Source: Bacteroidales bacterium
Lineage (GTDB): Bacteria > Bacteroidota > Bacteroidia > Bacteroidales > P3
Direction: 5' to 3'
Assembly (NCBI GenBank): GCA_017443265.1
Contig: JAFSOU010000012.1
Coordinates: 1 to 64,000, forward strand
Length of the DNA stretch: 64,000 nt
This document shows, piece after piece, positions 1-64,000 of the stretch; positions within the stretch are counted from its first letter, which is position 1; each line of letters begins with the position of its first letter. Position numbers and translations under genes: made by a program. The notes under the pieces are model-generated. The model did not search any database and had not been told where the DNA came from. It worked only from the letters and a program-made list of their open reading frames with translations.

Positions 1-718
1 ACAACAAATCTGGAGTTATACTAAACACATTATTTTTCCCGACAAATCTTTCAATATCTTCAACAGAAACTTTCTTCAAATGTTCTTTCGAAATAATATT
101 ACCCCAAAAAACATCCAAAACCTTCTTATCACAAGTATTTTGGTTTTCACTCCAAATAGATACTTTTTTATCTTCATATTTATTTAAAAATTCTGTATGC
201 ACACCTTTTAAAAAAACTAACGGCATCTGTTTTTTTTCACAAGCAAAAACAAACGCGTATACACATACACAATTTTTAAATACAAGATATTTCAGGAAGT
301 TGTTTTCGATAAAAGACATTACATCAAGATTTTTATTATTGTCAACATCAAGAGTCATATTCAAAGTTTTTATTGCACTATTATTATATGTATAATACGT
401 TGTGGCAAAAGATGTGTCAATTGCACGATATACCCACCCAGATAAATTAGAATGTAAAGAAAAACCAGGAATAATTATTTCCTTTTTATCGTGTAATTTG
501 ATGTTTTTTTCAAAATTAGCTAATGTCTTTTTATTCAGAACACCTCCTCGAGCCTTTATTTTTAATGATTTTTCTGATGGCTCTTTTATTACATAAGTTA
601 ACTCCATTTTCTCTTTTTCCATAGGAGAAAACACCTGAACCAGATGATTTAGTAGTTCTAATTGGTTTATCTCTCCAGTAAAATTTATAGAGATAACAAT
701 ATCCTTTTTGTAATACAT
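1..718 (-). CDS. hypothetical protein, C-terminus beyond window
   Basis: A minus-strand frame stays open from an ATG at 718 to the left edge (239 codons, no stop). An in-frame TGA lies about 16 codons upstream of the ATG, so the N-terminus is inside the window. The product is lysine- and asparagine-rich and begins MYYKKDIVISINFTGEINQ. It shows no signal peptide, membrane segment or motif I recognise; it looks like a cytoplasmic alpha/beta protein. The stretch is clearly more AT-rich than the neighbouring heme genes, which suggests acquired DNA. Its size and character would suit an immunity-type or other accessory protein, but that is only a guess. The family cannot be named. Confidence 0.7.
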   Translation of the reverse strand, partial: MYYKKDIVISINFTGEINQLELLNHLVQVFSPMEKEKMELTYVIKEPSEKSLKIKARGGVLNKKTLANFEKNIKLHDKKEIIIPGFSLHSNLSGWVYRAIDTSFATTYYTYNNSAIKTLNMTLDVDNNKNLDVMSFIENNFLKYLVFKNCVCVYAFVFACEKKQMPLVFLKGVHTEFLNKYEDKKVSIWSENQNTCDKKVLDVFWGNIISKEHLKKVSVEDIERFVGKNNVFSITPDLL

Positions 719-785
719 ATCAAAATTTAATTGGTTCGCCTGACTCCAAGAATAATTTGATAATCACATTGTAATTATTCCCGTC

Positions 786-834
786 GTGTCGGATTTGTAA
801 TCCAACACGCTTTAGTATAGGGATTTGCAATCCC
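786..834. repeat. REP-like palindrome pair (GGATT..AATCC)
   Basis: There are two adjacent short palindromes. At 786-808, GTGT-C-GGATT and AATCC-A-ACAC pair around a TGT loop with one internal C/A mismatch. At 820-834, GGGATT and AATCCC pair around TGC. Similar units occur at 1467-1481 and 3308-3355. They lie in noncoding DNA around the first heme genes and resemble REP-type intergenic palindromes. No REP-associated transposase is present in the window. Confidence 0.6.
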
Positions 835-888
835 GCTTATATGTACCAACTTGCTAAACATCATCATGATAACGGCTGCGGCGGGAGT

Positions 889-1224
889 TTATTGCTTTAC
901 CTGTAGAATCTTGAGGCAAATCTGCTTCAGACACAAACAGTAACCGTGGCATTTGCCTCCTGTAACCACTTTCAGCGTGGACGGCACGGGCGGCAGCTGC
1001 CCGGCATGTACGGAATAGGCGTAAAAGGTTGTGGGGGCGTCTTTTGCAAGGCTGTCGGCAGTGAGGGTGAGGGCTGGGGAGTGTATTTCAAGGCGGCCGC
1101 GCACGGCAGTGGCGGTGTATGTTCCAGCCACAGACACGGGAGGGGTTTCCACCTGCTGGGATATTGCACATCCGATGCCGGTTACAAACAGCAAAACAAA
1201 AGACAATATATCTTTTATTTTCAT
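889..1224 (-). CDS. small secreted protein, possibly frameshifted at the 3' end
   Basis: This is a 111-residue ORF with a good N-terminal export signal (MKIKDILSFVLLFVTGIGCA), so it probably encodes an exported or lipid-anchored protein. The body (residues 25-88) is a Thr/Ser-rich, beta-prone segment containing VAGTYTATA, reminiscent of the start of the calycin-like lipoprotein encoded just to the right. The last 22 residues are Cys- and Lys-rich and unlike the rest. Shifting frame near codon 89 gives ANATVTVCV followed by a stop, which looks more natural, so a one-base frameshift or a decayed gene is possible. Function unknown. Confidence 0.5.
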   Translation of the reverse strand: MKIKDILSFVLLFVTGIGCAISQQVETPPVSVAGTYTATAVRGRLEIHSPALTLTADSLAKDAPTTFYAYSVHAGQLPPVPSTLKVVTGGKCHGYCLCLKQICLKILQVKQ

Positions 1225-1466
1225 ATATTATTACAATTATTATAGTTCCGCAAAGTTATGTTTTTTTTATCAAACTACCAATTTTTTGTTGCTGTCTTTT
1301 TGCGAGTCCGCAAAAACAAAGGTAACACCCTATCAATCAATATGCAACAGGCGACTTTTTTATCAACTTCGCGGGTTCTAACAACCTTTAATTGCCTATA
1401 CGATGGTATATTTACTAGTATAGAGCATGGATTATCCAAATTATCACAATTGAAAACATGTCACTT

Positions 1467-1481
1467 CGGATTTATAATCCG
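1467..1481. repeat. REP-like palindrome
   Basis: CGGATT and AATCCG pair around a TAT loop, the same family as 786-834 and 3308-3355. It lies in the 460-base gene-free stretch 1225-1683, where the only other signal seen is the promoter at 1593-1623. Confidence 0.55.
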
Positions 1482-1592
1482 ACACGGTGGATTGACTAGT
1501 AAGAGATAAGGCTGGTGTAATTACCGGTCTTTTTGTTTTTATATTACCTATTACACGTTAATACTTAGGACAAAAATCACTATTTTTTGTTA

Positions 1593-1623
1593 TTTGTTTG
1601 TTGATTGGAAACCGATAATTTTG
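1593..1623 (+). promoter_or_regulatory. Bacteroides-type promoter for the heme lipoprotein genes
   Basis: TTTG at 1593-1596, 19 bases, then TAATTTTG at 1616-1623 match the Bacteroidetes -33/-7 consensus exactly. Transcription would start near 1630 and leave a leader of about 55 bases before the ATG at 1684. No operator-like palindrome is seen within it. Confidence 0.75.
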
Positions 1624-1683
1624 CATCAGTTCCTTATCTGAAGTGACAAATGTAACAAATTATAAATCAATAAACAACAAAAA

Positions 1684-2547
1684 ATGATGAAAGTAAGAAA
1701 CTTATTATTTGGGGCCATAGTGGCCATGTTGCCAATGGCAATTGCTTCGTGCGACAAAGAGAAAGAAGAAACTACACCCTCCACTTCGGTGGATGTAACA
1801 AAAGTGGTAGGCACTTACGAAGGCTACACACTGGCCAGCAGCGCTTATTTCCAGAACAACTTTACCGCCGACGAGAGTGTTACCATCGCCAAATCCGGCG
1901 ACAAAACCGTCGACATTACCTTTGCCTCGGGCACTTGGGGCACAACCACAGTTACCAATGCCACTGTTTCGGCCAGTGGAAGTCGCTATACCGTTACGGG
2001 CAACGGCACTTGTGTGATGCAGGGCATGGGTGGTGAACGCAGCTACGACTGCACCCTTACCGCCGACATCGCCTCCACAGCCGATGCCACCGTTACCGTG
2101 AGTCTGCCCGCTGTGATGGGCGGCACCAACGTGGTGTTCAAGACCGGCAAAGCCTCCACGGGCTATTATGTGGCCGACAAATACCGCGGCGACATTGACG
2201 TGAGTGTTAACGGCTCGTCGCAACTGACTATAACCGACACCGTTATGACCCTCAACGCCAAAGAAGGCGACATGGTGGACATTGTTATCCCCGAGATGGG
2301 ACTTTCGATGGGCGCCCAACAGATGTCGTTGCCCTCGACCACTTTCGAGAACATTGCAGTAAGCACCGCCGATTTCCGGACTTTCACCATAGCCCAGCAG
2401 CCAGTGTCGATAACCGTCGGTTCCACCAACTGGACAGGCACTGTGGAAGGCACCGTGGCCAACGGCGTGCTGAGCCTCACCTTTGTGGTAACTCCGGGCG
2501 CAATGCCGATGCCTATCACAATCACTTTCGCCACACCTACGAGATAA
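1684..2547 (+). CDS. calycin-like domain lipoprotein
   Basis: This is a 287-residue exported protein with a lipoprotein signal (MMKVRNLLFGAIVAMLPMAI followed by ASC). The mature part is almost all short beta strands rich in Thr, Val and Ser. It appears to hold two similar halves: residues about 40-165, starting GTYEGYTLASSAYFQ, and about 170-287. This organisation suits the calycin-like beta-barrel family of Bacteroidetes (Pfam Calycin_like); that assignment is from memory of the family. It sits 19 bases upstream of the HmuY-like gene and is probably co-transcribed with it. A role as a surface accessory to heme capture is inferred from context only. The second of the two adjacent ATG codons is an equally good start. 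Confidence 0.8.
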   Translation: MMKVRNLLFGAIVAMLPMAIASCDKEKEETTPSTSVDVTKVVGTYEGYTLASSAYFQNNFTADESVTIAKSGDKTVDITFASGTWGTTTVTNATVSASGSRYTVTGNGTCVMQGMGGERSYDCTLTADIASTADATVTVSLPAVMGGTNVVFKTGKASTGYYVADKYRGDIDVSVNGSSQLTITDTVMTLNAKEGDMVDIVIPEMGLSMGAQQMSLPSTTFENIAVSTADFRTFTIAQQPVSITVGSTNWTGTVEGTVANGVLSLTFVVTPGAMPMPITITFATPTR

Positions 2548-2566
2548 TCTGAGCCAAGTTTTTTTC

Positions 2567-3214
2567 ATGCCGAAATACTTTTTCTTATTATTATCCGCTG
2601 TTGGAAGCCTGTTGCTGATGGGCTCGTGCGAAGGGATTTTCGAAGATCTCTACGACACCCCGCCGGCAACAGTCTCCGACGGCTTTGGCTTTATAGAGAC
2701 GAATGCCGCCACCAAAAGCGGTACTATTTACATCGATGTAACGAGCTATAAACGTTGGACTTACATAAGCCTGAAGAACAAAACCACCGACACATCGAAC
2801 ATAGTGATGGGGCAGGAGGCACCGGCGGTGTGGGATTTTGCCATGCACCGCTACGATGTGCGCACCAACGGCGGTGCCGCATTCGAGACTTCGTACAGCA
2901 CTTTGGACGAGGTGCGGAGCGGCGGTATCCCCGCAGGGGCGGTGTTCACTGCCGACACGCTGTCGCAGGTGGTGATAGACATGTCGCACATGATGGACGG
3001 CTATCTGGACTACGACACCTGCATGGTGAACCCCGTGCTGTCGCGCTGGCTCGACGTGGACCTGTCCACGATGCCGCCGGTTTATACGCCCTCGCTGCGG
3101 CCGTACCTGCTGCGGCTTTACGACGGCAGCTACGCCGCATTGTTTTTTGCCAACTTTATGGACGAGGCCAGTGTAAAAGGCTATGTAACAATAAAATATA
3201 TCTATCCCCTTTGA
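2567..3214 (+). CDS. hmuY: HmuY-like heme-binding lipoprotein (hemophore)
   Basis: This is a 215-residue lipoprotein with signal sequence and lipobox ending LLLMGSC. It carries recognisable HmuY-family features: an early strand IYIDVTSYKRWTYISLKN, the central WDFAMHRYDVRTNGG, the segment SRWLDVDLSTMPP, and the C-terminal VKGYVTIKYIYP. HmuY of Porphyromonas gingivalis is a surface hemophore that strips heme from host proteins and passes it to the TonB receptor HmuR. Unlike the classical hmuYR arrangement, the receptor here lies about 7 kb downstream, with a porin/imelysin/cytochrome block between. Family assignment is strong; whether it binds heme or another porphyrin cannot be read from the sequence. 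Confidence 0.85.
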   Translation: MPKYFFLLLSAVGSLLLMGSCEGIFEDLYDTPPATVSDGFGFIETNAATKSGTIYIDVTSYKRWTYISLKNKTTDTSNIVMGQEAPAVWDFAMHRYDVRTNGGAAFETSYSTLDEVRSGGIPAGAVFTADTLSQVVIDMSHMMDGYLDYDTCMVNPVLSRWLDVDLSTMPPVYTPSLRPYLLRLYDGSYAALFFANFMDEASVKGYVTIKYIYPL

Positions 3215-3271
3215 TATATTTTTGCCAAAAACAGGAAAATATAGTTGCGGCGGATTTGGAACCTTTAGCTC

Positions 3272-3355
3272 ATTGCCATAGGCAATAATCCGACGCAATA
3301 GAGTATCGGGATTTCAAATCCCTATATTCACTGTTGCGGATTGCAAATCCACAAC
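3272..3355. repeat. cluster of three REP-like palindromes
   Basis: The gap between hmuY and the porin gene holds three palindromes. They are ATTGCC/GGCAAT around ATA (3272-3286), GGGATT/AATCCC around TCA (3308-3322), and GTTG-C-GGATT/AATCC-A-CAAC around GCA (3333-3355). The last one has the same internal C/A mismatch as the copy at 786-808, which ties the copies into one repeat family. Confidence 0.6.
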
Positions 3356-3458
3356 AACAGAAAACAATAAATCCCTCCCCTCTTTTTTTACCCATTTGTG
3401 GCTACCATAAGCCTTATAATCACCACAAATGGTTATGTGCCTTTACAAGCACAAATTT

Positions 3459-3466
3459 TATTTTTG
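3459..3466 (+). promoter_or_regulatory. -7 promoter element before the porin gene
   Basis: TATTTTTG matches TAnnTTTG about 33 bases upstream of the ATG at 3499. The matching -33 TTTG is weak. It would start a separate transcript for the porin, imelysin and cytochrome genes. Confidence 0.45.
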
Positions 3467-3498
3467 CAGAACATTATTTAATAAATTCACAATACGTT

Positions 3499-4803
3499 AT
3501 GCAAAGAGTATCAATAATTTCCACGGTTTTGTGCCTGTTTTTCGTTGCAACGGCATTGGCACAGAAACCCGCCGACACCACAAAAACGCCTGTGGCACAC
3601 AAGGTTTTCAACCGATTGACCGTAGGCGGTTACGGTGAGGCTGTTTTTAATTACAACTTCTTTAGCGACAATATGTTCCGCTATTCTCACGCCGATAATT
3701 ACACCGACAGCAAGGGTCACGGCAGGGTGGATTTGCCCCACGCGGTGATAATGCTGGGCTACGACTTCGGCAAAGGCTGGAGTGTGGGTACGGAGATAGA
3801 GTTCGAACACGGTGGCACGGAGTCGGCGGTGGAGATAGAGCCCGAAGAGACAGGCGAATTCGAGAAAGAGATAGAACGCGGCGGCGAAGTGGCCTTGGAA
3901 CAGTTCTGGGTGCAGAAAACCTTCAACCGTCATTTCAACGTGCGCATGGGCCACATGGTGGTGCCTGTGGGTATGACCAACAACAACCACACGCCTAATA
4001 TGTTTTTCAACCTATACCGTCCCGAAGGGGAGAACACCATTATGCCCTGCACTTGGCACGAGACGGGCGTAAGCCTGTGGGGCCATTTCGGCAACGGCAA
4101 CAATTGGCGTTACGAGGTGATGGCACTGCCCGGGCTCAACAGCAATATGTTTACCGAAAGCGGCTGGGTGCACAACGGCTCGGCTTCGGCATACGAGTTC
4201 AAGGTGGCCAACAACCTTGCCGCTGCCGTACGTATCGACAACACCAGCATCCCCGGTTTGCGGCTGAGTTTGAGCGGCTACATAGGCAATTCGTTCAACA
4301 ACGACCTTGTTACCAACGAGAGCAAGAAATACGAAGGTGTGAAAGGGACAGTGCTGATAGGAGCTTTCGATTTCGCCTACAGGCATAAATGGTTTACCGT
4401 GCGCGGCAATGCCGACTACGGGCATCTGTCCGACGCCGCCGCTATTTCGGCACACAACAAGTCGCAGAGTCACAGCAACTCGTCGCCCTACCCCCACACT
4501 ATGGTGGGCGAGGCGGCGTACGCCATGGGTCTGGAGGCGGGTGTTAACGTTCTGGCCAACAGCCAATCGCACCGCAAGCTGTTTGTATTCGGCCGTTTCG
4601 ACTGGTACGACAGCTATGTGCCTGCCGGCGACCTTGTGGATATCGACTGGTGCGAACGCAAGGTGGTGTCGGGAGGCATCAATTACTTCCCCATACCCGA
4701 AATAGCGCTCAAGGCCGAAGGCGGTGTGCGCTTGCTCGCCGACCAGTACAACAACGAGCCATGGGTGGCCATCGGCGTTACTTGGTGCGGATTTTTCAAA
4801 TAA
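3499..4803 (+). CDS. outer-membrane porin-like barrel protein
   Basis: The protein is 434 residues if started at the ATG at 3499, which gives a clean signal peptide (MQRVSIISTVLCLFFVATAL, then AQ). The longer upstream frame lacks one. The mature protein alternates hydrophobic and polar residues, is rich in Gly, Tyr and Trp, and ends in an aromatic residue after GVTWCGFFK, as expected of an outer-membrane beta-barrel that is a BAM substrate. It resembles the phosphate-selective-porin-like proteins often encoded beside imelysins in Bacteroidetes. The imelysin gene follows after 37 bases with no terminator, so the two are likely one operon. Substrate unknown; iron or another metal is an inference from neighbours. 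Confidence 0.75.
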   Translation: MQRVSIISTVLCLFFVATALAQKPADTTKTPVAHKVFNRLTVGGYGEAVFNYNFFSDNMFRYSHADNYTDSKGHGRVDLPHAVIMLGYDFGKGWSVGTEIEFEHGGTESAVEIEPEETGEFEKEIERGGEVALEQFWVQKTFNRHFNVRMGHMVVPVGMTNNNHTPNMFFNLYRPEGENTIMPCTWHETGVSLWGHFGNGNNWRYEVMALPGLNSNMFTESGWVHNGSASAYEFKVANNLAAAVRIDNTSIPGLRLSLSGYIGNSFNNDLVTNESKKYEGVKGTVLIGAFDFAYRHKWFTVRGNADYGHLSDAAAISAHNKSQSHSNSSPYPHTMVGEAAYAMGLEAGVNVLANSQSHRKLFVFGRFDWYDSYVPAGDLVDIDWCERKVVSGGINYFPIPEIALKAEGGVRLLADQYNNEPWVAIGVTWCGFFK

Positions 4804-4840
4804 AAGAAAAATAATAAAATAACATATAAATATTATCAAT

Positions 4841-5995
4841 ATGAGAAAAATAGCAAAAACAGCAATGGCTCTGGCGCTGACAGCCATGACCATAGGATTT
4901 GTCTCTTGCAAAGACGAAGAGACAACAAAACCAACTGGCAGCGGCAACGCTCCTGTGATAGCCCAGCAGTTTGTCGAAAAGACTGTTAGGCCGACCTATT
5001 CGAACCTCGCCGCCAAGGCCGAGGAGCTGGTAACCAAACTCCAAACCCTGAAAGCTACGCCCACCGACGCCAACGTGTCGGCAGCCTGCGAGGTGTTCCT
5101 GCAAGCCCGTTCGTGGTGGGAAAAGAGCGAAGCTTTCCTCTTCGGTGCCGCCACAGATTTCGGCATCGACCCGCATATCGACTCGTGGCCGCTCGATGTT
5201 ACAGGTTTTCAGAATCTTATGAACAGTCCCGCTATGATTGCCAACCTTGCCGGTGACGACGGCGACGCTTGGGCCGGCGAATATCTGGGCAACGCCCTGC
5301 TAGGTTTCCACGGCATAGAGTACATATTGTTTGCCAACGGCAACCCCAAAGCCGCTTCGGCCATCACCGCCGACCAGCTGACCTACGCAGTGGCTGTGGC
5401 GGGCGACCTGCGCAACCGTTGTTTCCAACTCGAAGTGAGCTGGCTTGGCGACGACGCCCCCGCTTCGCATGTGGAAAAAGTGGAGGAGCTGGAGCTCAAC
5501 AGCACTGTGAACGGCGGTATCAGCTACGGCGAAAACATAAAACGTTGCGGCAACGCCGGCAGCTCGTATGCCACACCGATAGCCGCTTTGGTGTCGATAC
5601 TAGACGGATGCAGCGTCATTGCCGACGAGGTGGGAACCTCCAAGATAGGTTCGGCACACCACGGCGAGAATGTGAACTACATCGAATCGCCCTATAGCCA
5701 GAAATCCATCACCGATTTCCACGACAACATCATCAGCGTCCAGAACGTATATTTCGGCGGTATCGAGGGCAACCGCGACGAGACCAACAGTCTCCACGCT
5801 TTCATCTCCAGCCGCAACGCCGAGCTCGACCAACGCATTGTCTCGGCCATCAACACAGCTCTGGTCAAGATAGACGCTATGCCCGCGCCATTTGTATCCA
5901 ACTACACCGACCCCAAGAATCAGGAGGCTATCGACGCCTGCACCGCCATTGACGATGCCATGCAGGAGGCCATAACATATCTTGAAAGTCTTTGA
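4841..5995 (+). CDS. imelysin-family lipoprotein (IrpA-like, M75)
   Basis: This is a 384-residue lipoprotein (lipidated Cys about residue 23 in IGFVSC). It carries the imelysin signature GxHxxE as GFHGIE at residues 155-160, together with a mostly helical body and repeated acidic segments, as in the two-bundle imelysin fold. Imelysins are periplasmic or surface proteins tied to iron uptake; peptidase activity of the family is doubtful. The gene lies between a barrel protein and a cytochrome-type lipoprotein, a combination typical of iron-acquisition loci. Length fits the family and no lesion is seen. Confidence 0.88.
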   Translation: MRKIAKTAMALALTAMTIGFVSCKDEETTKPTGSGNAPVIAQQFVEKTVRPTYSNLAAKAEELVTKLQTLKATPTDANVSAACEVFLQARSWWEKSEAFLFGAATDFGIDPHIDSWPLDVTGFQNLMNSPAMIANLAGDDGDAWAGEYLGNALLGFHGIEYILFANGNPKAASAITADQLTYAVAVAGDLRNRCFQLEVSWLGDDAPASHVEKVEELELNSTVNGGISYGENIKRCGNAGSSYATPIAALVSILDGCSVIADEVGTSKIGSAHHGENVNYIESPYSQKSITDFHDNIISVQNVYFGGIEGNRDETNSLHAFISSRNAELDQRIVSAINTALVKIDAMPAPFVSNYTDPKNQEAIDACTAIDDAMQEAITYLESL

Positions 5996-6038
5996 TTTGC
6001 AACGATATACATCTATTAACAACTAAAACAAGAATAAG

Positions 6039-7658
6039 ATGAGAAAAATAATTAAAAAAGGAAGTGCTGTTGCTGTAGCGGCATTGGTAACCCTGTTTGC
6101 CGTTTCGGCCTGTACCGACGACAGCAACACCTCGGGCGGAGGCCGTGTTGAGGACCTTCCCGAAGGCACTTACACCGGCGGCGAGTTGGGAACGACATTC
6201 AACTCCACCTCGTCGGCATACGAAGACCCGGCTCCCGCTGTGGCAAATGCCGGAATGGTGTCGGCTTTCAAAGCAGGAGAGTTCTTTTTTGAAAGGACCA
6301 TAACCCAGAACACCCGACCTTTCAACGGATTGGGACCGCTGTACATACGCAGTTCGTGCGTTGCCTGTCACCCGGGCTACGGCCATGGCAAACGTATGGA
6401 CCGTTATCGCGCCGACGACTGGGGCAACGGCTATCTGCTGGTAGTTACCGACGATCAGGACAACTACCTTAGTTCCCTTACGGGGATGCCGCAGACCAAG
6501 GCTGTGCCGCCCTTCAAAGCACCCATCGACGAAGAGCAGATACAGATTAGCTGGCTTTATGCCACCGACCGCTGGGGCAACCAGTTCCCCGACGGCGAGA
6601 CCTACGCCCTTATCTATCCCGAAGTTACCATACCCGAAGCCGCTTACTACGTGCCTTTGCAGGTGGGAGGCAACACAATACCCTATTCGAGGGTGAGGGT
6701 GCGTTTGGAAAGCACCATCGGAGTGTATGGCGTAGGTTTGATCGACGCCATTCCCGACGATTCGCTCAAGGCGCAGTATCAGCGCGAGGCCGCTGCCGGA
6801 GTGCAGCTCAATCCTGCTTTCTGGGCAGGTAGCGACTGGGGTCCCTCGGCAGGCTACACCTGTGGCACGCACAAACACCCCAAGCGTTACACCTACGCCC
6901 TTACCCGCGGCCCGTTGCAGGACGCTCCCGGCGCCAACGCCATCTGGAACATCACCAACGTAACGCATCCCACCAAGATGGGGCACTACATGACGGCAGC
7001 CTACGCCACCAAAGCCTCGCAAGACCCCGACGTGCAGGCGTTGTTCTACAACTATTTCCCGCAGTACAACCTCACCGGCAATGTGGAGACCGACATCTAC
7101 AACTACCTGATGATGACCAATATACCCGATTCGCTGAAGATACCTGAGATGAGCGGCGACGACTACACCAATTTTATGGTATGGCATCGTGGTTTGGCTG
7201 TTCCTGCCGCACGTAACCTCGGCGACAAGGATGTGCAGAGAGGCAAACAGCTGTTTTCGCAGATTGGGTGTGCCTACTGCCATCGTCCCAGCTGGACCAC
7301 CGGCGATGACCGTTTCCACGACCCCAACGGTTTCTTCGAGGAAGGCGACTCACGTCTGCCGCGTTTCCCGCACCAGAAGATTTGGCCATACTCCGATTTC
7401 GTTCAGCACCGCCTATATATGAAAAACGACATCCGCACCGGCTGGTGCCGCACCACACCCTTGTGGGGACGCGGACTTTCGAAGATATGCACCGGTGCCA
7501 GCGACCGTCTGCACGACTGCCGCGCACGCAACGTGATAGAGGCCATTATGTGGCACGGCTACAGCACCCAGAGCGACGCCTACGAGAGTGTGGTGAAATT
7601 CCGCAACCTCGAAAAATCGGACCGCGACGCAATAGTGAAATTCATCGAAGCTATCTAA
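6039..7658 (+). CDS. di-heme oxidoreductase-type cytochrome c lipoprotein
   Basis: This is a 539-residue lipoprotein (signal ending VSAC, Cys25). Two c-type heme sites are visible: CVACH at 107-111 and CAYCH at 411-415. The spacing and flanking text, such as FNGLGPLYIRSSC, match the di-haem oxidoreductase family (DHOR; also annotated thiol oxidoreductase or putative di-haem peroxidase). It would act outside the inner membrane, transferring electrons. DHOR proteins accompany imelysins in many bacteria, so a redox step in iron or heme handling is a reasonable inference. The following CcsBA-like gene could supply the heme-ligation machinery it needs. A terminator-like hairpin follows. Confidence 0.87.
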   Translation: MRKIIKKGSAVAVAALVTLFAVSACTDDSNTSGGGRVEDLPEGTYTGGELGTTFNSTSSAYEDPAPAVANAGMVSAFKAGEFFFERTITQNTRPFNGLGPLYIRSSCVACHPGYGHGKRMDRYRADDWGNGYLLVVTDDQDNYLSSLTGMPQTKAVPPFKAPIDEEQIQISWLYATDRWGNQFPDGETYALIYPEVTIPEAAYYVPLQVGGNTIPYSRVRVRLESTIGVYGVGLIDAIPDDSLKAQYQREAAAGVQLNPAFWAGSDWGPSAGYTCGTHKHPKRYTYALTRGPLQDAPGANAIWNITNVTHPTKMGHYMTAAYATKASQDPDVQALFYNYFPQYNLTGNVETDIYNYLMMTNIPDSLKIPEMSGDDYTNFMVWHRGLAVPAARNLGDKDVQRGKQLFSQIGCAYCHRPSWTTGDDRFHDPNGFFEEGDSRLPRFPHQKIWPYSDFVQHRLYMKNDIRTGWCRTTPLWGRGLSKICTGASDRLHDCRARNVIEAIMWHGYSTQSDAYESVVKFRNLEKSDRDAIVKFIEAI

Positions 7659-7694
7659 AACATTGTGATTCTTATACATACAACAAAGTAGATG

Positions 7695-7744
7695 CCAATT
7701 GGGCGGTACGTCTCAATGTCGTGCCGCCTCAGTTGGTTTTTTTA
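7695..7744 (+). terminator. imperfect intrinsic terminator
   Basis: CCAATT with GGCGG and TACG pairs with CGTG, CCGCC and AGTTGG in an imperfect stem followed by seven T. It separates the cytochrome gene from the CcsBA-like gene, and may be leaky. Confidence 0.6.
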
Positions 7745-7772
7745 AACTTCAACGACAAGCAAAAATAAACCC

Positions 7773-9992
7773 ATGAAAAAAAACAGAATTACCAATATCG
7801 TTAAAACTGTGCTTCTTGTGCTGCTGATAGTGGCATTGGCGGCAGGAACAATAGTCGAGAAATACCACGGCAACGCCTTTGCCATGGAACATTTCTACTC
7901 TTCGCCGTGGTTTATCGGCATTCTGGCTATGGTGGCGGCGTTGTCCGTTGTGGAAATAGCCGTTCGCAAACTCTGGAAAACGCCCGCATTGCTGCTGATT
8001 TATTCTTCGGTGGTGGTGATTCTGGCAGGAGGGCTGTGCACCTACCTCTTTGGTCAGCACGGCCGCATGGAGCTTGCACCAGAACAGCCGTGCAACAGCT
8101 ACACGGTGGACGACGGCATTGCCAAAGAGCTGCCTTTCACCCTGACGTTGGACAAATTTGAGATGGTTCCCTATCCCGGCACCCACTCCCCTATGGATTT
8201 TGTGAGCCACGTAACAGTTTCCGGAAACGGAGCCTCCGCCGAAAAACACGTCATTTCGATGAACAACATCCTGAAAATGAATGGATACCGTTTCTATCAG
8301 GAAGATTTCGACGACAAAGGCGGCTCGGTGCTCAGTGTCTCGCACGACCCTGTCGGCATCGCCGTTATCTATTTTGGATTTGCTATGTTGTTGATAGGCT
8401 TGTTGTTGCTTATGTTTGTCAAAAACAGTCCGTTCCGAGCCATTTTCCGCGATATGCGAACAAAAACGGCGGCGGTGGCAGTGGTTTTGTTGCTTGCCTC
8501 GCAGGGCGTTTCCGCGCAGCGGGTGTTGCCCAAGCAAACTGCCGACAAAATGGGGCAGATGTGCGTTCTGTACAAAGGACGTATCTGTCCGTTGCAGACG
8601 TTGGCCAAGGATTTTACCACAAAACTCTGTGGCAAAGCTACTTACAAAGGATTTGCCCCCGAACAGGTACTCAGCGGGTGGATGTTCTATTATGACGACT
8701 GGAAAGACGAGCCAGTGTTCAAAATCAAAGGCAAGGAAGCGCAGCGGCTGCTCGGCATCGACGGACGCTGGGCCACGCTGGAGGATTTCACCGACGCTGT
8801 GGGAGAGCACCCTATCGCCAACGCCCTCAAGAACTTGGCTCCCTCCGACCCGTCGGCCAAGAACCTTCGCGCCGCCGACGAGAAATACAACCTTATTTCG
8901 ATGCTTTACAGCGGCAAACTGCTCAAGATTTTTCCGTTGCAGAGCCCGATGGGCGGCATTTCGTGGTACTCCCAGGCCGACGAGCTGCCCCCCACAATCA
9001 ACGACACCGCCGAATATCTTTTTATCCGCAAGTATATGAGCTATGCTCAGGAGCTGGTGGCTTTCGGCGATATGGAAGGGCTGGAGACGCTGTTTGCCAA
9101 GACCATCGCTTTTCAGCAGCAGCGTGCCGGCAGTGCTATGCCCTCACAAGGCAAGATGCGTGCCGAGCGTATGTACAACCGTCTGTCGTCGGGGCGATGG
9201 CTCGCGATGGCGTGCATAACCCTTGGCCTGCTGTTTTTCGCTTACTCGCTGTTCCGTATGGGACGCGGCAAGCCGATGCATCGATGGGTACGTGTGTGTG
9301 CCGTGCATTGGGTGGCGTTGCTCACAGCCTTTCTTATTATGATTTTTGTGCTGAAATGGATAGCCGGAGGACACGTCCCCATGGCCGGCGGTTTCGACAG
9401 CATGAACCTGATGGCCATCGCAATAGGCATTGTGGTGCTGGTGGCCTGCCGTCGTTACGAAACGGCGTTGCCTATAGGCATGATGGCAATGGGTTTTGTC
9501 CAGCTTGTGGCTATGATAGGCGGCTCCAACCCTCCGATAACCAACCTGATGCCCGTGCTGGCGTCGCCTTTGCTGAGTCTCCATGTGTCGGTGATAATGC
9601 TCGCCTACGCGATGTTCTTTTTTGTGATGTTCAACGGGGCGGGAGCCTTGCTGATAGGTTTAGGCAAAAATGTCAATGTTGAAGAGTTGCGCGGGCGAAT
9701 GCGTAAAATGAGTCTGCTGATGCTGTATCCCGCCGTTTTTCTGCTCGCTTTGGGCACGATAATAGGCTCGGTGTGGGCCAATGTGTCGTGGGGCAACTAC
9801 TGGGCGTGGGACCCCAAAGAGGTGTGGGCGTTGATAACATTGCTTGTGTATTCGGTGCCGCTGATGAGCCAGTTCAAGACACTGCAATACCCCAAGACGT
9901 TCCACATCTATTGCATTGTGGCATTTCTGAGTGTGGCGATAACCTATTTCGGTGTCAATCTGATACTTGGAGGGGTTCATGCGTATAATTGA
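7773..9992 (+). CDS. CcsBA-type (ResB-CcsA fusion) cytochrome c biogenesis protein
   Basis: This is a 739-residue inner-membrane protein. The N-terminal part (about 1-220) has three hydrophobic segments and a ResB/CcsB-like extracytoplasmic region. The middle (230-460) is a soluble loop bounded by membrane segments. The C-terminal part (about 475-739) is a CcsA/CcmC-type heme-handling domain with the tryptophan-rich WGNYWAWDPKE (about residues 674-684), a conserved His in LSLHVSVIM and a final GGVHAYN. System II cytochrome c synthases export heme and attach it to CxxCH motifs. It sits directly after the di-heme lipoprotein gene, which gives a likely client, and before the heme receptor. Confidence 0.88.
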   Translation: MKKNRITNIVKTVLLVLLIVALAAGTIVEKYHGNAFAMEHFYSSPWFIGILAMVAALSVVEIAVRKLWKTPALLLIYSSVVVILAGGLCTYLFGQHGRMELAPEQPCNSYTVDDGIAKELPFTLTLDKFEMVPYPGTHSPMDFVSHVTVSGNGASAEKHVISMNNILKMNGYRFYQEDFDDKGGSVLSVSHDPVGIAVIYFGFAMLLIGLLLLMFVKNSPFRAIFRDMRTKTAAVAVVLLLASQGVSAQRVLPKQTADKMGQMCVLYKGRICPLQTLAKDFTTKLCGKATYKGFAPEQVLSGWMFYYDDWKDEPVFKIKGKEAQRLLGIDGRWATLEDFTDAVGEHPIANALKNLAPSDPSAKNLRAADEKYNLISMLYSGKLLKIFPLQSPMGGISWYSQADELPPTINDTAEYLFIRKYMSYAQELVAFGDMEGLETLFAKTIAFQQQRAGSAMPSQGKMRAERMYNRLSSGRWLAMACITLGLLFFAYSLFRMGRGKPMHRWVRVCAVHWVALLTAFLIMIFVLKWIAGGHVPMAGGFDSMNLMAIAIGIVVLVACRRYETALPIGMMAMGFVQLVAMIGGSNPPITNLMPVLASPLLSLHVSVIMLAYAMFFFVMFNGAGALLIGLGKNVNVEELRGRMRKMSLLMLYPAVFLLALGTIIGSVWANVSWGNYWAWDPKEVWALITLLVYSVPLMSQFKTLQYPKTFHIYCIVAFLSVAITYFGVNLILGGVHAYN

Positions 9993-10065
9993 TAAAAAAA
10001 TAGTTTGTGTACCGATTAAGGCCATTGTAGAACACAAATAAAGATACATCCCTTCTAACAAAATA

Positions 10066-12204
10066 ATGAACAACATACATATAAAACCGCTATTATTGCT
10101 TTTCTTCGTTATACTTACGTTTTACGTGCAGGCGCAACGCACTGTAACAGGCACTGTTACCGACTCTGCCACTGGCGAGACCATGGTGGGCGTTACCGTG
10201 CGTGTGTGCGAGCTGAAAGGCAAGGGCACCGTTACCGACGCATCGGGGCGATACCGACTGCAACTGCCTGTGGGCAAGAGTCTTACCTTAGAAGTTTCGT
10301 ATGTGGGCTACGAGCCGAAGAAGAAAACCCTTTCGGCAAACGAGAAAGGGACGGTGGATTTTGCTATCCGTCAGAAAGCCAGCTTGTTGGATATGGTGGT
10401 GGTGACGGGCACCCGCACCCCTAAATTGCTCAAAGACGCCCCCATCGTAACCCGCGTAATCACCCACGAGGCGATAGAGATGCAGGACGCCACCGACATC
10501 CGCGATGTGCTGCAGACCGAGATGCCGGGGGTGGAGTTCAGTTATTCGATGGGACAGCAAGTGGTTAATATACAAGGTTTTGGTGGAAATTCGGTGCTGT
10601 TTTTGGTGGATGGAGAGCGGTTGGCGGGTGAGTCGGTGTTTGGCAACCTCGACTACAGTCGCCTGAACATGGACAACGTGGAGCGTGTGGAGATAGTGAA
10701 AGGTGCCGCCTCGTCGCTGTACGGCTCCGACGCCGTGGGCGGGGTGGTCAATATCATAACCCGCAACTCCGACGACCGCTGGAACCTGAACCTCAACACC
10801 CGCTATGCCTCGCACAACGAGCAACGCCACGGCGGCAAGCTGGGTTTCAAGGCCGGAGGGCTGAGCAGCATCACCAACGTGCAGTACAACTCGGCCGATG
10901 CCATCGCTTTCAGCAACGACGGCGATTTCGGAAGTCTGGCGGCACACCACTCGTGGAATTTCAAGGAGAAACTGACCTACGACATCGCCAACAGGCTGAA
11001 AATCACCGCAAAGGCAGGCTATTTCTTCCGCGAGCGGGAGTCGCAGACGATGGCCAACGAGCGTTACCGCGATTTCTGCGGTGGCGTTACGGCCGATTAT
11101 AACATCGACAGCAACAACAGCCTTTCGGCCGCCTACAATTTCGACCAGTACGACAAAAGCGACTACAACCTCACAAGTCTGCTCGACGTGCGCGACTACA
11201 GCAACGTCCAGAACTCGGTGCGGACGCTCTACAACCACACTTTTTCGGGCAACAACATACTCACCCTCGGCGGCGACTACCTGCACGACTACCTGATGAC
11301 CTACCAGTTTGCCGACAACGGCGCCAAATTCCAGCACACCGCCGACGTTTTCGCCCAGTACGACTGGAATCCCACCAAGAAACTCAACGTCATTGGCGGC
11401 CTGCGCTACGACTACTATTCCGACGCAGGCATGCACAGCCTTTCGCCCAAACTGGGGATGATGTACAAGTTCAAACACAGCTCGTTGCGGGCCTCGTACG
11501 CCAAAGGGTTCCGCGCACCGAAACTGAAGGAGATGTATATGAATTTCGACATGGCTAGCATCTTTATGATTTACGGCAATCCCGACCTGAAGCCCGAAAA
11601 GAGCCATAATTTCACCCTTGCCGCGGAATACACCAAAAACAGCTACAACCTTACGGTGATGGGTTTCTACAACAACGTTACCGACCGTATCGCCACGGCG
11701 TGGGACCGCGAGGTGCAGGGGCAGGTGTACGTAAATATGTCGCCTTTGCAGATTGCCGGCATCGATGCAAGTGCCTCGGCGCGATGGAGTTGCGGTTTGG
11801 GTGTGCGGCTGTCGTACGTCTATACCTACGAGCATATCGAGAAAGGGCAGCCGGAGCTGTCGTCGACACGTCCGCACACAGCCACCGTGCGGGTGGAATA
11901 TGGCAAAAAATGGCGCAAATACGGTTTCAACATCGCCTTGAACGGACGCATACTCAGCGCCGTTACCTGCGACGAATACACCTCGATGACCGACTACACG
12001 CAGACGGAGAAAGCCACCTACCCCGGCTACACCATCTGGAAACTGACGCTTTCGCAGAAGATTGCCAAAGCCATAACCCTCAACACCGCCATCGACAACC
12101 TTTTCAACTACGTGCCGGAATACTACTACAGCAACTCGCCAACCACCACGGGAACCACCTTCTCCGTGGGACTTTCGGTGGATGTGGAGAGACTGTTTAG
12201 ATAG
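10066..12204 (+). CDS. hmuR: TonB-dependent heme receptor, HmuR-like
   Basis: This is a 712-residue outer-membrane receptor. It has a signal peptide (residues 1-24, ending VQA), a carboxypeptidase-regulatory-like beta-sandwich (about 25-110), a plug domain (about 115-235, with VLFLVDGERLAG and LYGSDAVGGVVNI) and a barrel to the C-terminus (SVDVERLFR). FRAP (near 485) and NPDL (near 505) match the heme-receptor signature of HmuR-type proteins. The histidine usually found between them is absent: DMASIFMIYG, with Met496 where a His is expected. Heme as substrate is inferred from family and from HmuY and HmuS. The last 45 bases recur, diverged, at 22867-22911. Confidence 0.85.
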   Translation: MNNIHIKPLLLLFFVILTFYVQAQRTVTGTVTDSATGETMVGVTVRVCELKGKGTVTDASGRYRLQLPVGKSLTLEVSYVGYEPKKKTLSANEKGTVDFAIRQKASLLDMVVVTGTRTPKLLKDAPIVTRVITHEAIEMQDATDIRDVLQTEMPGVEFSYSMGQQVVNIQGFGGNSVLFLVDGERLAGESVFGNLDYSRLNMDNVERVEIVKGAASSLYGSDAVGGVVNIITRNSDDRWNLNLNTRYASHNEQRHGGKLGFKAGGLSSITNVQYNSADAIAFSNDGDFGSLAAHHSWNFKEKLTYDIANRLKITAKAGYFFRERESQTMANERYRDFCGGVTADYNIDSNNSLSAAYNFDQYDKSDYNLTSLLDVRDYSNVQNSVRTLYNHTFSGNNILTLGGDYLHDYLMTYQFADNGAKFQHTADVFAQYDWNPTKKLNVIGGLRYDYYSDAGMHSLSPKLGMMYKFKHSSLRASYAKGFRAPKLKEMYMNFDMASIFMIYGNPDLKPEKSHNFTLAAEYTKNSYNLTVMGFYNNVTDRIATAWDREVQGQVYVNMSPLQIAGIDASASARWSCGLGVRLSYVYTYEHIEKGQPELSSTRPHTATVRVEYGKKWRKYGFNIALNGRILSAVTCDEYTSMTDYTQTEKATYPGYTIWKLTLSQKIAKAITLNTAIDNLFNYVPEYYYSNSPTTTGTTFSVGLSVDVERLFR

Positions 12205-12332
12205 TTGAAAATTGATAGTTGAAAATTGATAGTTTTTTTTTGCTCTCCGCTTCGCTAACGAATCATTCAACGAATGATTATTGAGTGTTCTCCGCTCCCT
12301 TCGGTCGCTATCGAAAGGTTCACGGAACCTTT
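12205..12332. repeat. short tandem repeat plus mini-hairpin cluster
   Basis: Directly after the hmuR stop are two tandem copies of a 14-base unit related to AGTTGAAAATTGAT. Variable small hairpins follow: AATCATT/AATGATT around CAACG (12261-12279) and AAAGGTTC/GAACCTTT around ACG (12314-12332), with degenerate CGCTTCG- and CCCTTCGG-type ones between. Stem sequences differ but each is self-complementary. This is the same style as the array at 15982-16201 on the other side of the island. Confidence 0.55.
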
Positions 12333-12361
12333 CTTCATCACTATTCACCAATCACTAATCA

Positions 12362-12393
12362 CTTGCTTATATCAAATAAAAATCGTATCTTTG
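12362..12393 (+). promoter_or_regulatory. promoter at left edge of the AT-rich island
   Basis: TATCTTTG at 12386-12393 is a perfect -7 element, with CTTG at 12362-12365 some 20 bases upstream. A transcript would begin near 12400 and read through the hairpin RNA at 12489-12598 into the nuclease gene, leaving a leader of about 285 bases. Confidence 0.65.
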
Positions 12394-12488
12394 CACTCGT
12401 AAAAACCAATTAAAACAACATAACACAAAGTAAAACAGAAAGATAAAATATAACGACATATTAAACTAAGCGTTTTTGCTTTTCAACT

Positions 12489-12598
12489 ACTCCGAAATGT
12501 GGAAGTTTTAATGATGTAGCATTGAAGACAGCAGAGACGCCTGCGGTGATTACCGTGGGCTTTCTGTTTATGCTACGGGTTTTCCACAACCTCGGAGT
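12489..12598 (+). ncRNA. candidate structured RNA (110-base nested hairpin)
   Basis: One long hairpin is formed by nested complementary arms. 12489-12495 pairs with 12592-12598 (7 bp), 12498-12504 with 12582-12588 (7 bp), 12516-12522 with 12570-12576 (7 bp) and 12526-12531 with 12564-12569. The apical hairpin has GCC/GGC and CGGT/ACCG around GATT (12539-12560). It lies downstream of a promoter and in the leader of the nuclease gene, with a run of eight T at 12615-12622. It may be a regulatory leader, a free RNA or a MITE. A minus-strand ORF (12461-12649, 62 codons) covers it; because the stems explain the sequence, I treat that ORF as unlikely to be a gene. Confidence 0.55.
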
Positions 12599-12683
12599 AA
12601 ACAAGGGTTCACGGTTTTTTTTGTGAGGTTTAAAAAGCAGGACGCACATACAAAAGAATTCAGTTCAATCAAATATTACAAAC

Positions 12684-14237
12684 ATGAAAAAAATATCCCA
12701 AACAACGTGGAATCGTTACAAAGAAAGTACCGAAGGCAAAGAAACGATTACATTGTTTGAAAAATTGTGTTCAAAAGACTGCACAACACAGGAAATGCTT
12801 GATGCCGCACAACGCTTTAATCCTCAATTCTTCAATAATTTTAGTAAAAAAGAAATCGAAAACTGCTTGAAACCACTAGACTTTTTTGATCAAGTAATTG
12901 GAGAACAGTTGTCCGAGGTCGGAACGGTATTAAAAGAAACGGACGATTATTACGACTTTTATTTCGCTATTTTGCAATGCCTTACATCAGAAAATCCTGA
13001 TGAGGAATTTGATAAAATACCACAAGCCGGGTTTAAAATGTTATTAGGAGACAATATGTTTATGTCTTTGTTACTTTACGCATATATGCCAGATTTTTAC
13101 ATCCCGAATTTCTTTGTTATGCAATTTGCTTATTTACAAAGATTTGTCCAAAAATACGAAATGAAATTACCCGAAATACCAAATCGATCGGATTATCGAG
13201 AAAGATGCCTGTACTATTTGGATATGAACATAGCTCTAATTGATTTCGCAATTTACAATGGGATTAAGAAACCTTCTGAAATATGTGCTTTTATTTATGG
13301 ATGCGAAATGCCTGTAATTAAAGACGAGCTTGAAGCGGAATTCGACAAACCAATGCCGTCTGTTCCAGAACAAGCTTGGATTTTGGTTGGTAATTATGGT
13401 GATGGCGAAAAAGAGATGAAACACGGCTATTGGCAAGCTAACCAACTAACGGCAAAAGGCGATATTTTGCTTTTCTACGAAAAATCTCCTGTTAAAAAAC
13501 TCAATGCTGTTTATACCGCTTTGAGCGATGGGGTTGTGGATCCGTTTTTTCATTATTACTCAAACACTTACATTGGCAACAAGATAGTAATTCCTGATGA
13601 CAAAGCTATCACATTTGACGAGTTCAAAAATAGTGATTATTTCAAAAATCGTCCCAAGGAGGGCAATTTTGTAAGTAAAAATTTCCAAGATGTAAGCGGT
13701 TGGGCCGTTACTTCAGAAGATTATGCCGAAATTAAACGGATGCTTGAGGCAAAAGGCTACGACACTTCGCTGTTGCCAAACTTATACGAACCCAAAGTAA
13801 AGACAAACATAACAATAACTGACGAGAAAGATGTTGAAGATTTGTTATTGAAGCCACTTCTTGAACAGATGGGGTGGGAAAAAGATGTGGACTATTTTCA
13901 ACAGCTACCATTCCCAGCAGGCCACGGTACTACTAAACGTCCCGATTTTTGTCTTCACTTGACTGGTGAAGAAAGAAAACTCGGGGCAAAAGTTGTCATA
14001 GAGGTGAAAGAACTGATGAAAACTGCCAAGGATATTGATGAGACATATGAACAAGGGCTGACTTATGCAAAATGGGGTGAGGCACAAGTTCTGGTATTGT
14101 GTGACAGGGAACAAATTCGCATTTACGAACGAAACAAGGATGGTAAATTTGACGATAAAAAGTTTAGACGTTACCGTTGGGAAGAATTACAGAACTTGGA
14201 GAAATTTAATGAGTTAAAGCACGCTCTCGATATTTAA
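12684..14237 (+). CDS. EVE/PUA-like plus HsdR-type PD-(D/E)xK nuclease protein
   Basis: This is a 517-residue cytoplasmic protein with three parts. Residues 1-225 are helical and unrecognised. Residues about 228-355 resemble EVE/YTH-like (PUA superfold) readers: QAWILVGNYGDG, GDILLFYEKSP and FVSKNFQDVSGWAVT. Residues about 380-517 match the N-terminal nuclease of type I restriction HsdR: VEDLLLKPLLEQMGW, then RPDFCLHL (Asp421), VIEVKE (Glu440, Lys442) and YEQGLTYA. All PD-(D/E)xK residues are present. A base-modification-dependent restriction function is inferred from combining a modified-base reader fold with a nuclease; it is not shown. It is AT-rich relative to the heme genes, is preceded by the hairpin RNA and is followed by an ASCH gene. 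Confidence 0.65.
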   Translation: MKKISQTTWNRYKESTEGKETITLFEKLCSKDCTTQEMLDAAQRFNPQFFNNFSKKEIENCLKPLDFFDQVIGEQLSEVGTVLKETDDYYDFYFAILQCLTSENPDEEFDKIPQAGFKMLLGDNMFMSLLLYAYMPDFYIPNFFVMQFAYLQRFVQKYEMKLPEIPNRSDYRERCLYYLDMNIALIDFAIYNGIKKPSEICAFIYGCEMPVIKDELEAEFDKPMPSVPEQAWILVGNYGDGEKEMKHGYWQANQLTAKGDILLFYEKSPVKKLNAVYTALSDGVVDPFFHYYSNTYIGNKIVIPDDKAITFDEFKNSDYFKNRPKEGNFVSKNFQDVSGWAVTSEDYAEIKRMLEAKGYDTSLLPNLYEPKVKTNITITDEKDVEDLLLKPLLEQMGWEKDVDYFQQLPFPAGHGTTKRPDFCLHLTGEERKLGAKVVIEVKELMKTAKDIDETYEQGLTYAKWGEAQVLVLCDREQIRIYERNKDGKFDDKKFRRYRWEELQNLEKFNELKHALDI

Positions 14238-14303
14238 TTCAAAATGAGTAACTTGTAGTTATTAGAGTAAGCCATAGTAATATTGTTCATAAAAAACACA
14301 ACG

Positions 14304-14340
14304 TTGTACCGCGATGTGGTACAAGTGCTGTGTATTTTTG
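14304..14340 (+). promoter_or_regulatory. promoter with overlapping palindromic operator
   Basis: TATTTTTG at 14333-14340 is a -7 element. Upstream, TTGTACC (14304-14310) and GGTACAA (14318-14324) form a perfect 7-bp inverted repeat with a 7-base spacer that covers the expected -33 position. A dimeric repressor binding there would block the promoter. It lies 25 bases upstream of the ASCH reading frame. Confidence 0.55.
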
Positions 14341-14364
14341 CAGTGCAATTTGAATTTACAAACC

Positions 14365-14841
14365 ATGGAAAAACCGAACAAACAAAACACGCTTTACTTG
14401 ACAATTAAGCAGGTATATTTCGACCAGATTATGGATGGCACGAAAACCGAAGAATTCAGGGATATTTCACCCGCCACCTATAAAAAATACATAGAGTGCG
14501 ACGAAACTGGCGAACCATATTAAAACCTTACCGAGAAAGAGGCAGATTGGTATGGTGGTGATTTGCTATGTGCTTGTAAGAATGGTAAATTCCCCTTCAA
14601 GTTCAAGGAGTCAATCAAGTTTTTGAATCTTGCCGTTGGATACAACAATGTCAGGGATAGTGCCATAGTAGAAGTTGTTGATATCACACCTTTGATTGGC
14701 AGAAATCCTAAGGGTCAAGAACTGCGGTTTGATTTTGATAAGGAAGGGAAACCTGTATTGAATTCCCACGGAGCTTTCTGTATGTGGCAGGCAGTGTTCC
14801 ATCTTGGAAAAATAGTGGAAAAGAATATTGTGTCTAAATAA
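14365..14841 (+). pseudogene. ASCH-domain protein interrupted by an in-frame stop
   Basis: One reading frame runs 159 codons from ATG 14365, broken only by a TAA at 14521-14523 (codon 53). The first part reads LYLTIKQVYFDQIMDGTKTE, the start of an ASCH (PUA-like RNA/nucleotide-binding) domain. The second part continues without a shift through NLTEKEADWYGGDLL to AFCMWQAVFHLGKIVE. Together they have a normal ASCH length. A single nonsense change, a sequencing error or two separately translated halves (a TTG at 14563 could restart) are all possible. It starts at its own palindrome-covered promoter. Confidence 0.75.
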
Positions 14842-14843
14842 CT

Positions 14844-15302
14844 ATGCAAATGGAAAGAAATATTAGAATTGTAGCACGATGCATTTACTATAAGGCCGTC
14901 AGACCTTCTTGTGACATCGTGGAGATGGATTGGGACACATGGAGAGAATTTCTCTATGCCAAAGCGGATAGGCGTATAGATATTGTTATTAATCTTACAG
15001 GTAAAGAATCCATAAGAGGTTGTGTGAGGGAACTGACGTGGATTAGACTTGATGAATGCATTGAAGTAACAATAAAAAAGACGGTTTCGCGAGAAACTCC
15101 CAAACAAAAACACACCAAAGAAGAAATCGAACAATGCCGTAAAGAAGTTATTGAAGAAATAACGAAGGTGAATTATAAAGAAATAAGTACAAAAGAGAAA
15201 CAAGATGAGATTGATAGAATAAAGAAAAGCCCAGATTTTGTTCTAAATCAAATATTGGACTATTCGTCTCCCGAAATCTATGTATATTATCTTTTTTTAT
15301 AA
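14844..15302 (+). CDS. hypothetical protein, charged
   Basis: This is a 152-residue cytoplasmic protein starting two bases after the ASCH frame (ATG CAA ATG; the second ATG two codons on is an alternative). Residues 1-75 look globular, with repeated Arg/Ile-rich strands. Residues 80-125 are strongly charged (Lys/Glu) and probably helical. I recognise no family. Tight spacing suggests co-transcription with the ASCH gene and the following unknown gene. It is AT-rich like the rest of the island. Confidence 0.6.
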   Translation: MQMERNIRIVARCIYYKAVRPSCDIVEMDWDTWREFLYAKADRRIDIVINLTGKESIRGCVRELTWIRLDECIEVTIKKTVSRETPKQKHTKEEIEQCRKEVIEEITKVNYKEISTKEKQDEIDRIKKSPDFVLNQILDYSSPEIYVYYLFL

Positions 15303-15316
15303 TTTGAAAGAAAAAA

Positions 15317-15958
15317 ATGAAATTAAACACTTCTAAATTATATCTTAGCGATAATCTCCAATGCCTTCCACCAAGGGAAGAGGAAATCAAACGTATCGTT
15401 TCAGATATGGAAGTGCTTATGCCCGACAAACTCTTTATAGATATTGAAGGTCCAGAATTTGGCTGGTTGGATGTTTCTTTCAATGTGAAAGGCAAAAAGC
15501 CTTTCCCATTCAGTATTAGCGACGTGTTTCCACCATTTCGGAATCTTCGCGCATGGATGGAGGATTTAGCCAACTACTCTTCTATACCTTCGAAAAGCAT
15601 CGTTATAGATTGTGAACGATATTCGGTTCTGTTGTCCTATAATTATTTGGGTGATGTTGAGACTGATAAAGATGTAAAGCCTATAGCATTGATTCAATTG
15701 GGGTCAGATGTTGAGGGAACAGAACATTCGTCAAAATACGAAAGATTTATTCAATTCGTCGTTCCTATACAATGGTTTGTTCCGATGCTTTATAATAATT
15801 TAAAAGACTATTGTTATACCAATCGTCGCACATTCTGGAAAAACTGGCGTCTCCCACATAGCGATAGTTTTGAGTTCCGTACCTTTATACGCTCCATAGA
15901 ATCAAAAAAGTTGGAACAGAGATTTTTAGATTGGGAGAGGTGGGAGAAAAACAGATAG
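15317..15958 (+). CDS. hypothetical protein
   Basis: This is a 213-residue protein, 14 bases after the previous gene and in the same AT-rich unit. It begins MKLNTSKLYLSDNLQCLPP and has no signal peptide or membrane segment. It is rich in aromatic residues, including repeated Trp in the last 40 residues. I recognise no family. With the preceding gene it forms the tail of the island's putative operon, just before the hairpin array. Confidence 0.6.
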   Translation: MKLNTSKLYLSDNLQCLPPREEEIKRIVSDMEVLMPDKLFIDIEGPEFGWLDVSFNVKGKKPFPFSISDVFPPFRNLRAWMEDLANYSSIPSKSIVIDCERYSVLLSYNYLGDVETDKDVKPIALIQLGSDVEGTEHSSKYERFIQFVVPIQWFVPMLYNNLKDYCYTNRRTFWKNWRLPHSDSFEFRTFIRSIESKKLEQRFLDWERWEKNR

Positions 15959-15981
15959 TTCCTTCGCAAAAACATTGGCAA

Positions 15982-16201
15982 GCTCTCTTCGAGAGCCATT
16001 TTATCCGTTCATTAAGCACCCCACACGGCAGTGTGGGGTTAGCTTTGGATACTCTCTTCGAAAGATTTTTTCCGCTCTCGTAGAGAGTGAAGAAACATCC
16101 AGTGGATGTTTCGATAGCACGAAGTGCGGAGAATACAATAACACCACAAGGAAGTGTGGTGAAAACAAAGAAACACAGAAATAAGGCTCTCGGAGAGAGC
16201 C
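15982..16201. repeat. array of seven mini-hairpins
   Basis: There are at least seven short palindromes in 220 bases, each with a different stem and a short loop. GCTCTC/GAGAGC around TTC (15982-15996); CCCCACAC/GTGTGGGG around GGCA (16019-16038); CTCTC/GAGAG around GTA (16075-16087); AAACATCC/GGATGTTT around AGT (16093-16111); GCAC/GTGC around GAA (16117-16127); ACCACA/TGTGGT (16143-16160); GGCTCTC/GAGAGCC around GGA (16185-16201). Loops resemble those of the inverted-repeat elements at 32312, 39612 and 52469. No coding pattern is seen here. Confidence 0.65.
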
Positions 16202-16251
16202 CCCATAAAAATGTTCAAGGGATAAAAGTGTTGCGCAAAGACAGCATTTTT

Positions 16252-16285
16252 AAAAAAAAGTGTTGCGCGTTTGCAACACTTTTTT
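16252..16285. terminator. bidirectional intrinsic terminator
   Basis: AAAAAGTGTTGC (16255-16266) pairs perfectly with GCAACACTTTTT (16273-16284) around GCGTTT. The A-run and T-run make it work in both directions. It closes the AT-rich island before the hmuS promoter region. Confidence 0.8.
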
Positions 16286-16290
16286 AAAAC

Positions 16291-16345
16291 ATTTCGGTAT
16301 TTTTGGATATTTCGCCCCAAAAGATTTCGGTATTTTTGGATATTT
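16291..16345 (+). repeat. two direct copies of a 22-base AT-rich sequence
   Basis: A 22-base sequence beginning ATTTCGGTATTTTTGG is found at 16291-16312 and again, identical, at 16324-16345, a 33-base period. It sits between the terminator and the hmuS promoter and could be a binding site for a regulator of hmuSTUV. No palindrome is evident. Confidence 0.55.
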
Positions 16346-16485
16346 TGCCATAAAATATTGATATTTAGTTATTTCCAACAAAGCCTCTTTTTACCCCCTC
16401 CAAACCAACCTTAATACCCTTTTGTTATTATATCGCTCCCGCAAAATACCAATAAATTGTGAGGAGAGCGACGCCCGCATTTTTA

Positions 16486-16493
16486 TAATTTTG
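16486..16493 (+). promoter_or_regulatory. hmuS: -7 promoter element for hmuSTUV
   Basis: TAATTTTG matches TAnnTTTG 24 bases before the hmuS ATG; the -33 element is weak. A separate promoter here would let hmuSTUV be transcribed apart from hmuR, which the island has pushed 4 kb away. Confidence 0.5.
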
Positions 16494-16516
16494 CAGTTTC
16501 GAAAAACCAAAATAAC

Positions 16517-19500
16517 ATGGACAAAAAAAGACGTAAAAAGATAATTCTCATTTCGGTAGCTGCGGTGATAGCTCTGGTTGCTGCCATAATTATTTGGAAC
16601 ACCAAGTTCAGCGCCACGCGCATAGCCTTTGTTAACTATCAGGTTACCACCCTCGGGCAGATAGCCAAAAGCAACCACAACTCGTTTGTCAAAATCAGCG
16701 AAGTGTCGTTGGACGACCTCGACGAGTTGGACCGTTACGACATGGTTTTCATCTACGGCATGGGTCTGCGCGTTACCGCCGAACAGCGCCAACAGATTGA
16801 GGATGCGGCAATTACCGTCCCTGTGCTGACCACCGCCGCCACAAGTCCCGAAAATATGATTGTTTCGGTGGACTCCCTTACCGAGGACACCCTTTCGCAG
16901 TACCTGAGCGCCGGTGGCCGTCGCAACTACGCCAGCCTGCTCAACTACGTGCGTACCAACATCGACTGCAAGGTGATTTCCAAAGGCGAGATACACCCCG
17001 TGGCCAAGGCTTCGCGCCTGCTGCTTTACCACGCCGACCCCAAAAATCCCAACGACGAGGATCTGGAGTTCGCCTCCGTTGCCGAATACGACAAATTTTT
17101 GAAAGATAATGGTTTGTACAAGCCTTCCGCCCCGAGCATAGTGCTCACCGGACAGATGGGCGAGCCCGCCGACCTTGTTCGGAAACTCGAAGAAACGGGC
17201 AACAACGTGTATCCCGTGCGGAATATCAACACATTCATAGCTGCGGGCCACGCCGATAGTGTGCGGCCGTCGGCAATGATAAATATGGCTCACGGCAGGA
17301 TGGGGGATATGGTTGTCAAATATCTCGAAACCAATAATATACCGCTATTCCTTACTTTATATGTGCCGCAGCTTACCGAGCAGTGGCAGGCCGACAAGAT
17401 GGGCATGAGTGGCGGATTCCTCTCGCAGAGCGTTGTGGTGCCCGAAATCGACGGAGCCATAAGGCCTTACGTGCTTTTTGCCCACCGTCTCACCGCCGAT
17501 GGCCTGCAGGAGGTTTATGCCATCCCTGAAAGGCTCAACGGTTTTGTGCAAACAGTGAACAACTATATCGCGCTGAAACACAAGCATAACCGCGACAAAA
17601 AGATAGTCGTTTTCTACTACAAGGGTGCGGGGCAGAACTCCCTCACCGCCTCCGGAATGGACGTGCTGCCGTCGTTGCACAACCTGCTTCTGCGGCTCAA
17701 GGCCGAAGGTTATCGTGTTGACAATCTGCCTGCTACGCCCGACGAGCTGGGCAAGATGATACAGCGTCAGGGGGCGGTGCTGGGCACTTACGCCGAGGGC
17801 GCTTTCGACGATTTTTTGAAAAATGGCAATCCGCAACTTGTTGACAAACAGCAATATGAGAAGTGGGTAAAACTCTCGATGAGCGACGCTGTTTATAAAG
17901 AGGTGGTTGCCGTCAACGGCGAATTTCCGGGCGGTTATATGGTCAGTGGCGACGGCCGTCTGGCGGTGGCACGGCTGCAGTTCGGCAATGTGGTGCTGAT
18001 GCCCCAGCCTATGGCGGGCGTGGGCGACAACGCTTTCAAGATTGTGCACGGCACCGAAACGGCTCCGCCGCATACCTACATCGCCGCCTATCTGTGGGCC
18101 CGTCACGGTTTCGGTGCCGACGCCATGATACATTTCGGCACCCACGGCAGTCTTGAGTTCACACCCCGCAAGCAGGTGGCGCTCTCGTCCGACGATTGGC
18201 CTGACATCCTTGTAGGAACCACGCCGCATATCTATATCTACACCATCGGCAACGTGGGCGAGAGCCTTATCGCCAAACGCCGTTCCTACGCCACTTTGGT
18301 GTCGTACCTCACCGCACCTTTCTCCGAAAGCGACGTGCGCGGACAGTACCGCGAACTGTCGGAGGCTGTAAAGGCCTATTACCACACTTTGGAATCGGGC
18401 AGCGAAAAGCAGCAACAGCAGTCGTCGCTGAAAGTCAAGCAGATAGCTGTGAGGATGGGCATCCACCGCAACCTCGAGCTCGACAGCAACCTTGCCACAC
18501 CTTATTCCGAATACGACATCACTCGTATCGACAATTTTGCCGAAGAGCTTGCAAACGAGAAGATTACAGGACGTTCCTACACCATGGGAGTGCCTTATTC
18601 CGACAAGGAGATTTCGAGCAGCGTTTACGCCATGACCACCGACCCCATCGCCTACAGCCTGTTGTCATTGGATAAACAGCGTGGCCGCGTGGCCGCCGAT
18701 TTCGAGAAACATAAATCGCAGTTCACCGCCCGTTATCTGAATCCCGCCCGTAGTGTGGTGTCGCAGCTGATAGGCTCCAACGCCGAGGTGTCGGACGCCC
18801 AGATTTGCAAAATTGCGGGCATCTCCGCCGAGGAACTTGCCAAAGCCCGTGAGATTGCCGAGGCCACCGCTCCCAAGGACCTTCTGGCTATGATGATGGC
18901 GATGGCGCAATCTCCTGATAATGATACCAATATGTCTATGCCGATGCCTAAACGAGCTGCTGCAGATTCACCCTCTTCCGGCCGTCCGGCCAACCATCCG
19001 CACACAAAACCTGCAGGGATGAGCAACAAGACGGCCCTTAAACTGGCCAAATTTATGGGCGCAAGTCCCGAATCGTTGCGCAAGATGGAGGCAGCTATGA
19101 ACGGCAGGCCTGTTGACGAGGGCAAAAGCCGGCAGTCGTCGGGGATGCCGCCTGCAATGGCTTCGATGATGGGCGGCAAGGAATACACCAAGGAGGAGAT
19201 TGCCCTCTCGCAGGCTATTATGGAGGTGGAACGCACGGTGAAAAACGTGGCCAACTACAGGAATCTGCTGCGGCAGTGTCCCGAATACGAGCTTCAGTCG
19301 GTCGTCAACGCCCTCAACGGCGGTTTTGTGGCACCTTCGCCCGGCGGCGACCCTATAGTGAATCCCAACACATTGCCCACAGGCCGCAACCTCTACGGCA
19401 TCAACGCCGAAAACACACCATCGGAGGCGGCTTGGGAGAAAGGCAAGATGCTCGCCGACCAGACCATCGAGAACTACAAACACCGTCACAACGACAGCGT

Positions 19501-20875
19501 TCCCCGCAAGGTGAGCTACACCCTTTGGAGCGGTGAGTTTATCGAGACCGAGGGCGCTACCATCGCACAGGTGCTGTATATGCTTGGCGTGGAGCCTGTT
19601 AGGGATGCTTTCGGACGTGTTACCGACCTGCGTCTGATACCCTCGCAGGAGTTGGGCCGTCCCCGTATCGACGTTGTGGTGCAGACCAGCGGCCAGCTCC
19701 GCGACTTGGCCAGCTCGCGGCTGTTTTTGATAAACCGTGCCGTGGCAATGGCGGCCGAAGCCAAAGGCGACAAATACGAGAACTACGTTCGTTCCGGTGT
19801 GGTGGATGCCGAGAAAGTGCTTACCGACAAAGGCCTTTCGCCCAAAGAGGCGCGCGAAATATCGCTCTACAGGGTGTTCGGCGGAGTGAACGGCGGCTAT
19901 GGCACCGGCATTCAGGGAATGGTGATGGCCGGCGACAAATGGGAGAAAGAGCAGGAAATAGCCGAGACATACGTCAACAATATGGGTGCTTTCTACGGCG
20001 ACGAGAAACATTGGGAAAACGTCACCCAATATGCTTTCGAGGCGGCACTTGCCAACACCGACGCCGTGGTGCAGCCCCGACAGAGCAACACTTGGGGTGC
20101 CCTCAGCCTCGACCACGTGTACGAGTTTATGGGCGGCCTCAACCTCGCTGTTCGCAACGTTACCGGCAAGGACCCCGACGCCTACCTAAGCGACTACCGC
20201 AACCGTAACAATTTTCGTATGCAGGAGGTGAAAGAGGCCATCGGCGTGGAAAGCCGCACCACCATTTTCAACCCTAAATTTATCTCCGAAAAGATGAAAG
20301 GCGGTGCCAGCGAAGCCAACGAGTTTGCCGAGATTATACAAAACACATACGGCTGGAACGTGATGAAACCCAATGCGATAGATAATGAGATGTGGGACGA
20401 GGTTTACAACGTTTACGTAAAGGATAAATTCAACCTCGGTGTGCAGGGCTATTTCGAGAATACCAACCCCGCAGCCCTCGAGGAGATGACCGCCGTGATG
20501 ATGGAGACCGCCCGCAAAGGGATGTGGCAGGCCTCGCAGCAACAGCTCACCGACATCGCCAAGCTGCACACCGACTTGGTCAACAAATACAAACCCTCGT
20601 GCAGCGGTTTTGTTTGCGACAACGCCAAGCTGCAACAATTCATCGCACAGAAGGTGGACAACTCCGCGGCTCAGCAGTATAGTCAGAATATCAAGGAGAT
20701 ACGCGAAAGTGCCACCGCCGACAACAAAGGCATGGTGATGAAAAAAGAGCAGCTGAACGACGACAGCTCCACCACCCGCCATTTTGTGAGCAACCTGCTT
20801 GTGGGCGTGGGCGTCGCCGTGGCCGTAGTGCTGATGATTCTGGTGGTCCGCAAACGTCGTAAAAACATGGAGTAA
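16517..20875 (+). CDS. hmuS: HmuS, membrane-anchored CobN-like heme dechelatase
   Basis: This is a 1452-residue protein of the CobN/BchH chelatase superfamily. An N-terminal membrane anchor (residues about 9-27) and a C-terminal one (about 1423-1443, VGVGVAVAVVLMILVV) bracket the large domain, as in HmuS and unlike soluble CobN. The CobN core is plain: APPHTYIAAYLWARHGFGA, then HFGTHGSLEF (539-548), then GNVGESLIAKRRSYATLVSY. HmuS of Bacteroides has been described as an anaerobic heme dechelatase that releases iron from heme. A low-complexity Met/Pro/Ala insert near 800-880 is notable. It heads hmuSTUV, with short gaps or overlaps between the genes. Confidence 0.9.
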   Translation: MDKKRRKKIILISVAAVIALVAAIIIWNTKFSATRIAFVNYQVTTLGQIAKSNHNSFVKISEVSLDDLDELDRYDMVFIYGMGLRVTAEQRQQIEDAAITVPVLTTAATSPENMIVSVDSLTEDTLSQYLSAGGRRNYASLLNYVRTNIDCKVISKGEIHPVAKASRLLLYHADPKNPNDEDLEFASVAEYDKFLKDNGLYKPSAPSIVLTGQMGEPADLVRKLEETGNNVYPVRNINTFIAAGHADSVRPSAMINMAHGRMGDMVVKYLETNNIPLFLTLYVPQLTEQWQADKMGMSGGFLSQSVVVPEIDGAIRPYVLFAHRLTADGLQEVYAIPERLNGFVQTVNNYIALKHKHNRDKKIVVFYYKGAGQNSLTASGMDVLPSLHNLLLRLKAEGYRVDNLPATPDELGKMIQRQGAVLGTYAEGAFDDFLKNGNPQLVDKQQYEKWVKLSMSDAVYKEVVAVNGEFPGGYMVSGDGRLAVARLQFGNVVLMPQPMAGVGDNAFKIVHGTETAPPHTYIAAYLWARHGFGADAMIHFGTHGSLEFTPRKQVALSSDDWPDILVGTTPHIYIYTIGNVGESLIAKRRSYATLVSYLTAPFSESDVRGQYRELSEAVKAYYHTLESGSEKQQQQSSLKVKQIAVRMGIHRNLELDSNLATPYSEYDITRIDNFAEELANEKITGRSYTMGVPYSDKEISSSVYAMTTDPIAYSLLSLDKQRGRVAADFEKHKSQFTARYLNPARSVVSQLIGSNAEVSDAQICKIAGISAEELAKAREIAEATAPKDLLAMMMAMAQSPDNDTNMSMPMPKRAAADSPSSGRPANHPHTKPAGMSNKTALKLAKFMGASPESLRKMEAAMNGRPVDEGKSRQSSGMPPAMASMMGGKEYTKEEIALSQAIMEVERTVKNVANYRNLLRQCPEYELQSVVNALNGGFVAPSPGGDPIVNPNTLPTGRNLYGINAENTPSEAAWEKGKMLADQTIENYKHRHNDSVPRKVSYTLWSGEFIETEGATIAQVLYMLGVEPVRDAFGRVTDLRLIPSQELGRPRIDVVVQTSGQLRDLASSRLFLINRAVAMAAEAKGDKYENYVRSGVVDAEKVLTDKGLSPKEAREISLYRVFGGVNGGYGTGIQGMVMAGDKWEKEQEIAETYVNNMGAFYGDEKHWENVTQYAFEAALANTDAVVQPRQSNTWGALSLDHVYEFMGGLNLAVRNVTGKDPDAYLSDYRNRNNFRMQEVKEAIGVESRTTIFNPKFISEKMKGGASEANEFAEIIQNTYGWNVMKPNAIDNEMWDEVYNVYVKDKFNLGVQGYFENTNPAALEEMTAVMMETARKGMWQASQQQLTDIAKLHTDLVNKYKPSCSGFVCDNAKLQQFIAQKVDNSAAQQYSQNIKEIRESATADNKGMVMKKEQLNDDSSTTRHFVSNLLVGVGVAVAVVLMILVVRKRRKNME

Positions 20876-20887
20876 AACAGAAAAACG

Positions 20888-21586
20888 ATGCAAACTCTTG
20901 TCCTTTTGCTGATGATAGTCATCGGTTTCAACTTTGTGCTGAAACAGAGTTTCCGCGGTATGTTCTATGTGGGTGTGCTGGCGTTGCTTTCGGCGGGGTT
21001 TGTGGCCTTGCTGTGGCCTGTGGCCATAGAGCAGTCGAAGATGCAGATTGCCCAGTGGCTCGCCAGTCCCGACCTGATGCTCGACACCTCGGTGATACTT
21101 ACCGTGGATGTGGCCTTGCAGATGTGGTTTTGCATACTATGCGCCGACCGCCTGAACAACGTTGCGGAAAGCCGTTCCCGCAAGGTGCTTTTGGCGGTGC
21201 TTTCGCTGTTTCCCGGACTGCTCTTTTTCGGGGTGCTGTTTAGCCTGCTGGTGGCAGTGATATTCTCTTTCCCCGGCACCTCGTTTGCAGTGTTGGGATA
21301 CGGTTTCGCTGCCGTGGTGCTGCTGTGTATTCCTCTGACAGTGTGGCTGATAAAGAAACTCCTGCCCGAAGAGAACATCCGGTTGGAGCTATTGTTTCTC
21401 TCCAACGCCCTTGCCGCCGTGCTCGGCGTTGTGGCCACGGTGAACGGTCGTACTGCCGCCGAGGCGGTGGGCGATGTCAATTGGAAAGCCTTTGCCGCAA
21501 TGGTGGCCCTGCTGCTGGCAGGAACGGCGGCGGGCTATGGGTTAAGAAAACAAATTTTCAAACGTAAATATTTAAACAACAACTGA
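20888..21586 (+). CDS. hmuT: HmuT, polytopic membrane protein of the hmu operon
   Basis: This is a 232-residue protein with about six hydrophobic segments and no soluble domain. It starts 12 bases after hmuS and ends 2 bases before the ExbB-like gene, so it belongs to the same operon. In hmuYRSTUV loci the gene at this position encodes an integral membrane protein. It likely forms an inner-membrane complex with the ExbB-like HmuU and HmuV that serves HmuS or the receptor. The symbol rests mainly on gene order. Confidence 0.75.
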   Translation: MQTLVLLLMIVIGFNFVLKQSFRGMFYVGVLALLSAGFVALLWPVAIEQSKMQIAQWLASPDLMLDTSVILTVDVALQMWFCILCADRLNNVAESRSRKVLLAVLSLFPGLLFFGVLFSLLVAVIFSFPGTSFAVLGYGFAAVVLLCIPLTVWLIKKLLPEENIRLELLFLSNALAAVLGVVATVNGRTAAEAVGDVNWKAFAAMVALLLAGTAAGYGLRKQIFKRKYLNNN

Positions 21587-21588
21587 TT

Positions 21589-22209
21589 ATGCAATACATT
21601 TCGAGCATCCTCTATTGGATTTCTACCGGACTGCTTGTTCCGGTCATCGTCCTGCTGATTTACTTTTTCCTGCGCACCTTGGTGCTTGTGGGCAGCTTTT
21701 TCGGACAATATCTCGACCTTCGCAAGACCGAGCGTTTTATGAAAGAGGAATTTAAAACGTTGAACAGTAGTAATTTGCCCTCGTTTATGGAACGGTTGCC
21801 ACAAAAAAGCCGCTCGCTGCTGGTTGTGTATCTGCGGCAGGTGTGGGAAAACCGCGGCAACCACGCTTTGGTTGAAAAACTGGTGGGTGATTTCGAGATT
21901 GCCGCCGACAAGGACCTTGCCATCTCCAAAGCCCTCACCAAAATGGGTCCCATGCTCGGACTGATGGGCACTTTGATACCCATGGGTCCCGCCCTTGTGG
22001 GACTGGCCTCGGGCGACATCGCGTCGATGGCGTACAACATGCAGGTGGCTTTCGCAACCACCGTGGTGGGACTGTTCAGCAGTGCCATCGGCTTTGCCAC
22101 CTTGCAGATAAAACAACGTTGGTACGTGCAGGATCTCAACAATTTGGAATATTTCGCACAACTAACCAAACAAAATCCCCAAAACGATGAGACGACGACT
22201 GCTGCATAA
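21589..22209 (+). CDS. hmuU: HmuU, MotA/TolQ/ExbB-family proton channel
   Basis: This is a 206-residue inner-membrane protein. One membrane segment lies near residues 10-30 and two more around 120-180. The family's conserved core is visible: ALTKMGPMLGLMGTLIPMGP, then ASMAYNMQVAFATTVVGLFS. Such proteins use proton flow to power partner proteins across the envelope. It overlaps the next gene by 23 bases, indicating translational coupling. Within hmu operons this is the ExbB-like component; what it energises (HmuS or HmuR) is inferred. Confidence 0.88.
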   Translation: MQYISSILYWISTGLLVPVIVLLIYFFLRTLVLVGSFFGQYLDLRKTERFMKEEFKTLNSSNLPSFMERLPQKSRSLLVVYLRQVWENRGNHALVEKLVGDFEIAADKDLAISKALTKMGPMLGLMGTLIPMGPALVGLASGDIASMAYNMQVAFATTVVGLFSSAIGFATLQIKQRWYVQDLNNLEYFAQLTKQNPQNDETTTAA

Positions 22210-22513
22210 CTCCGACGACAACGACCCCATGAGCGTGGTTAGCAACCTCTTCGACGTGGCCATGGTCTTCGCCGTGGCGCTGATGGTGGCGCTCGTTACA
22301 AGGTTCAATATGACCGAGATGTTCTCCGAAGAGGACTTCACCATTGTGAAAAATCCCGGCAAGGAGAATATGGAAATCATCACCAAAGAGGGGCAGAAGA
22401 TTAACCGCTACACTCCCGACGAGAATCAGGACGCCGCCTCCGGCAACCGCGGCCGCCGTGTGGGCATTGCATACGAGCTGGAAAACGGCGAGATTATCTA
22501 CGTGCCGGAATAG
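22187..22513 (+). CDS. hmuV: HmuV, DUF2149-type membrane protein
   Basis: This is a 108-residue protein starting inside the end of hmuU (ATG 22187). One membrane segment (about residues 12-36, VSNLFDVAMVFAVALMVALV) is followed by a periplasmic tail ending RGRRVGIAYELENGEIIYVP. This matches the DUF2149/ExbD-like small partner found beside ExbB-like proteins in hmu loci. The coding sequence for its tail (22448-22488) is repeated with one mismatch at 24547-24587. It is the last gene of hmuSTUV; no terminator is evident. Confidence 0.8.
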   Translation: MRRRLLHNSDDNDPMSVVSNLFDVAMVFAVALMVALVTRFNMTEMFSEEDFTIVKNPGKENMEIITKEGQKINRYTPDENQDAASGNRGRRVGIAYELENGEIIYVPE

Positions 22514-22687
22514 AACGGTAATACCTCTATTATTGACAATAACAATTACGGCAGGTTTCTTTTAACGTGTAATTTCCACGAATTGCTCGTAAATTATTGT
22601 GATTTAAAAATTAATGGCTGATTATATGGTAATTCGTGTTTAGAACACCTGCGCCAATTTCATTTTTCGTCAGATTATTCAGTTAGG

Positions 22688-22866
22688 CTACTTGTCGCCA
22701 TAATGGCCGTAGGTGGAAAGCACATCAACGTGTATTTCCGTTTCGAATATTTCGTAAATAAGTCGGTGTTTCTTTGTGAAATGTCGACTCCAAACCTCTA
22801 CGCAGCTGCCTTTAAGTTGCTCGGGCTTGATGTTCTTGTAGTTTTTTCGGTATGTCGATGACTTCC
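22688..22866 (-). pseudogene. remnant of a Txe/YoeB-family toxin
   Basis: A minus-strand frame ending at TAG 22688-22690 encodes the C-terminal half of a YoeB/Txe ribosome-dependent ribonuclease: IKPEQLKGSCVEVW, SRHFTKKHRLIYEIF and a terminal YGHYGDK. The conserved Trp-Ser-Arg, His-Arg-Leu-(Ile/Val)-Tyr and GHY features are present. The N-terminal half and the antitoxin gene are missing: the frame runs into the hmuR-like tail at about 22867. It is a dead toxin-antitoxin fragment. The 170 bases between hmuV and this remnant show nothing I can name. Confidence 0.65.
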
Positions 22867-22911
22867 TTCTCCGAAGGACTTTCGGTGGATGTTGAGAAAC
22901 TTTTTCGATAG
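22867..22911 (+). pseudogene. 3' tail of a second hmuR-like receptor gene
   Basis: These 45 bases encode FSEGLSVDVEKLFR and a stop, matching the last codons of hmuR (FSVGLSVDVERLFR, 12160-12204) at 39 of 45 bases. Only the tail remains. It indicates either a lost hmuR paralogue downstream of hmuV or a recombination product. The following 200 bases hold degenerate TTGATAATC-type repeats and the promoter at 23109. Confidence 0.6.
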
Positions 22912-23108
22912 TTCGGAGTTCGGAAACAGTTGATAATCAACAATTGGCAATGAATAATTAGTTTGTAGTGGTGAGTGTGCAGTTGAACAACTAAACATTT
23001 TATTTCTGGTTTCTCATCACATTGCACAAAAAAGTGGGTGAGGCGATTGCGAAATTTCCAATCAGTGGCTGTAAAAGTTTGATTTATCCCGTAAAGTAAT
23101 ATCGGACG

Positions 23109-23139
23109 TTTGAAATATCAATAAAAAATCGTATCTTTG
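23109..23139 (+). promoter_or_regulatory. perfect Bacteroides-type promoter
   Basis: TTTG (23109-23112), 19 bases, TATCTTTG (23132-23139). It lies about 50 bases upstream of the ATPase ATG at 23192 and should give that gene its own transcript. Confidence 0.8.
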
Positions 23140-23191
23140 CACGCGGTTTCAAAAGTAAAAAATATTTAAAGTTTTGAAACCGATATTTGTT

Positions 23192-24385
23192 ATGAAACTA
23201 ATAGATAGGACGTTATATACGGATAGATTAAAGCGAATAAAGGGAACTCCAGATATCAAGATCATCACTGGAATCCGTCGCTGTGGTAAGTCCCGACTTT
23301 TGCAAGAGTTTATCAAATATATCGAAAAAACAGAAGATGATGCCAACATCATTTTTGTTGATTTCACTCGTTTGGACTTTGAACCACTACGGGAGTATCA
23401 TGCATTGTGTCGATATGTGCAGGAACACCATCAGTCGGACAAGACAAACTATTTGATGATTGACGAGGTTCAAATGTGTCCCAATTTCGAGATTGCAATC
23501 AACAGCCTCCATTCGAGTGAACAATATGATATCTATCTCACAGGCTCAAATGCCTTCCTGTTGAGTGCAGACCTTGCCACGTTGTTCACTGGCCGTCATA
23601 TTGAGATTCCGGTCTTGCCATTCAGTTTCAAAGAGTATTGTACTTATCACACACCTTCGGATGATATACAGACTATGTTTGACAAGTATGTGGCTGAAGG
23701 AGGGCTGTCCGGTTCATACGTGTATTCAGATGCATCTGACAAAAAAAGCTATATCAAAGAGGTGTACTCTACAATACTTACACGCGACTTGGTGGATAAG
23801 TACAATCTGACGGATGCACATTCTCTCACGCAGGTGGCAAACTACTTGATGGACAATGTGGGAAATATCACATCGCCCAACAATGTGTCGGGGTGTTTGA
23901 CGGCCAACAGCAATCCTACATCGCACGTCACAGTGCGTCGATATATCCAGTATCTATGCAATGCTTTTGTCTTTTATAAAGTGGACCGCTACGATATTAG
24001 GGGACGAAAGTATTTGGAATCATTAAACAAATATTATCTTGCCGACACTGGTATACGATATGCTTTGCTGGGCAGAAGAAATCTGGACTGGGGCCGTATC
24101 TACGAAAATATTGTTTTCTTGGAGTTGATACGGAGGGGATATGAGGTGTACGTGGGAAAACTATACCAAAAGGAAGTGGACTTTGTTATTATGCGGGATG
24201 ATGAAAAGGCATACATTCAAGTAAGTGACAATATTACAGATAAAGATACTTTTGAGCGGGAGGTGTCATCTCTTTTGAGCATAAATGATGCCTACCCCAA
24301 AGTGCTGATAGCCCGCACTCGCCATGAAACATACGATTATCAGGGGGTCAAGATTTTTGACATCGCCCAATGGTTGATGGGGTAA
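23192..24385 (+). CDS. AAA_14 / DUF4143 ATPase
   Basis: This is a 397-residue protein if started at ATG 23192 (a TTG six codons earlier is less likely). Walker A is GIRRCGKS, Walker B is NYLMIDEVQ, and a sensor-type motif YDIYLTGSNAF follows. The C-terminal DUF4143 part, a degenerate PD-(D/E)xK-like domain, includes KYYLADTGIRYALLGRR and KEVDFVIMRDDEKAYIQVS. These proteins occur in many scattered copies in anaerobes; their role is unclear. It has its own perfect promoter and lower GC than hmuV. It is bracketed by the two copies of the hmuV tail, suggesting insertion together with local duplication. Confidence 0.88.
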   Translation: MKLIDRTLYTDRLKRIKGTPDIKIITGIRRCGKSRLLQEFIKYIEKTEDDANIIFVDFTRLDFEPLREYHALCRYVQEHHQSDKTNYLMIDEVQMCPNFEIAINSLHSSEQYDIYLTGSNAFLLSADLATLFTGRHIEIPVLPFSFKEYCTYHTPSDDIQTMFDKYVAEGGLSGSYVYSDASDKKSYIKEVYSTILTRDLVDKYNLTDAHSLTQVANYLMDNVGNITSPNNVSGCLTANSNPTSHVTVRRYIQYLCNAFVFYKVDRYDIRGRKYLESLNKYYLADTGIRYALLGRRNLDWGRIYENIVFLELIRRGYEVYVGKLYQKEVDFVIMRDDEKAYIQVSDNITDKDTFEREVSSLLSINDAYPKVLIARTRHETYDYQGVKIFDIAQWLMG

Positions 24386-24546
24386 CAATTCTCAAATACG
24401 TTTGCTCAAGACCTCATCCCGTTACAGGTAGGCAAAACGGCCACGGGCAGTTTCATAAATGTGGAGCCAGTAAAAATGCGTTAGTGAAAACACACCGGGT
24501 TCCACTGCCCCCCGACGGCTTTACAACCACCTGCAGCTACGACCTG

Positions 24547-24594
24547 CGCGGCCGCCGTGTGGGCATTGCCTACGAGCTGGAAAACGGGGCGTAA
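24547..24594 (+). pseudogene. duplicated fragment of the hmuV 3' end
   Basis: Bases 24547-24587 repeat 22448-22488 of hmuV with one mismatch (41 bases), encoding GRRVGIAYELENG, then a stop at 24592-24594. The upstream sequence in this frame (from about 24480) is unrelated to hmuV. With the intact hmuV copy it makes a direct repeat flanking the toxin remnant, the hmuR tail and the ATPase gene. Confidence 0.7.
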
Positions 24595-24634
24595 TGGACA
24601 AAAAGTAGGCTGTTTTTGAGACGATACTTTCAAG

Positions 24635-24703
24635 TGGACAAAAAGTAGACCGAAATTCCTGTAATGCGTGTTGAATCCACGCTTTACAATGCTAAAAGGG
24701 TGG
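24635..24703 (+). repeat. left copy of a diverged ~68-base direct repeat
   Basis: The sequence begins GTGGACAAAAAGTAGACC. It aligns with 25472-25540 (GTGGACAAATAGTATATC), including shared TAATGC, GTTG and TTACAAT blocks. A shorter version of the first 15 bases also occurs at 24595-24610. The two long copies bracket the decayed kinase gene and may be ends of a lost mobile element. Confidence 0.5.
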
Positions 24704-24759
24704 GGGGGATAAAAGTATAGATTTTTTTGTAGCTAAGCGGAGTATGTAAAAACGCCCTG

Positions 24760-25394
24760 TTAAAGCCGTTTTATCTCGGCATCAACAACATAAATATCTC
24801 CATCGGCATCCACCAACACATTCCGGGGCAGTATGTCCCACGTCTCATATTCCTTATTTTTGAAACGTCCCACATCTGTGCCTTTTTCAAAACCGAGAGC
24901 CGCCATATACGTGTCAATCATAATCTGGCTTGCTGGCTTGGCATTGGCTATGCGGGGTTGGAACAGTATAGGCATAACTGTGCGTCCGTCAAATCCTGCA
25001 AAACCGAAGAAAGAGTATGCTGTGTCAGGAAAAAGTTAGTTATGTAAAACGATTTTTTAAAGAAGGGAAACAATGCTTCCATTGTTATTGAGCAAATTGT
25101 TCACTTTGTAAATGCCATTTTCTGCGACATAAGTGTCGTTTTCGTGTCCGCTCGGTCCCGGAATACCCAATTGGAATATATCCATCATAGGAATCCACAA
25201 CTTGTTGGCTTTAGCCCATTGTTCGGCAGCCCGTTGTTATGCATCGTTGGTGGTTACATCTGCTTTGCCAGTGCCAGATTGCGTTTCATGTATTCGGCAA
25301 AGTCGGCAGAGCTCATCGGCGATTGCTGTGATGCGGCGATTTTCCGTTTCTTGCGCTCTGTCACCTCTTTGTGAAAATGATTCAGGTATTTCAT
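24760..25394 (-). pseudogene. decayed polyvalent-protein-kinase-like gene
   Basis: Pieces in three frames assemble into one protein on the minus strand. ATG 25394 leads to MSSADFAEYMKRNLALAKQM, then after a shift AAEQWAKANKLWIPMMDIFQ and GHENDTYVAENGIYKVNNL. After another shift comes the piece ending TWDILPRNVLVDADGDIYVV and a stop at 24760. GHENDTYV, YKVNN and LPRNVLVDADGDIYVVD match the putative polyvalent protein kinase domain carried by phage and conjugative-element proteins. At least two frameshifts make it dead. A -7 element (TATCTTTG, minus strand, 25424-25431) lies upstream. Confidence 0.7.
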
Positions 25395-25471
25395 AAGCCA
25401 TTGTCAAAAATATTTTACAATTGCAAAGATACGATTATTATTTGAAATGGGAATAAAAAAAATGTAAGGAG

Positions 25472-25540
25472 GTGGACAAATAGTATATCGATTTTTTTAT
25501 AATGCCCGTTGGTTCAATGTATTACAATACTCGAAGGTCG
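25472..25540 (+). repeat. right copy of a diverged ~68-base direct repeat
   Basis: Partner of 24635-24703 in the same orientation, with roughly two thirds of the bases shared by eye. It lies between the kinase remnant and the terminator of the M16 gene. Confidence 0.5.
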
Positions 25541-25550
25541 ATATGCAAAA

Positions 25551-25579
25551 AAACAGGCGGCTCGCAGAGCCGCCTGTTT
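25551..25579 (-). terminator. intrinsic terminator of the M16 peptidase gene
   Basis: A perfect 13-bp stem: AAACAGGCGGCTC (25551-25563) and GAGCCGCCTGTTT (25567-25579) around GCA, followed on the minus strand by a T-run (plus-strand A-run 25547-25553). It lies 24 bases past the stop of the minus-strand gene. Confidence 0.9.
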
Positions 25580-25602
25580 CGTGAGTTAGTTTTGGGAATG
25601 TG

Positions 25603-28515
25603 TTATTTGGCTTCGTCTTCCACTTTCTCGGGTTTGAGGGTTACGCTGACGTAGTTGTTGAGGTTGATGAATTTGTTGGCGAGGTTTTTGATGTCCTCGG
25701 GGGTAACTTTCTTCACCATAGCGTTGTAGTCGGTGATGTATTCGTCGCGGCTTTCGCCATAGATGTAGCTGCCTTTGATCTGGCCCAGCCAGTAGCTGTT
25801 GTTCTGCACGCCTTTGTCGTGTTGAACGATCATCTGTTCCTGAACTTTGCCGAGGGTCTTGGTGTCGCAGCCTTTCTTCATATACTGTTTGAGTATGTTG
25901 ATGCAGTCTTTCTCTATTTTCTGAGCTTTTTCGGGGTCGCACTGGATGAAGTACTGCCAAACCACTGTGCCGTCGCCGGTGATGGAGGGGCTGCAGCTGA
26001 TGTTGGCGCTGGGGCTGTAGGCGTCGCCGTTTTTCTCGCGTATGATTTCGAGGGTGGTGATGGCCAGAGCGTCGCTGAATTCCTGGATGGCGATACGGGT
26101 CTGGAGGTCGAGTTCGCTGTTGTCAACTTCCATCTGGCCCGACAGGAGGAGCATGCCTTGTCTTTCGAAACCTTTGACGGCTTCGGAGTGCACGATGCCT
26201 TTGGCAAACTCGTTTTTACGGTCGATGGCGTAGTTTTTGGTAACGGCGGGGATAGTGGGCAGGTGGTTGAGGTAGTTGGCAATCATGGCCACGGCGCTGT
26301 CGCTTACATTACCCACGAAGAAGAACACTTGGTTGTTGGCGTAGGCGAAACGTTCTTTGTAGATTTGGTACATGCGGTCGAGGTCGAGGCTGCGCACCTG
26401 CTCCTCGGTGGGGTAGGGCATTATGCGCTTGCTGTTGGGATAAGCGGTTTTGATGTATTTGTCGATAAACACTACCTGCGGGTTTTCGCGGACGAATTTC
26501 AAGGCTTGCAAAGTGTTCTCTATTTCGCGGTCGTAGGCCTCTTTGTCCTTGCGGGGAGCGGTGTAGTAGAGGTTGATGAGCTGCAGTGTGGTTTCAAGGT
26601 CCTTGGGCGAGCAGTTGCCGTTGAAGCCTTGGGTTACGCCGTCGATGCTGGGGCTGATGCTGAGGTTCATGCCTTTCAGTTTTTTGCTCAGCTGGGTGGA
26701 GCTGAATTCGCCTATGCCGCCGGCGTCGATGAAGTCGTCGGCATTGTCGGCTTGGAAGTAGTCGGCGTCGCCGTAGAGCGAGGTGCCGCCGAGGGAGTAT
26801 GAGCTGATGAGTATTTCATCGGCTTTGAGTTCGGTTTTCTTAACCACGAAACGCACGCCGTTGGGGCAGGTGTACTCGGTGTAGCCGAGGGTGCTGTTGC
26901 TGGCGGTCTGTATGGGGGTTACGGTAGCCACGGTCTCGTTGAAGAGGGGCTCGCTGTTGAAGTTGTCAACCCAAGGCTCGGTTTTGATGTTCTTGTAGTT
27001 TTTCAGGATGTCGATAACTTCCTTCTCGGTGGGAACACCAACATCTTTCTTGTCGGGAGCGGTGAGGTAGTAAACGATGTTCTCTTCGGTAATCCAGCTC
27101 TTTACAAGGGCGTTGCATTCCTCGAGGGTAATTTCGGGAACAAATTCCTTGGCGTAACGGAATTCCTGACGGATGCCGGGGCAGGGGTCGTTGTCGAGGT
27201 AGTGGTTGGTGTATTCGTCGGCGAAGGAGTTGGTCTGTGTTTTGTTCTCCTCCTTGGCCATTTTGGTGTAGCGCGAGATAAGTTCTTCTTTCTGACGTTC
27301 GAGTTCGGCTTCGAGGAAACCGTGGTCTTCGATCTGTTTCATCATCTTGAGCAGGAGTTCGGTGGTCTCGATTATACGTCCGTCCTTGGGCATGGCGCCT
27401 GTTTCGAACACGTCTATCTCACGTCCGAGGAATCCGCCGTAGCCGCCGTTGGCCATCATCATGGGAGCAGTGGGTTTTTGGGTTATTTCGCCAAAACGCT
27501 CGTTGATCATCATACCTATGAGGCTGCGCACCAGCATTGTGCGGTAAGCGCCCACGGTGCCTTTGGGACCTTTTTTGTGTTTCCAGAATATCTCGAGGGT
27601 GGTGCTTGTGGCTTCCTTGTCGGTAGCGATGGCTATGAGGGGTTCTTTGTTGTCGGGTATTTCGTAGCTCTTGCGGGGCAGTTTGGGTTCTTTGCCGAGG
27701 AATTTGTGGCTGCTGAACACGTCTTTAACTTTCTGTTCCATGGCTTTGTCGCCCTTGAGGCCGTTGTATTCGTAGTTCTCCATGTCGCCTACGATGACTA
27801 TGGCCTGCAGGTCGGGACGGTACCAGTCGTTGAAGAAATCGACGATGCTCTGGCGTTTGAAGTTCATGATAACTTCTTCTTTACCGATGGGCAGACGTTC
27901 GGCATAGAGTGAGCCTTTCAGCATGATGGGCCAAGTTTTCTTGCGGAGACGGTCGCCGTGGCCTACGCCGCCGCGCCATTCTTCGTGGATAACGCCGCGT
28001 TCGCTCTCAATCTCTTTCTCGTCGAAGAGGATGTTGCCGGCCCAGCCGTCGAGGATTTCGATACCCATTTTCACCATTTCGGGGTTGTCGGCGGGCATGT
28101 TCACGTAGTACACCGTTTGGTCGAACGAGGTGTAGGCGTTGATGTCGCGGCCGAATTCCACACCGTTTTCCTGAAGTTTCTGGATCATGGTGTTGTGGGG
28201 ATAACCCTTGATGCCGTTGAAAGCCATGTGTTCGCAGAAGTGTGCGAGGCCCTGCTGGTCGTCGCGTTCCATGATGGAGCCGGCGTTCGACACCAGTCGG
28301 AACTGGATCATCTTTTCGGGTTTCTTGTTGTTACGGATGTAGTAGGTGAATCCGTTGTCGAGTTTGCCATAACGCACTTTCTTGTCCAAGGGGACGGTGG
28401 CGTTGAGGTCGGTTTTCTTCTCTTTCGAGCCGCCGCCGAGGACGCCGGGCTGTGCAAAAGAGGCGCCGCTGAAGACGAAAGTCAGCAGTAGGGCTAATAG
28501 AAACGTTTTTTTCAT
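25603..28515 (-). CDS. M16-family zinc metallopeptidase (two-domain, PqqL-like)
   Basis: This is a 970-residue secreted protein (signal peptide MKKTFLLALLLTFVFSGASF, then AQ). The inverted zinc motif HxxEH is HFCEH at residues 92-96, with the downstream glutamate in EKEIESERGVIHEEW. The second M16 homology half (about 520-970) lacks the HxxEH, as is normal for the non-catalytic lobe. M16 enzymes form clamshell chambers that degrade peptides; exported ones in Bacteroidetes probably process peptides in the periplasm. A single gene with its own terminator. Full length, no lesion seen. Confidence 0.9.
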   Translation of the reverse strand: MKKTFLLALLLTFVFSGASFAQPGVLGGGSKEKKTDLNATVPLDKKVRYGKLDNGFTYYIRNNKKPEKMIQFRLVSNAGSIMERDDQQGLAHFCEHMAFNGIKGYPHNTMIQKLQENGVEFGRDINAYTSFDQTVYYVNMPADNPEMVKMGIEILDGWAGNILFDEKEIESERGVIHEEWRGGVGHGDRLRKKTWPIMLKGSLYAERLPIGKEEVIMNFKRQSIVDFFNDWYRPDLQAIVIVGDMENYEYNGLKGDKAMEQKVKDVFSSHKFLGKEPKLPRKSYEIPDNKEPLIAIATDKEATSTTLEIFWKHKKGPKGTVGAYRTMLVRSLIGMMINERFGEITQKPTAPMMMANGGYGGFLGREIDVFETGAMPKDGRIIETTELLLKMMKQIEDHGFLEAELERQKEELISRYTKMAKEENKTQTNSFADEYTNHYLDNDPCPGIRQEFRYAKEFVPEITLEECNALVKSWITEENIVYYLTAPDKKDVGVPTEKEVIDILKNYKNIKTEPWVDNFNSEPLFNETVATVTPIQTASNSTLGYTEYTCPNGVRFVVKKTELKADEILISSYSLGGTSLYGDADYFQADNADDFIDAGGIGEFSSTQLSKKLKGMNLSISPSIDGVTQGFNGNCSPKDLETTLQLINLYYTAPRKDKEAYDREIENTLQALKFVRENPQVVFIDKYIKTAYPNSKRIMPYPTEEQVRSLDLDRMYQIYKERFAYANNQVFFFVGNVSDSAVAMIANYLNHLPTIPAVTKNYAIDRKNEFAKGIVHSEAVKGFERQGMLLLSGQMEVDNSELDLQTRIAIQEFSDALAITTLEIIREKNGDAYSPSANISCSPSITGDGTVVWQYFIQCDPEKAQKIEKDCINILKQYMKKGCDTKTLGKVQEQMIVQHDKGVQNNSYWLGQIKGSYIYGESRDEYITDYNAMVKKVTPEDIKNLANKFINLNNYVSVTLKPEKVEDEAK

Positions 28516-28543
28516 TGCGGTAAGTTTTTTATGTTTATACTGT

Positions 28544-28759
28544 TTATTTATTGTTTTCGTCGGAAAATTCGAGTATGTCGCCGGGCTGGCAGTCGAGCAC
28601 TTTGCAGATGCTCTCGAGGGTGGAGAAACGGATGGCTTTGGCCTTGCCGGTCTTGAGTATCGAAAGGTTGGCGGGGGTAATGTCCACCTTTTCGGCGAGT
28701 TCGTTGAGCGACATCTTGCGCCGGGCCATCATCACATCCAAGTTTACTACTATTGCCAT
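28544..28759 (-). CDS. Xre-family HTH regulator
   Basis: This is a 71-residue, single-domain Cro/C1-type helix-turn-helix protein: MSLNELAEKVDITPANLSIL, then FSTLESICKVLDCQPGDILEF. It belongs to the compact YozG-like group usually encoded next to a DUF2975 membrane protein, as here (13-base gap). The pair probably forms a small membrane-linked regulatory module; its target is unknown. Confidence 0.9.
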   Translation of the reverse strand: MAIVVNLDVMMARRKMSLNELAEKVDITPANLSILKTGKAKAIRFSTLESICKVLDCQPGDILEFSDENNK

Positions 28760-28772
28760 ACCTTGTCGAGTG

Positions 28773-29468
28773 TTAGATTGTTAAGTCTTGGTCTTCTTGC
28801 ATCTGTATGCCGATATGGAATATTTCGGCTATGAAAAGTATCACCAGTCCGAACATCAGGCGCACGAAATGCAGCGTAAATCCGGTGTCGGCCACAATGT
28901 CGGTGGACTGCAGGAAAGGTTTGATGTACTGCAGCTCGCAGAATTTAGCGAAATCGATGCACAACGACATCAGTATCAGCGCGATGGCTATGACTTTGAG
29001 GTAGCGTATGCTTTTCTTTTGGAAGATTTTGCCCTGTTTGAACGATTTGTAAAGCGAGCGCAGTTCGAGGAAAATGAAGATGAAAATAACCAGAAGTATT
29101 ATCACGGTGGCGAACTGTAGCACCACGGCAGTGGTGGCCAGCGGCGACTGCAGTTTTGTTTCGTCGGTGGAGACCACCGAAACGTCGACGCGGTTGATGT
29201 GCGAAGTGATGGCGAGGGAGGTGTCGGCGGTGTTGGCAAATAGGAAGTCGTGGGCGGTGCTGTTGGCCTTGTTGCGTATGTCGGTAACCATAACGTAGGA
29301 GGCGTTGCTCTTTTCGCCCAGCAGACGACTGTTGACGCGGTCGAAAGTGTAGTAGTCGTCGGACGACACCACCTCGGTGAGGAACAGCCCTATGCACAAC
29401 AGCAGCAGACCGATGAAAACGGCGTAGATAATACGCAGGTGCCGAAGGTATTTGTTTACGTTGTTCAT
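28773..29468 (-). CDS. DUF2975 membrane protein
   Basis: This is a 231-residue protein from ATG 29468 (MNNVNKYLRHLRIIYAVFIG). Upstream in-frame codons lack a better start. Four membrane segments fit a DUF2975 layout: residues about 12-30, 118-140, about 165-182 and 200-220, with an extracytoplasmic loop between the first two. A Xre regulator gene follows, the standard partner. It is likely co-transcribed with the regulator and may control its activity. The 220 AT-rich bases upstream hold only the lysS promoter, which points the other way. Confidence 0.85.
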   Translation of the reverse strand: MNNVNKYLRHLRIIYAVFIGLLLLCIGLFLTEVVSSDDYYTFDRVNSRLLGEKSNASYVMVTDIRNKANSTAHDFLFANTADTSLAITSHINRVDVSVVSTDETKLQSPLATTAVVLQFATVIILLVIFIFIFLELRSLYKSFKQGKIFQKKSIRYLKVIAIALILMSLCIDFAKFCELQYIKPFLQSTDIVADTGFTLHFVRLMFGLVILFIAEIFHIGIQMQEDQDLTI

Positions 29469-29690
29469 TTTTTTCGACGTTTTACTTCCAATTGGTTTTG
29501 CAAAGTTACGTACTTTTTTTGAATTGAACAAATTTTTTATCGAAAAACGATAAATATTTTTTGTTAAAAAATAAAACTATCTGTGTAGTAAGATGTTAGA
29601 AAATGAAATTTTTTCGATTTTTTTTGTTTTTTCTTGGAAAAATGGTGTGCATGGTTTTCATTTGTGGAAAAAAGAGAAGTTTTTTCCGAT

Positions 29691-29721
29691 TTTGAAAATT
29701 GCGGAAAAAATGTTACATTTG
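29691..29721 (+). promoter_or_regulatory. lysS: perfect Bacteroides-type promoter for lysS
   Basis: TTTG (29691-29694), 19 bases, TACATTTG (29714-29721), leaving a leader of about 90 bases before the lysS ATG. No riboswitch structure was recognised in the leader. Confidence 0.8.
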
Positions 29722-29816
29722 CAAAAGTGTCGCAACAGCGTTGTTGTGGCGTAAGGCGGTGTCAATTAGCGATATACGCCTAATATTATTATACATATAT
29801 ATAAAAAAACAGACTT

Positions 29817-31535
29817 ATGGCAATAGAACTCAGTGAACAGGAACAAATTCGCAGAAACTCTTTGAACGAGCTCCGCAAGCTTGGTATAAACCCCTATCCC
29901 GCAAATCTTTACGAGGTGAACGTTAAAACTTCGGACATCCACGAGCAGTTTCCGAAGGACAACACTCTTTTCCAGAACGTTAGCATCGCCGGCCGCATTA
30001 TGAGCCGCCGCATTATGGGTGCTGCATCGTTTGTGGAGCTGCAGGACAGCTACGGCCGCATACAGCTTTACATCAAACGCGACGAGATTTGTCCGGGCGA
30101 GGACAAGACTCTGTACAACACTGTGTTCAAGCGTCTTACGGATATCGGCGACATAATCGGCGTTACGGGCTATGTGTTCGTTACCCAGATGGGCGAGATA
30201 AGCATACATGTAAGCACTTTCACCCTGCTGAGCAAATCGCTGCGCGTGCTGCCCATAGTGAAAGAGAAAGACGGCGTGGTGTACGACGCTTTCACCGACC
30301 CTGAACAGCGTTATCGTATGCGCTACGTAGATTTGATTGTAAATCCGCAAGTTAGGGAGACTTTCGTGAAACGTGCCCAGATAATGAAAACCATGCGTCA
30401 GTATTTCGACGAACAGGGTTATCTGGAGGTGGAAACGCCTGTGCTTCAGCCTATTCCCGGAGGAGCTGCCGCACGTCCGTTCATCACCCACCACAACAGT
30501 CTGGATATCGACCTGTACCTGCGCATTGCCGACGAGCTGTATCTGAAACGTCTTATAGTGGGCGGATATGCAGGGGTTTACGAGTTTTCACGCAATTTCC
30601 GCAACGAGGGCATGGACCGCACCCACAACCCCGAATTCACCGCCATGGAGATTTATGTGGCCTACAAGGACTACAACTGGATGATGACCTTTACAGAAAA
30701 CATGCTCGAGCGCATTGCCACCACCCTGCATGGCAAAACTACCGTCAAGATTGGCGACAACGAGATAGATTTCAAGCCTCCCTACCGTCGAGCTCCGATG
30801 ATAGAACTCATAAAAGAGCATACCGGCATCGACATCAGCGGGATGGACGAGGCTCAGCTACGCGAAACCTGTGTCAAACTGGGTGTGGAGACCAACGAAA
30901 CCATGGGCAAGGGCAAGCTCATCGACGCCATCTTCGGCGACAAGTGCGAGCATCAGCTTATACAGCCCACCTTTGTGATAGACTACCCCATAGATATGTC
31001 GCCCCTGTGCAAGCGCCACCGCGACAACCCTGAGCTTACCGAGCGTTTCGAGCTGTTTGTCAATGGCAAGGAGCTGGCCAACGCCTACAGCGAGCTCAAC
31101 GACCCCATCGACCAGCTGGAGCGTTTTCAGGAGCAGCTGCGCCTGAGTGAGAAAGGCGACGACGAGGCGATGTTCATCGACATGGACTTTGTGCGCGCCC
31201 TCGAGTTCGGCATGCCGCCGACGTCGGGAATGGGTATAGGCATAGACCGTCTTGTGATGTTTATGACCGGCGAGCAGTCGATACAGGATGTCCTTTTCTT
31301 CCCGCAGATGAAGCCCGAGCAGAAGCCCCATGTCAGCACCGACGAGGAGTTCAAGGCCATCGGCGTGCCCGAGCCTTGGATACCGCTGTTGCGTAAGATG
31401 GGATTCAACACCGTTGCCGCCCTCAAGGAGGCAAATGTAAACAAACTGTTCAACGACCTCAACGGTCAGCGCAAGAAAAACAAACTCGACGTGGCCCCTC
31501 TGAAAAAGGAGGAGGTGGAAGCCTGGCTGGGATAA
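29817..31535 (+). CDS. lysS: lysyl-tRNA synthetase, class II
   Basis: This is a 572-residue LysRS. The N-terminal OB-fold tRNA-anticodon domain covers about residues 55-150 (VSIAGRIMSRRIMGAASFVE). The class II core follows, with motif 2 in FSRNFRNEGMDRTHNPEF and motif 3 in GMGIGIDRLVMFMTG. After the core is a C-terminal extension (about 505-572) with a helix-hairpin-helix-like stretch ending in KKEEVEAWLG, seen in many Bacteroidetes LysRS. It charges tRNA-Lys. Single gene behind a perfect promoter. Confidence 0.97.
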   Translation: MAIELSEQEQIRRNSLNELRKLGINPYPANLYEVNVKTSDIHEQFPKDNTLFQNVSIAGRIMSRRIMGAASFVELQDSYGRIQLYIKRDEICPGEDKTLYNTVFKRLTDIGDIIGVTGYVFVTQMGEISIHVSTFTLLSKSLRVLPIVKEKDGVVYDAFTDPEQRYRMRYVDLIVNPQVRETFVKRAQIMKTMRQYFDEQGYLEVETPVLQPIPGGAAARPFITHHNSLDIDLYLRIADELYLKRLIVGGYAGVYEFSRNFRNEGMDRTHNPEFTAMEIYVAYKDYNWMMTFTENMLERIATTLHGKTTVKIGDNEIDFKPPYRRAPMIELIKEHTGIDISGMDEAQLRETCVKLGVETNETMGKGKLIDAIFGDKCEHQLIQPTFVIDYPIDMSPLCKRHRDNPELTERFELFVNGKELANAYSELNDPIDQLERFQEQLRLSEKGDDEAMFIDMDFVRALEFGMPPTSGMGIGIDRLVMFMTGEQSIQDVLFFPQMKPEQKPHVSTDEEFKAIGVPEPWIPLLRKMGFNTVAALKEANVNKLFNDLNGQRKKNKLDVAPLKKEEVEAWLG

Positions 31536-31544
31536 TTGTGGATG

Positions 31545-31656
31545 GATGCCCCCAAGGGGGCAGAAATCACACAAATCTGAACAAATCGAACAAATGTTTT
31601 TGAAAAAACATTTTTGAAAGATTTGATAATTATTTGAGATATTTTTAGCGAAGCCG
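31545..31656. repeat. inverted-repeat element without ORF (copy 1)
   Basis: The element starts with a hairpin GCCCCC/GGGGGC (31548-31561). It then has the arm AGAAATC, two bases, ACAAATC, four bases, CAAATC, two bases, ACAAAT. After a short centre comes a degenerate inverse arm (GATTTGATAATTATTTGAGAT) and a small GC-GAA-GC hairpin. It directly follows lysS and abuts copy 2. Same design as 39606-39708 and 52383-52485. Confidence 0.6.
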
Positions 31657-31663
31657 ACATGTA

Positions 31664-32324
31664 TGAATGCTCCTTGTGGGGCAGAATTTCGAAGTAGTCG
31701 TGAACTCTTTTGAAATAAGATGCATAGTGAACAAATCATACAAATCTGAACAAATCTAACAAGTAGATTTGTATTGGATAACATGTAGAATATGGACTTG
31801 ATAGAAGAACATAATAAACGTTACGCTTTCTTTCGTGAAATAACGGGAGAGGCAATGAGGGTTCATCGCAAATTCCGTGGTGGTCTTCTTGAAAGCGCAT
31901 ACGAAGCCGCACTTAAATATTTGTTGGAGCAGAAAGGTTTTAATGTAGAACGTCAGGTGTATCTGCCCATCTATTGGGACGATGTGCGTCTTGACCAAGA
32001 TTACCGAATGGATTTGGTGATAAACGGAAATATTATAGTTGAGCTAAAGGCGGTCAAATATATTGATACTCCACATCGTCGCCAGTTGTGGAATTATATG
32101 AATCTGACCCATTTACAATATGGAATGCTTATCAATTTTAGTCCGGATGGACTTTATAGCGAGTGGTATTGCCGAGATGAAATAACAGGAGAAATAGATA
32201 AGGTTAAATTGTTGTAAATGTGAAATATTCTTGATAATGACGATGTTGCAAGAATCTGTCATTTCAAATATAAAATAGATTTGTAAGATTTGGAACGATT
32301 TGTCGGATTTCTCACCGAAGGTGA
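31664..32324. mobile_element. inverted-repeat element carrying a GxxExxY ORF (copy 2)
   Basis: The left end has the hairpin GCTCC/GGGGC (31669-31682) then AGAATTTC. Repeated ACAAATC-type units at 31728-31760 lead into the ORF. The right end holds the inverse arm (AGATTTG, AAGATTTG, CGATTTG, then GGATTTC at 32305-32311) and the hairpin TCACC/GGTGA around GAA (32312-32324). Arms are mutually inverted, so the transcript could fold the ORF into a loop, as in rRNA intervening sequences. Mobility is inferred; no target-site duplication was identified. Confidence 0.55.
31792..32217 (+). CDS. GxxExxY protein (PDDEXK_3 family)
   Basis: This is a 141-residue protein with the family-defining GLLESAY (G31, E34, Y37). 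A PD-(D/E)xK-like core follows: YRMDLVINGNIIVELKAVKY, with Asp74, Glu84 and Lys86. The C-terminal part ends QYGMLINFSPDGLYSEWYCR. Members are small nuclease-like proteins of unknown role that occur in many scattered copies in Bacteroidetes and other phyla. Here the ORF fills the centre of an inverted-repeat element while sister elements lack it, suggesting it is the autonomous or cargo version. All catalytic-type residues are present. Confidence 0.88.
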   Translation: MDLIEEHNKRYAFFREITGEAMRVHRKFRGGLLESAYEAALKYLLEQKGFNVERQVYLPIYWDDVRLDQDYRMDLVINGNIIVELKAVKYIDTPHRRQLWNYMNLTHLQYGMLINFSPDGLYSEWYCRDEITGEIDKVKLL

Positions 32325-32341
32325 TAAAAAAAGTAAATATC

Positions 32342-35300
32342 ATGCCAACACCCAAAAATTTCACGGTTTATCGCGCTTCGGCGGGCTCTGGAAAGACCTT
32401 CACCCTTGTGCGCGAGTATCTTGCATTGGCTTTGGCCGGCAGCGACATGGAAATCGACGACAACTTCCGTCATATCCTTGCCATCACTTTCACCAACAAG
32501 GCCACCAACCAGATGAAAGAGAGGATATTGGACACCCTCTCCAACCTTCAGGATGCCGTCATCCGCGACGGCAAGGAGCGCAATATGTGCGAGGCGCTGT
32601 GCAAGGGACTGGACATACAGCCGGCGGAACTCTCGCGCAGGGCGGCATTGCTGCAAAAGGCCATTCTGCACAACTACTCCGATTTTGCGGTATGCACCAT
32701 CGACAGTTTTATGAACCGTGTTGTCCGCACTTTCGCCATCGACCTCGGACTCCCTCCGCGTTTCGACATCTCGCTCGACGACGGCGTGGTGCTGGAAAAC
32801 GCCGTGGACAGCCTTATTGCCGACATCAGCGACGAGCATCCGGAGCTCACTAAGGTGATAAAGAGCTTTGCGCTGAAAAAGATGGAAGAAGGCAAGGCGT
32901 TCAGCGTGCGCGACGATATCCTTGCCAGCTCGCAAACCGTTATGAACGAGGATTTTGAGGAGAAGTACGAGCTGCTTAAGGATGTGAATCTCGCCGATTT
33001 TTTCGATATTGCCGAAAAGCTGAAAAAGGACAATAAAGAATTCGAGGAGACGGCAAAACAGAAAGCGTTGGAGCTCTGCGGCAGGATTGAGCGGCTAGGC
33101 CTCAGCGACGATGATTTCAAAGGCAAGTCGAGGGGAGGGGCCTATGCTTTTCTTAGAAAAATATCCGAAGGCGGCTGCGGTTATTCCCCCTCGTCGACAT
33201 TGAAGAACAACCTCGATTCGGGCGACATTGCCAACAAAGGTGCCAAAGATGTGGCAGCTGTCAATGCGTTTATTCCTGATATACAGCAATTTTTGCAATT
33301 TCTGGATCGTGAGGTGGTGCTTTACTCCACCCGCGGCCTGCTGTTGGAGAAGATTTTCCAAGTGGCGTTGCTCAAGGAGGTGCGCGACAAGATACGCGAT
33401 TATTACAACGAAAACGGGCTGGTGCATATCTCGGAGAACAACAAGCTGATTTCGGAGACGGTGCGCAACGAGGAGGCCCCCTTTGTTTTCGAGCGACTCG
33501 GCTGCCGTTACCGCCATTTCCTTATCGACGAGTTTCAGGATACCTCTATCATGCAGTGGCAGAATATGTTACCACTTATCGAGAATGGCTTGGCCGAGGG
33601 ACGGAAATCGCTCATCGTAGGCGACGGCAAGCAGGCCATCTACCGTTTCCGACAGGGCGATGTGGAACAGTTCCAATACGTGCTGAAAGTCCCCGAAGGG
33701 AATGACAACACGATAACTCGTAAGCGCCAGGCGGTGGTGGCACGCAACGGACAGGAGGAGAATCTCGGAACTAACTACCGTTCGTTCAGTGAGATAGTGA
33801 CATTCAACAACAGTTTCTTCTCATTTGTCGAAAAACAACGAGAGGAGGGTGCCAACGGCAGTCGGCTGATGCACGACATTTATGTGGGCGACGATGCCGG
33901 ACATCCATCGCTTGCGCAGGAAGTGGCGAAAGATAAGGAAGGCGGATGTGTGGAAGTGCAGTTTTACGACAAAAACGACGAGGTGCAGCCTTCGCCGTTC
34001 GAACGCATTTATTCCGCCATAGAGCGGTTGAAATCAGCGGGTTACGACTATAAGGACATTGCCATACTGACACGAAAGAACGACACCCTGTCGGACATTT
34101 GCACCAACCTGATGCTGATCAACAACGAACGCCAGAAAGAGGGGCGGGGCATGGAAAACTTGCTGTTTTCCACTGCCGAATCGTTGAAACTGTGGAACAA
34201 CGAAGATGTGAAATTCCTGCGTTGCTTGCTCGGCTATCTCGACAACGACAATGACGATGTGGCCAAACTGGGGATGTCGGAGTATCTGAACGGCAGGGGC
34301 GAGAGCCGCTTGCTGTCGTCGTTGCTCATCGACAAAGACGGTTTTGGGAAAATGTTGACGGAAGTCTATCCCACTTTCAACCACGACTGGCTTTTGTCGC
34401 AGACTTTGTACGACTGCTGTTACGAGCTGGTGCGCATTTTCGGCGTGCCGCTAACGCCTTACGTGTATTCGTTTTTGAATTTTGTGGCGGGCTACGGCTC
34501 ACGTAGTCGCAACAACCTCAGCGAGTTCCTCGAAAGTCTCGACGAGGTTTGGACCAGCCTCTCCACCAAGACCTCCGACGATCTCAACGCCGTCCAGATG
34601 ATGACCATACACAAGTCGAAAGGACTTGAGTTTCCGGTGGTTATTTATTATATGCTGCCCAGCAGAGATACGGGTAAAAACGAGATGTGGGTAAAAATTG
34701 ATGAGGAAGAAGTTGGTGTCAATCCGTTGAAAATCAGCTTGGTAGGAAGGAAAAAGGCCACCGTCGACACCATTTTCGGCGAGCAGTATGTAGAGGAGAT
34801 GCAGAAATGCGAGATCGACGACCTTAACGTGCTGTATGTGGCTCTTACACGTCCCGAGCAGCAGCTGATTGTCTTCGCCGCCGACCAGTCGTCGATAAAA
34901 TTTCCGCAGTACGAAGGTGTGTTTATGGACTATGTAAAAGATGCTTCCCACGGTTTTGTGGAGGTGGAGGCCGACAGGCTTTACCGCAAAGGCAACCCCG
35001 ATTTCTGTAAAAAGAAAGAGAAAAAGCCCGCCAATGTTTATGAGCTGAAAACCAACGACTCGCAGTCGTGGGCGAGGGGCATGCGCATTGTGGGAAAAAC
35101 CAAATCCAAATTGGATTACCATCAGTCGGATGCACAGCAGGTTGGCAACATAGTTCACGAAATATTGTCGCGCATCGGTACCCTCGACGAGGTGGAGGAG
35201 GTGAAAAACGACTATTTCGCCGAAGCGAAACTCGACAAAGAGGTGGAGCAACGGGTGTCGGACCTTCTTCACAGTGTGCTGGAAACCAAAGCAGTGCGGC

Positions 35301-35554
35301 CGTTCTTCGATTCACAATACGACTATAAAACCGAGTGCGACATAATGCACCAAGGCGAGATTGTGCGTCCCGACCGCATTGTGTTTGCCAACGGCGAGAC
35401 TTGGGTGGTGGATTACAAGACGGGTGATTCTAAAGCAGAGCACAAGGACCAAGTGCACGGCTATATGTCGGTGCTGAAAGAGTTGGGGTATGCCAACGTA
35501 AAAGGTTTCCTGCTGTATATCAGCAACGATGGCTGCGAGGTGGAAGAGGTGTAA
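32342..35554 (+). CDS. UvrD/AddA-like helicase with C-terminal RecB-type nuclease
   Basis: This is a 1070-residue protein from ATG 32342, 18 bases after the element's end. Helicase motifs: Walker A ASAGSGKTFTLVREYL, Walker B FLIDEFQDTSIMQWQNML, motif GDGKQAIYRFRQGD, and late motifs MMTIHKSKGLEFPVVIYY and NVLYVALTRPEQQLIV. The C-terminus has a RecB-family nuclease: PDRIVFANGETWVVDYKTGD. It matches the AddA/RecB-like enzymes of Bacteroidetes that resect double-strand breaks. The AddB-like partner usually expected nearby is not in the window. Confidence 0.9.
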   Translation: MPTPKNFTVYRASAGSGKTFTLVREYLALALAGSDMEIDDNFRHILAITFTNKATNQMKERILDTLSNLQDAVIRDGKERNMCEALCKGLDIQPAELSRRAALLQKAILHNYSDFAVCTIDSFMNRVVRTFAIDLGLPPRFDISLDDGVVLENAVDSLIADISDEHPELTKVIKSFALKKMEEGKAFSVRDDILASSQTVMNEDFEEKYELLKDVNLADFFDIAEKLKKDNKEFEETAKQKALELCGRIERLGLSDDDFKGKSRGGAYAFLRKISEGGCGYSPSSTLKNNLDSGDIANKGAKDVAAVNAFIPDIQQFLQFLDREVVLYSTRGLLLEKIFQVALLKEVRDKIRDYYNENGLVHISENNKLISETVRNEEAPFVFERLGCRYRHFLIDEFQDTSIMQWQNMLPLIENGLAEGRKSLIVGDGKQAIYRFRQGDVEQFQYVLKVPEGNDNTITRKRQAVVARNGQEENLGTNYRSFSEIVTFNNSFFSFVEKQREEGANGSRLMHDIYVGDDAGHPSLAQEVAKDKEGGCVEVQFYDKNDEVQPSPFERIYSAIERLKSAGYDYKDIAILTRKNDTLSDICTNLMLINNERQKEGRGMENLLFSTAESLKLWNNEDVKFLRCLLGYLDNDNDDVAKLGMSEYLNGRGESRLLSSLLIDKDGFGKMLTEVYPTFNHDWLLSQTLYDCCYELVRIFGVPLTPYVYSFLNFVAGYGSRSRNNLSEFLESLDEVWTSLSTKTSDDLNAVQMMTIHKSKGLEFPVVIYYMLPSRDTGKNEMWVKIDEEEVGVNPLKISLVGRKKATVDTIFGEQYVEEMQKCEIDDLNVLYVALTRPEQQLIVFAADQSSIKFPQYEGVFMDYVKDASHGFVEVEADRLYRKGNPDFCKKKEKKPANVYELKTNDSQSWARGMRIVGKTKSKLDYHQSDAQQVGNIVHEILSRIGTLDEVEEVKNDYFAEAKLDKEVEQRVSDLLHSVLETKAVRPFFDSQYDYKTECDIMHQGEIVRPDRIVFANGETWVVDYKTGDSKAEHKDQVHGYMSVLKELGYANVKGFLLYISNDGCEVEEV

Positions 35555-35580
35555 GTAGTTAGTAGTTAGTAATTTGGGTG

Positions 35581-35609
35581 GCGGTGCCTTCGACAAACTC
35601 AGGCACCGC
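35581..35609. repeat. hairpin with TCGACAAACTC loop
   Basis: GCGGTGCCT and AGGCACCGC (9 bp) around TCGACAAACTC. The core CCTTCGACAAACTCAGG resembles a dispersed palindrome known from many bacterial genomes. It is preceded by AGTTAGTAGTTAGTAAT-type repeats and could also help terminate the helicase transcript, though there is no T-run. Confidence 0.55.
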
Positions 35610-35728
35610 TGATAATTTGGAATGAAAAAGGAATGTAAGTGATTAAGAGCTAAGTATTAAGAGTTTTTCTTTTTGGGGAATGACAATAGGCTTCGATGGG
35701 CTGTTAGACTCTACATGTTTCATAATGC

Positions 35729-35764
35729 AAAAAAAACGTGCCATAGTAGATAGCACGTTTTTTT
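35729..35764 (-). terminator. intrinsic terminator of the minus-strand operon
   Basis: AAAACGTGC (35733-35741) pairs with GCACGTTTT (35753-35761) around an 11-base loop, with A- and T-runs on the two sides. It terminates the flavodoxin operon and can also act on the plus strand. Confidence 0.8.
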
Positions 35765-35793
35765 ATCAGCATGAAAGCTTAAGGCTTTTTTTC

Positions 35794-36633
35794 TTATCTT
35801 ATCACTTTCGTGAAAACGGGTGCTGCGCTGTCGGCCACGGTTACATACACTTGTATTTCGCTTGCGGGAGGCATGTCGGGTTTGTCGTCGCGGGGCAGGT
35901 CAACGGCGATGAAGAGGTATTCGGTGCCGTTGGGTAGTGCGCGGGCGGCGACAGTCTTGGCTTCGGCGTGGAGCATAGGATAGCCGTCCACGGCGGTGTT
36001 GAATATGGCTTTCTCGTCGTCGCTTACGGGGTGCTGTTCGGGGAAGTCGTCGAGTTTGGCGTACTCACCTTCGATGAAACCGTTGGCTTTGAGGAACTGG
36101 TCGATTTCCAGCGGCACTGCGTCGAGACGGGCGGCGCGGACACCGTAGCCGGGCAGGATTTCGGCGTTGGGCTGAGCTTCGGCCAAGTCCTTGGCGCTCG
36201 ACTCCAGTCCTCCGCTGCCGAAAGTGCAGAAGGGAACGATTTTCTTGCCGCTCAAGTCGTTGTTTTTGAGGAAGGTAGTAACGGGCGGTGCGTAGGTTCC
36301 GAACCAAACGGGATAGCCGAGGAACACCACATCGTATTGCGTGAGGTCGGTCTTAAGAGGCTGGATTTCGGGCAGAACTCCGGCTTCGCGCTCGCGCATG
36401 CAACGAGCGATAGTCGAATCGAAATCGCCGTCGTAGGGAGGGATGGAGATGATTTCCTCGATGTCGGCGCCGAGGCGCTTGGCAATCTCTTCGGCCACGA
36501 CCTTGGTTTTCGAGGTCTGCGAATAATAAAGCACCAGAACTTTGGGGGCTTCTTGTTTTTCGGTCTTCGAACCGCACGAAACGGCAGTCATCGCTGCTAC
36601 GGTGAGGACCATCATAAGTCTGAAATTTCTCAT
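35794..36633 (-). CDS. exported flavodoxin-domain lipoprotein
   Basis: This is a 279-residue protein with a lipoprotein signal (MRNFRLMMVLTVAAMTAVSC, Cys20). Residues about 30-190 are a flavodoxin fold with the FMN phosphate loop YYSQTSKTKVVAEEI, the VVFLGYPVWFGTYAPPV loop and TFGSGG. A C-terminal extension (190-279) is less conserved. Flavodoxins are normally cytoplasmic electron carriers; an exported lipidated one is unusual but is known among Bacteroidetes. The ATG overlaps the ogt stop by 4 bases, so it is the last gene of the five-gene operon. Confidence 0.85.
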   Translation of the reverse strand: MRNFRLMMVLTVAAMTAVSCGSKTEKQEAPKVLVLYYSQTSKTKVVAEEIAKRLGADIEEIISIPPYDGDFDSTIARCMREREAGVLPEIQPLKTDLTQYDVVFLGYPVWFGTYAPPVTTFLKNNDLSGKKIVPFCTFGSGGLESSAKDLAEAQPNAEILPGYGVRAARLDAVPLEIDQFLKANGFIEGEYAKLDDFPEQHPVSDDEKAIFNTAVDGYPMLHAEAKTVAARALPNGTEYLFIAVDLPRDDKPDMPPASEIQVYVTVADSAAPVFTKVIR

Positions 36634-37229
36634 TGTATTGAAGTTTTTATGTTATTGTTTTCGTTTTGCAAAGGTACGTTTTTTTCGGCAACTTTAGCAC
36701 TGTCGTCGTTTTTGTCAGCCGAAAAGCAGTTGTATAGTGTTTTTTCGAGTTGTAGCAGGGCGGCTTTTTTGTCGGTGCCTGCCGCGTAGCCGGTAAGGGA
36801 GCCGCCTGCACCGAGCACTCTGTGGCAGGGGATTATGAGGGATATGGGGTTGTGTCCCACCGCGTTGCCCACGGCCTGCGCCGACATCCGTTCCAAACCG
36901 TTTTTGCGGGCGATGGCACGTGCTATCTCACCGTAAGTCATAGTTTTACCATAGGGTATGGATAGGAGAATCTCCCATACAAGTTGGCGGAAAGGAGAGC
37001 CTTTTGGCTTCAACAAAGGTGTGAAATCGGGCTTTTGGCCGGAGAAATAGATATCGAGCCAGCGGCGGGTTTGCTCAAAAACAGGCAAGTCGTTTTTTGT
37101 GGACGATTTTTCTGAAAGCGTTGCGGCGAAATGTTTCTGTTCGTCGAACCAAAGACCGGTAAGTGCCACGCCGTCAGAAGCCATGGTAATGCCGCCAAGC
37201 GGCGAGTTGTAGTGGGTGGTGAAATCCAT
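36630..37229 (-). CDS. ogt: methylated-DNA-protein cysteine methyltransferase
   Basis: This is a 199-residue protein with an N-terminal RNase H-like domain (about 1-75) and the alkyltransferase domain (76-165). The acceptor motif is IIPCHRVLGAGGSLTGYAAG, preceded by MSAQAVGNAVGHNP. It repairs O6-alkylguanine by transferring the alkyl group to its Cys. It starts 3 bases after the yggS stop. A tail of about 30 residues beyond the usual end (KNVPLQNENNNIKTSIQ) is not conserved in the family and overlaps the next start. Confidence 0.93.
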   Translation of the reverse strand: MDFTTHYNSPLGGITMASDGVALTGLWFDEQKHFAATLSEKSSTKNDLPVFEQTRRWLDIYFSGQKPDFTPLLKPKGSPFRQLVWEILLSIPYGKTMTYGEIARAIARKNGLERMSAQAVGNAVGHNPISLIIPCHRVLGAGGSLTGYAAGTDKKAALLQLEKTLYNCFSADKNDDSAKVAEKNVPLQNENNNIKTSIQ

Positions 37230-37232
37230 CGG

Positions 37233-37907
37233 TTAGATGTTGTAATTCCTTGCGCCGAAGATGGCACTGCCCACGCGTACCAATGTGCTGCCTTCTTCGA
37301 TGGCGATGGGGTAGTCGCCCGACATGCCCATCGATATTTGTGCAAAGTCCTGTTTGTCGGCAAAGAACTCCGCTTTCAGCTTTTCGAAAATCCCTTTCAG
37401 GTTGCGGAACTCGGAGCGTACCAGCGCCATGTCGTCGGTGTTGGTGGCCATGCCCATAACTCCCACGATGTTAATATTTTGCATGGCTTTGTAGTCGTCG
37501 GAGCGTAGCATTGCCGAGGCTTTGTCGTGGTCGAGGCCGAACTTGGTCTCCTCGGTAGCTATGTGGAACTGCAGCAGGCAGTCAACTTTGCAACCTTTTT
37601 TAGTGGCCTCTTTGTTTATCTCGTGCAGCAGTTTTGGGCTGTCCACGCTGTGTATCAGCGAAACAAAGGGGATAATGTATTTTATTTTGTTGGTCTGCAG
37701 GTGTCCGATGAAATGCCATTGTATATCCTTTGGCAGAGCCTCGTGTTTGTCGCGCATTTCGAGGGCGTGGTTTTCGCCAAACACGCGCTGTCCGGCATCG
37801 TAGGCGGCTTGTAGGTCCTCCACGGGTTTGGTTTTCGACACGGCCACGAGGGTAACGCCGTTTGGTACGGTTTGCCGTATTTTTTCAAGGTTTTCGGCTA
37901 TATTCAT
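37233..37907 (-). CDS. yggS: YggS-family PLP-homeostasis protein
   Basis: This is a 224-residue protein from ATG 37907 (MNIAENLEKIRQ). The long upstream frame is antisense junk over the preceding gene. The PLP lysine lies in VTLVAVSKTKP; RVFGENHALEMRDKH and WHFIGHLQTNK are the other family blocks, although the usual Gln-Glu of FGENxxQE is altered. The phosphate-binding end reads MGMSGDYPIAIEEGSTLVRV. It buffers pyridoxal phosphate in the cytoplasm. Its start overlaps the stop of the small membrane protein by 4 bases. Confidence 0.94.
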   Translation of the reverse strand: MNIAENLEKIRQTVPNGVTLVAVSKTKPVEDLQAAYDAGQRVFGENHALEMRDKHEALPKDIQWHFIGHLQTNKIKYIIPFVSLIHSVDSPKLLHEINKEATKKGCKVDCLLQFHIATEETKFGLDHDKASAMLRSDDYKAMQNINIVGVMGMATNTDDMALVRSEFRNLKGIFEKLKAEFFADKQDFAQISMGMSGDYPIAIEEGSTLVRVGSAIFGARNYNI

Positions 37908-38101
37908 TTTCCATTGTCTTTTTTGCTGTCGTCGAAATATTGTGGCGGCAGCTTGTCCTTGTCTATCTGGCTGTTTTTTTTCAGGAACTCGTCGCGATAG
38001 CTCTGCTGCTGCCGTTGGCCCATTTTTGGGAAAAGCATGGTGGCGCACAGCCGGTAAACGACGTACAATATTATTATCCCGATTAAAAAGTACCAGAACA
38101 T
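37904..38101 (-). CDS. small membrane protein, DUF4834-like
   Basis: This is a 65-residue protein: an N-terminal membrane segment (MFWYFLIGIIILYVVYRL) followed by a short charged cytoplasmic tail ending FDDSKKDNGK. Size and layout fit the DUF4834 family of Bacteroidetes, function unknown. It couples to yggS by an ATGA overlap and follows the dipeptidase gene by 51 bases. Confidence 0.75.
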   Translation of the reverse strand: MFWYFLIGIIILYVVYRLCATMLFPKMGQRQQQSYRDEFLKKNSQIDKDKLPPQYFDDSKKDNGK

Positions 38102-38152
38102 TGTTTTAAAGAATAAACGCGGGACGACGAAGTCGCCCCGCATTGTGAGGTT

Positions 38153-39526
38153 TTATTTTGCCGACATCTCGGTGAAATATTCGTAGAAATAGGGTATTGT
38201 CTCGATACCGCGGTAGAAGTTGAAGAGCGGGTAGTTTTCGTTGGGGGCGTGGATGGCGTCGCTGCCGAGGCCGAAGCCCATAAGTATCGACTTGATTCCG
38301 AGGATTTTCTCGAAACCTGCTACGATGGGGATACTTCCGCCGCTGCGTGTGGGTATGGGACGTTTGCCGTAGGTGGTCTGGTAAGCCTTTTCGGCGGCTT
38401 TGTAGGCCGTCATCTCCAGAGGCGACACGTAAGAGGCACCGCCGTGCGACGGGGTTACTTTCACCGTAACGCAGTCGGGAGCGATGCTTTCGAAATAGTT
38501 CTTGAACATCAGGCTGATTTTCTCGAAGTCCTGATTGGCCACCAGACGTGTGGAGATTTTGGCGTGAGCCTTGGCTGGAAGCACTGTCTTGGAGCCTTCG
38601 CCGGTGTGTCCGCCCCAAATTCCGCATACGTCGAGGCAGGGACGAATGCCGGTGCGTTCGTTGGTGGAGAAGCCTTTTTCGCCGTGTACGGTCTTGATTT
38701 CTAGGTCTTTCTGGTATTTGTCCAAATCGAAGGGAGCCTGAGCCATCAGGGCGCGTTCCTCGTCGGAGATAACCAGTACATCGTCGTAGAAACCGGGAAT
38801 GGTGATGTGGTTGTTCTCGTCGTGGAGCGAGGCAATCATCTTGCAGAGTATGTTGATGGGGTTGGCCACGGCGCCGCCGTAGATACCCGAGTGCAGGTCG
38901 TGGTTGGCGCCTGTAACCTCCACATCCCAGTAGCACAGACCGCGCAGACCGCTGGTGATGGAGGGGATGTCCTGAGCTATCATTCCGGTGTCGGAAACGA
39001 GGATGATGTCGGCCTTGAGCAGTTCCTTGTTCTCTTCGCAGAAAGCGTAGAGGCTGCCGGATCCTATCTCCTCTTCGCCCTCGAGCATAAATTTGACGTT
39101 GCAGGGCAGCTGGTTGGTGCGTACCATAAATTCGAAGGCTTTGGCGTGCATAAACGACTGACCTTTGTCATCGTCGGCACCGCGTGCCCAGATATGTCCG
39201 TCCTTTACCACGGGTTCGAAAGGCTCGGTGTTCCAGAGTTCCAGCGGAGCCACGGGCATCACGTCGTAGTGTCCGTACACGAGCACGGTGGGTTTGGCGG
39301 GGTCGATGGTCTTGCGGCCGAACACCACGGGGTTGCCTTTGGTGGGCATCACTTCGGCGTGGTCGGCACCGGCGGCAAGGAGGAACTCCTTCCATTTGTT
39401 GGCGCAGCGCACCATGTCGTCCTTATGTTCCGCTTCGGCGCTGATGCTGGGGATGCGTATCAGCTCGAAAAGCTCGTCAAGAAAACGGTCTTTGTTTTCG
39501 TCGATGTATTTTTTTACGTCTTGCAT
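38153..39526 (-). CDS. M20-family dipeptidase
   Basis: This is a 457-residue cytoplasmic metallopeptidase. Zinc-binding landmarks of the M20 family are in order: VLVYGHYDVMPVAP (His), WARGADDDKGQSF (bridging Asp), MLEGEEEIGSGSL (catalytic and metal Glu) and ILVSDTGM (Asp), with a dimerisation lid in the middle. It resembles the beta-Ala/dipeptidase group (ArgE/DapE/CPG2/CNDP). It likely hydrolyses short peptides after uptake. First gene of the five-gene minus-strand operon. Confidence 0.93.
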   Translation of the reverse strand: MQDVKKYIDENKDRFLDELFELIRIPSISAEAEHKDDMVRCANKWKEFLLAAGADHAEVMPTKGNPVVFGRKTIDPAKPTVLVYGHYDVMPVAPLELWNTEPFEPVVKDGHIWARGADDDKGQSFMHAKAFEFMVRTNQLPCNVKFMLEGEEEIGSGSLYAFCEENKELLKADIILVSDTGMIAQDIPSITSGLRGLCYWDVEVTGANHDLHSGIYGGAVANPINILCKMIASLHDENNHITIPGFYDDVLVISDEERALMAQAPFDLDKYQKDLEIKTVHGEKGFSTNERTGIRPCLDVCGIWGGHTGEGSKTVLPAKAHAKISTRLVANQDFEKISLMFKNYFESIAPDCVTVKVTPSHGGASYVSPLEMTAYKAAEKAYQTTYGKRPIPTRSGGSIPIVAGFEKILGIKSILMGFGLGSDAIHAPNENYPLFNFYRGIETIPYFYEYFTEMSAK

Positions 39527-39605
39527 GGATATAGGTTTTTGGTTATTATTTCGATGTTAGAATATATAACTCAATTTTCGCAAATCGTCCGATAGGTGAT
39601 GGATT

Positions 39606-39708
39606 TTGGATGCCACTTCGTGGCAGAAATCATACAAATCTTTTCAAATCGAACAAATACTATTCTGTCTGATTTGTTCTAATTTGTTGGATTTCTTGCC
39701 GTAGGCGA
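39606..39708. repeat. inverted-repeat element without ORF (copy 3)
   Basis: The left hairpin is GCCAC/GTGGC around TTC (39612-39624), then AGAAATC, ACAAATC, CAAATC and ACAAAT units. After a 13-base centre come the inverse arm ATTTGTTC, AATTTGTTG, GATTTCT and the right hairpin GCC/GGC around GTA (39698-39706). This is the cleanest ORF-less copy of the family at 31545, 31664 and 52383, and is nearly a minimal two-armed element. Confidence 0.65.
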
Positions 39709-39807
39709 CAGAAAATCACTATTTTTCGCAAATGCGAAACTTGAATATATAATAACGTAGCAGTAAGGTAAATAGTGTGTAAGGTGGAAAAAAATATTTG
39801 GTTGTAT

Positions 39808-39887
39808 GTAGAGACGATGTGCACATCGTTTCTACGGAAACGGGAATTTTATTTTGCAATGATGTAGAGACGTGGCGTGCCGCGTCT
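39808..39887. repeat. pair of GTAGAGAC palindromes
   Basis: At 39808-39835 a 28-base palindrome (GTAGAGACGATGTG and its complement, one G/T pair). At 39868-39887 AGACGTGGC/GCCGCGTCT around GT. Outer GGAATTT/AAATTCC sequences could close the second into a larger stem. This GTAGAGAC-type palindrome resembles dispersed repeats of other bacterial genomes; it is unrelated to copy 3 next to it. Confidence 0.6.
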
Positions 39888-39961
39888 GAACAAATTCCGT
39901 TGAATGTTTGTGCAAAAAGTAGTCCGTAATAATGTGCCAAAAGCGGTGTAGAAAAAAAAAT

Positions 39962-39992
39962 TTTGCCATATTGGAAAAAAATCGTAATTTTG
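39962..39992 (+). promoter_or_regulatory. perfect promoter of the small RNA candidate
   Basis: TTTG (39962-39965), exactly 19 bases, TAATTTTG (39985-39992). The predicted start is near 39999. Confidence 0.8.
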
Positions 39993-39998
39993 CAGTTG

Positions 39999-40234
39999 CT
40001 TACGAGAGAAATGTAAGTGGCAAGAAAAGCATTGCAATATTGTCCAGATATCGAAATTCGGCAAATTTCAATAAAGGATGGACGGAGCATTTTAGCTTTC
40101 GCTTGATGTGTATGCATTTTAAACAAGCATACCCACAGGCGTGAGATGAGTTCCATATAAACCGTTCCTTTTAGGTTTGCCGAAACCTCGATACCAACGG
40201 ACATGAGCACAAAAGTCTCATGCCTTTCTTTTTT
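39999..40234 (+). ncRNA. candidate ~235-base structured small RNA or attenuator leader
   Basis: Between a perfect promoter and a T-tract (40225-40234) lie many stems. TTGTCCA/TGGACGG (40040-40046 with 40079-40085) encloses GAAATT/AATTTC (40053-40069). Further stems are GTATGC/GCATAC (40110-40132), CCGTT/AACGG (40162-40166 with 40196-40200) enclosing AGGTTT/AAACCT around GCCG (40173-40188), and the terminator stem CATGAG/CTCATG (40202-40222). GGCGTGAGA (40138-40146) can pair instead with TCTCATGCC (40216-40224) over 9 bp, competing with that stem. It may be a free RNA or a switchable leader of the lipoprotein gene at 40307. It matches no RNA family I know; minus-strand ORFs over it are probably not genes. 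Confidence 0.65.
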
Positions 40235-40306
40235 ATGATGTTTTAACCCTGTTGGAGGCTTTGGGGAAAGAAAAGTTGCGCCCGACACGAATCAAGGGAT
40301 TAAAAA

Positions 40307-41125
40307 ATGAAGAGAAGAATCATTCTTCTGGCTTTTGCGGCATCAGTCGCAGCGTTAGCAATGCAATCGTGTAAAACAACCACGGATTTGCTGACACAAA
40401 GAGTAACGTATACTGTTACTAACCAAGACAATGAGGGAAGAACCGACCAAGACAAGTTCAATGTGGAATATGACAAGTTCATTATCCAGTACACAGCCGA
40501 TAGCGGTTGCATCGTTATTAACAATTCGGATTCAATGATGTATATAGATATGGGAGAATCTTATTTTACGTCTATGGGAGAGGCATATCCGCTGTACGAC
40601 AATACCGTGCGCACAAGCAGTAATTCAACTACAGTTGGTACTTCGAAAGGTACAGTTAGTACCAGTACCTATTATAATACCAGCTTCGGCAAAACAAAAA
40701 CAGTGGAAAAAACCAATACTAATACTACACAGACAAAAGAAGAGCGAATTATTACAATTCCCCCGTACAGCCGTCGTCAAATAAAATTCTTCTATCTTGG
40801 AACTCCAAGTATCATAGAAGTCGTGAATGGTAAAGAACAATTCAAGAAAGTAGGTTCTGTTTACAACTACACCAATGAGTATGTTGATGTGAGCGGTCAT
40901 ACAATGACCTACACATTCACCCCTCAGGCATATAAAAAAATGGCACGAAACAATTTCACCCTAACAAAAGAGGAAATTCTTTCGACACCTGCTCCAGTAC
41001 AGAAAAATTCTGTGGGACAGCGCACAGTAGAAGGCGCTTCCCACAAAGTACCGAGTGCTGGATTCTTGATTACATTTTTTGGACTTGTTATAGCTGGAGG
41101 TGTTATTTTAGGTGTAACCATGTAA
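40307..41125 (+). CDS. hypothetical lipoprotein with C-terminal membrane segment
   Basis: This is a 272-residue protein with an N-terminal lipoprotein signal (MKRRIILLAFAASVAALAMQ, then SC). The middle contains a Ser/Thr/Asn-rich stretch (about 100-145), and the C-terminus ends in a hydrophobic helix (AGFLITFFGLVIAGGVILGV). I recognise no family. It follows the RNA candidate and precedes a secreted serine protease by 8 bases, so the two are probably one operon and may act together in the envelope. GC is lower than in the flanking housekeeping genes. Confidence 0.7.
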   Translation: MKRRIILLAFAASVAALAMQSCKTTTDLLTQRVTYTVTNQDNEGRTDQDKFNVEYDKFIIQYTADSGCIVINNSDSMMYIDMGESYFTSMGEAYPLYDNTVRTSSNSTTVGTSKGTVSTSTYYNTSFGKTKTVEKTNTNTTQTKEERIITIPPYSRRQIKFFYLGTPSIIEVVNGKEQFKKVGSVYNYTNEYVDVSGHTMTYTFTPQAYKKMARNNFTLTKEEILSTPAPVQKNSVGQRTVEGASHKVPSAGFLITFFGLVIAGGVILGVTM

Positions 41126-41133
41126 ATTAGAGA

Positions 41134-42660
41134 ATGATGCAAAAGTGGAGTTTGTTATTTTTTGCTGTCCTGATAAATATCTGTTCGGTAGGCTCATTAG
41201 CCCAGCACAATTATGGCAGTTTTGTGTTTCATTCAAAAAAACCAAAACTTGACTGGAAATTGCAAGATGTTGAACACACAGACCAACACACTGTTTTAGT
41301 GATTGATATTTATTCGCTTGACAACAATGAAAATTGTTTTGCGTTTTACCAGTCATCGTATATCACAGTGAATAATTTGTCTGGTGCACTTCGACCTGTT
41401 AAATGGACCATAAATGGAACAGAACGCCCTCTTGATGATCCTCGATGTTTCTTCAAAAACAGCAAAGGAAAATACTTGCGCAACAAATTGTATTTTCCTC
41501 GTATACCAGTTGGATACGATTATTTCAATTTCTATATGCGAGATTTCATCAGTTGGAAAAATATTTACGCCAAGAATGCAAACGCCACAAGGCAGACAAA
41601 TTATACAGAACAATCGCTTCGTGAGCATTGGAACGAATCAGTATTTTCACCCATAGAAGGTATTTATCAATGTATAAAAGTAAGTGGAGAAACAAAAATG
41701 AGCAGAAGTATGAGGCTGGGTATTATGTATAATAAGGAAACCTCTGCTTACGATGCGATTGTTATTAACGCTCATGACTTTTGGAGTGTTGGAGAAGTAA
41801 TAGGAGAATTAGTACCTGCCGAAAGAGAAGGATTATTTAAAGCGAATTATTGGCTAAATCGTAATAAAGTTCCTGTCGAAAGCCGTCTGTTTGCAGCCTT
41901 CAACGGTACGGGAATGGCAATAGCCACGGACAAAGCAAGGGCAGAATTCGTAAAACTATACCCCGTTGGAAACTATGATGAAACACCTTCTGCTAAATGT
42001 AAATGGTCAGGAACGGGATGGGCTATTGGAAACGGGTATTTGGTTACAAATAATCATGTTGCCGAAGGTCCAAAAAATTGTGTTGCTGAAGGGACGAGAA
42101 CGATTACAGTGTATGGAATAGACGGCAACTTTAACGTTGGTTATTCTGCCGAAGTTGTTTCTACAGACAAAGTTAACGACATCGCAATTCTGAAGATTAA
42201 CGATAATCGTTATCAAGGCTATGGCACCATACCCTATGGCGTATCTGCCCGTGTTGCCGATGTGGGGGAGGATGTTTTTGTGTTAGGCTTTCCCTTGGGA
42301 GATGTCCTTGGAGACGAAATCAAACTTACCAATGGTATCATTAATTCTCGAACTGGTGGAGCTAATTTATTTCCCAACTGCTATCAAATACAAGCACCCA
42401 TAACAAATGGAAATAGTGGAGGCCCAATGTTTGACAGCAAAGGGAATGTAATTGGAATTGTGGTTGGTGGACTTAAAAAAGAATTAAATTGGGCTGAAAA
42501 TGTCGGTTACGCGATAAAGACTTCATATCTTAAGATTATGATTGAAAGTGCTTCACTGCCAATATCCTTCTCGGATAAAAATTCCATCTCTAACTTGTCT
42601 CTTCCTGAGAAAGTTAAACGTGTAAAGAATTTTGTTTTTTATATTGAGTGTAGTAAGTAA
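41134..42660 (+). CDS. secreted trypsin-like serine protease (S1C/HtrA-like, no PDZ)
   Basis: This is a 508-residue protein with a signal peptide (MMQKWSLLFFAVLINICSVG, then SLAQ). Residues 30-285 are an unrecognised beta-rich domain. The protease domain (about 290-480) has the full triad: His308 in LVTNNHVAEG, Asp349 in KVNDIAILK and Ser428 in TNGNSGGPMF. No PDZ domain follows, unlike DegP. A periplasmic or surface protease is likely. The N-terminal domain and the co-encoded lipoprotein suggest a two-protein envelope module of unknown purpose. Confidence 0.85.
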   Translation: MMQKWSLLFFAVLINICSVGSLAQHNYGSFVFHSKKPKLDWKLQDVEHTDQHTVLVIDIYSLDNNENCFAFYQSSYITVNNLSGALRPVKWTINGTERPLDDPRCFFKNSKGKYLRNKLYFPRIPVGYDYFNFYMRDFISWKNIYAKNANATRQTNYTEQSLREHWNESVFSPIEGIYQCIKVSGETKMSRSMRLGIMYNKETSAYDAIVINAHDFWSVGEVIGELVPAEREGLFKANYWLNRNKVPVESRLFAAFNGTGMAIATDKARAEFVKLYPVGNYDETPSAKCKWSGTGWAIGNGYLVTNNHVAEGPKNCVAEGTRTITVYGIDGNFNVGYSAEVVSTDKVNDIAILKINDNRYQGYGTIPYGVSARVADVGEDVFVLGFPLGDVLGDEIKLTNGIINSRTGGANLFPNCYQIQAPITNGNSGGPMFDSKGNVIGIVVGGLKKELNWAENVGYAIKTSYLKIMIESASLPISFSDKNSISNLSLPEKVKRVKNFVFYIECSK

Positions 42661-42668
42661 CGGCCCTG

Positions 42669-42932
42669 TTACAGCAATCCCGCGAAATAGGCGGGGAGAC
42701 AAGTTGTTTGGCCGTCTTGGCGGAAGTCTTTGGTATATAGTAAAATGCGTCCGCCAATACGCTCCGAATATTTATTGCAAAACTCGTCAAGAGATTTGTG
42801 CGAAAGGTATCCTGATGATTTAACCTCTATTGGCAGGGTTTTATCGCCTTGTGATAACAGGAAATCAATTTCGAAGTTGTAGTTGCCTTTGTCGGAAGGG
42901 AATGTGTGGTAGAAAAGCGGAGAATAAAAATC
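42669..42932 (-). pseudogene. C-terminal remnant of a DUF4143 ATPase gene
   Basis: The minus-strand frame reads FPSDKGNYNFEIDFLLSQGD, then TLPIEVKSSGYLSHKSLDEF, and ends LPAYFAGLL with a stop. This is the end of an AAA_14/DUF4143 protein, whose PD-(D/E)xK-like motif is seen in EIDFLL and IEVKSSG. The rest of the gene, including the ATPase, is absent. The fragment abuts the end of the FISUMP gene, so a deletion joined them. Confidence 0.75.
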
Positions 42933-42942
42933 AACTTTCAAC

Positions 42943-44766
42943 TTATTTTGAATTGGTAACCAGCCGGACGCAGGCACCGAAACATCTTCTACACCCTCCG
43001 TATGTCATATAACCGTATCCTGCGGGACACACAAAGGAATAACCTGACAGATTTGAGTTCTGTCCCTGTACATAATAATTCGATGAAGTCCAATAGTAAG
43101 CTGCTGTCCCGCCCACAATAGTATGGCACCTGTTCAATCCGCTGGGGAGGAAAACGGCGCCCATGCTCTCCATCATAGCCCATTCGGCAACGGTATAACT
43201 GTTGTTGGAGTTCCTCCCAGCTGAGAAAGTGAGTCCTTGCGGCAAAGTCCAGTCGTCGGGGAGTAGAAAAGCCCCGTACACTCCGTTCACAGTACCCAAG
43301 CCCCATTTCTGAGCGGCATCTGTACGGTATCTTATAAGATAATCACATTCTTCGTAAGAAAGAGTCCGCCACATTCCCGACGTGTTGCCGCCGTTGCTAA
43401 TGGCGTTGTAAACACCCCAGTCGTAATTGGCGCTTGTGCCTACAAGGTTGGTGTCGGGCATATTCAACGAAGGACCGTAGCCCCACCAGTTGTATTGTCG
43501 CGAAATAGTGCTGGTGTCGTATGAGTAGGGATAGTAACGTGTGTTGTAGATGTCGTTGCTGTCGTGGTAACCGCTTGTGGCCCAGCAAAAAAGGTCTATC
43601 CAGCCGGTGTAAGTGGAAGATATGTTACTGTTTGCGGCGCCGATGGTCTCCCATTGGTTTTCGGCAAAACGCCATGTGCCCCTAACGGTGTCGCCGCTCG
43701 CAACTACGTGCGTGCCTAAATTGGTGTATTGCAGGTTGCCTTTAGAGAATTGTATGTGATCCGTGGCGGAGATGGAAAAAATGCCGGGCAGGGGTCTCAG
43801 ATAACTCTCAGGCGTGGCCAGAACAAAAGTCTCGTTGCCGTAGGCCGTGCCGTTGGTGTTTGTGGCGTAGGCGCGGACAAAATAGAAGGTGCCGGAGGTG
43901 AGTCCGGTTATGTTGCTTGAAAAAGTGCCCAATCCTGTGCTGTCGGAGGTGTGATTGTCGTTGATAGTGGGATTTTGAGAGATGCTCCAGCAGATGCCGC
44001 GACTAATAATTGGTGAGCCGCCGTCGCTGAGCACATTGCCGCCGCAGGTTGCCGCCGTGGTGGAGACATTTGTGGGCATATTGGTATATACCGTCGGCAG
44101 GTCGGCCGAGAAAAGTAGTGTGAGAGATTCCGATACTTGCTGGTTTTGTTCTATCGGAGTGCTAATCAGTTGGTTGCCGTTGTATGTGGCATAGCCGATG
44201 TAACGCATCAAATCACCGGTGGCGAAAGGTTGGTTCGACTGCATCTTATTGGTCGCCACGATGTTACTACGGAATGCTATGGCGTTGCCACTGGTCCTGC
44301 CGCTGTTGAGCAGTTTAAGGGTCTTTTGTCCGTGTGCCGAACTTGCGGTGAGCAGTGCCATCTGCGGTTCCCGTAGCGATATGTCGAAAAGGCTGGTGCC
44401 GGCTTCGAGGCGTTGTGCGGTCTCTGCCAGCAGCTGTCCCGAAAGGTTGAACAGACGCAAGGTATAGTTGCCGCTTTCCGGTGCCGTAAGACTTACCGTG
44501 GCTGTGCCGCGGAAGGGGTTGGGGTAGCTCTCCAGACCAAAGTCGCGGTTTTGCGCTTCGGCAATGGACGACGACGAGAAAACAAGCACCGTGTCGGGAT
44601 ATACGAGTGTCTCCGTCCACGAGCGTGTAACGTTTTCGACCATAACAGAATCCATTTGTATGTAACCGCCCGAAGCCAACCTGCTTGCAAAACGTACAGT
44701 AATCTGCGAAAATGCTATATTTGCCATTAAAAGGGAAAGCACCAGCAATGCAAGTCTCTTTTTCAT
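42943..44766 (-). CDS. FISUMP-domain surface protein with internal sorting-like domain
   Basis: This is a 607-residue secreted protein (signal peptide MKKRLALLVLSLLMANIAFS). Residues about 78-153 look like a type IX secretion (type A) sorting domain: LESYPNPFRGTATVSLTAPE, then LRLFNLSGQLLAE. It is followed by a fibronectin-like stretch (about 230-325) and a C-terminal FISUMP (Fib_succ_major-type) domain rich in Trp, Tyr, Gly and Asn. A sorting domain normally sits at the extreme C-terminus, so this order is odd. Probable cell-surface or adhesin-like function. The cysteines near the end may form disulfides. Confidence 0.75.
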   Translation of the reverse strand: MKKRLALLVLSLLMANIAFSQITVRFASRLASGGYIQMDSVMVENVTRSWTETLVYPDTVLVFSSSSIAEAQNRDFGLESYPNPFRGTATVSLTAPESGNYTLRLFNLSGQLLAETAQRLEAGTSLFDISLREPQMALLTASSAHGQKTLKLLNSGRTSGNAIAFRSNIVATNKMQSNQPFATGDLMRYIGYATYNGNQLISTPIEQNQQVSESLTLLFSADLPTVYTNMPTNVSTTAATCGGNVLSDGGSPIISRGICWSISQNPTINDNHTSDSTGLGTFSSNITGLTSGTFYFVRAYATNTNGTAYGNETFVLATPESYLRPLPGIFSISATDHIQFSKGNLQYTNLGTHVVASGDTVRGTWRFAENQWETIGAANSNISSTYTGWIDLFCWATSGYHDSNDIYNTRYYPYSYDTSTISRQYNWWGYGPSLNMPDTNLVGTSANYDWGVYNAISNGGNTSGMWRTLSYEECDYLIRYRTDAAQKWGLGTVNGVYGAFLLPDDWTLPQGLTFSAGRNSNNSYTVAEWAMMESMGAVFLPSGLNRCHTIVGGTAAYYWTSSNYYVQGQNSNLSGYSFVCPAGYGYMTYGGCRRCFGACVRLVTNSK

Positions 44767-44794
44767 AATTATTGATTTTAATTAATAATATTCT

Positions 44795-46942
44795 TTAGTC
44801 GAAGAAACGCCAAATCACGCCCCATTGCACGGTGAAATCCTGTCCGGGATAGTGCGGTATCATAAAGTACGACGGGTTTTTCTCGAACAAGGTGTTGATA
44901 TGCAGGAGTTTGGCGTAAAGTATCGCATGCTTTATCTGTCCGGAGACGAAGAAATCTGTCCAAAGGGTGTTGCCCACCTTGTACTCGTGCTGCTGGTAGA
45001 AAGCGCCGAGGAAAGGCGAGTAGGCATCGGCGTAGAACATGGTGTTGTAGCGTAGGTCGAAACCCGTTTGCAGCAGCAGTGCCTGGCGGAACAGCTTCAG
45101 TTCCACAAAGATAGAGTGCTTGGCGGCGAAACGCGGCAATCGGAACACCTCGTCGTCGGACGAGAACTGCAGCAGGTTGAACGACTGCCAGTGAAAGATG
45201 CCCCAAGCAAGATTGCTTTTCAGAGCCGTCTGCGAAAGCACCGCCGATTTGTCGGTCTGCACCGGACACATGTCGTAGCCCAGCCACACGTTGTTGGCCA
45301 CGTTGCTCAGCGTCGAGGTAAGTTCCAGCCAGTGGTGCCATTTGTAGGTGATGCCTATCTTCTGTGTGTGGATTTTGTCGTAACCGTTTAAGTCCCATCT
45401 TATTACGTTGGAATAGTAGTCGTAATATATATAGTCGGGGTCGTTGCCCGAAAGGGCTGCAAAAATGTTGATGCTGTTGTTGGAATCAGGCTGCCACTGC
45501 AGGTTGGCGGTAAAGGCGTAGTCGCCGTTTTTGTATCCGTCGGCAAGCACCGTCTCGGCTCCGCCCGAAAGCAGGAAATGTTTGGTGCTGATGGTGGCGC
45601 GGGCAAAGGGCTTGAGCAGCGACAGGGTGGTGTATTTCTCCATATCGCGTATGCCTATGGCGGTGTGCTTTATGCCGAAATAGAATTTCAGCGGATTGTG
45701 GAACTGGAAATCGTTGTAGATGTCGTTGGTCCAGTGCAACGAGTTTTCGAGGGTATATACGCACGACGAGTCGAGCAGGGCGGTGGAGTCGCCATAAAAG
45801 CTGGGGTAACGCTCGATGTTGCCGCTCAAACCGGGGTCGGTATAGTTGTGTTTGTTGCGACTGAAATTGATGTTGTGCACAAAGGCCCCGAGATTGAAAA
45901 TGTAGGGTTTGTATATGGTTGTGTCGTAACGTACGTTGAACGAGTCGGTTACAATGTTTTTGCCGGTGCTGTCGGGCAGCGAGTCGGCGGCGCGGCGTAT
46001 CCACAGGGTGTCGGTGGTTATTTTCTTGCCCGGCTGGTGCGCCAGCGAGAACGATTGCTGTGCAAATAGTGTAAGTGTCTTGAAATCGGTATAGGCACTG
46101 TACAGGTTTACAGGCATACCGCCGCGGTTGGTCTGTATGTCGTTGGTAAACAGGCTGTCCGACGAAATGCCGCCGTTCTCCTGAAGGTTGAGTTTTTGCC
46201 ACACAAAACCGCCTTTAACTCTGTAACGCAGGTTTTTGGTGAAATAGTTGGTGGTGATGTCGAGGTAGTTGTTTTTGGTTTTCTGGTTGGTGTACAGGCC
46301 TTCGGAGTTGATGAGGTTGTAGTGCAACGAGAAATTCCATGTCTGTGTAATATTTTGTGTATGAATTACTTCCAGTTGATACTCTTTTTCTATGGAACTT
46401 TCGTATTTCAGGCTGGTAAAGGGCCTTTCGGTTTGGTACATATTGAGAGTGAACGGGTTTCGGCCGTAGCCTTCTATTATGCTCGGCCCGTGGCGGAAAT
46501 CGGTCTGCGGCAACAGCTTGGGCATCAGCGAATAGCAAGCCTGCCCAACGTTTCCGGTGTTGAGGTAGTAGTCGTCGTTGAATGCGTGTATTTTGTCGTT
46601 GAGTTGCACACCTGCAGGGTTGAGCAAGGGGTGCCAGTGGTCGGTGATTTTTATCGAAAGGGGGACGAAATGGAATATGTTCACCGAGTTGATGAGGGTG
46701 GAGTCGGGTATTATGTTGGTTTCGAAGATAATGCCTTTGGGCAGGGTGTCGGTATCGCCGCCTGAGCCGTTGCCAGTTGTGTCGTTGATGCCGTTGTTTG
46801 TATTGTTGTAATTGTTGCTGTAACTTCCGTTGCTGCTCGAAACATTGGTTCTGGTTTTCCTCAAAGGAGAAACCTGTCCTTGCGACACTGTTGTCAGTGT
46901 CAGCAAAGCGGTAATAATCAGTAGTTTGCGAGAGACGGACAT
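44795..46942 (-). CDS. putative porin (Porin_10-like outer-membrane barrel)
   Basis: This is a 715-residue protein from ATG 46942 (MSVSRKLLIITALLTLTTVS, signal peptide ending QG); an upstream TTG is less likely. An Asn/Ser/Gly-rich linker (about 30-65) precedes a long beta-barrel with repeated aromatic girdle strands and a final VQWGVIWRFFD. Layout and length match the putative porin family of Bacteroidetes (Pfam Porin_10). It starts 21 bases after the trxB stop, so co-transcription is possible. Substrate unknown. Confidence 0.8.
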   Translation of the reverse strand: MSVSRKLLIITALLTLTTVSQGQVSPLRKTRTNVSSSNGSYSNNYNNTNNGINDTTGNGSGGDTDTLPKGIIFETNIIPDSTLINSVNIFHFVPLSIKITDHWHPLLNPAGVQLNDKIHAFNDDYYLNTGNVGQACYSLMPKLLPQTDFRHGPSIIEGYGRNPFTLNMYQTERPFTSLKYESSIEKEYQLEVIHTQNITQTWNFSLHYNLINSEGLYTNQKTKNNYLDITTNYFTKNLRYRVKGGFVWQKLNLQENGGISSDSLFTNDIQTNRGGMPVNLYSAYTDFKTLTLFAQQSFSLAHQPGKKITTDTLWIRRAADSLPDSTGKNIVTDSFNVRYDTTIYKPYIFNLGAFVHNINFSRNKHNYTDPGLSGNIERYPSFYGDSTALLDSSCVYTLENSLHWTNDIYNDFQFHNPLKFYFGIKHTAIGIRDMEKYTTLSLLKPFARATISTKHFLLSGGAETVLADGYKNGDYAFTANLQWQPDSNNSINIFAALSGNDPDYIYYDYYSNVIRWDLNGYDKIHTQKIGITYKWHHWLELTSTLSNVANNVWLGYDMCPVQTDKSAVLSQTALKSNLAWGIFHWQSFNLLQFSSDDEVFRLPRFAAKHSIFVELKLFRQALLLQTGFDLRYNTMFYADAYSPFLGAFYQQHEYKVGNTLWTDFFVSGQIKHAILYAKLLHINTLFEKNPSYFMIPHYPGQDFTVQWGVIWRFFD

Positions 46943-46963
46943 AACCAATGTTGTAAAAGTTGT

Positions 46964-47899
46964 TTATTTGTTGTCGGCAAGGAAACGTTCGGCGTCGATG
47001 GCGGCCACGCAGCCTTTTCCGGCGGCCACAATGGCCTGTTGGTACATGGGGTTGCACACGTCGCCGGCGGCAAACACACCTTCGATATTGGTGCGCGAGC
47101 TGGGGTCGGCTACTTTAATAAATCCGTTTTCGTCCATATCTATCTGGCCGGCAAAGAGTTCGGTGTTCGGTTTGTGGCCTATGGCGACGAAAAAGCCCGC
47201 TATTTCGATGTCTTTCGTCTCTTCGGTTTTCACGTTTTTCACCCTAACGCCTGTTACGCCGTCCATGTCGTTGCCCAAAACCTCGGCAGGGACGTGGTTC
47301 CACAGTATCTCGATTTTGGGGTTTTCCATTACGCGGTGCTGCATCGATTTCGAAGCTCTTAGCTGGTCGCGGCGCACGATGAGGTAAACTTTTTTGCATA
47401 GGTTGGCAAGGTACGAGGCGTCCTCGCAGGCGGTGTCGCCGCCGCCCACCACTGCCACTTCCATACCGCGGTAGAAGAAACCGTCGCAGGTGGCGCAGGC
47501 CGACACTCCGTTGCCCAGCAGCTTGCGTTCCGACTCCAGTCCCAGCCATCTCGCCGAGGCGCCGGTGGCTATTATCACTGCGTCGGCTTTGATAACCTTG
47601 CCGTTGTCGTCGGTGAGGGTGAACGGACGTTGCGAGAAGTCGGCTTTGGCAATGGCGCCGTCGCGCACTTCGGTGCCGAAACGCTCGGCCTGTTTGCGCA
47701 GGTCGTCCATCATGTCGTTGCCCGAGATGCCTTCGGGGTAACCGGGGAAATTCTCTATCTCGGTGGTCATGGTAAGCTGGCCGCCGGGCTGCATGCCGCT
47801 GTAGAGTATGGGTTTAAGGTCGGCACGACCGGCGTATATGCCTGCGGTGTAACCGGCAGGACCTGAGCCTATTATAAGGCAGCGTGTTGTTTCTTCCAT
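46964..47899 (-). CDS. trxB: thioredoxin-disulfide reductase
   Basis: This is a 311-residue flavoprotein. The FAD site is CLIIGSGPAGYTAGIYAGRA, the redox motif CATC is at residues 135-138 (GVSACATCDGFFYRG), the NADPH site is VAVVGGGDTACEDASYLA, and the late FAD contact is GVFAAGDVCNPMYQQ. It reduces thioredoxin with NADPH in the cytoplasm. Typical length; no lesion. Confidence 0.97.
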   Translation of the reverse strand: MEETTRCLIIGSGPAGYTAGIYAGRADLKPILYSGMQPGGQLTMTTEIENFPGYPEGISGNDMMDDLRKQAERFGTEVRDGAIAKADFSQRPFTLTDDNGKVIKADAVIIATGASARWLGLESERKLLGNGVSACATCDGFFYRGMEVAVVGGGDTACEDASYLANLCKKVYLIVRRDQLRASKSMQHRVMENPKIEILWNHVPAEVLGNDMDGVTGVRVKNVKTEETKDIEIAGFFVAIGHKPNTELFAGQIDMDENGFIKVADPSSRTNIEGVFAAGDVCNPMYQQAIVAAGKGCVAAIDAERFLADNK

Positions 47900-47924
47900 G
47901 GGTGAATGTTTATTGATTCGTTAT

Positions 47925-47964
47925 TTCAACTTTCAACTTTCAATTTTCAATTTCCAATTTCCAA
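47925..47964. repeat. degenerate TTCAACTT-type tandem repeat
   Basis: Five imperfect copies of TTTCAACT or TTTCAATT lie between two minus-strand genes. The same kind of sequence, in reverse, follows the genes ending at 12204 and 52372 (GAAAGTTGAAAGTTGA), so it is a recurrent intergenic signature of this genome. Confidence 0.5.
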
Positions 47965-48561
47965 TCAGGTTCTCCATATTATTCCGAACGACAGCACGTT
48001 GTGGTACTGGCCGTAGTCGAAAATGCCTTTGGTGGAGCCCGAAATTTTGTCTTTGCGGATGTTGAACAGCGAGTACTCGAACCGAACGTTGAATCCGATG
48101 TGCGGGTTGAACCAGAAACGTGCGTCGATGAGTCCGGGCATGGCAAAGCGGCGGTAGCCGTTCAGCTCGTTGATGATGTCAGTAACATCGGCGCCGTTTT
48201 CGGTGGTGGTGTGGCTTACAAGCACCGAGGGGGCCACGCCCACGCCGAAGTCGAGGCTGCTGGTGGGGGCGAAGTGGAATAGCAGAGGCACTTCGATATA
48301 GCCTGTGTTAACTATCTGTTCTTCAACGGTGTTGCGGGCGCCGAGACCGGCGTAGTTTATCTCCATCTGTCCCGAAAACTGTTCCGAGAATGGGTATATT
48401 ACCAGTGCACCTGCGTTGAAGCCGCCTTTTTTGTAGCCTCCTGTGGCGTCGCCGTCGATTTGGCACAGGTTGAATGCCACGCGGACACCGAATTTGAAGT
48501 TTTGTGAAAATGCTGTATAACAGAATGTTATCAGAATCAGTGTGATTATCGTTTTTTTCAT
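47965..48561 (-). CDS. PorT-like outer-membrane beta-barrel protein
   Basis: This is a 198-residue protein with signal peptide (MKKTIITLILITFCYTAFSQ), then an eight-stranded-type barrel pattern: FKFGVRVAFNLCQID at the start and FDYGQYHNVLSFGIIWRT at the end. It belongs to the large porin/PorT family of small Bacteroidetes barrels. Monocistronic by spacing. Function unknown. Confidence 0.82.
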   Translation of the reverse strand: MKKTIITLILITFCYTAFSQNFKFGVRVAFNLCQIDGDATGGYKKGGFNAGALVIYPFSEQFSGQMEINYAGLGARNTVEEQIVNTGYIEVPLLFHFAPTSSLDFGVGVAPSVLVSHTTTENGADVTDIINELNGYRRFAMPGLIDARFWFNPHIGFNVRFEYSLFNIRKDKISGSTKGIFDYGQYHNVLSFGIIWRT

Positions 48562-48705
48562 TTGTGTGAATTATTGTTTGTGCAAAGATACGTATTTTTC
48601 CCCAATTTTTTACCTGTTTTTGTCGCCTAAACCTTTAATTTTATTCTAATACACCTTTTAATTAACAGTATTATAGCGTGTTATAAAAAACATTGTATAA
48701 ATAAT

Positions 48706-48736
48706 TTTGAAGTTACGAATATTATTTGTATCTTTG
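48706..48736 (+). promoter_or_regulatory. perfect Bacteroides-type promoter
   Basis: TTTG (48706-48709), 19 bases, TATCTTTG (48729-48736). It drives the 45-residue ORF at 48814 with a leader of about 70 bases. Confidence 0.8.
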
Positions 48737-48813
48737 CAAAACGCAATTGGCTCGTGTAAAGCGGGCTAATTAACACGAAATCATTTGTTTAAGTATTATA
48801 AACGGCAAATATC

Positions 48814-48951
48814 ATGGGTATAAACGCTAACAAAAAAGTAAAAAGAGCAAAAGTTAGAGTAAAAGGCAACAAAAACTCGTCCAACAACTGGAATATCAAC
48901 ACCGCTGGCTGGAACGCCATTCACAAGGCTTTCCGCGAGGATGCAAAATAA
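48814..48951 (+). CDS. small basic protein, 45 residues, unknown
   Basis: The ORF is MGINANKKVKRAKVRVKGNK followed by NSSNNWNINTAGWNAIHKAF and REDAK. The N-terminal half is strongly basic with alternating Val and Lys; the C-terminal half looks helical and has two Trp. A perfect promoter upstream and an intrinsic terminator downstream bracket it, so it is a complete monocistronic unit. The basic N-terminus would suit RNA or ribosome binding, but that is inference. No family recognised. Confidence 0.75.
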   Translation: MGINANKKVKRAKVRVKGNKNSSNNWNINTAGWNAIHKAFREDAK

Positions 48952-48972
48952 GAGTTTTCTCTAACCGAGATG

Positions 48973-49009
48973 AAAAATCTTCAGAGTGGCAAGCTTTGAA
49001 GATTTTTTT
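48973..49009 (+). terminator. intrinsic terminator
   Basis: AAAAATCTTCA (48973-48983) pairs with TGAAGATTTTT (48997-49007), with further T. It ends the small-protein transcript just before the S24/S26 peptidase gene. Confidence 0.85.
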
Positions 49010-49013
49010 GTAA

Positions 49014-49511
49014 TTGGATGAAAAAGAAAATGTTGGATTTAGAATAAACGTTGTGCCGGAGATTAAGACCATACCAAACGACGATTTTTTCGCCATTGTG
49101 CTCGAACGTCTTGAGGAAAGGGAACCTGTCGAAATCCCTCTCACGGGCATAAGCATGAACCCGCTTTTGCAGGAAGGCCGCGACAACCTTCTTCTTGCCC
49201 CCCTTGCTCCCGACGCCCCCCTGCATCGTTACGACGTGGTGCTTTTCCGCTACGGCGACACCTATTTATTGCACCGCATACGTAAAATCAACGGCGACAC
49301 GCTTGTTACCCGCGGCGACGCCATCAACTCCGTCGAGACCCCCCGCCGCTCCGACGTGGTGGCCATCCTCACTGCAGTGCGCAACACCCAAACGGGCGAG
49401 CTTACGCAGTGTCACTCCCTGAAATGGAAGCTGCTGTCGCGGAAAACGGTGCTGATAAAATTCATTAAAGTCAAGGTGAGACGGACTTTCCGAATAAACC
49501 TAGATAAATGA
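49014..49511 (+). CDS. S24/S26-type signal-peptidase-like protein
   Basis: This is up to 165 residues. The S26 catalytic Ser region is IPLTGISMNPLLQEGRDN; the second box, with the general-base region, is YDVVLFRYGDTYLLHRIRKI followed by VTRGDAINSV. The start is uncertain: TTG 49014 lies directly after a terminator, while GTG 49053 (giving VPEIKTIPNDDFF) fits the usual start of Bacteroidales homologues better. No clear N-terminal membrane anchor is present, unlike LepB. Substrate unknown. Confidence 0.75.
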   Translation: MDEKENVGFRINVVPEIKTIPNDDFFAIVLERLEEREPVEIPLTGISMNPLLQEGRDNLLLAPLAPDAPLHRYDVVLFRYGDTYLLHRIRKINGDTLVTRGDAINSVETPRRSDVVAILTAVRNTQTGELTQCHSLKWKLLSRKTVLIKFIKVKVRRTFRINLDK

Positions 49512-49546
49512 AAAGTCGTTGAAAAACAGAGGCTTGTAATACATTC

Positions 49547-50755
49547 TTAGATTTTCTTCCCCATTATCTTTTGCATCACCACGGCGCACGAAGCGTCGCC
49601 GGTAACCGACATCACCGTGCGTCCCATATCGATGATACGGTCGATGCCCGCCGCCACCGCCACGCACTCTACGGGGATTCCTGCCGAGGCGAACACCATC
49701 GCCATCAGCGCCAAGCTGCCGCCCGGTATGCCGGGGGTGCCTATGGAGGCCACCGTGGAGGCGAAAGCTATCGCAAAATACTGACTCATAGTGAGGTCGA
49801 TGCCGCAACAGGTGGCCATAAACACCGACGCCACGCCAAGGTATATCGCCACCCCGTCCATATTTATTGTCGCGCCGAGCGAGAGCACAAAACGTCCGGT
49901 GTCCTTGCTCACGCCCATCTTTTCGGTGCACTGCATGGTGTAGGGCAGCGTGGCCACCGACGAGTCGCTGGAGAAAGCGAACAGCATGGCCGACTGCATC
50001 CCTTTGAAGAATTTCAGCGGCGACATGCCTCCCAGCACTCCCACCGCCGACGAATACACCACTCCCGCATGGATGAAGAAACAGAGGTAGGCCAGCCCCA
50101 GCAGTGCGGCGTAGGAGCCCAGTACCGACGGACCGTTGTCCACCACCACGGGGGTGAGCATGCAGAAAACGCCTATCGGTGCCAAAGCCATTATATACTC
50201 CAAAATCTTGCACACCACCTCGTTGAGGCTGAGGGTGAGCTTGCGGGCCATCTCGCCTTTCTCGCCCACATGCACCATGGCGATGCCGAAAAACAGTGCT
50301 ATCACTATCACCTGCATCATCGACATCGAGCTAAGCGGCGCTATGATGTTGCTCGGGAACATCTCCACAATTTGGTCCATAACCGTGAGTTGCCGCACAT
50401 TCACCGCCTCCGCCGTGGCTTCGGGCGTGATGTGGATAAGCGGTATTACGCCTTTCAGCAGACTGGGCACCACAAGTCCCAGCGTGACGGCGAAAAGCGT
50501 CGTTACCATGAAATAAAGCACTGCACGCAGTCCCAGCCGTCCCACTTTCTTGATGTCGTTCATCGAAAGTATTCCCGCCATAATTGAGAATAGTACAAGC
50601 GGTACCACGATGAATTTCAGCAGGTTAAGAAAGATTGTCCCGATGGGTTTGATATAAGTGTGAACAAAATCGGCTTGGTTGGCCAACAAAACTCCGGCTA
50701 TCACTGCCAGCACAAGGGCAATGCCGATTTGGGCGGTAAGGGAGAGCTTTTTCAT
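49547..50755 (-). CDS. dicarboxylate/amino acid:cation symporter (DAACS)
   Basis: This is a 402-residue inner-membrane carrier from ATG 50755 (MKKLSLTAQIGIALVLAVIA). About eight membrane helices and two re-entrant loops fit the GltP/DctA fold. Diagnostic segments are FAFSSDSSVATLPYTMQC (serine-rich hairpin), LSLGATINMDGVAIYLGVA and GIPGGSLALMAMVFASAGIP. It takes up glutamate, aspartate or C4-dicarboxylates with Na+ or H+. Substrate not decidable by eye. Confidence 0.93.
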   Translation of the reverse strand: MKKLSLTAQIGIALVLAVIAGVLLANQADFVHTYIKPIGTIFLNLLKFIVVPLVLFSIMAGILSMNDIKKVGRLGLRAVLYFMVTTLFAVTLGLVVPSLLKGVIPLIHITPEATAEAVNVRQLTVMDQIVEMFPSNIIAPLSSMSMMQVIVIALFFGIAMVHVGEKGEMARKLTLSLNEVVCKILEYIMALAPIGVFCMLTPVVVDNGPSVLGSYAALLGLAYLCFFIHAGVVYSSAVGVLGGMSPLKFFKGMQSAMLFAFSSDSSVATLPYTMQCTEKMGVSKDTGRFVLSLGATINMDGVAIYLGVASVFMATCCGIDLTMSQYFAIAFASTVASIGTPGIPGGSLALMAMVFASAGIPVECVAVAAGIDRIIDMGRTVMSVTGDASCAVVMQKIMGKKI

Positions 50756-50864
50756 TTGAAAATGCATTTCAACGATAAACGGCAGACCGCCGTTTTTATT
50801 GTTTTCGGGCAAGACGAAATAAAAAACGAGTCTGTACGTTACTCTTTTTTTAGTATATAGTTTT

Positions 50865-51740
50865 ATGGAAGAAAAAAATGTAAAAAAAACTCCGCGCACC
50901 ATATTGATGAAGATAGGATTTTTTTGTTCTATTCTTCTAATGGCCGATATTGCCTTTTTCTGGTACGACGATGATATTGCTTTTATATTTAATCTCTTTT
51001 ATGGATTGCTATTTTTTGTGCCTCTGGCGAGTATGGTTTTGTTTCTGATAGCTTTTGTCAAATCGTGTTGGTTTAGGACGGTGTGGCATAAAGCAATGTT
51101 TGGTTGCGGTGTGGCGACCATTCTGTTTTTTGTGGCGTATATGATTCTTCAGAATCCCGAAACGAATTGCGATCCCGACATTATGGCGGAACATTACGAG
51201 GAACACAAGTCGGAAATGAAAGAGCTGTGTGCGTACATGCAATCAGCCCTTGCCGACAGCACGGCTGTAACGCTTGAATTTAAGCATAATCGTCTGAAAA
51301 TATTTCATGTAACACTTCCGCATGTCGATGATGCTATCCGTTTTTGGGATGAAGAGGCTCGCTACAACCGTGAAGAGCAGATGCGGCGTGCAGGTCTTAC
51401 CGAAGAGGAGTACGACGGTATTCGCAAACGGCTGAAATCCATAGGTTGTATAGGCATCGGGTCTTCGAGATTTGATTCCGATGTTACGGAAATATGGTTC
51501 CGTCGTGCTAATATGGGAATGTACTCATATTACCTTTTCAACCGTCCCATGACCGATGAGGAGAGGGAAGAAGCCTTTTCCGACTGCGCAAAAATTATGT
51601 ACAATGACAGTACAGTGTTCTGTCATGCTGGACCCGCATTTGGATCTGACTGTTTTCCCCAAAGAGAAAAGTACCTGAAAAAGTACCCCAAAAAGGCGAT
51701 AAACGAAAACAGCAATAAAAAGAACGAAACTGCGTTATAA
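50865..51740 (+). CDS. hypothetical membrane protein
   Basis: This is a 291-residue protein with three membrane helices in the first 100 residues (near 14-30, 37-65 and 75-93). The rest is a charged soluble domain containing [20 protein letters not shown] and IEVWFRR-like strands ([18 protein letters not shown]). I recognise no family. It is divergent from the symporter gene with 109 bases between. Lower GC than neighbours. Confidence 0.75.
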
Positions 51741-51790
51741 AAAATAATTTGTATTTTTTTTACATTTGTAAACAATTAAACACCAACTAT

Positions 51791-52372
51791 ATGAAAGATT
51801 TTTTCGCACACGAGACAGCCGTTATCGACGAAGGCTGCACCATAGGCAAAGGTACCAAGATATGGCATTTCACGCATATTATGGCGGGATGCACCATCGG
51901 CGAGGGCTGCAACATAGGCCAGAACGTGGTGGTGTCGCCCGACGTGGTGCTGGGACGTAATGTCAAGGTGCAGAACAACGTATCCATCTACACCGGTGTT
52001 ACCTGCGGCGACGACGTGTTTCTCGGACCTTCGTGCGTGTTCACAAATGTAACCAACCCGCGCAGTGCAGTAAACCGTAAGAGCCAGTACGCCAAGACCC
52101 ACGTGGGCAACGGCGCCACAATCGGGGCCAACAGCACCATAGTGTGCGGACACGACATTGGCGAATATGCCTTTATCGGTGCCGGGGCAGTGGTTACAAA
52201 AAATGTGCCCGCCTATGCGCTCTTGGTGGGCAACCCCGCCCGTCAGATGGGATGGATGAGCCGCTACGGCCACCGCCTCAAATTCGACGCCGACGGTTTT
52301 GCCACCTGCCCCGAAAGCGGCGAACGCTATCAACTGAAAGACGGCTCTTGTAAATTGATAATTGAAAGTTGA
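51791..52372 (+). CDS. hexapeptide-repeat N-acetyltransferase, WbpD/WlbB-like
   Basis: This is a 193-residue protein from ATG 51791 ([20 protein letters not shown]). Hexapeptide repeats ([51 protein letters not shown]) make a left-handed beta-helix. The C-terminus has a Cys-containing segment ([14 protein letters not shown]). It resembles UDP-sugar amino N-acetyltransferases for O-antigen precursors. It is 3.3 kb from the glycan operon, so a role there is plausible but inferred. Confidence 0.87.
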
Positions 52373-52382
52373 AAGTTGAAAT

Positions 52383-52575
52383 GCTCCTTGCCCTTCGGGC
52401 AGAAATCTTGGGAATCTAAACAATTTTTCGCTGAAAGCGAAAGTGATTTACAAGATTTATTAGATTTCTTTCGCCGTAGGCGAAAAGGAGAAAAAAAGAT
52501 TTATAGAACTCCACGAGCCGTAGGCGAGCAGGAAAAAAAATAATCTACAAGATTTACAAGATCTCGCGAAGCGAA
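52383..52575. repeat. inverted-repeat element without ORF (copy 4) plus extra hairpins
   Basis: The left hairpin is GCCC/GGGC around TTC (52390-52400), then AGAAATC (52401-52407). An inner hairpin TTTCGCT/AGCGAAA lies around GAA (about 52425-52441). The inverse arm ends GATTTCT, then comes the right hairpin TTTCGCC/GGCGAAA around GTA (52469-52485). Two further GCC-GTA-GGC and TCGC-GAA-GCGA hairpins follow (52516-52574). It is preceded by GAAAGTTGAAAGTTGA. Nothing coding is seen in 52373-52618. Confidence 0.6.
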
Positions 52576-52618
52576 GCTGAGCAGGAGAATAAAAAATAAA
52601 AGATTAACCGAGAAAACA

Positions 52619-55519
52619 ATGACCTGTGAGATAAAAACCGACCGACTGCACCGCATCCTCTACGCCACCGATGCCTCGGCGTACCGCGAGATGCCCTACG
52701 GCGTGGCTTTCCCCGAGAACGTCGACGACCTGCGGGATTTGATAGCTTTTGCCAACGAGCATAATATCAGTGTGATACCCCGTGCTGCCGGCACCTCCTT
52801 GGCCGGACAGGTGGTGGGTTCTGGTCTGGTTGTGGATATATCGAAGCATCTAAATAAAATACTGGAAATCAACGCCCAAGAGCATTGGGTGCGACTCCAG
52901 CCGGGAGTGGTGCTCGACGAGCTTAACAACACCCTCCGTCCCTACGGACTTTTCTTCGCTCCCGAAACCTCCACCTCCAACCGCTGCTGCCTCGGCGGAA
53001 TGGTGGGCAATAACTCATGTGGCTCGCACTCACTGGTTTACGGCAGCACCCGCGACCATCTGCTGGAGGCCAAAGTGCTCCTCAGCGATGGCAGCAAGGC
53101 CGTTTTCTCGCCTCAGCGGGGAAAGGAAATGCTTGCGAAAGTTCAATCGACAGACTTTAAACCAATTACCCTCGAAGATAAGCTTTACCGTCAGCTGTGG
53201 CAATGGTCGCAGGACGAGGTGCTGATGCAGAAAATAGGTGAGGAGTTCCCCGAAAAGTCGCTGCGCCGCCGCAACTGCGGTTACGCTTTGGACTTGGTTT
53301 TGAACGATATACGCAACCAACAAGCCAACATCTGCAAACTGTTGGCAGGCTCCGAAGGCACCCTCGCCTTTGCCTATGAACTGAAACTCAACCTCGAGCC
53401 GCTTCCGCCCAAGCACAAAATGCTAGTCTGCGCGCATTGCGAGAAGTTGGAAGATGTCTTCAAGGCCAACCTCGTGGCGCTCAAGCACAGTCCCCGTGCG
53501 GTGGAGCTGATGGATAGCAACGTGCTGGAACTCAGCAAGTCGAACATCGAACAAAGCAAAAACCGTTTCTTCGTTCAGGGCGACCCCGCCGCCATCCTCG
53601 TGGTGGAGCTAGCCGACGACGATGCCAAAACTCTGGAGGAGAGGGGAGAGGCTGTGGCCAATGCTCTGACGGACAGTGGGATGGTATATCATTGCTCGAT
53701 GGTTTACGGCGACAACATCGCACGTGTGTGGGCGTTGCGCAAAGCTGCGTTGGGACTCCTCAACGGCATGAAAGGCAGTGCCAAACCGGTGTCGGTTATC
53801 GAGGACACCGCCGTGGTTCCCGAGCGTCTGCCCGACTATATGGCTGATTTCGGTGCTATGCTCAAACGCCTGAATCTCAGCTGTGTATATCATGCACACA
53901 TAGGCACTGGCGAGTTGCACCTGCGTCCAGTGCTTAACCTTAAAGAACAGAAAGACAGGGAGTTGTTCCATACCGTGGCGCACGAAACCGCCCTTCTGGT
54001 CAAAAAACATCGCGGCTCGCTCAGCGGCGAACACGGCGACGGCCGTCTGCGCGGCGAATTTATCCCGTTGATGTACGGCAAAGAGATTTACAACCTTTTT
54101 GTGGAACTGAAACGATGTTGGGACCCCGCCGACCGTTTCAACGCAGGCAAGATTGTGAACACTCCGCCGATGGACAGCCACTTGCGCTTCGACGAAAACC
54201 AGTCGTATCCCCACATCAGTACCTATTTCAATTTCGACGACGACAAAGGCCTTTTCTGCTCCATCGAGCAGTGCAACGGCAGCGGCGACTGCCGTCGCGA
54301 CAAGCAGTTTGGCGGCACTTTGTGTCCCAGCTACAAGGCTGGAAAAACCGAGTTCTTCGCCACACGTGCCCGCGCCAACATCCTTCGTGAGCTCCTATCG
54401 CGGCCGCAAAGCAAACGCATTTTCGACCAGCCCGAAATCAAGGAAATCCTCGACTACTGCCTCGCCTGCAAGGCCTGCAAAAGCGAGTGTCCCTCCAATG
54501 TGGACATGACACGCCTCAAGTCGGAGATTCTGCAGCATTGCTACGATGTGAAAGGCATGCCGCTGCGCAGTTTTATGGTGGCGCGTATGGCGATGGTGCA
54601 ACGCCTCGGCTCGCTGGTGCCCGACATCTACAACTTTTTTGCCAAAAACCCTGTATCGTCGGCCATTCTGAAAAAGATACTTAAATTCGCCTCGCAGCGC
54701 GAGATCCCTTCGCTTTCGCGGAAAACGCTACGCCGACTGGTGCGTAATATGCAGTCGCAAAACGCTGATTATCCGAACGGTACGGTGTACCTCTTTGCCG
54801 ACGAGTTCACCAACTACATGGAGGCGGAACTTGGTGTTACATTTGTGAAATTGCTCAATGCGCTGGGATACAAAGTGTTGATACCCAAGCATAAAGAGAG
54901 CGGCAGGGCGGCCATCTCCAAAGGTGTTGTGAAACTGGCCAAGAAATTTGCTCGGTATAACGTTGAAAATCTGTGCGATATAATCACCAACGAAACGCCG
55001 CTTGTAGGCATCGAGCCCTCGTGCATACTATCCTTCCGCGACGACTACCCCGATTTGGTGGAAAAGGAATGGAAAGAACGAGTCAAAGCGCTGGGACGCA
55101 ACGCTTTGCTGTTCGACGAGTTTATCGTGAGGGAGATTGAGAAAGGCAAAATCACCGCACAGCAGTTCGACGGCAAAAGTCGCAAGATTTTCCTGCACGG
55201 ACATTGCCACCAAAAAGCCCTTGTGGGCGTGGAGAAAACCGCCGAGATGCTCCGGTTGCCCGTCGGAAACGAGGTAAAAGTGATTTCCTCGGGCTGTTGC
55301 GGTATGGCCGGCAGTTTCGGCTACGAAAAGGAGCATTACGATTTCTCGCTTCGGGTGGGCGATCAGGTGCTTTTCCCTGCCGTTCGCAAGGCTGTGGCCG
55401 AAAATGCTGATGTAATTATCTCGGCACCGGGCACTTCCTGCCGCGAGCAGATAAAACACGGCACCGGACGCACGGCATACCACCCCATAGAGGTGATGTA
55501 CGACGCGCTGAAGCGATAG
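52619..55519 (+). CDS. FAD-binding and Fe-S-binding oxidoreductase (GlcD-GlpC-type fusion)
   Basis: This is a 966-residue protein. The N-terminal FAD_binding_4 domain contains IPRAAGTSLAGQVVGSGLVV and GGMVGNNSCGSHSLVYGSTR; its C-terminal cap ends GSLSGEHGDGRLRGEFIPL. A ferredoxin-type region follows, with CSIEQCNGSGDCRR and CLACKACKSECPSNVDM. Two CCG-type cysteine blocks come last: GIEPSC, and HGHCHQKAL with SSGCCGMAGSFGYE. Such fusions oxidise 2-hydroxyacids (D-lactate, glycolate, 2-hydroxyglutarate) and pass electrons to the membrane pool. Exact substrate not decidable. Confidence 0.9.
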   Translation: MTCEIKTDRLHRILYATDASAYREMPYGVAFPENVDDLRDLIAFANEHNISVIPRAAGTSLAGQVVGSGLVVDISKHLNKILEINAQEHWVRLQPGVVLDELNNTLRPYGLFFAPETSTSNRCCLGGMVGNNSCGSHSLVYGSTRDHLLEAKVLLSDGSKAVFSPQRGKEMLAKVQSTDFKPITLEDKLYRQLWQWSQDEVLMQKIGEEFPEKSLRRRNCGYALDLVLNDIRNQQANICKLLAGSEGTLAFAYELKLNLEPLPPKHKMLVCAHCEKLEDVFKANLVALKHSPRAVELMDSNVLELSKSNIEQSKNRFFVQGDPAAILVVELADDDAKTLEERGEAVANALTDSGMVYHCSMVYGDNIARVWALRKAALGLLNGMKGSAKPVSVIEDTAVVPERLPDYMADFGAMLKRLNLSCVYHAHIGTGELHLRPVLNLKEQKDRELFHTVAHETALLVKKHRGSLSGEHGDGRLRGEFIPLMYGKEIYNLFVELKRCWDPADRFNAGKIVNTPPMDSHLRFDENQSYPHISTYFNFDDDKGLFCSIEQCNGSGDCRRDKQFGGTLCPSYKAGKTEFFATRARANILRELLSRPQSKRIFDQPEIKEILDYCLACKACKSECPSNVDMTRLKSEILQHCYDVKGMPLRSFMVARMAMVQRLGSLVPDIYNFFAKNPVSSAILKKILKFASQREIPSLSRKTLRRLVRNMQSQNADYPNGTVYLFADEFTNYMEAELGVTFVKLLNALGYKVLIPKHKESGRAAISKGVVKLAKKFARYNVENLCDIITNETPLVGIEPSCILSFRDDYPDLVEKEWKERVKALGRNALLFDEFIVREIEKGKITAQQFDGKSRKIFLHGHCHQKALVGVEKTAEMLRLPVGNEVKVISSGCCGMAGSFGYEKEHYDFSLRVGDQVLFPAVRKAVAENADVIISAPGTSCREQIKHGTGRTAYHPIEVMYDALKR

Positions 55520-55559
55520 CCGATACCAATGGGTTTGTTCATAAAAACAAACTGTTTTG

Positions 55560-55590
55560 ATTGTTGTATGGGATTTTTTTTGTATCTTTG
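55560..55590 (+). promoter_or_regulatory. promoter of the polysaccharide operon
   Basis: TTG (55561-55563), 19 bases, TATCTTTG (55583-55590), about 78 bases before the flippase ATG. No invertible-promoter repeats of the kind used for phase variation were found around it. Confidence 0.75.
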
Positions 55591-55667
55591 CAAATTTGTG
55601 CGCATTATAGAACAACTTACAAAAAATTGTTTCGGCTATAATACACCACATAAGATAAACATAAGCA

Positions 55668-57101
55668 ATGCCGCTAAAAGAACAGACCATATCGGGTGCA
55701 AAATGGATGACAGTGTCGAAGATTGCCAACTCTTTGATACAGATTTTGAAGCTCGTGATATTGGCGAGACTCTTGTCCAAATCCGACTTCGGAATCATCG
55801 CCATAGTGTTGATGGTACTGGGGTTCACTGAAATCTTTGCCGACCTAGGCTTTGCCGTGGGACTGGTCCACAAGCAGGACATCACCAAAAAACAGTATTC
55901 CTCCGTGTTTTGGACAAACCTTCTTCTGAGCGTGGCTCTGTATGCCATAATCGCCCTCTCAGCACCGCTTTTCGCCACATATTACGCCCAAAAGGAGCTT
56001 GCCACACTTATCCCGATTATGGGCTTGCAACTGATAATCAACGCCTTTGGCAGGATGTTTTTCACGTTTAAGACAAAGAATCTGGAATTCAAATTCATCG
56101 CCATTGTGGATATGCTCGGACTCTCCATTGGCACTGTCATTACGATAATACTTGCTGTGAATGGATTCGGCGTTTACAGCCTTGTGTACGGCTATCTTGC
56201 ACAAGCTCTTGTTACACAAGGGATTTACTTTGTTTCAGGAACAATAAAATACCCTGTTTTGTTCCACTTGAACATCAAGGAAATATCTGATTTGCTGAAA
56301 ATTGGCGGCTATCAAGTAGGAGCGCAGGTGCTCGACTACATTTCCAATAAAATCGACATTTTCTTGATCGGACGCTTTTTCGGAATGGAGCTGCTGGGGC
56401 TTTATAATCTTGCCAAAGAACTGGTTATGAAGCCGATACAGATTATCAATTCCATAATTACCAGTGTGGCGACACCCGCTTTCGCAAAGTTTCAGGACAA
56501 TATAAAAATGATACAAGAGAAGTATTTGGATGTTCTCAAACTGCTTTCCATACTGAATTTTCCCATATTTATCATCTTTTTCATCTTCGCCGACCCGATG
56601 GTTTTCATACTCTACGGCAGTGAAAAGGCCGGTGTAGCCATTTTCCTTAAAATACTCTCTTTCTGGGGAATGTTCAACTCCGTGGGCAATCCTGCCGGCA
56701 TTCTTATGGTGGCAAAAGGCCGCACCGACCTCGGTTTCTACTGGACTTTGGTGCGTATTGCCGTAATGACAGCCACCATCCTCATCGCAGGGCAGTTTAG
56801 CATCTACGCAGTGGCATTCTCACAAACGGCAATAGCTTTCGCTTTCCTTTTCCTCTACTGGCGTATGATGGTTTACAACATCGCTGCCATTCCGTTGAAA
56901 GACTATCTGAAATCGTGCGGACTTGCTACCGTTGTTTCTTTGGTTGCGGGCGTACCTACTTGGTTTATTGCCACTTTATCCGACAATCTGTATTTTCAAG
57001 GATGTGTGCTATGTCTTTTCGGATTGTTGGTAGTACTGCTTTATTGCCTAATCGACAGAAATTATGTTTTGAAAATTAAAGAAATGCTGTTGTCGCGATG
57101 A
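55668..57101 (+). CDS. Wzx/TuaB-type lipopolysaccharide flippase
   Basis: This is a 477-residue membrane protein with about 12-14 helices, starting MPLKEQTISGAKWMTVSKIA. The N-terminal block ARLLSKSDFGIIAIVLMVLG and the central GGYQVGAQVLDYISNKIDIF are typical of the polysaccharide-biosynthesis flippases (MOP superfamily). It would translocate undecaprenyl-linked glycan repeats. Its stop overlaps the next start by 4 bases. First gene of the operon. Confidence 0.9.
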   Translation: MPLKEQTISGAKWMTVSKIANSLIQILKLVILARLLSKSDFGIIAIVLMVLGFTEIFADLGFAVGLVHKQDITKKQYSSVFWTNLLLSVALYAIIALSAPLFATYYAQKELATLIPIMGLQLIINAFGRMFFTFKTKNLEFKFIAIVDMLGLSIGTVITIILAVNGFGVYSLVYGYLAQALVTQGIYFVSGTIKYPVLFHLNIKEISDLLKIGGYQVGAQVLDYISNKIDIFLIGRFFGMELLGLYNLAKELVMKPIQIINSIITSVATPAFAKFQDNIKMIQEKYLDVLKLLSILNFPIFIIFFIFADPMVFILYGSEKAGVAIFLKILSFWGMFNSVGNPAGILMVAKGRTDLGFYWTLVRIAVMTATILIAGQFSIYAVAFSQTAIAFAFLFLYWRMMVYNIAAIPLKDYLKSCGLATVVSLVAGVPTWFIATLSDNLYFQGCVLCLFGLLVVLLYCLIDRNYVLKIKEMLLSR

Positions 57102-58345
57102 GAGACTTTGAAAAACAACATATTATACTTCTGACCACTTGGTATCCCCCCCGCCATTCCATAGCTGTAAACCGAATGCTGGCTTTTGCCAAATATCTCG
57201 ACAAAGACCGTTTTGATGTGGATGTGATAACCTTGTTTACGGACGAAAAAATGGAGCAAGATGTTGTCATCGAGGGTGTTACCGTACATCGGCTGCAAAA
57301 CAACACTTTATTCAAACGTGCCAAGTTCGACAAGCCAGTATGTTATATTTTTCACAAAATCAAGGCTTTATACAATGTCGTCCTAGCTTTTTTCGTAAAA
57401 AGGGAGTATCACGATTGGCAGAAACGCGCCGAGAAAAAAGTCTTTTCGTTGTTAAAGGAATACGGCTCAGGCACCACTGTTATAAGTAGTTACGAACCCA
57501 TTGAGCCACATCTTGTGGCCATTTCGCTGAAAAGGCAGGGCCTCTGTTTCAACTGGATTGCCGACTGCCGCGACGAGATAACCCAGAACTATTCTGTAAC
57601 CAAAAGTCTGCGCAAACTCTACGCAAAGGCCGAGCAACAAATGCTGCGCTACGCCGATGTCGTTACCTCCGTTTCCCAGCCGATTTTGGAGGGCTTTGAA
57701 AGCAATGTCCCCGAAGGTTCTTCGCACATCCCGTTGTTTGCAGAAATCCGCAACGGCTACGACTTCGAAGAAATGGCATACGGGCACAAAAACGACATAT
57801 TTACAATAATTTACACAGGAACGTTCTATTCAAACATAAAGCCCTACACTTTTTTCAAGGCATTGCAAGTGTTTTTGTCCAGTAATACAGAAGCGAAACT
57901 GCGTGTAAACCTTGTTGGAGTTGGCAAAACCGTCCTCGTACCACACAATTTGGAGTCTGTGGTATATACTTTCGCAAAAGTTCCCCATAGCGAGGCTTTG
58001 TTGAAAATGCAAAATTCCGATTGTCTGCTACTTATCTTACCAAAACAGAACCGCAAGGGCGTTTATTCCGGCAAATTGTTCGAATATCTCGGCTGCCGCA
58101 AACCCATTTTGGCCGTTGTGGATCCCGACGATGTCGCCGCCGAGCTGATAAAGCAGTGCAATGCCGGCTATGTGGCTGATTTCGACGATGTTCAGTCGAT
58201 AAAACAGGGAATTGAAGAGATGTACAACTTGTGGAAAAACGGAGAGCGTTTGAAAATGAACGAACCGCTAATCAGGGCACATCACCGCAAGGCGCAGGTG
58301 GCAAAACTTAACGAATTGATAACTAACACTTTCTACAAATCTTGA
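57098..58345 (+). CDS. GT4-like glycosyltransferase
   Basis: This is a 415-residue protein with two Rossmann-like halves. The start IILLTTWYPPRHSIAVNRM and the nucleotide-sugar half with YSGKLFEYLGCRKPILAVVD fit GT4-type retaining enzymes. No membrane segment. Donor and acceptor sugars unknown. ATGA overlap with the flippase; 4 bases to the next gene. Confidence 0.87.
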   Translation: MRDFEKQHIILLTTWYPPRHSIAVNRMLAFAKYLDKDRFDVDVITLFTDEKMEQDVVIEGVTVHRLQNNTLFKRAKFDKPVCYIFHKIKALYNVVLAFFVKREYHDWQKRAEKKVFSLLKEYGSGTTVISSYEPIEPHLVAISLKRQGLCFNWIADCRDEITQNYSVTKSLRKLYAKAEQQMLRYADVVTSVSQPILEGFESNVPEGSSHIPLFAEIRNGYDFEEMAYGHKNDIFTIIYTGTFYSNIKPYTFFKALQVFLSSNTEAKLRVNLVGVGKTVLVPHNLESVVYTFAKVPHSEALLKMQNSDCLLLILPKQNRKGVYSGKLFEYLGCRKPILAVVDPDDVAAELIKQCNAGYVADFDDVQSIKQGIEEMYNLWKNGERLKMNEPLIRAHHRKAQVAKLNELITNTFYKS

Positions 58346-58349
58346 AGCG

Positions 58350-59459
58350 ATGAAAATACTGATGTTGTCGAATGGCGGAAGCATACACACCAAAAGGTGG
58401 GTGAAAGCATTGTCGGAACGAGGCTTGGAAATATGCCTTTTCTGTCTGAACAACTCTGACGACTCTTTCTATTTGGCAATGGACAACGTGAAAGTGGTGA
58501 ATTATCATTACCAACATCATTCAAGCTCCTTCAAAGAAAGCATACTGCAAAGGAAGGAGTTTTTCAAGGTGGTGAAAGTGGTACGGCAGATAATCACCGA
58601 TTTCCGACCCGACATCCTTCACGCCCACTACGCTGTGGACTATGGCTCCATTGGAGCGGCTGTCGGTTTCCATCCGTATATTATATCTGTCTGGGGCAGC
58701 GATGTTTATGGCGACCCCAAACTCTCCTTTACCTCAAAACTTGCATTGCGCTACAAACTGCGAAAAGCCGACCTCATCCTTTCCACAAGCCATGTAATGG
58801 CCGAAGAAACAGCCAAATACACCAGCAAAGATATTGAGATAACGCCATTCGGCGTGGACACCGCTATGTTTGCGCCCAACGCCAAAGAACCACGCAACAC
58901 CATTGTGATTGGCACTGTAAAAACGCTGGCGCCAGTTTACGGCATCGATACTCTGATAAGGGCTTTTGCAATTGTGGTTTCGCGCAACCCTGAGGTAAAC
59001 ACACATCTTTTTATAGTCGGCGAAGGCACACAAAAGAACGATTTGGAGCGACTTGCAAGTGAACTTGGAATTGCCGACCGCGTGGTTTTCAAAGGCCGCA
59101 TTGCCAACCACGAGCTTCCTGCTATCTACAATCAGTTCGACGTGGCTGTGTTCCTCTCCCAAAAGGAAAGTTTCGGAGTCGCGGCTGTTGAGGCAATGGC
59201 TTGCGAATGCCCCGTAGTAACTTCCGACGCCGAAGGATTTACCGAAATTGTGGAAAACGACGAAACGGGCTTCATCGTGCCAAAGCAGAACCCAGACATC
59301 GCCGCCACTGCTATTTACAAACTGATTGCCAACCCTGCATTGCGCGAAAAAATGGGTAAAAAGGCACGACAAAGGGTAAAAAGCCTATACGACTGGGAAA
59401 AAAATGTAGATCAGATGATTGACATTTACGCAAGAATTACCAAAAACAAAATACAATGA
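58350..59459 (+). CDS. family 4 glycosyltransferase
   Basis: This is a 369-residue GT4 enzyme. The acceptor half begins MKILMLSNGGSIHTKRWVKA. The donor half has the E-x7-E motif in SQKESFGVAAVEAMACECPV followed by VVTSDAEGFTEIVENDETG. It acts on the cytoplasmic face of the membrane in glycan assembly. It overlaps the next gene by 4 bases. Confidence 0.92.
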   Translation: MKILMLSNGGSIHTKRWVKALSERGLEICLFCLNNSDDSFYLAMDNVKVVNYHYQHHSSSFKESILQRKEFFKVVKVVRQIITDFRPDILHAHYAVDYGSIGAAVGFHPYIISVWGSDVYGDPKLSFTSKLALRYKLRKADLILSTSHVMAEETAKYTSKDIEITPFGVDTAMFAPNAKEPRNTIVIGTVKTLAPVYGIDTLIRAFAIVVSRNPEVNTHLFIVGEGTQKNDLERLASELGIADRVVFKGRIANHELPAIYNQFDVAVFLSQKESFGVAAVEAMACECPVVTSDAEGFTEIVENDETGFIVPKQNPDIAATAIYKLIANPALREKMGKKARQRVKSLYDWEKNVDQMIDIYARITKNKIQ

Positions 59460-60493
59460 AGAAAAAACTTCTGCTTTTAGGGAACAACAGTGTGCATACC
59501 GCCAATTACTATCACCTTGTGAAAGACTATTTTGACGATGTGCTGATTGTTGCCGACAAAACAGGAGGTTCGTGCGAAGGGCTTCCAGTGATAGCGTTGG
59601 ACTATTCTACCAATCCGTTGATAATGCTGAAAACCTTCCGAGCTACAAAACGCATTGTCAAAGAGTTTCAGCCCACCATCATACACGGACAGCAAATAAA
59701 CAAGGCCTTGCTATTCGCTGTTTGGGCCAACTGTCGCAGAAAAATCCCTATGGTAGCCACCGCTTGGGGCAGCGATATTTTGGTTATCCCAAATCAGAAT
59801 TTTGTTTACAGGCTGATTGTCAAATATATACTCCGCACAATTCCCTACTTTTCTTCCGACTCCCAATTTATGGCCGAACAGATGAACCGTATTGCAGGAA
59901 GGAAACTCGACATAACCATAGCCAATTTTGGTATCGATGTGGTGGAAAACTCTTTGGAGAAACAGAACATAATCTATTCCAACCGTCTGCACGAGAAACT
60001 TTACCGCATAGACCGAATAATTTCGGCTTTCGGCGAATTTTCGAAAACAAACCCTGGCTGGAATCTTGTGGTGGCGGCTACGGGCAGCGAAACAGACAAA
60101 CTGAAAATGCTTGTCAACCAACTTGGAATAACGGATAAAGTGAAATTTGTGGGTTGGCTCGACAAAACACAGAACAACTACTATTACTCCATAGCAAAGT
60201 ACTGGGTGTCAATTCCTAAGAGCGACGCCACCTCCATCAGCCTGTTCGAGGCGATGAGCTTCGACTGTATCCCTGTTGTTTCCGACCTTCCCGCCAACCG
60301 CGAATGGGTAAAGGATGGCGAAAATGGACTGGTTGTAAGCGACATAAACTCGAATTTCATTGCTTTGGCAACCGATATACCTACTGAAAAAGTCGTTAGG
60401 ATAAACAGGGACATAGTGATGAAAAACGCCACCAAGGAGGCAAACAAAGCGAAATATTTGGGTATCTACAAAAAAATCCTCGAACGTCAATGA
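59456..60493 (+). CDS. GT4-like glycosyltransferase
   Basis: This is a 345-residue enzyme. N-terminal part: LLLGNNSVHTANYYHLVKDY and PMVATAWGSDILVIPNQNF. Donor half: SLFEAMSFDCIPVVSDLPAN and REWVKDGENGLVV. The usual first Glu of E-x7-E is replaced by a Ser/Asp-rich PKSDATSISLFEAMS, a common variant. Coupled at both ends by ATGA overlaps. Confidence 0.88.
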   Translation: MKKKLLLLGNNSVHTANYYHLVKDYFDDVLIVADKTGGSCEGLPVIALDYSTNPLIMLKTFRATKRIVKEFQPTIIHGQQINKALLFAVWANCRRKIPMVATAWGSDILVIPNQNFVYRLIVKYILRTIPYFSSDSQFMAEQMNRIAGRKLDITIANFGIDVVENSLEKQNIIYSNRLHEKLYRIDRIISAFGEFSKTNPGWNLVVAATGSETDKLKMLVNQLGITDKVKFVGWLDKTQNNYYYSIAKYWVSIPKSDATSISLFEAMSFDCIPVVSDLPANREWVKDGENGLVVSDINSNFIALATDIPTEKVVRINRDIVMKNATKEANKAKYLGIYKKILERQ

Positions 60494-61719
60494 ACATCCT
60501 CATAATCAACCACTACGCTGGAAGTCCCGAAATGGGCATGGAGTTCCGTCCTTACTATCTTGCACGCGAATGGCAGAAACTCGGGCACAAGGTCTTGATT
60601 GTGGGGGGCACATACTCACATTTGCGGAAAAAACAGCCCGAAAAGGCCGGCTCCCAAATTATTGATGGGATAGAATACCTTTGGCTGAAGACTCCGTCGT
60701 ACCATGGCAACGGAGTGAAACGTTTTTTGTCGATGCTTGTGTTTACGGCAAAACTGTGGTGTATGACAAAAAAAATAGTCTCTATATTCCACCCCGATGC
60801 CGTAATTGCTTCGTCAACATATCCTTTGGACAACTATCCCGCTCGGCGGATTGCCCGAAAAAGCGGGGGAATACATATTTACGAAATACACGACCTTTGG
60901 CCGCTCTCGCCTATGGAGATCGGCGGCATGTCGCCTCACCACCCCTTTGTTGTTTTGATGCAACATGCCGAAAACTATGCATACAGACATTGCTCAGCAG
61001 TGCTTTCCATACTCCCCAAAGCCAAGGAACATTGCGTGGCCCACGGGCTTCCTGCCGACCGTTTCTTTCATGTACCCAACGGCATTGCCGAAGATGACTG
61101 GACAACTCCTGAACCTTTGTCCGATGAATATAAACGGTTGATAGATAAGCTTAAATCCGAAGGAGATTTTTTAGTAGGTTATCTCGGCGGTCACGCTCTG
61201 TCCAACGCTCTCGACACGTTGCTCGACACTGCCAAAATTGTTTCAACAAATGGAATAAAATTTATCCTTGTTGGCAATGGAGTTGAAAAACAGCATCTTA
61301 TGCAGCGGGCTGACAATGAGCATATCAATAATGTTTATTTCCTTCCGCCTATAAATAAGTCGATGGTTCCCAGTTTTTTAGAGGCTATGGATGCACTGTA
61401 TATCGGTTGGAAAAAGAATCCGCTTTACCGTTTTGGCATCAGTCCTAACAAAATTTTCGACTATATGATGAGCGGAAAACCTGTTGTCCACTCCGTTGAA
61501 GCAGGAAACGACCCCGTGTCCGAAGCCGCTTGCGGAAAATCTGTAGAAGCTGAAAATCCGCAGAAAGCTGCCGAGGCTTTTGTCGCACTTAAACAAATGC
61601 CGTTGGCGGAGCGGCAACAGATGGGAATCAACGGGAAAAAGTATGTTGTTGAAAATCATACTTATGCTGTTTTGTCAAATAATATTTTAAAAGTAATAAA
61701 AAGTTTGCAGATATTATGA
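60490..61719 (+). CDS. WbuB-like family 4 glycosyltransferase
   Basis: This is a 409-residue enzyme starting MNILIINHYAGSPEMGMEFR, the typical WbuB-type opening. The middle has IYEIHDLWPLSPMEIGGMSP, and the donor half FGISPNKIFDYMMSGKPVVH. WbuB-like enzymes add amino sugars to lipid-linked O-antigen or capsule intermediates; the exact sugar is unknown. ATGA overlap with both neighbours. Confidence 0.9.
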   Translation: MNILIINHYAGSPEMGMEFRPYYLAREWQKLGHKVLIVGGTYSHLRKKQPEKAGSQIIDGIEYLWLKTPSYHGNGVKRFLSMLVFTAKLWCMTKKIVSIFHPDAVIASSTYPLDNYPARRIARKSGGIHIYEIHDLWPLSPMEIGGMSPHHPFVVLMQHAENYAYRHCSAVLSILPKAKEHCVAHGLPADRFFHVPNGIAEDDWTTPEPLSDEYKRLIDKLKSEGDFLVGYLGGHALSNALDTLLDTAKIVSTNGIKFILVGNGVEKQHLMQRADNEHINNVYFLPPINKSMVPSFLEAMDALYIGWKKNPLYRFGISPNKIFDYMMSGKPVVHSVEAGNDPVSEAACGKSVEAENPQKAAEAFVALKQMPLAERQQMGINGKKYVVENHTYAVLSNNILKVIKSLQIL

Positions 61720-62912
61720 AAATACCGTTTTCGCCCCCCGACATCACTGAAAATGAGATAAATGCCGTTGCCGAAGCCCTGCGTTCGGGATGGATAACCA
61801 CCGGTCCGCGCACCAAGGAGTTCGAGCGCCGCATTGCCGAGCTCTGCCACACCTCTAAAGCCGTGTGCCTGAACTCCGCCACTGCATGTATGGAGCTGAT
61901 ACTGCGCATATTGGGTGTTGGCGAGGGCGACGAGGTTATTACGTCGGCCTACACCTACACCGCCACGGCAAGCGTAATCTGCCACGTGGGTGCCAAGCCC
62001 GTGTTTGTGGACACACAAGCCGACAGCTTTGAGATGGATTACGACAAGCTGGAACAGGCCATAACGCCCCGCACCAAGGCTGTGATGCCCGTCGATTTGG
62101 CAGGCATCGTGTGCGACTACGACCGTGTTTTCGCCGCCGTGGAGGCTCGGCGTCAGCTGTTCCAACCGAAAACCGACCTGCAGGCGGCTTTCGGTCGCGT
62201 CATAGTCCTTGCCGACGCTGCCCACGCTTTTGGCGCAAGTCGCCAAGGAAAGATGTGCGGCGAAATTGCCGACTTCACCTCGTTTTCGTTCCATGCGGTG
62301 AAAAACCTTACCACCGCCGAAGGGGGAGCCCTCACTTGGCGCGACATCAATGGTATCGACAACGAGTGGCTTTACAAGCAGTTTATGCTCTACTCGCTGC
62401 ACGGACAGAGCAAGGACGCTTTCGCCAAGACACAGCTCGGAGCGTGGGAGTACGACATTGTTTATCCGGCTTACAAATGTAATATGACCGACATAATGGC
62501 GGCCATCGGGCTGGCACAGCAGGAGCGTTATCCGCAACTGCTGCAACGTCGCAGGGAAATAATAGGTATTTATGACAATATTTTGAAAGACAGCAATATA
62601 CAAGTGTTGAACCACTATGCCGACGACCATGCTTCGAGCGGGCATCTGTACCTTACACGCTTACTCGGCAAGGACGTGGAGCAGCGCAACACCGTCATCA
62701 CACGCATGGCCGAGCGCGGCATTGCCACCAACGTACACTACAAACCCCTGCCGATGATGACCGCCTACCGACAACTTGGTTTCGATATAGCCGCCTACCC
62801 CAATGCTTACAATCTGTATTCCAACGAATTAACTCTGCCGTTGCACACTCTCCTCACCGACGAGCAGGCACAATTTGTGGCGGAGAATCTGGCGGAGATT
62901 TGTAATTGTTGA
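61716..62912 (+). CDS. DegT/DnrJ/EryC1/StrS aminotransferase
   Basis: This is a 398-residue PLP enzyme. The PLP lysine lies in TSFSFHAVKNLTTAEGGAL; VLADAAHAFGASRQG carries the Asp and the cofactor-ring contact; an early loop reads GWITTGPRTKEFERRIAELC. It makes an amino sugar (for example a 4-amino-4,6-dideoxyhexose) as a nucleotide-linked precursor for the glycan. A hexapeptide acetyltransferase such as the one at 51791 could act on its product. A short AT-rich repeat stretch (ATTACTAATTACTAACT) follows it. Confidence 0.93.
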   Translation: MKIPFSPPDITENEINAVAEALRSGWITTGPRTKEFERRIAELCHTSKAVCLNSATACMELILRILGVGEGDEVITSAYTYTATASVICHVGAKPVFVDTQADSFEMDYDKLEQAITPRTKAVMPVDLAGIVCDYDRVFAAVEARRQLFQPKTDLQAAFGRVIVLADAAHAFGASRQGKMCGEIADFTSFSFHAVKNLTTAEGGALTWRDINGIDNEWLYKQFMLYSLHGQSKDAFAKTQLGAWEYDIVYPAYKCNMTDIMAAIGLAQQERYPQLLQRRREIIGIYDNILKDSNIQVLNHYADDHASSGHLYLTRLLGKDVEQRNTVITRMAERGIATNVHYKPLPMMTAYRQLGFDIAAYPNAYNLYSNELTLPLHTLLTDEQAQFVAENLAEICNC

Positions 62913-62944
62913 AATTACTAATTACTAACTAATTACTAATTAAA

Positions 62945-63532
62945 TTGAAGCGTTTGTTCGACATAATATTCAGTTTTTTGGGACTGACAGTGCTCTCTCC
63001 GCTATTCCTTTTGTTGGCGGTTTGGATAAAGCTCGACAGCCGTGGTCCGGTGTTTTACAGACAGGTGCGTGTCGGTCGGCACAACCGCGATTTCCGCATC
63101 TTCAAGTTCCGTTCCATGCGTGTGGGCAGCGACAAAGGCAGTCTTGTAACTATCGGCGGCCGCGACCCGCGTGTAACGCGTTCCGGTTATTACATCCGCA
63201 AGCTGAAGCTCGACGAGCTGCCCCAGCTTATCAACGTGCTGATAGGCGACATGAGTTTTGTCGGCCCGCGTCCCGAAGTGCGCAAGTACGTGGACATGTA
63301 CACCACCGAGCAGTTGCATGTGCTCGACGTGCGTCCCGGCATAACCGACGAAGCATCAATAGCTTACCGCAACGAAAACGAACTCCTTGCCACTGCCGCC
63401 GACCCCGAGCGTTTCTACATCGAAACGGTGATGCCCGACAAACTGCGTATCAATCTGCAATACGTTCAAAATCATAGTCTTTGGGGTGATATTAAATTGA
63501 TATTCAAGACATTGTCGGTAGTATTTCATTGA
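62945..63532 (+). CDS. PglC/WcaJ-type phosphoglycosyl transferase
   Basis: This is a 195-residue monotopic enzyme. The N-terminal membrane hairpin MKRLFDIIFSFLGLTVLSP is followed by RGPVFYRQVRVGRHNRDF, RIFKFRSMR, and the catalytic and phosphate-binding blocks LKLDELPQLINVLIGDMSFV and GPRPEVRKYVDMYT. It transfers a phospho-sugar to undecaprenyl phosphate to start each glycan chain. The start is a TTG at 62945: no ATG gives the conserved N-terminus, and the KRLFDI opening is standard. Last gene of the operon. Confidence 0.92.
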   Translation: MKRLFDIIFSFLGLTVLSPLFLLLAVWIKLDSRGPVFYRQVRVGRHNRDFRIFKFRSMRVGSDKGSLVTIGGRDPRVTRSGYYIRKLKLDELPQLINVLIGDMSFVGPRPEVRKYVDMYTTEQLHVLDVRPGITDEASIAYRNENELLATAADPERFYIETVMPDKLRINLQYVQNHSLWGDIKLIFKTLSVVFH

Positions 63533-63624
63533 TGGTTTTGTCCGGTGGTGCAAAAAGTTTTTTTTCGTTTCATAACAATAAAACGACATCCTTTCAGTTA
63601 TGAATCCGAAAAAAAATAGACATT

Positions 63625-64000
63625 ATGAAAAAGTTATTTATTTGCATTTTTGCAGGATTAGCCCTTGTGGCTCAAGGATGTAACAAAAGCACTGTCAATT
63701 CCGACAGCGACACCTCACGGCACGACGTTTCGGAGCCTCGCCTTACCCTTACCGATTTCACCGACGTTGCCGCCGCAACCATCGACGGGGTGGTGCATAT
63801 CAAAACAGAGATGAAGCAGCTCACGCCAATGTACCAGTCGTTTTTTGGGTTGCTTATCCCGCAAGGCGTTCAGGAACAGGTATATAGCGCTTTCGGTTCG
63901 GGAGTCATCATCTCCGACGACGGCTACATACTCACCAACAACCACGTGGTGCAGGACGCCGAGCGTATCACCGTAACCCTCAACGACCGTCGTCAGATGT
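63625..64000 (+). CDS. HtrA/DegP-like periplasmic serine protease, 5' part only
   Basis: The first 125 codons run off the right edge. The signal peptide is [19 protein letters not shown], lipoprotein-type, which is unusual since DegP is normally soluble. The protease domain begins with [20 protein letters not shown] and [19 protein letters not shown], including the catalytic His. The Asp, Ser and PDZ parts are outside the window. Likely envelope quality-control protease. Confidence 0.88.

Follow-up and report, generated by a model that had tools for sequence, protein, structure and literature searches.

Introduction

In ribosomal RNA (rRNA) intervening sequences with an S23/IVP open reading frame (ORF), two inverted arms pair into a long stem and enclose the small ORF; these sequences also exist in ORF-less versions and are patchily distributed. 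The four-helix-bundle family concerned (TIGR02436) is encoded in rRNA intervening sequences, the stems of which are cut by RNase III (PMC4990558, PMC11270868), and a likeness of PF05635 to Avd, an accessory protein of DGRs, has been pointed out (PMC10053308). REPINs are doublets of hairpins associated with RAYTs (PMC3116915). In insertion sequences and MITEs, an autonomous unit is accompanied by ORF-less derivatives with the same inverted ends.

Here, we describe elements from a 64,000-nt stretch of a Bacteroidales genome (the window; contig JAFSOU010000012.1, positions 1 to 64,000) that resemble each of these systems in part. They share the long-stem inverted arms, small ORF, ORF-less versions, and patchy distribution of rRNA intervening sequences, and the intervening-sequence protein family itself was found to use the same architecture with 7-nt words. 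Unlike intervening sequences, they are intergenic, have arms built of words, carry a predicted PD-(D/E)XK ORF in the window's element, and give no sign of RNA-level pairing. Like REPINs and RAYTs, they include many copies of an inverted-repeat doublet of ~100 nt that folds into a hairpin, with a linked enzyme gene in the genome that has these repeats on its flanks. In REP systems, however, the sequence is constant within a genome and the enzyme is a Y1 HUH transposase, whereas in the present elements the letters change from locus to locus, the protein is a predicted PD-(D/E)XK enzyme, and its gene lies inside the mobile unit in several copies. As with insertion sequences and MITEs, an autonomous unit is joined by ORF-less derivatives, but we found no transposase in the unit, no family-wide fixed terminal inverted repeat, and no recognized target-site duplication.

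The ORF belongs to the GxxExxY family (PDDEXK_3). In the literature searched, which covered a minority of subscription journals and preprints, GxxExxY appeared in two papers, in passing, PF13366 and PDDEXK_3 were essentially absent, and we found no account of arms, mobility, or function for this family, nor of these word-repeat elements.

Results

Inverted-arm elements in the window

The window contains three ORF-less inverted-arm elements and one that encloses a GxxExxY gene (Table 1). An earlier note on this DNA had described four arms that share a motif and end in cap hairpins with variable, self-complementary stems. Exact matches to the motif AGAAATC-NN-ACAAATC lie at 31562(+), 32297(-), and 39625(+), and matches with a single mismatch lie at 52454(-), 39681(-), and 31731(+); when three mismatches were allowed, the arm pattern matched 24 times in the window compared to 7.4 expected, and none of 100 shuffles attained 24. 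All four stems read as the earlier note had them; the fourth arm (52454-52469) is degenerate, reading AGAAATC-TA-ATAAATC-TTG-TAAATC. Inverted pairs lacking an ORF were recovered at each of the three places proposed, but the right arm of the pair at 31545-31656 has decayed. Arms do surround the GxxExxY gene within the proposed element at 31664-32324, but the gene itself is confined to the coordinates in Table 1, and 31664-31730 is a separate leader module. When folded as single strands, each of the three ORF-less elements beat 200 of 200 shuffles (z -3.4 to -5.9). No known RNA family in Rfam matched, and the Rfam scan detected no rRNA in the window, where the GxxExxY element lies between lysS and a recB-like gene.

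Table 1. Positions of the elements and their parts in the window
Feature	Position	Strand	Remarks
ORF-less element A	31548-31658 (end approximate)	+	cap hairpin 31548-31561 (stem GCCCCC/GGGGGC), left arm 31562-31596, right arm and cap decayed
GxxExxY element, left cap hairpin GCTCC-TTGT-GGGGC	31669-31682	+	layout as in other copies
Leader module (GAATTTCGAAGTAGTCGTGAAC ... GTGAAC)	31683-31730	+	between cap and arm
GxxExxY element, left word arm ACAAATC-AT-ACAAATC-TGA-ACAAATC-TA-ACAAG	31731-31770	+	
GxxExxY gene, 141 aa	31792-32217	+	predicted PD-(D/E)XK nuclease; TIGR04256 / PF13366; residues E34, D74, E84, K86, Q98, Y102
GxxExxY element, right word arm	32273-32312	-	inverted repeats I1-I3
GxxExxY element, right cap hairpin TCACC-GAA-GGTGA	32312-32324	-	stem TCACC/GGTGA
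Double insertion (element A and GxxExxY element)	31536-32336	.	between lysS (stop 31535) and recB-like gene; missing in congener G003
ORF-less element B	39611-39708	+	caps 39612-39624 (stem GCCAC/GTGGC) and 39696-39708; arms 39625-39658 and 39666-39696
7-nt word array TTGAAAG	52362-52382	+	kind flanking the genome's own four-helix-bundle gene on contig 87
ORF-less element C	52384-52490	+	CTCCT, cap 52389-52401, arms, central hairpin 52426-52442, cap 52469-52485 (stem TTTCGCC/GGCGAAA), AGGAG

The GxxExxY protein

The window's protein is a clear member of its family, scoring 121.2 bits against TIGR04256 (cut-off 35) and 114.2 against PF13366 (cut-off 22). Residues E34, D74, E84, Q98, and Y102 were invariant in 37 sequences, and K86 was nearly invariant. 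The predicted model is confident (mean pLDDT 95, pTM 0.87). Its best match among PDB structures was Cas4 SSO0001 (Foldseek E 3e-5, Z 8.8), with further fold matches to the nuclease domain of BpuSI and to the archaeal Holliday-junction resolvase Hjc (Z 6.5); a search by sequence found no homologue of solved structure. Both a restriction-endonuclease fold and a D...ExK site are present in the model and residues, and we predict an intact PD-(D/E)XK nuclease for GxxExxY, although a shared fold alone does not prove function.

Copies and covariation

A covariance model built from seven ORF-less copies identified ~20 places in the 2.77-Mb genome of this bacterium and roughly 6-15 in each of three congeners. 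Most copies were read on both strands because the element is nearly palindromic. The general layout is [CTCCT] - cap hairpin - GAAATC-type words - central hairpin or GxxExxY ORF - complementary words - cap hairpin - [AGGAG]. As the earlier note had anticipated, ORF-less copies are numerous, both in this genome and in other families, and the cap hairpins covary. Among 42 distinct copies, each taken in one orientation, the letters of both caps and of the central hairpin differ while pairing is kept. Changes on both sides of a pair numbered 54 and 37 in the two caps and 64 in the central hairpin, compared to shuffled means of 16.6, 8.0, and 25.8, counts that come from an alignment fitted to the model and from related copies and therefore do not represent independent events. 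Congener G001 retains ORF-less AAATC elements, and the only GxxExxY gene found in it is of another word type.

Occupied and empty sites

Clean empty sites in relatives, which the earlier note had called for, were found for two gaps. In congener G003, lysS and the recB-like gene are only a few bases apart (GGGATAGGATTATATCATGCC), at the position where the window has a double element of ~800 bp. A second site, from another family, lies between two genes that we read from sequence as aldehyde-dehydrogenase-like. This gap is empty in G218 and G220 (TTGAATTAAGATGAGC) and occupied in G175, G029, G074, and one copy from G219 (TTAACCGCAAAGACGC ... GxxExxY ... GCGGTTAA); the other G219 copy has the same gap filled by an element with different words. 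In at least one occupied copy, that of G029, the end of the element supplies the stop codon of the upstream gene. Both sites thus have occupied and empty alleles, as expected of a mobile element. Comparing filled and empty junctions at the two sites, in relatives that are 10-20% diverged, revealed no evident target-site duplication.

Alleles of the two other ORF-less elements also differ among congeners. The site of element B is occupied in G001, and the element was not found there in G002 or G003; we dropped this site (39606) as an empty-site case because it is not clean, the flanks of G002 and G003 differing as well. At the site of element C, the G002 allele has a leader module, and G001 has a 7-nt word repeat in its place.

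Gene and arms travel together

We collected 153 distinct GxxExxY loci from Bacteroidia, in part by a single-protein scan of GTDB contigs, and scored arms as the best local inverted match between the 300 bp upstream and the 300 bp downstream of each gene. The median score was 34 with a gene's own partner flank, 18 with swapped partners, and 18 for control genes from the same loci. Scores of at least 30 were obtained for 65% of own-partner, 3% of swapped, and 1.8% of control comparisons, which gives a positive answer to the earlier note's question whether GxxExxY genes sit between such arms beyond chance. This sample is skewed to high-scoring family members, and 53 of its loci form a close clade; the broad class subset by itself gave a similar result (median 32). 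The earlier note would have yielded to GxxExxY genes elsewhere in the genome that lack arms; all three GxxExxY genes of the genome have them, each with different words. Arm words differ by locus in general (for example, CGCAGAGG, CACAGAGA, CACTAAGA, CACAGATTA, AACGGATA, and ACAAATCNN), and the match across arms exceeded repetition within an arm at 103 GxxExxY loci compared to 42. Chance and low complexity as a source of the arms were ruled out by shuffles, swapped partners, and control genes.

Arm similarity climbs with protein identity, whereas the similarity of sequence 330-450 bp upstream does not; at 70-80% protein identity, arms were similar in 31% of pairs and outer flanks in 4.5%. Because the arms track the protein and the upstream flank does not, gene and arms make up the unit, and the outer flanks belong to the site. 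Only GxxExxY was found inside the arms at the loci that we read. In two more families of Bacteroidia, f20 and f57, words of the resident elements recur 7-28 times per genome, compared to 0-4 for a reversed-pattern control, and ORF-less word pairs within 250 bp faced inward in 15 cases and outward in none; the same word search gave one match in G005 and none in G079, genomes with other words. The GxxExxY gene together with its two inverted word-repeat arms is therefore one mobile DNA unit, and the gene-less copies are its miniature derivatives, because gene and arms stay together as outer flanks change, empty sites are clean, and the many miniatures carry the genome's own words.

Two thirds of the units are co-directional within gene runs, resembling ordinary operon genes; the gene shared its direction with both neighbors in 64 cases and was reversed in 6. 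Insertion sequences, by contrast, tend to random orientation. GxxExxY genes were present in 130 of 198 Bacteroidia genomes, and the same architecture occurs in Sphingomonas, Gemmatirosa, Treponema, and Bacteroides finegoldii; among replicons of other phyla, judged by eye, it is clearest in Sphingomonas, where fabD and fabG flank a unit, and in Gemmatirosa. Clear arms are missing from about a third of GxxExxY loci. These include L149-L153, an armless clade from Pedobacter and a related MAG with a similar flanking layout in several species, which is possibly a vertically inherited form. We rejected phage or plasmid cargo as an account of the family, as one query returned GxxExxY in 8 of 72,556 plasmid records and in 0 phage records.

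Damaged genes were also seen. L105 and L138 have one in-frame stop codon each, with L105 clearly inside word arms, and on a plasmid of Gemmatirosa kalamazoonensis (L342) a frame-broken GxxExxY gene lies between two complete ORF-less CGCAGAGGA hairpin elements.

A sister class with 7-nt words

The earlier note had likened the elements to rRNA intervening sequences. The likeness held in that four-helix-bundle genes of the 23S rRNA intervening-sequence family (TIGR02436) share the architecture with another word length, but membership did not, as there was no rRNA in the window or at any of 19 four-helix loci scanned against Rfam, and no sense-strand excess of G-U over A-C pairs. The word period is exactly 7 at four-helix loci; at GxxExxY loci, it peaks loosely at 9 with a spread of 8-12 (permutation p about 1e-4 for the difference). 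At four-helix loci, the excess of cross-arm match over within-arm repetition was less clear (29 compared to 19). Four-helix-bundle genes were present in 79 of 99 Bacteroidia genomes. Four of the seven in the window's genome were examined (L322-L325; contigs 81, 107, 103, and 87); word arms of 7 nt were clear at three (scores 38-44), and the match at the other was weak (22). One intergenic gap is filled differently within a single genus: some species have a GxxExxY unit there (L365-L367), and another has a 7-nt four-helix unit (L373, G148). The TTGAAAG words of L325 also adjoin many 9-nt elements, including the one next to positions 52362-52382 of the window.

Mechanism and alternatives

Structured ends with a period specific to the ORF family are observed; we infer that GxxExxY moves the element. 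In DNA that is single-stranded or supercoiled, the arms would fold into a hairpin or a cruciform, and GxxExxY would recognize this paired structure by reading the register of words that recur every ~9 nt and not any fixed letters. GxxExxY would then cut at the element ends or at an acceptor hairpin to start movement, and host replication and repair would copy or carry the element to new, mostly intergenic sites. GxxExxY may also act in trans on miniatures, and in the sister class the S23/IVP four-helix-bundle protein would use a 7-nt register. We know of no strand-transfer activity of a lone PD-(D/E)XK domain, and a host partner must therefore be assumed. Several observations count against the proposal: the lack of a recognized target-site duplication, the GxxExxY loci with no clear arms, the loose GxxExxY period, the ORF-less AAATC elements of G001 beside a GxxExxY gene of another word type, and the operon-like orientation of the genes. 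Taken as a whole, the proposal of a mobile unit with miniatures, a register-reading GxxExxY nuclease that cuts, and a 7-nt four-helix sister class seems to us evenly poised between right and wrong. If the proteins do read register and not letters, this would be an unfamiliar way to recognize element ends.

One alternative is that these are RNA-level elements like rRNA intervening sequences, in which base pairing between the arms forms in the transcript and the insert is excised by RNase III, making insertion into operons harmless and the ORF a rider. This idea stays alive because, in two thirds of cases, an element sits within a gene run and points the same way, and it draws further support from the shared architecture of four-helix-bundle genes, whose family belongs to RNase III-cut rRNA intervening sequences (PMC4990558, PMC11270868). 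Selection on the sense transcript, however, should favor G-U over A-C pairs, and we counted 245 compared to 325 at GxxExxY loci and 42 compared to 44 at four-helix loci, a test of limited power in that the mismatches fall mostly in spacers and look random. This lack of a G-U excess on the sense strand suggests that the arms pair as DNA and not as RNA; RNA-level excision also leaves the 7-nt or 9-nt period unexplained and finds no rRNA at the loci checked, and we regard it as unlikely. Slightly less likely again, in our judgment, is movement by another enzyme, such as an IS200/RAYT-like Y1 transposase or a reverse transcriptase acting in trans, with GxxExxY a passenger that, for example, regulates or protects the element. 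Cap hairpins do look REP-like, REPIN doublets are tied to RAYTs (PMC3116915), and there are six Y1_Tnp genes in this genome and 2-6 per congener. None of these genes is on the window's contig, however, and the four Y1 (HUH) loci inspected were flanked not by AAATC arms but by other hairpins (CGCCCCGAAGGGGC), on which ground we rejected a RAYT as the mobilizer; moreover, the arms follow GxxExxY protein identity, and a different ORF family brings a different word period.

Mutation might instead build the arms as a by-product around a normally inherited gene, by slippage and quasipalindrome correction. Template switching of this kind would let the letters of a stem change without loss of complementarity, the pattern found in the caps, and needs no selection, and it may be how the arms stay homogeneous. 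As an account of the elements themselves it is improbable, failing on the clean empty sites, the unrelated outer flanks, the many ORF-less copies, and the dependence of the period, 7 or 9, on the protein family. Homing, in which GxxExxY would cut the empty allele and repair would copy the element in, fits the predicted PD-(D/E)XK fold and the exact placement of an insert between a stop codon and a start codon. Homing keeps to one site, however, whereas these units occupy many unrelated sites, and word arms are to our knowledge foreign to homing endonuclease elements; we consider it very improbable.

A broader form of the mobile-unit proposal is a new class of mobile DNA, its ends set by the register of degenerate words, in which GxxExxY (~9 nt) and the four-helix relative of DGR Avd (7 nt) both mobilize ORF-less hairpins in several phyla through an as yet undescribed chemistry of transposition. 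We offer this reading tentatively and with some doubt. Finding GxxExxY and four-helix-bundle genes, among the commonest multi-copy genes of unknown function, in word-repeat elements gives the two families a shared and testable role, and both may be cargo of unrecognized mobile DNA; the finding also ties the puzzle of rRNA intervening sequences to a genome-wide insertion class and accounts for many odd intergenic word repeats.

Associated repeats

The leader module is ~60 nt long (GAATTnCGnAGnAATCGTGAAC ... GTGAAC), can be in either arm, recurs many times in the genus, and occurs without an ORF as well. It is present or absent between alleles of one element (window positions 31683-31730; L274, L266, and L283) and may be a nested element or a promoter. 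Two Y1/RAYT-like genes of the genus (L349 and L350) are flanked by CGCCCCGAAGGGGC-type hairpins and GGCAACGCCGTAGG repeats and form a separate REP-like system.
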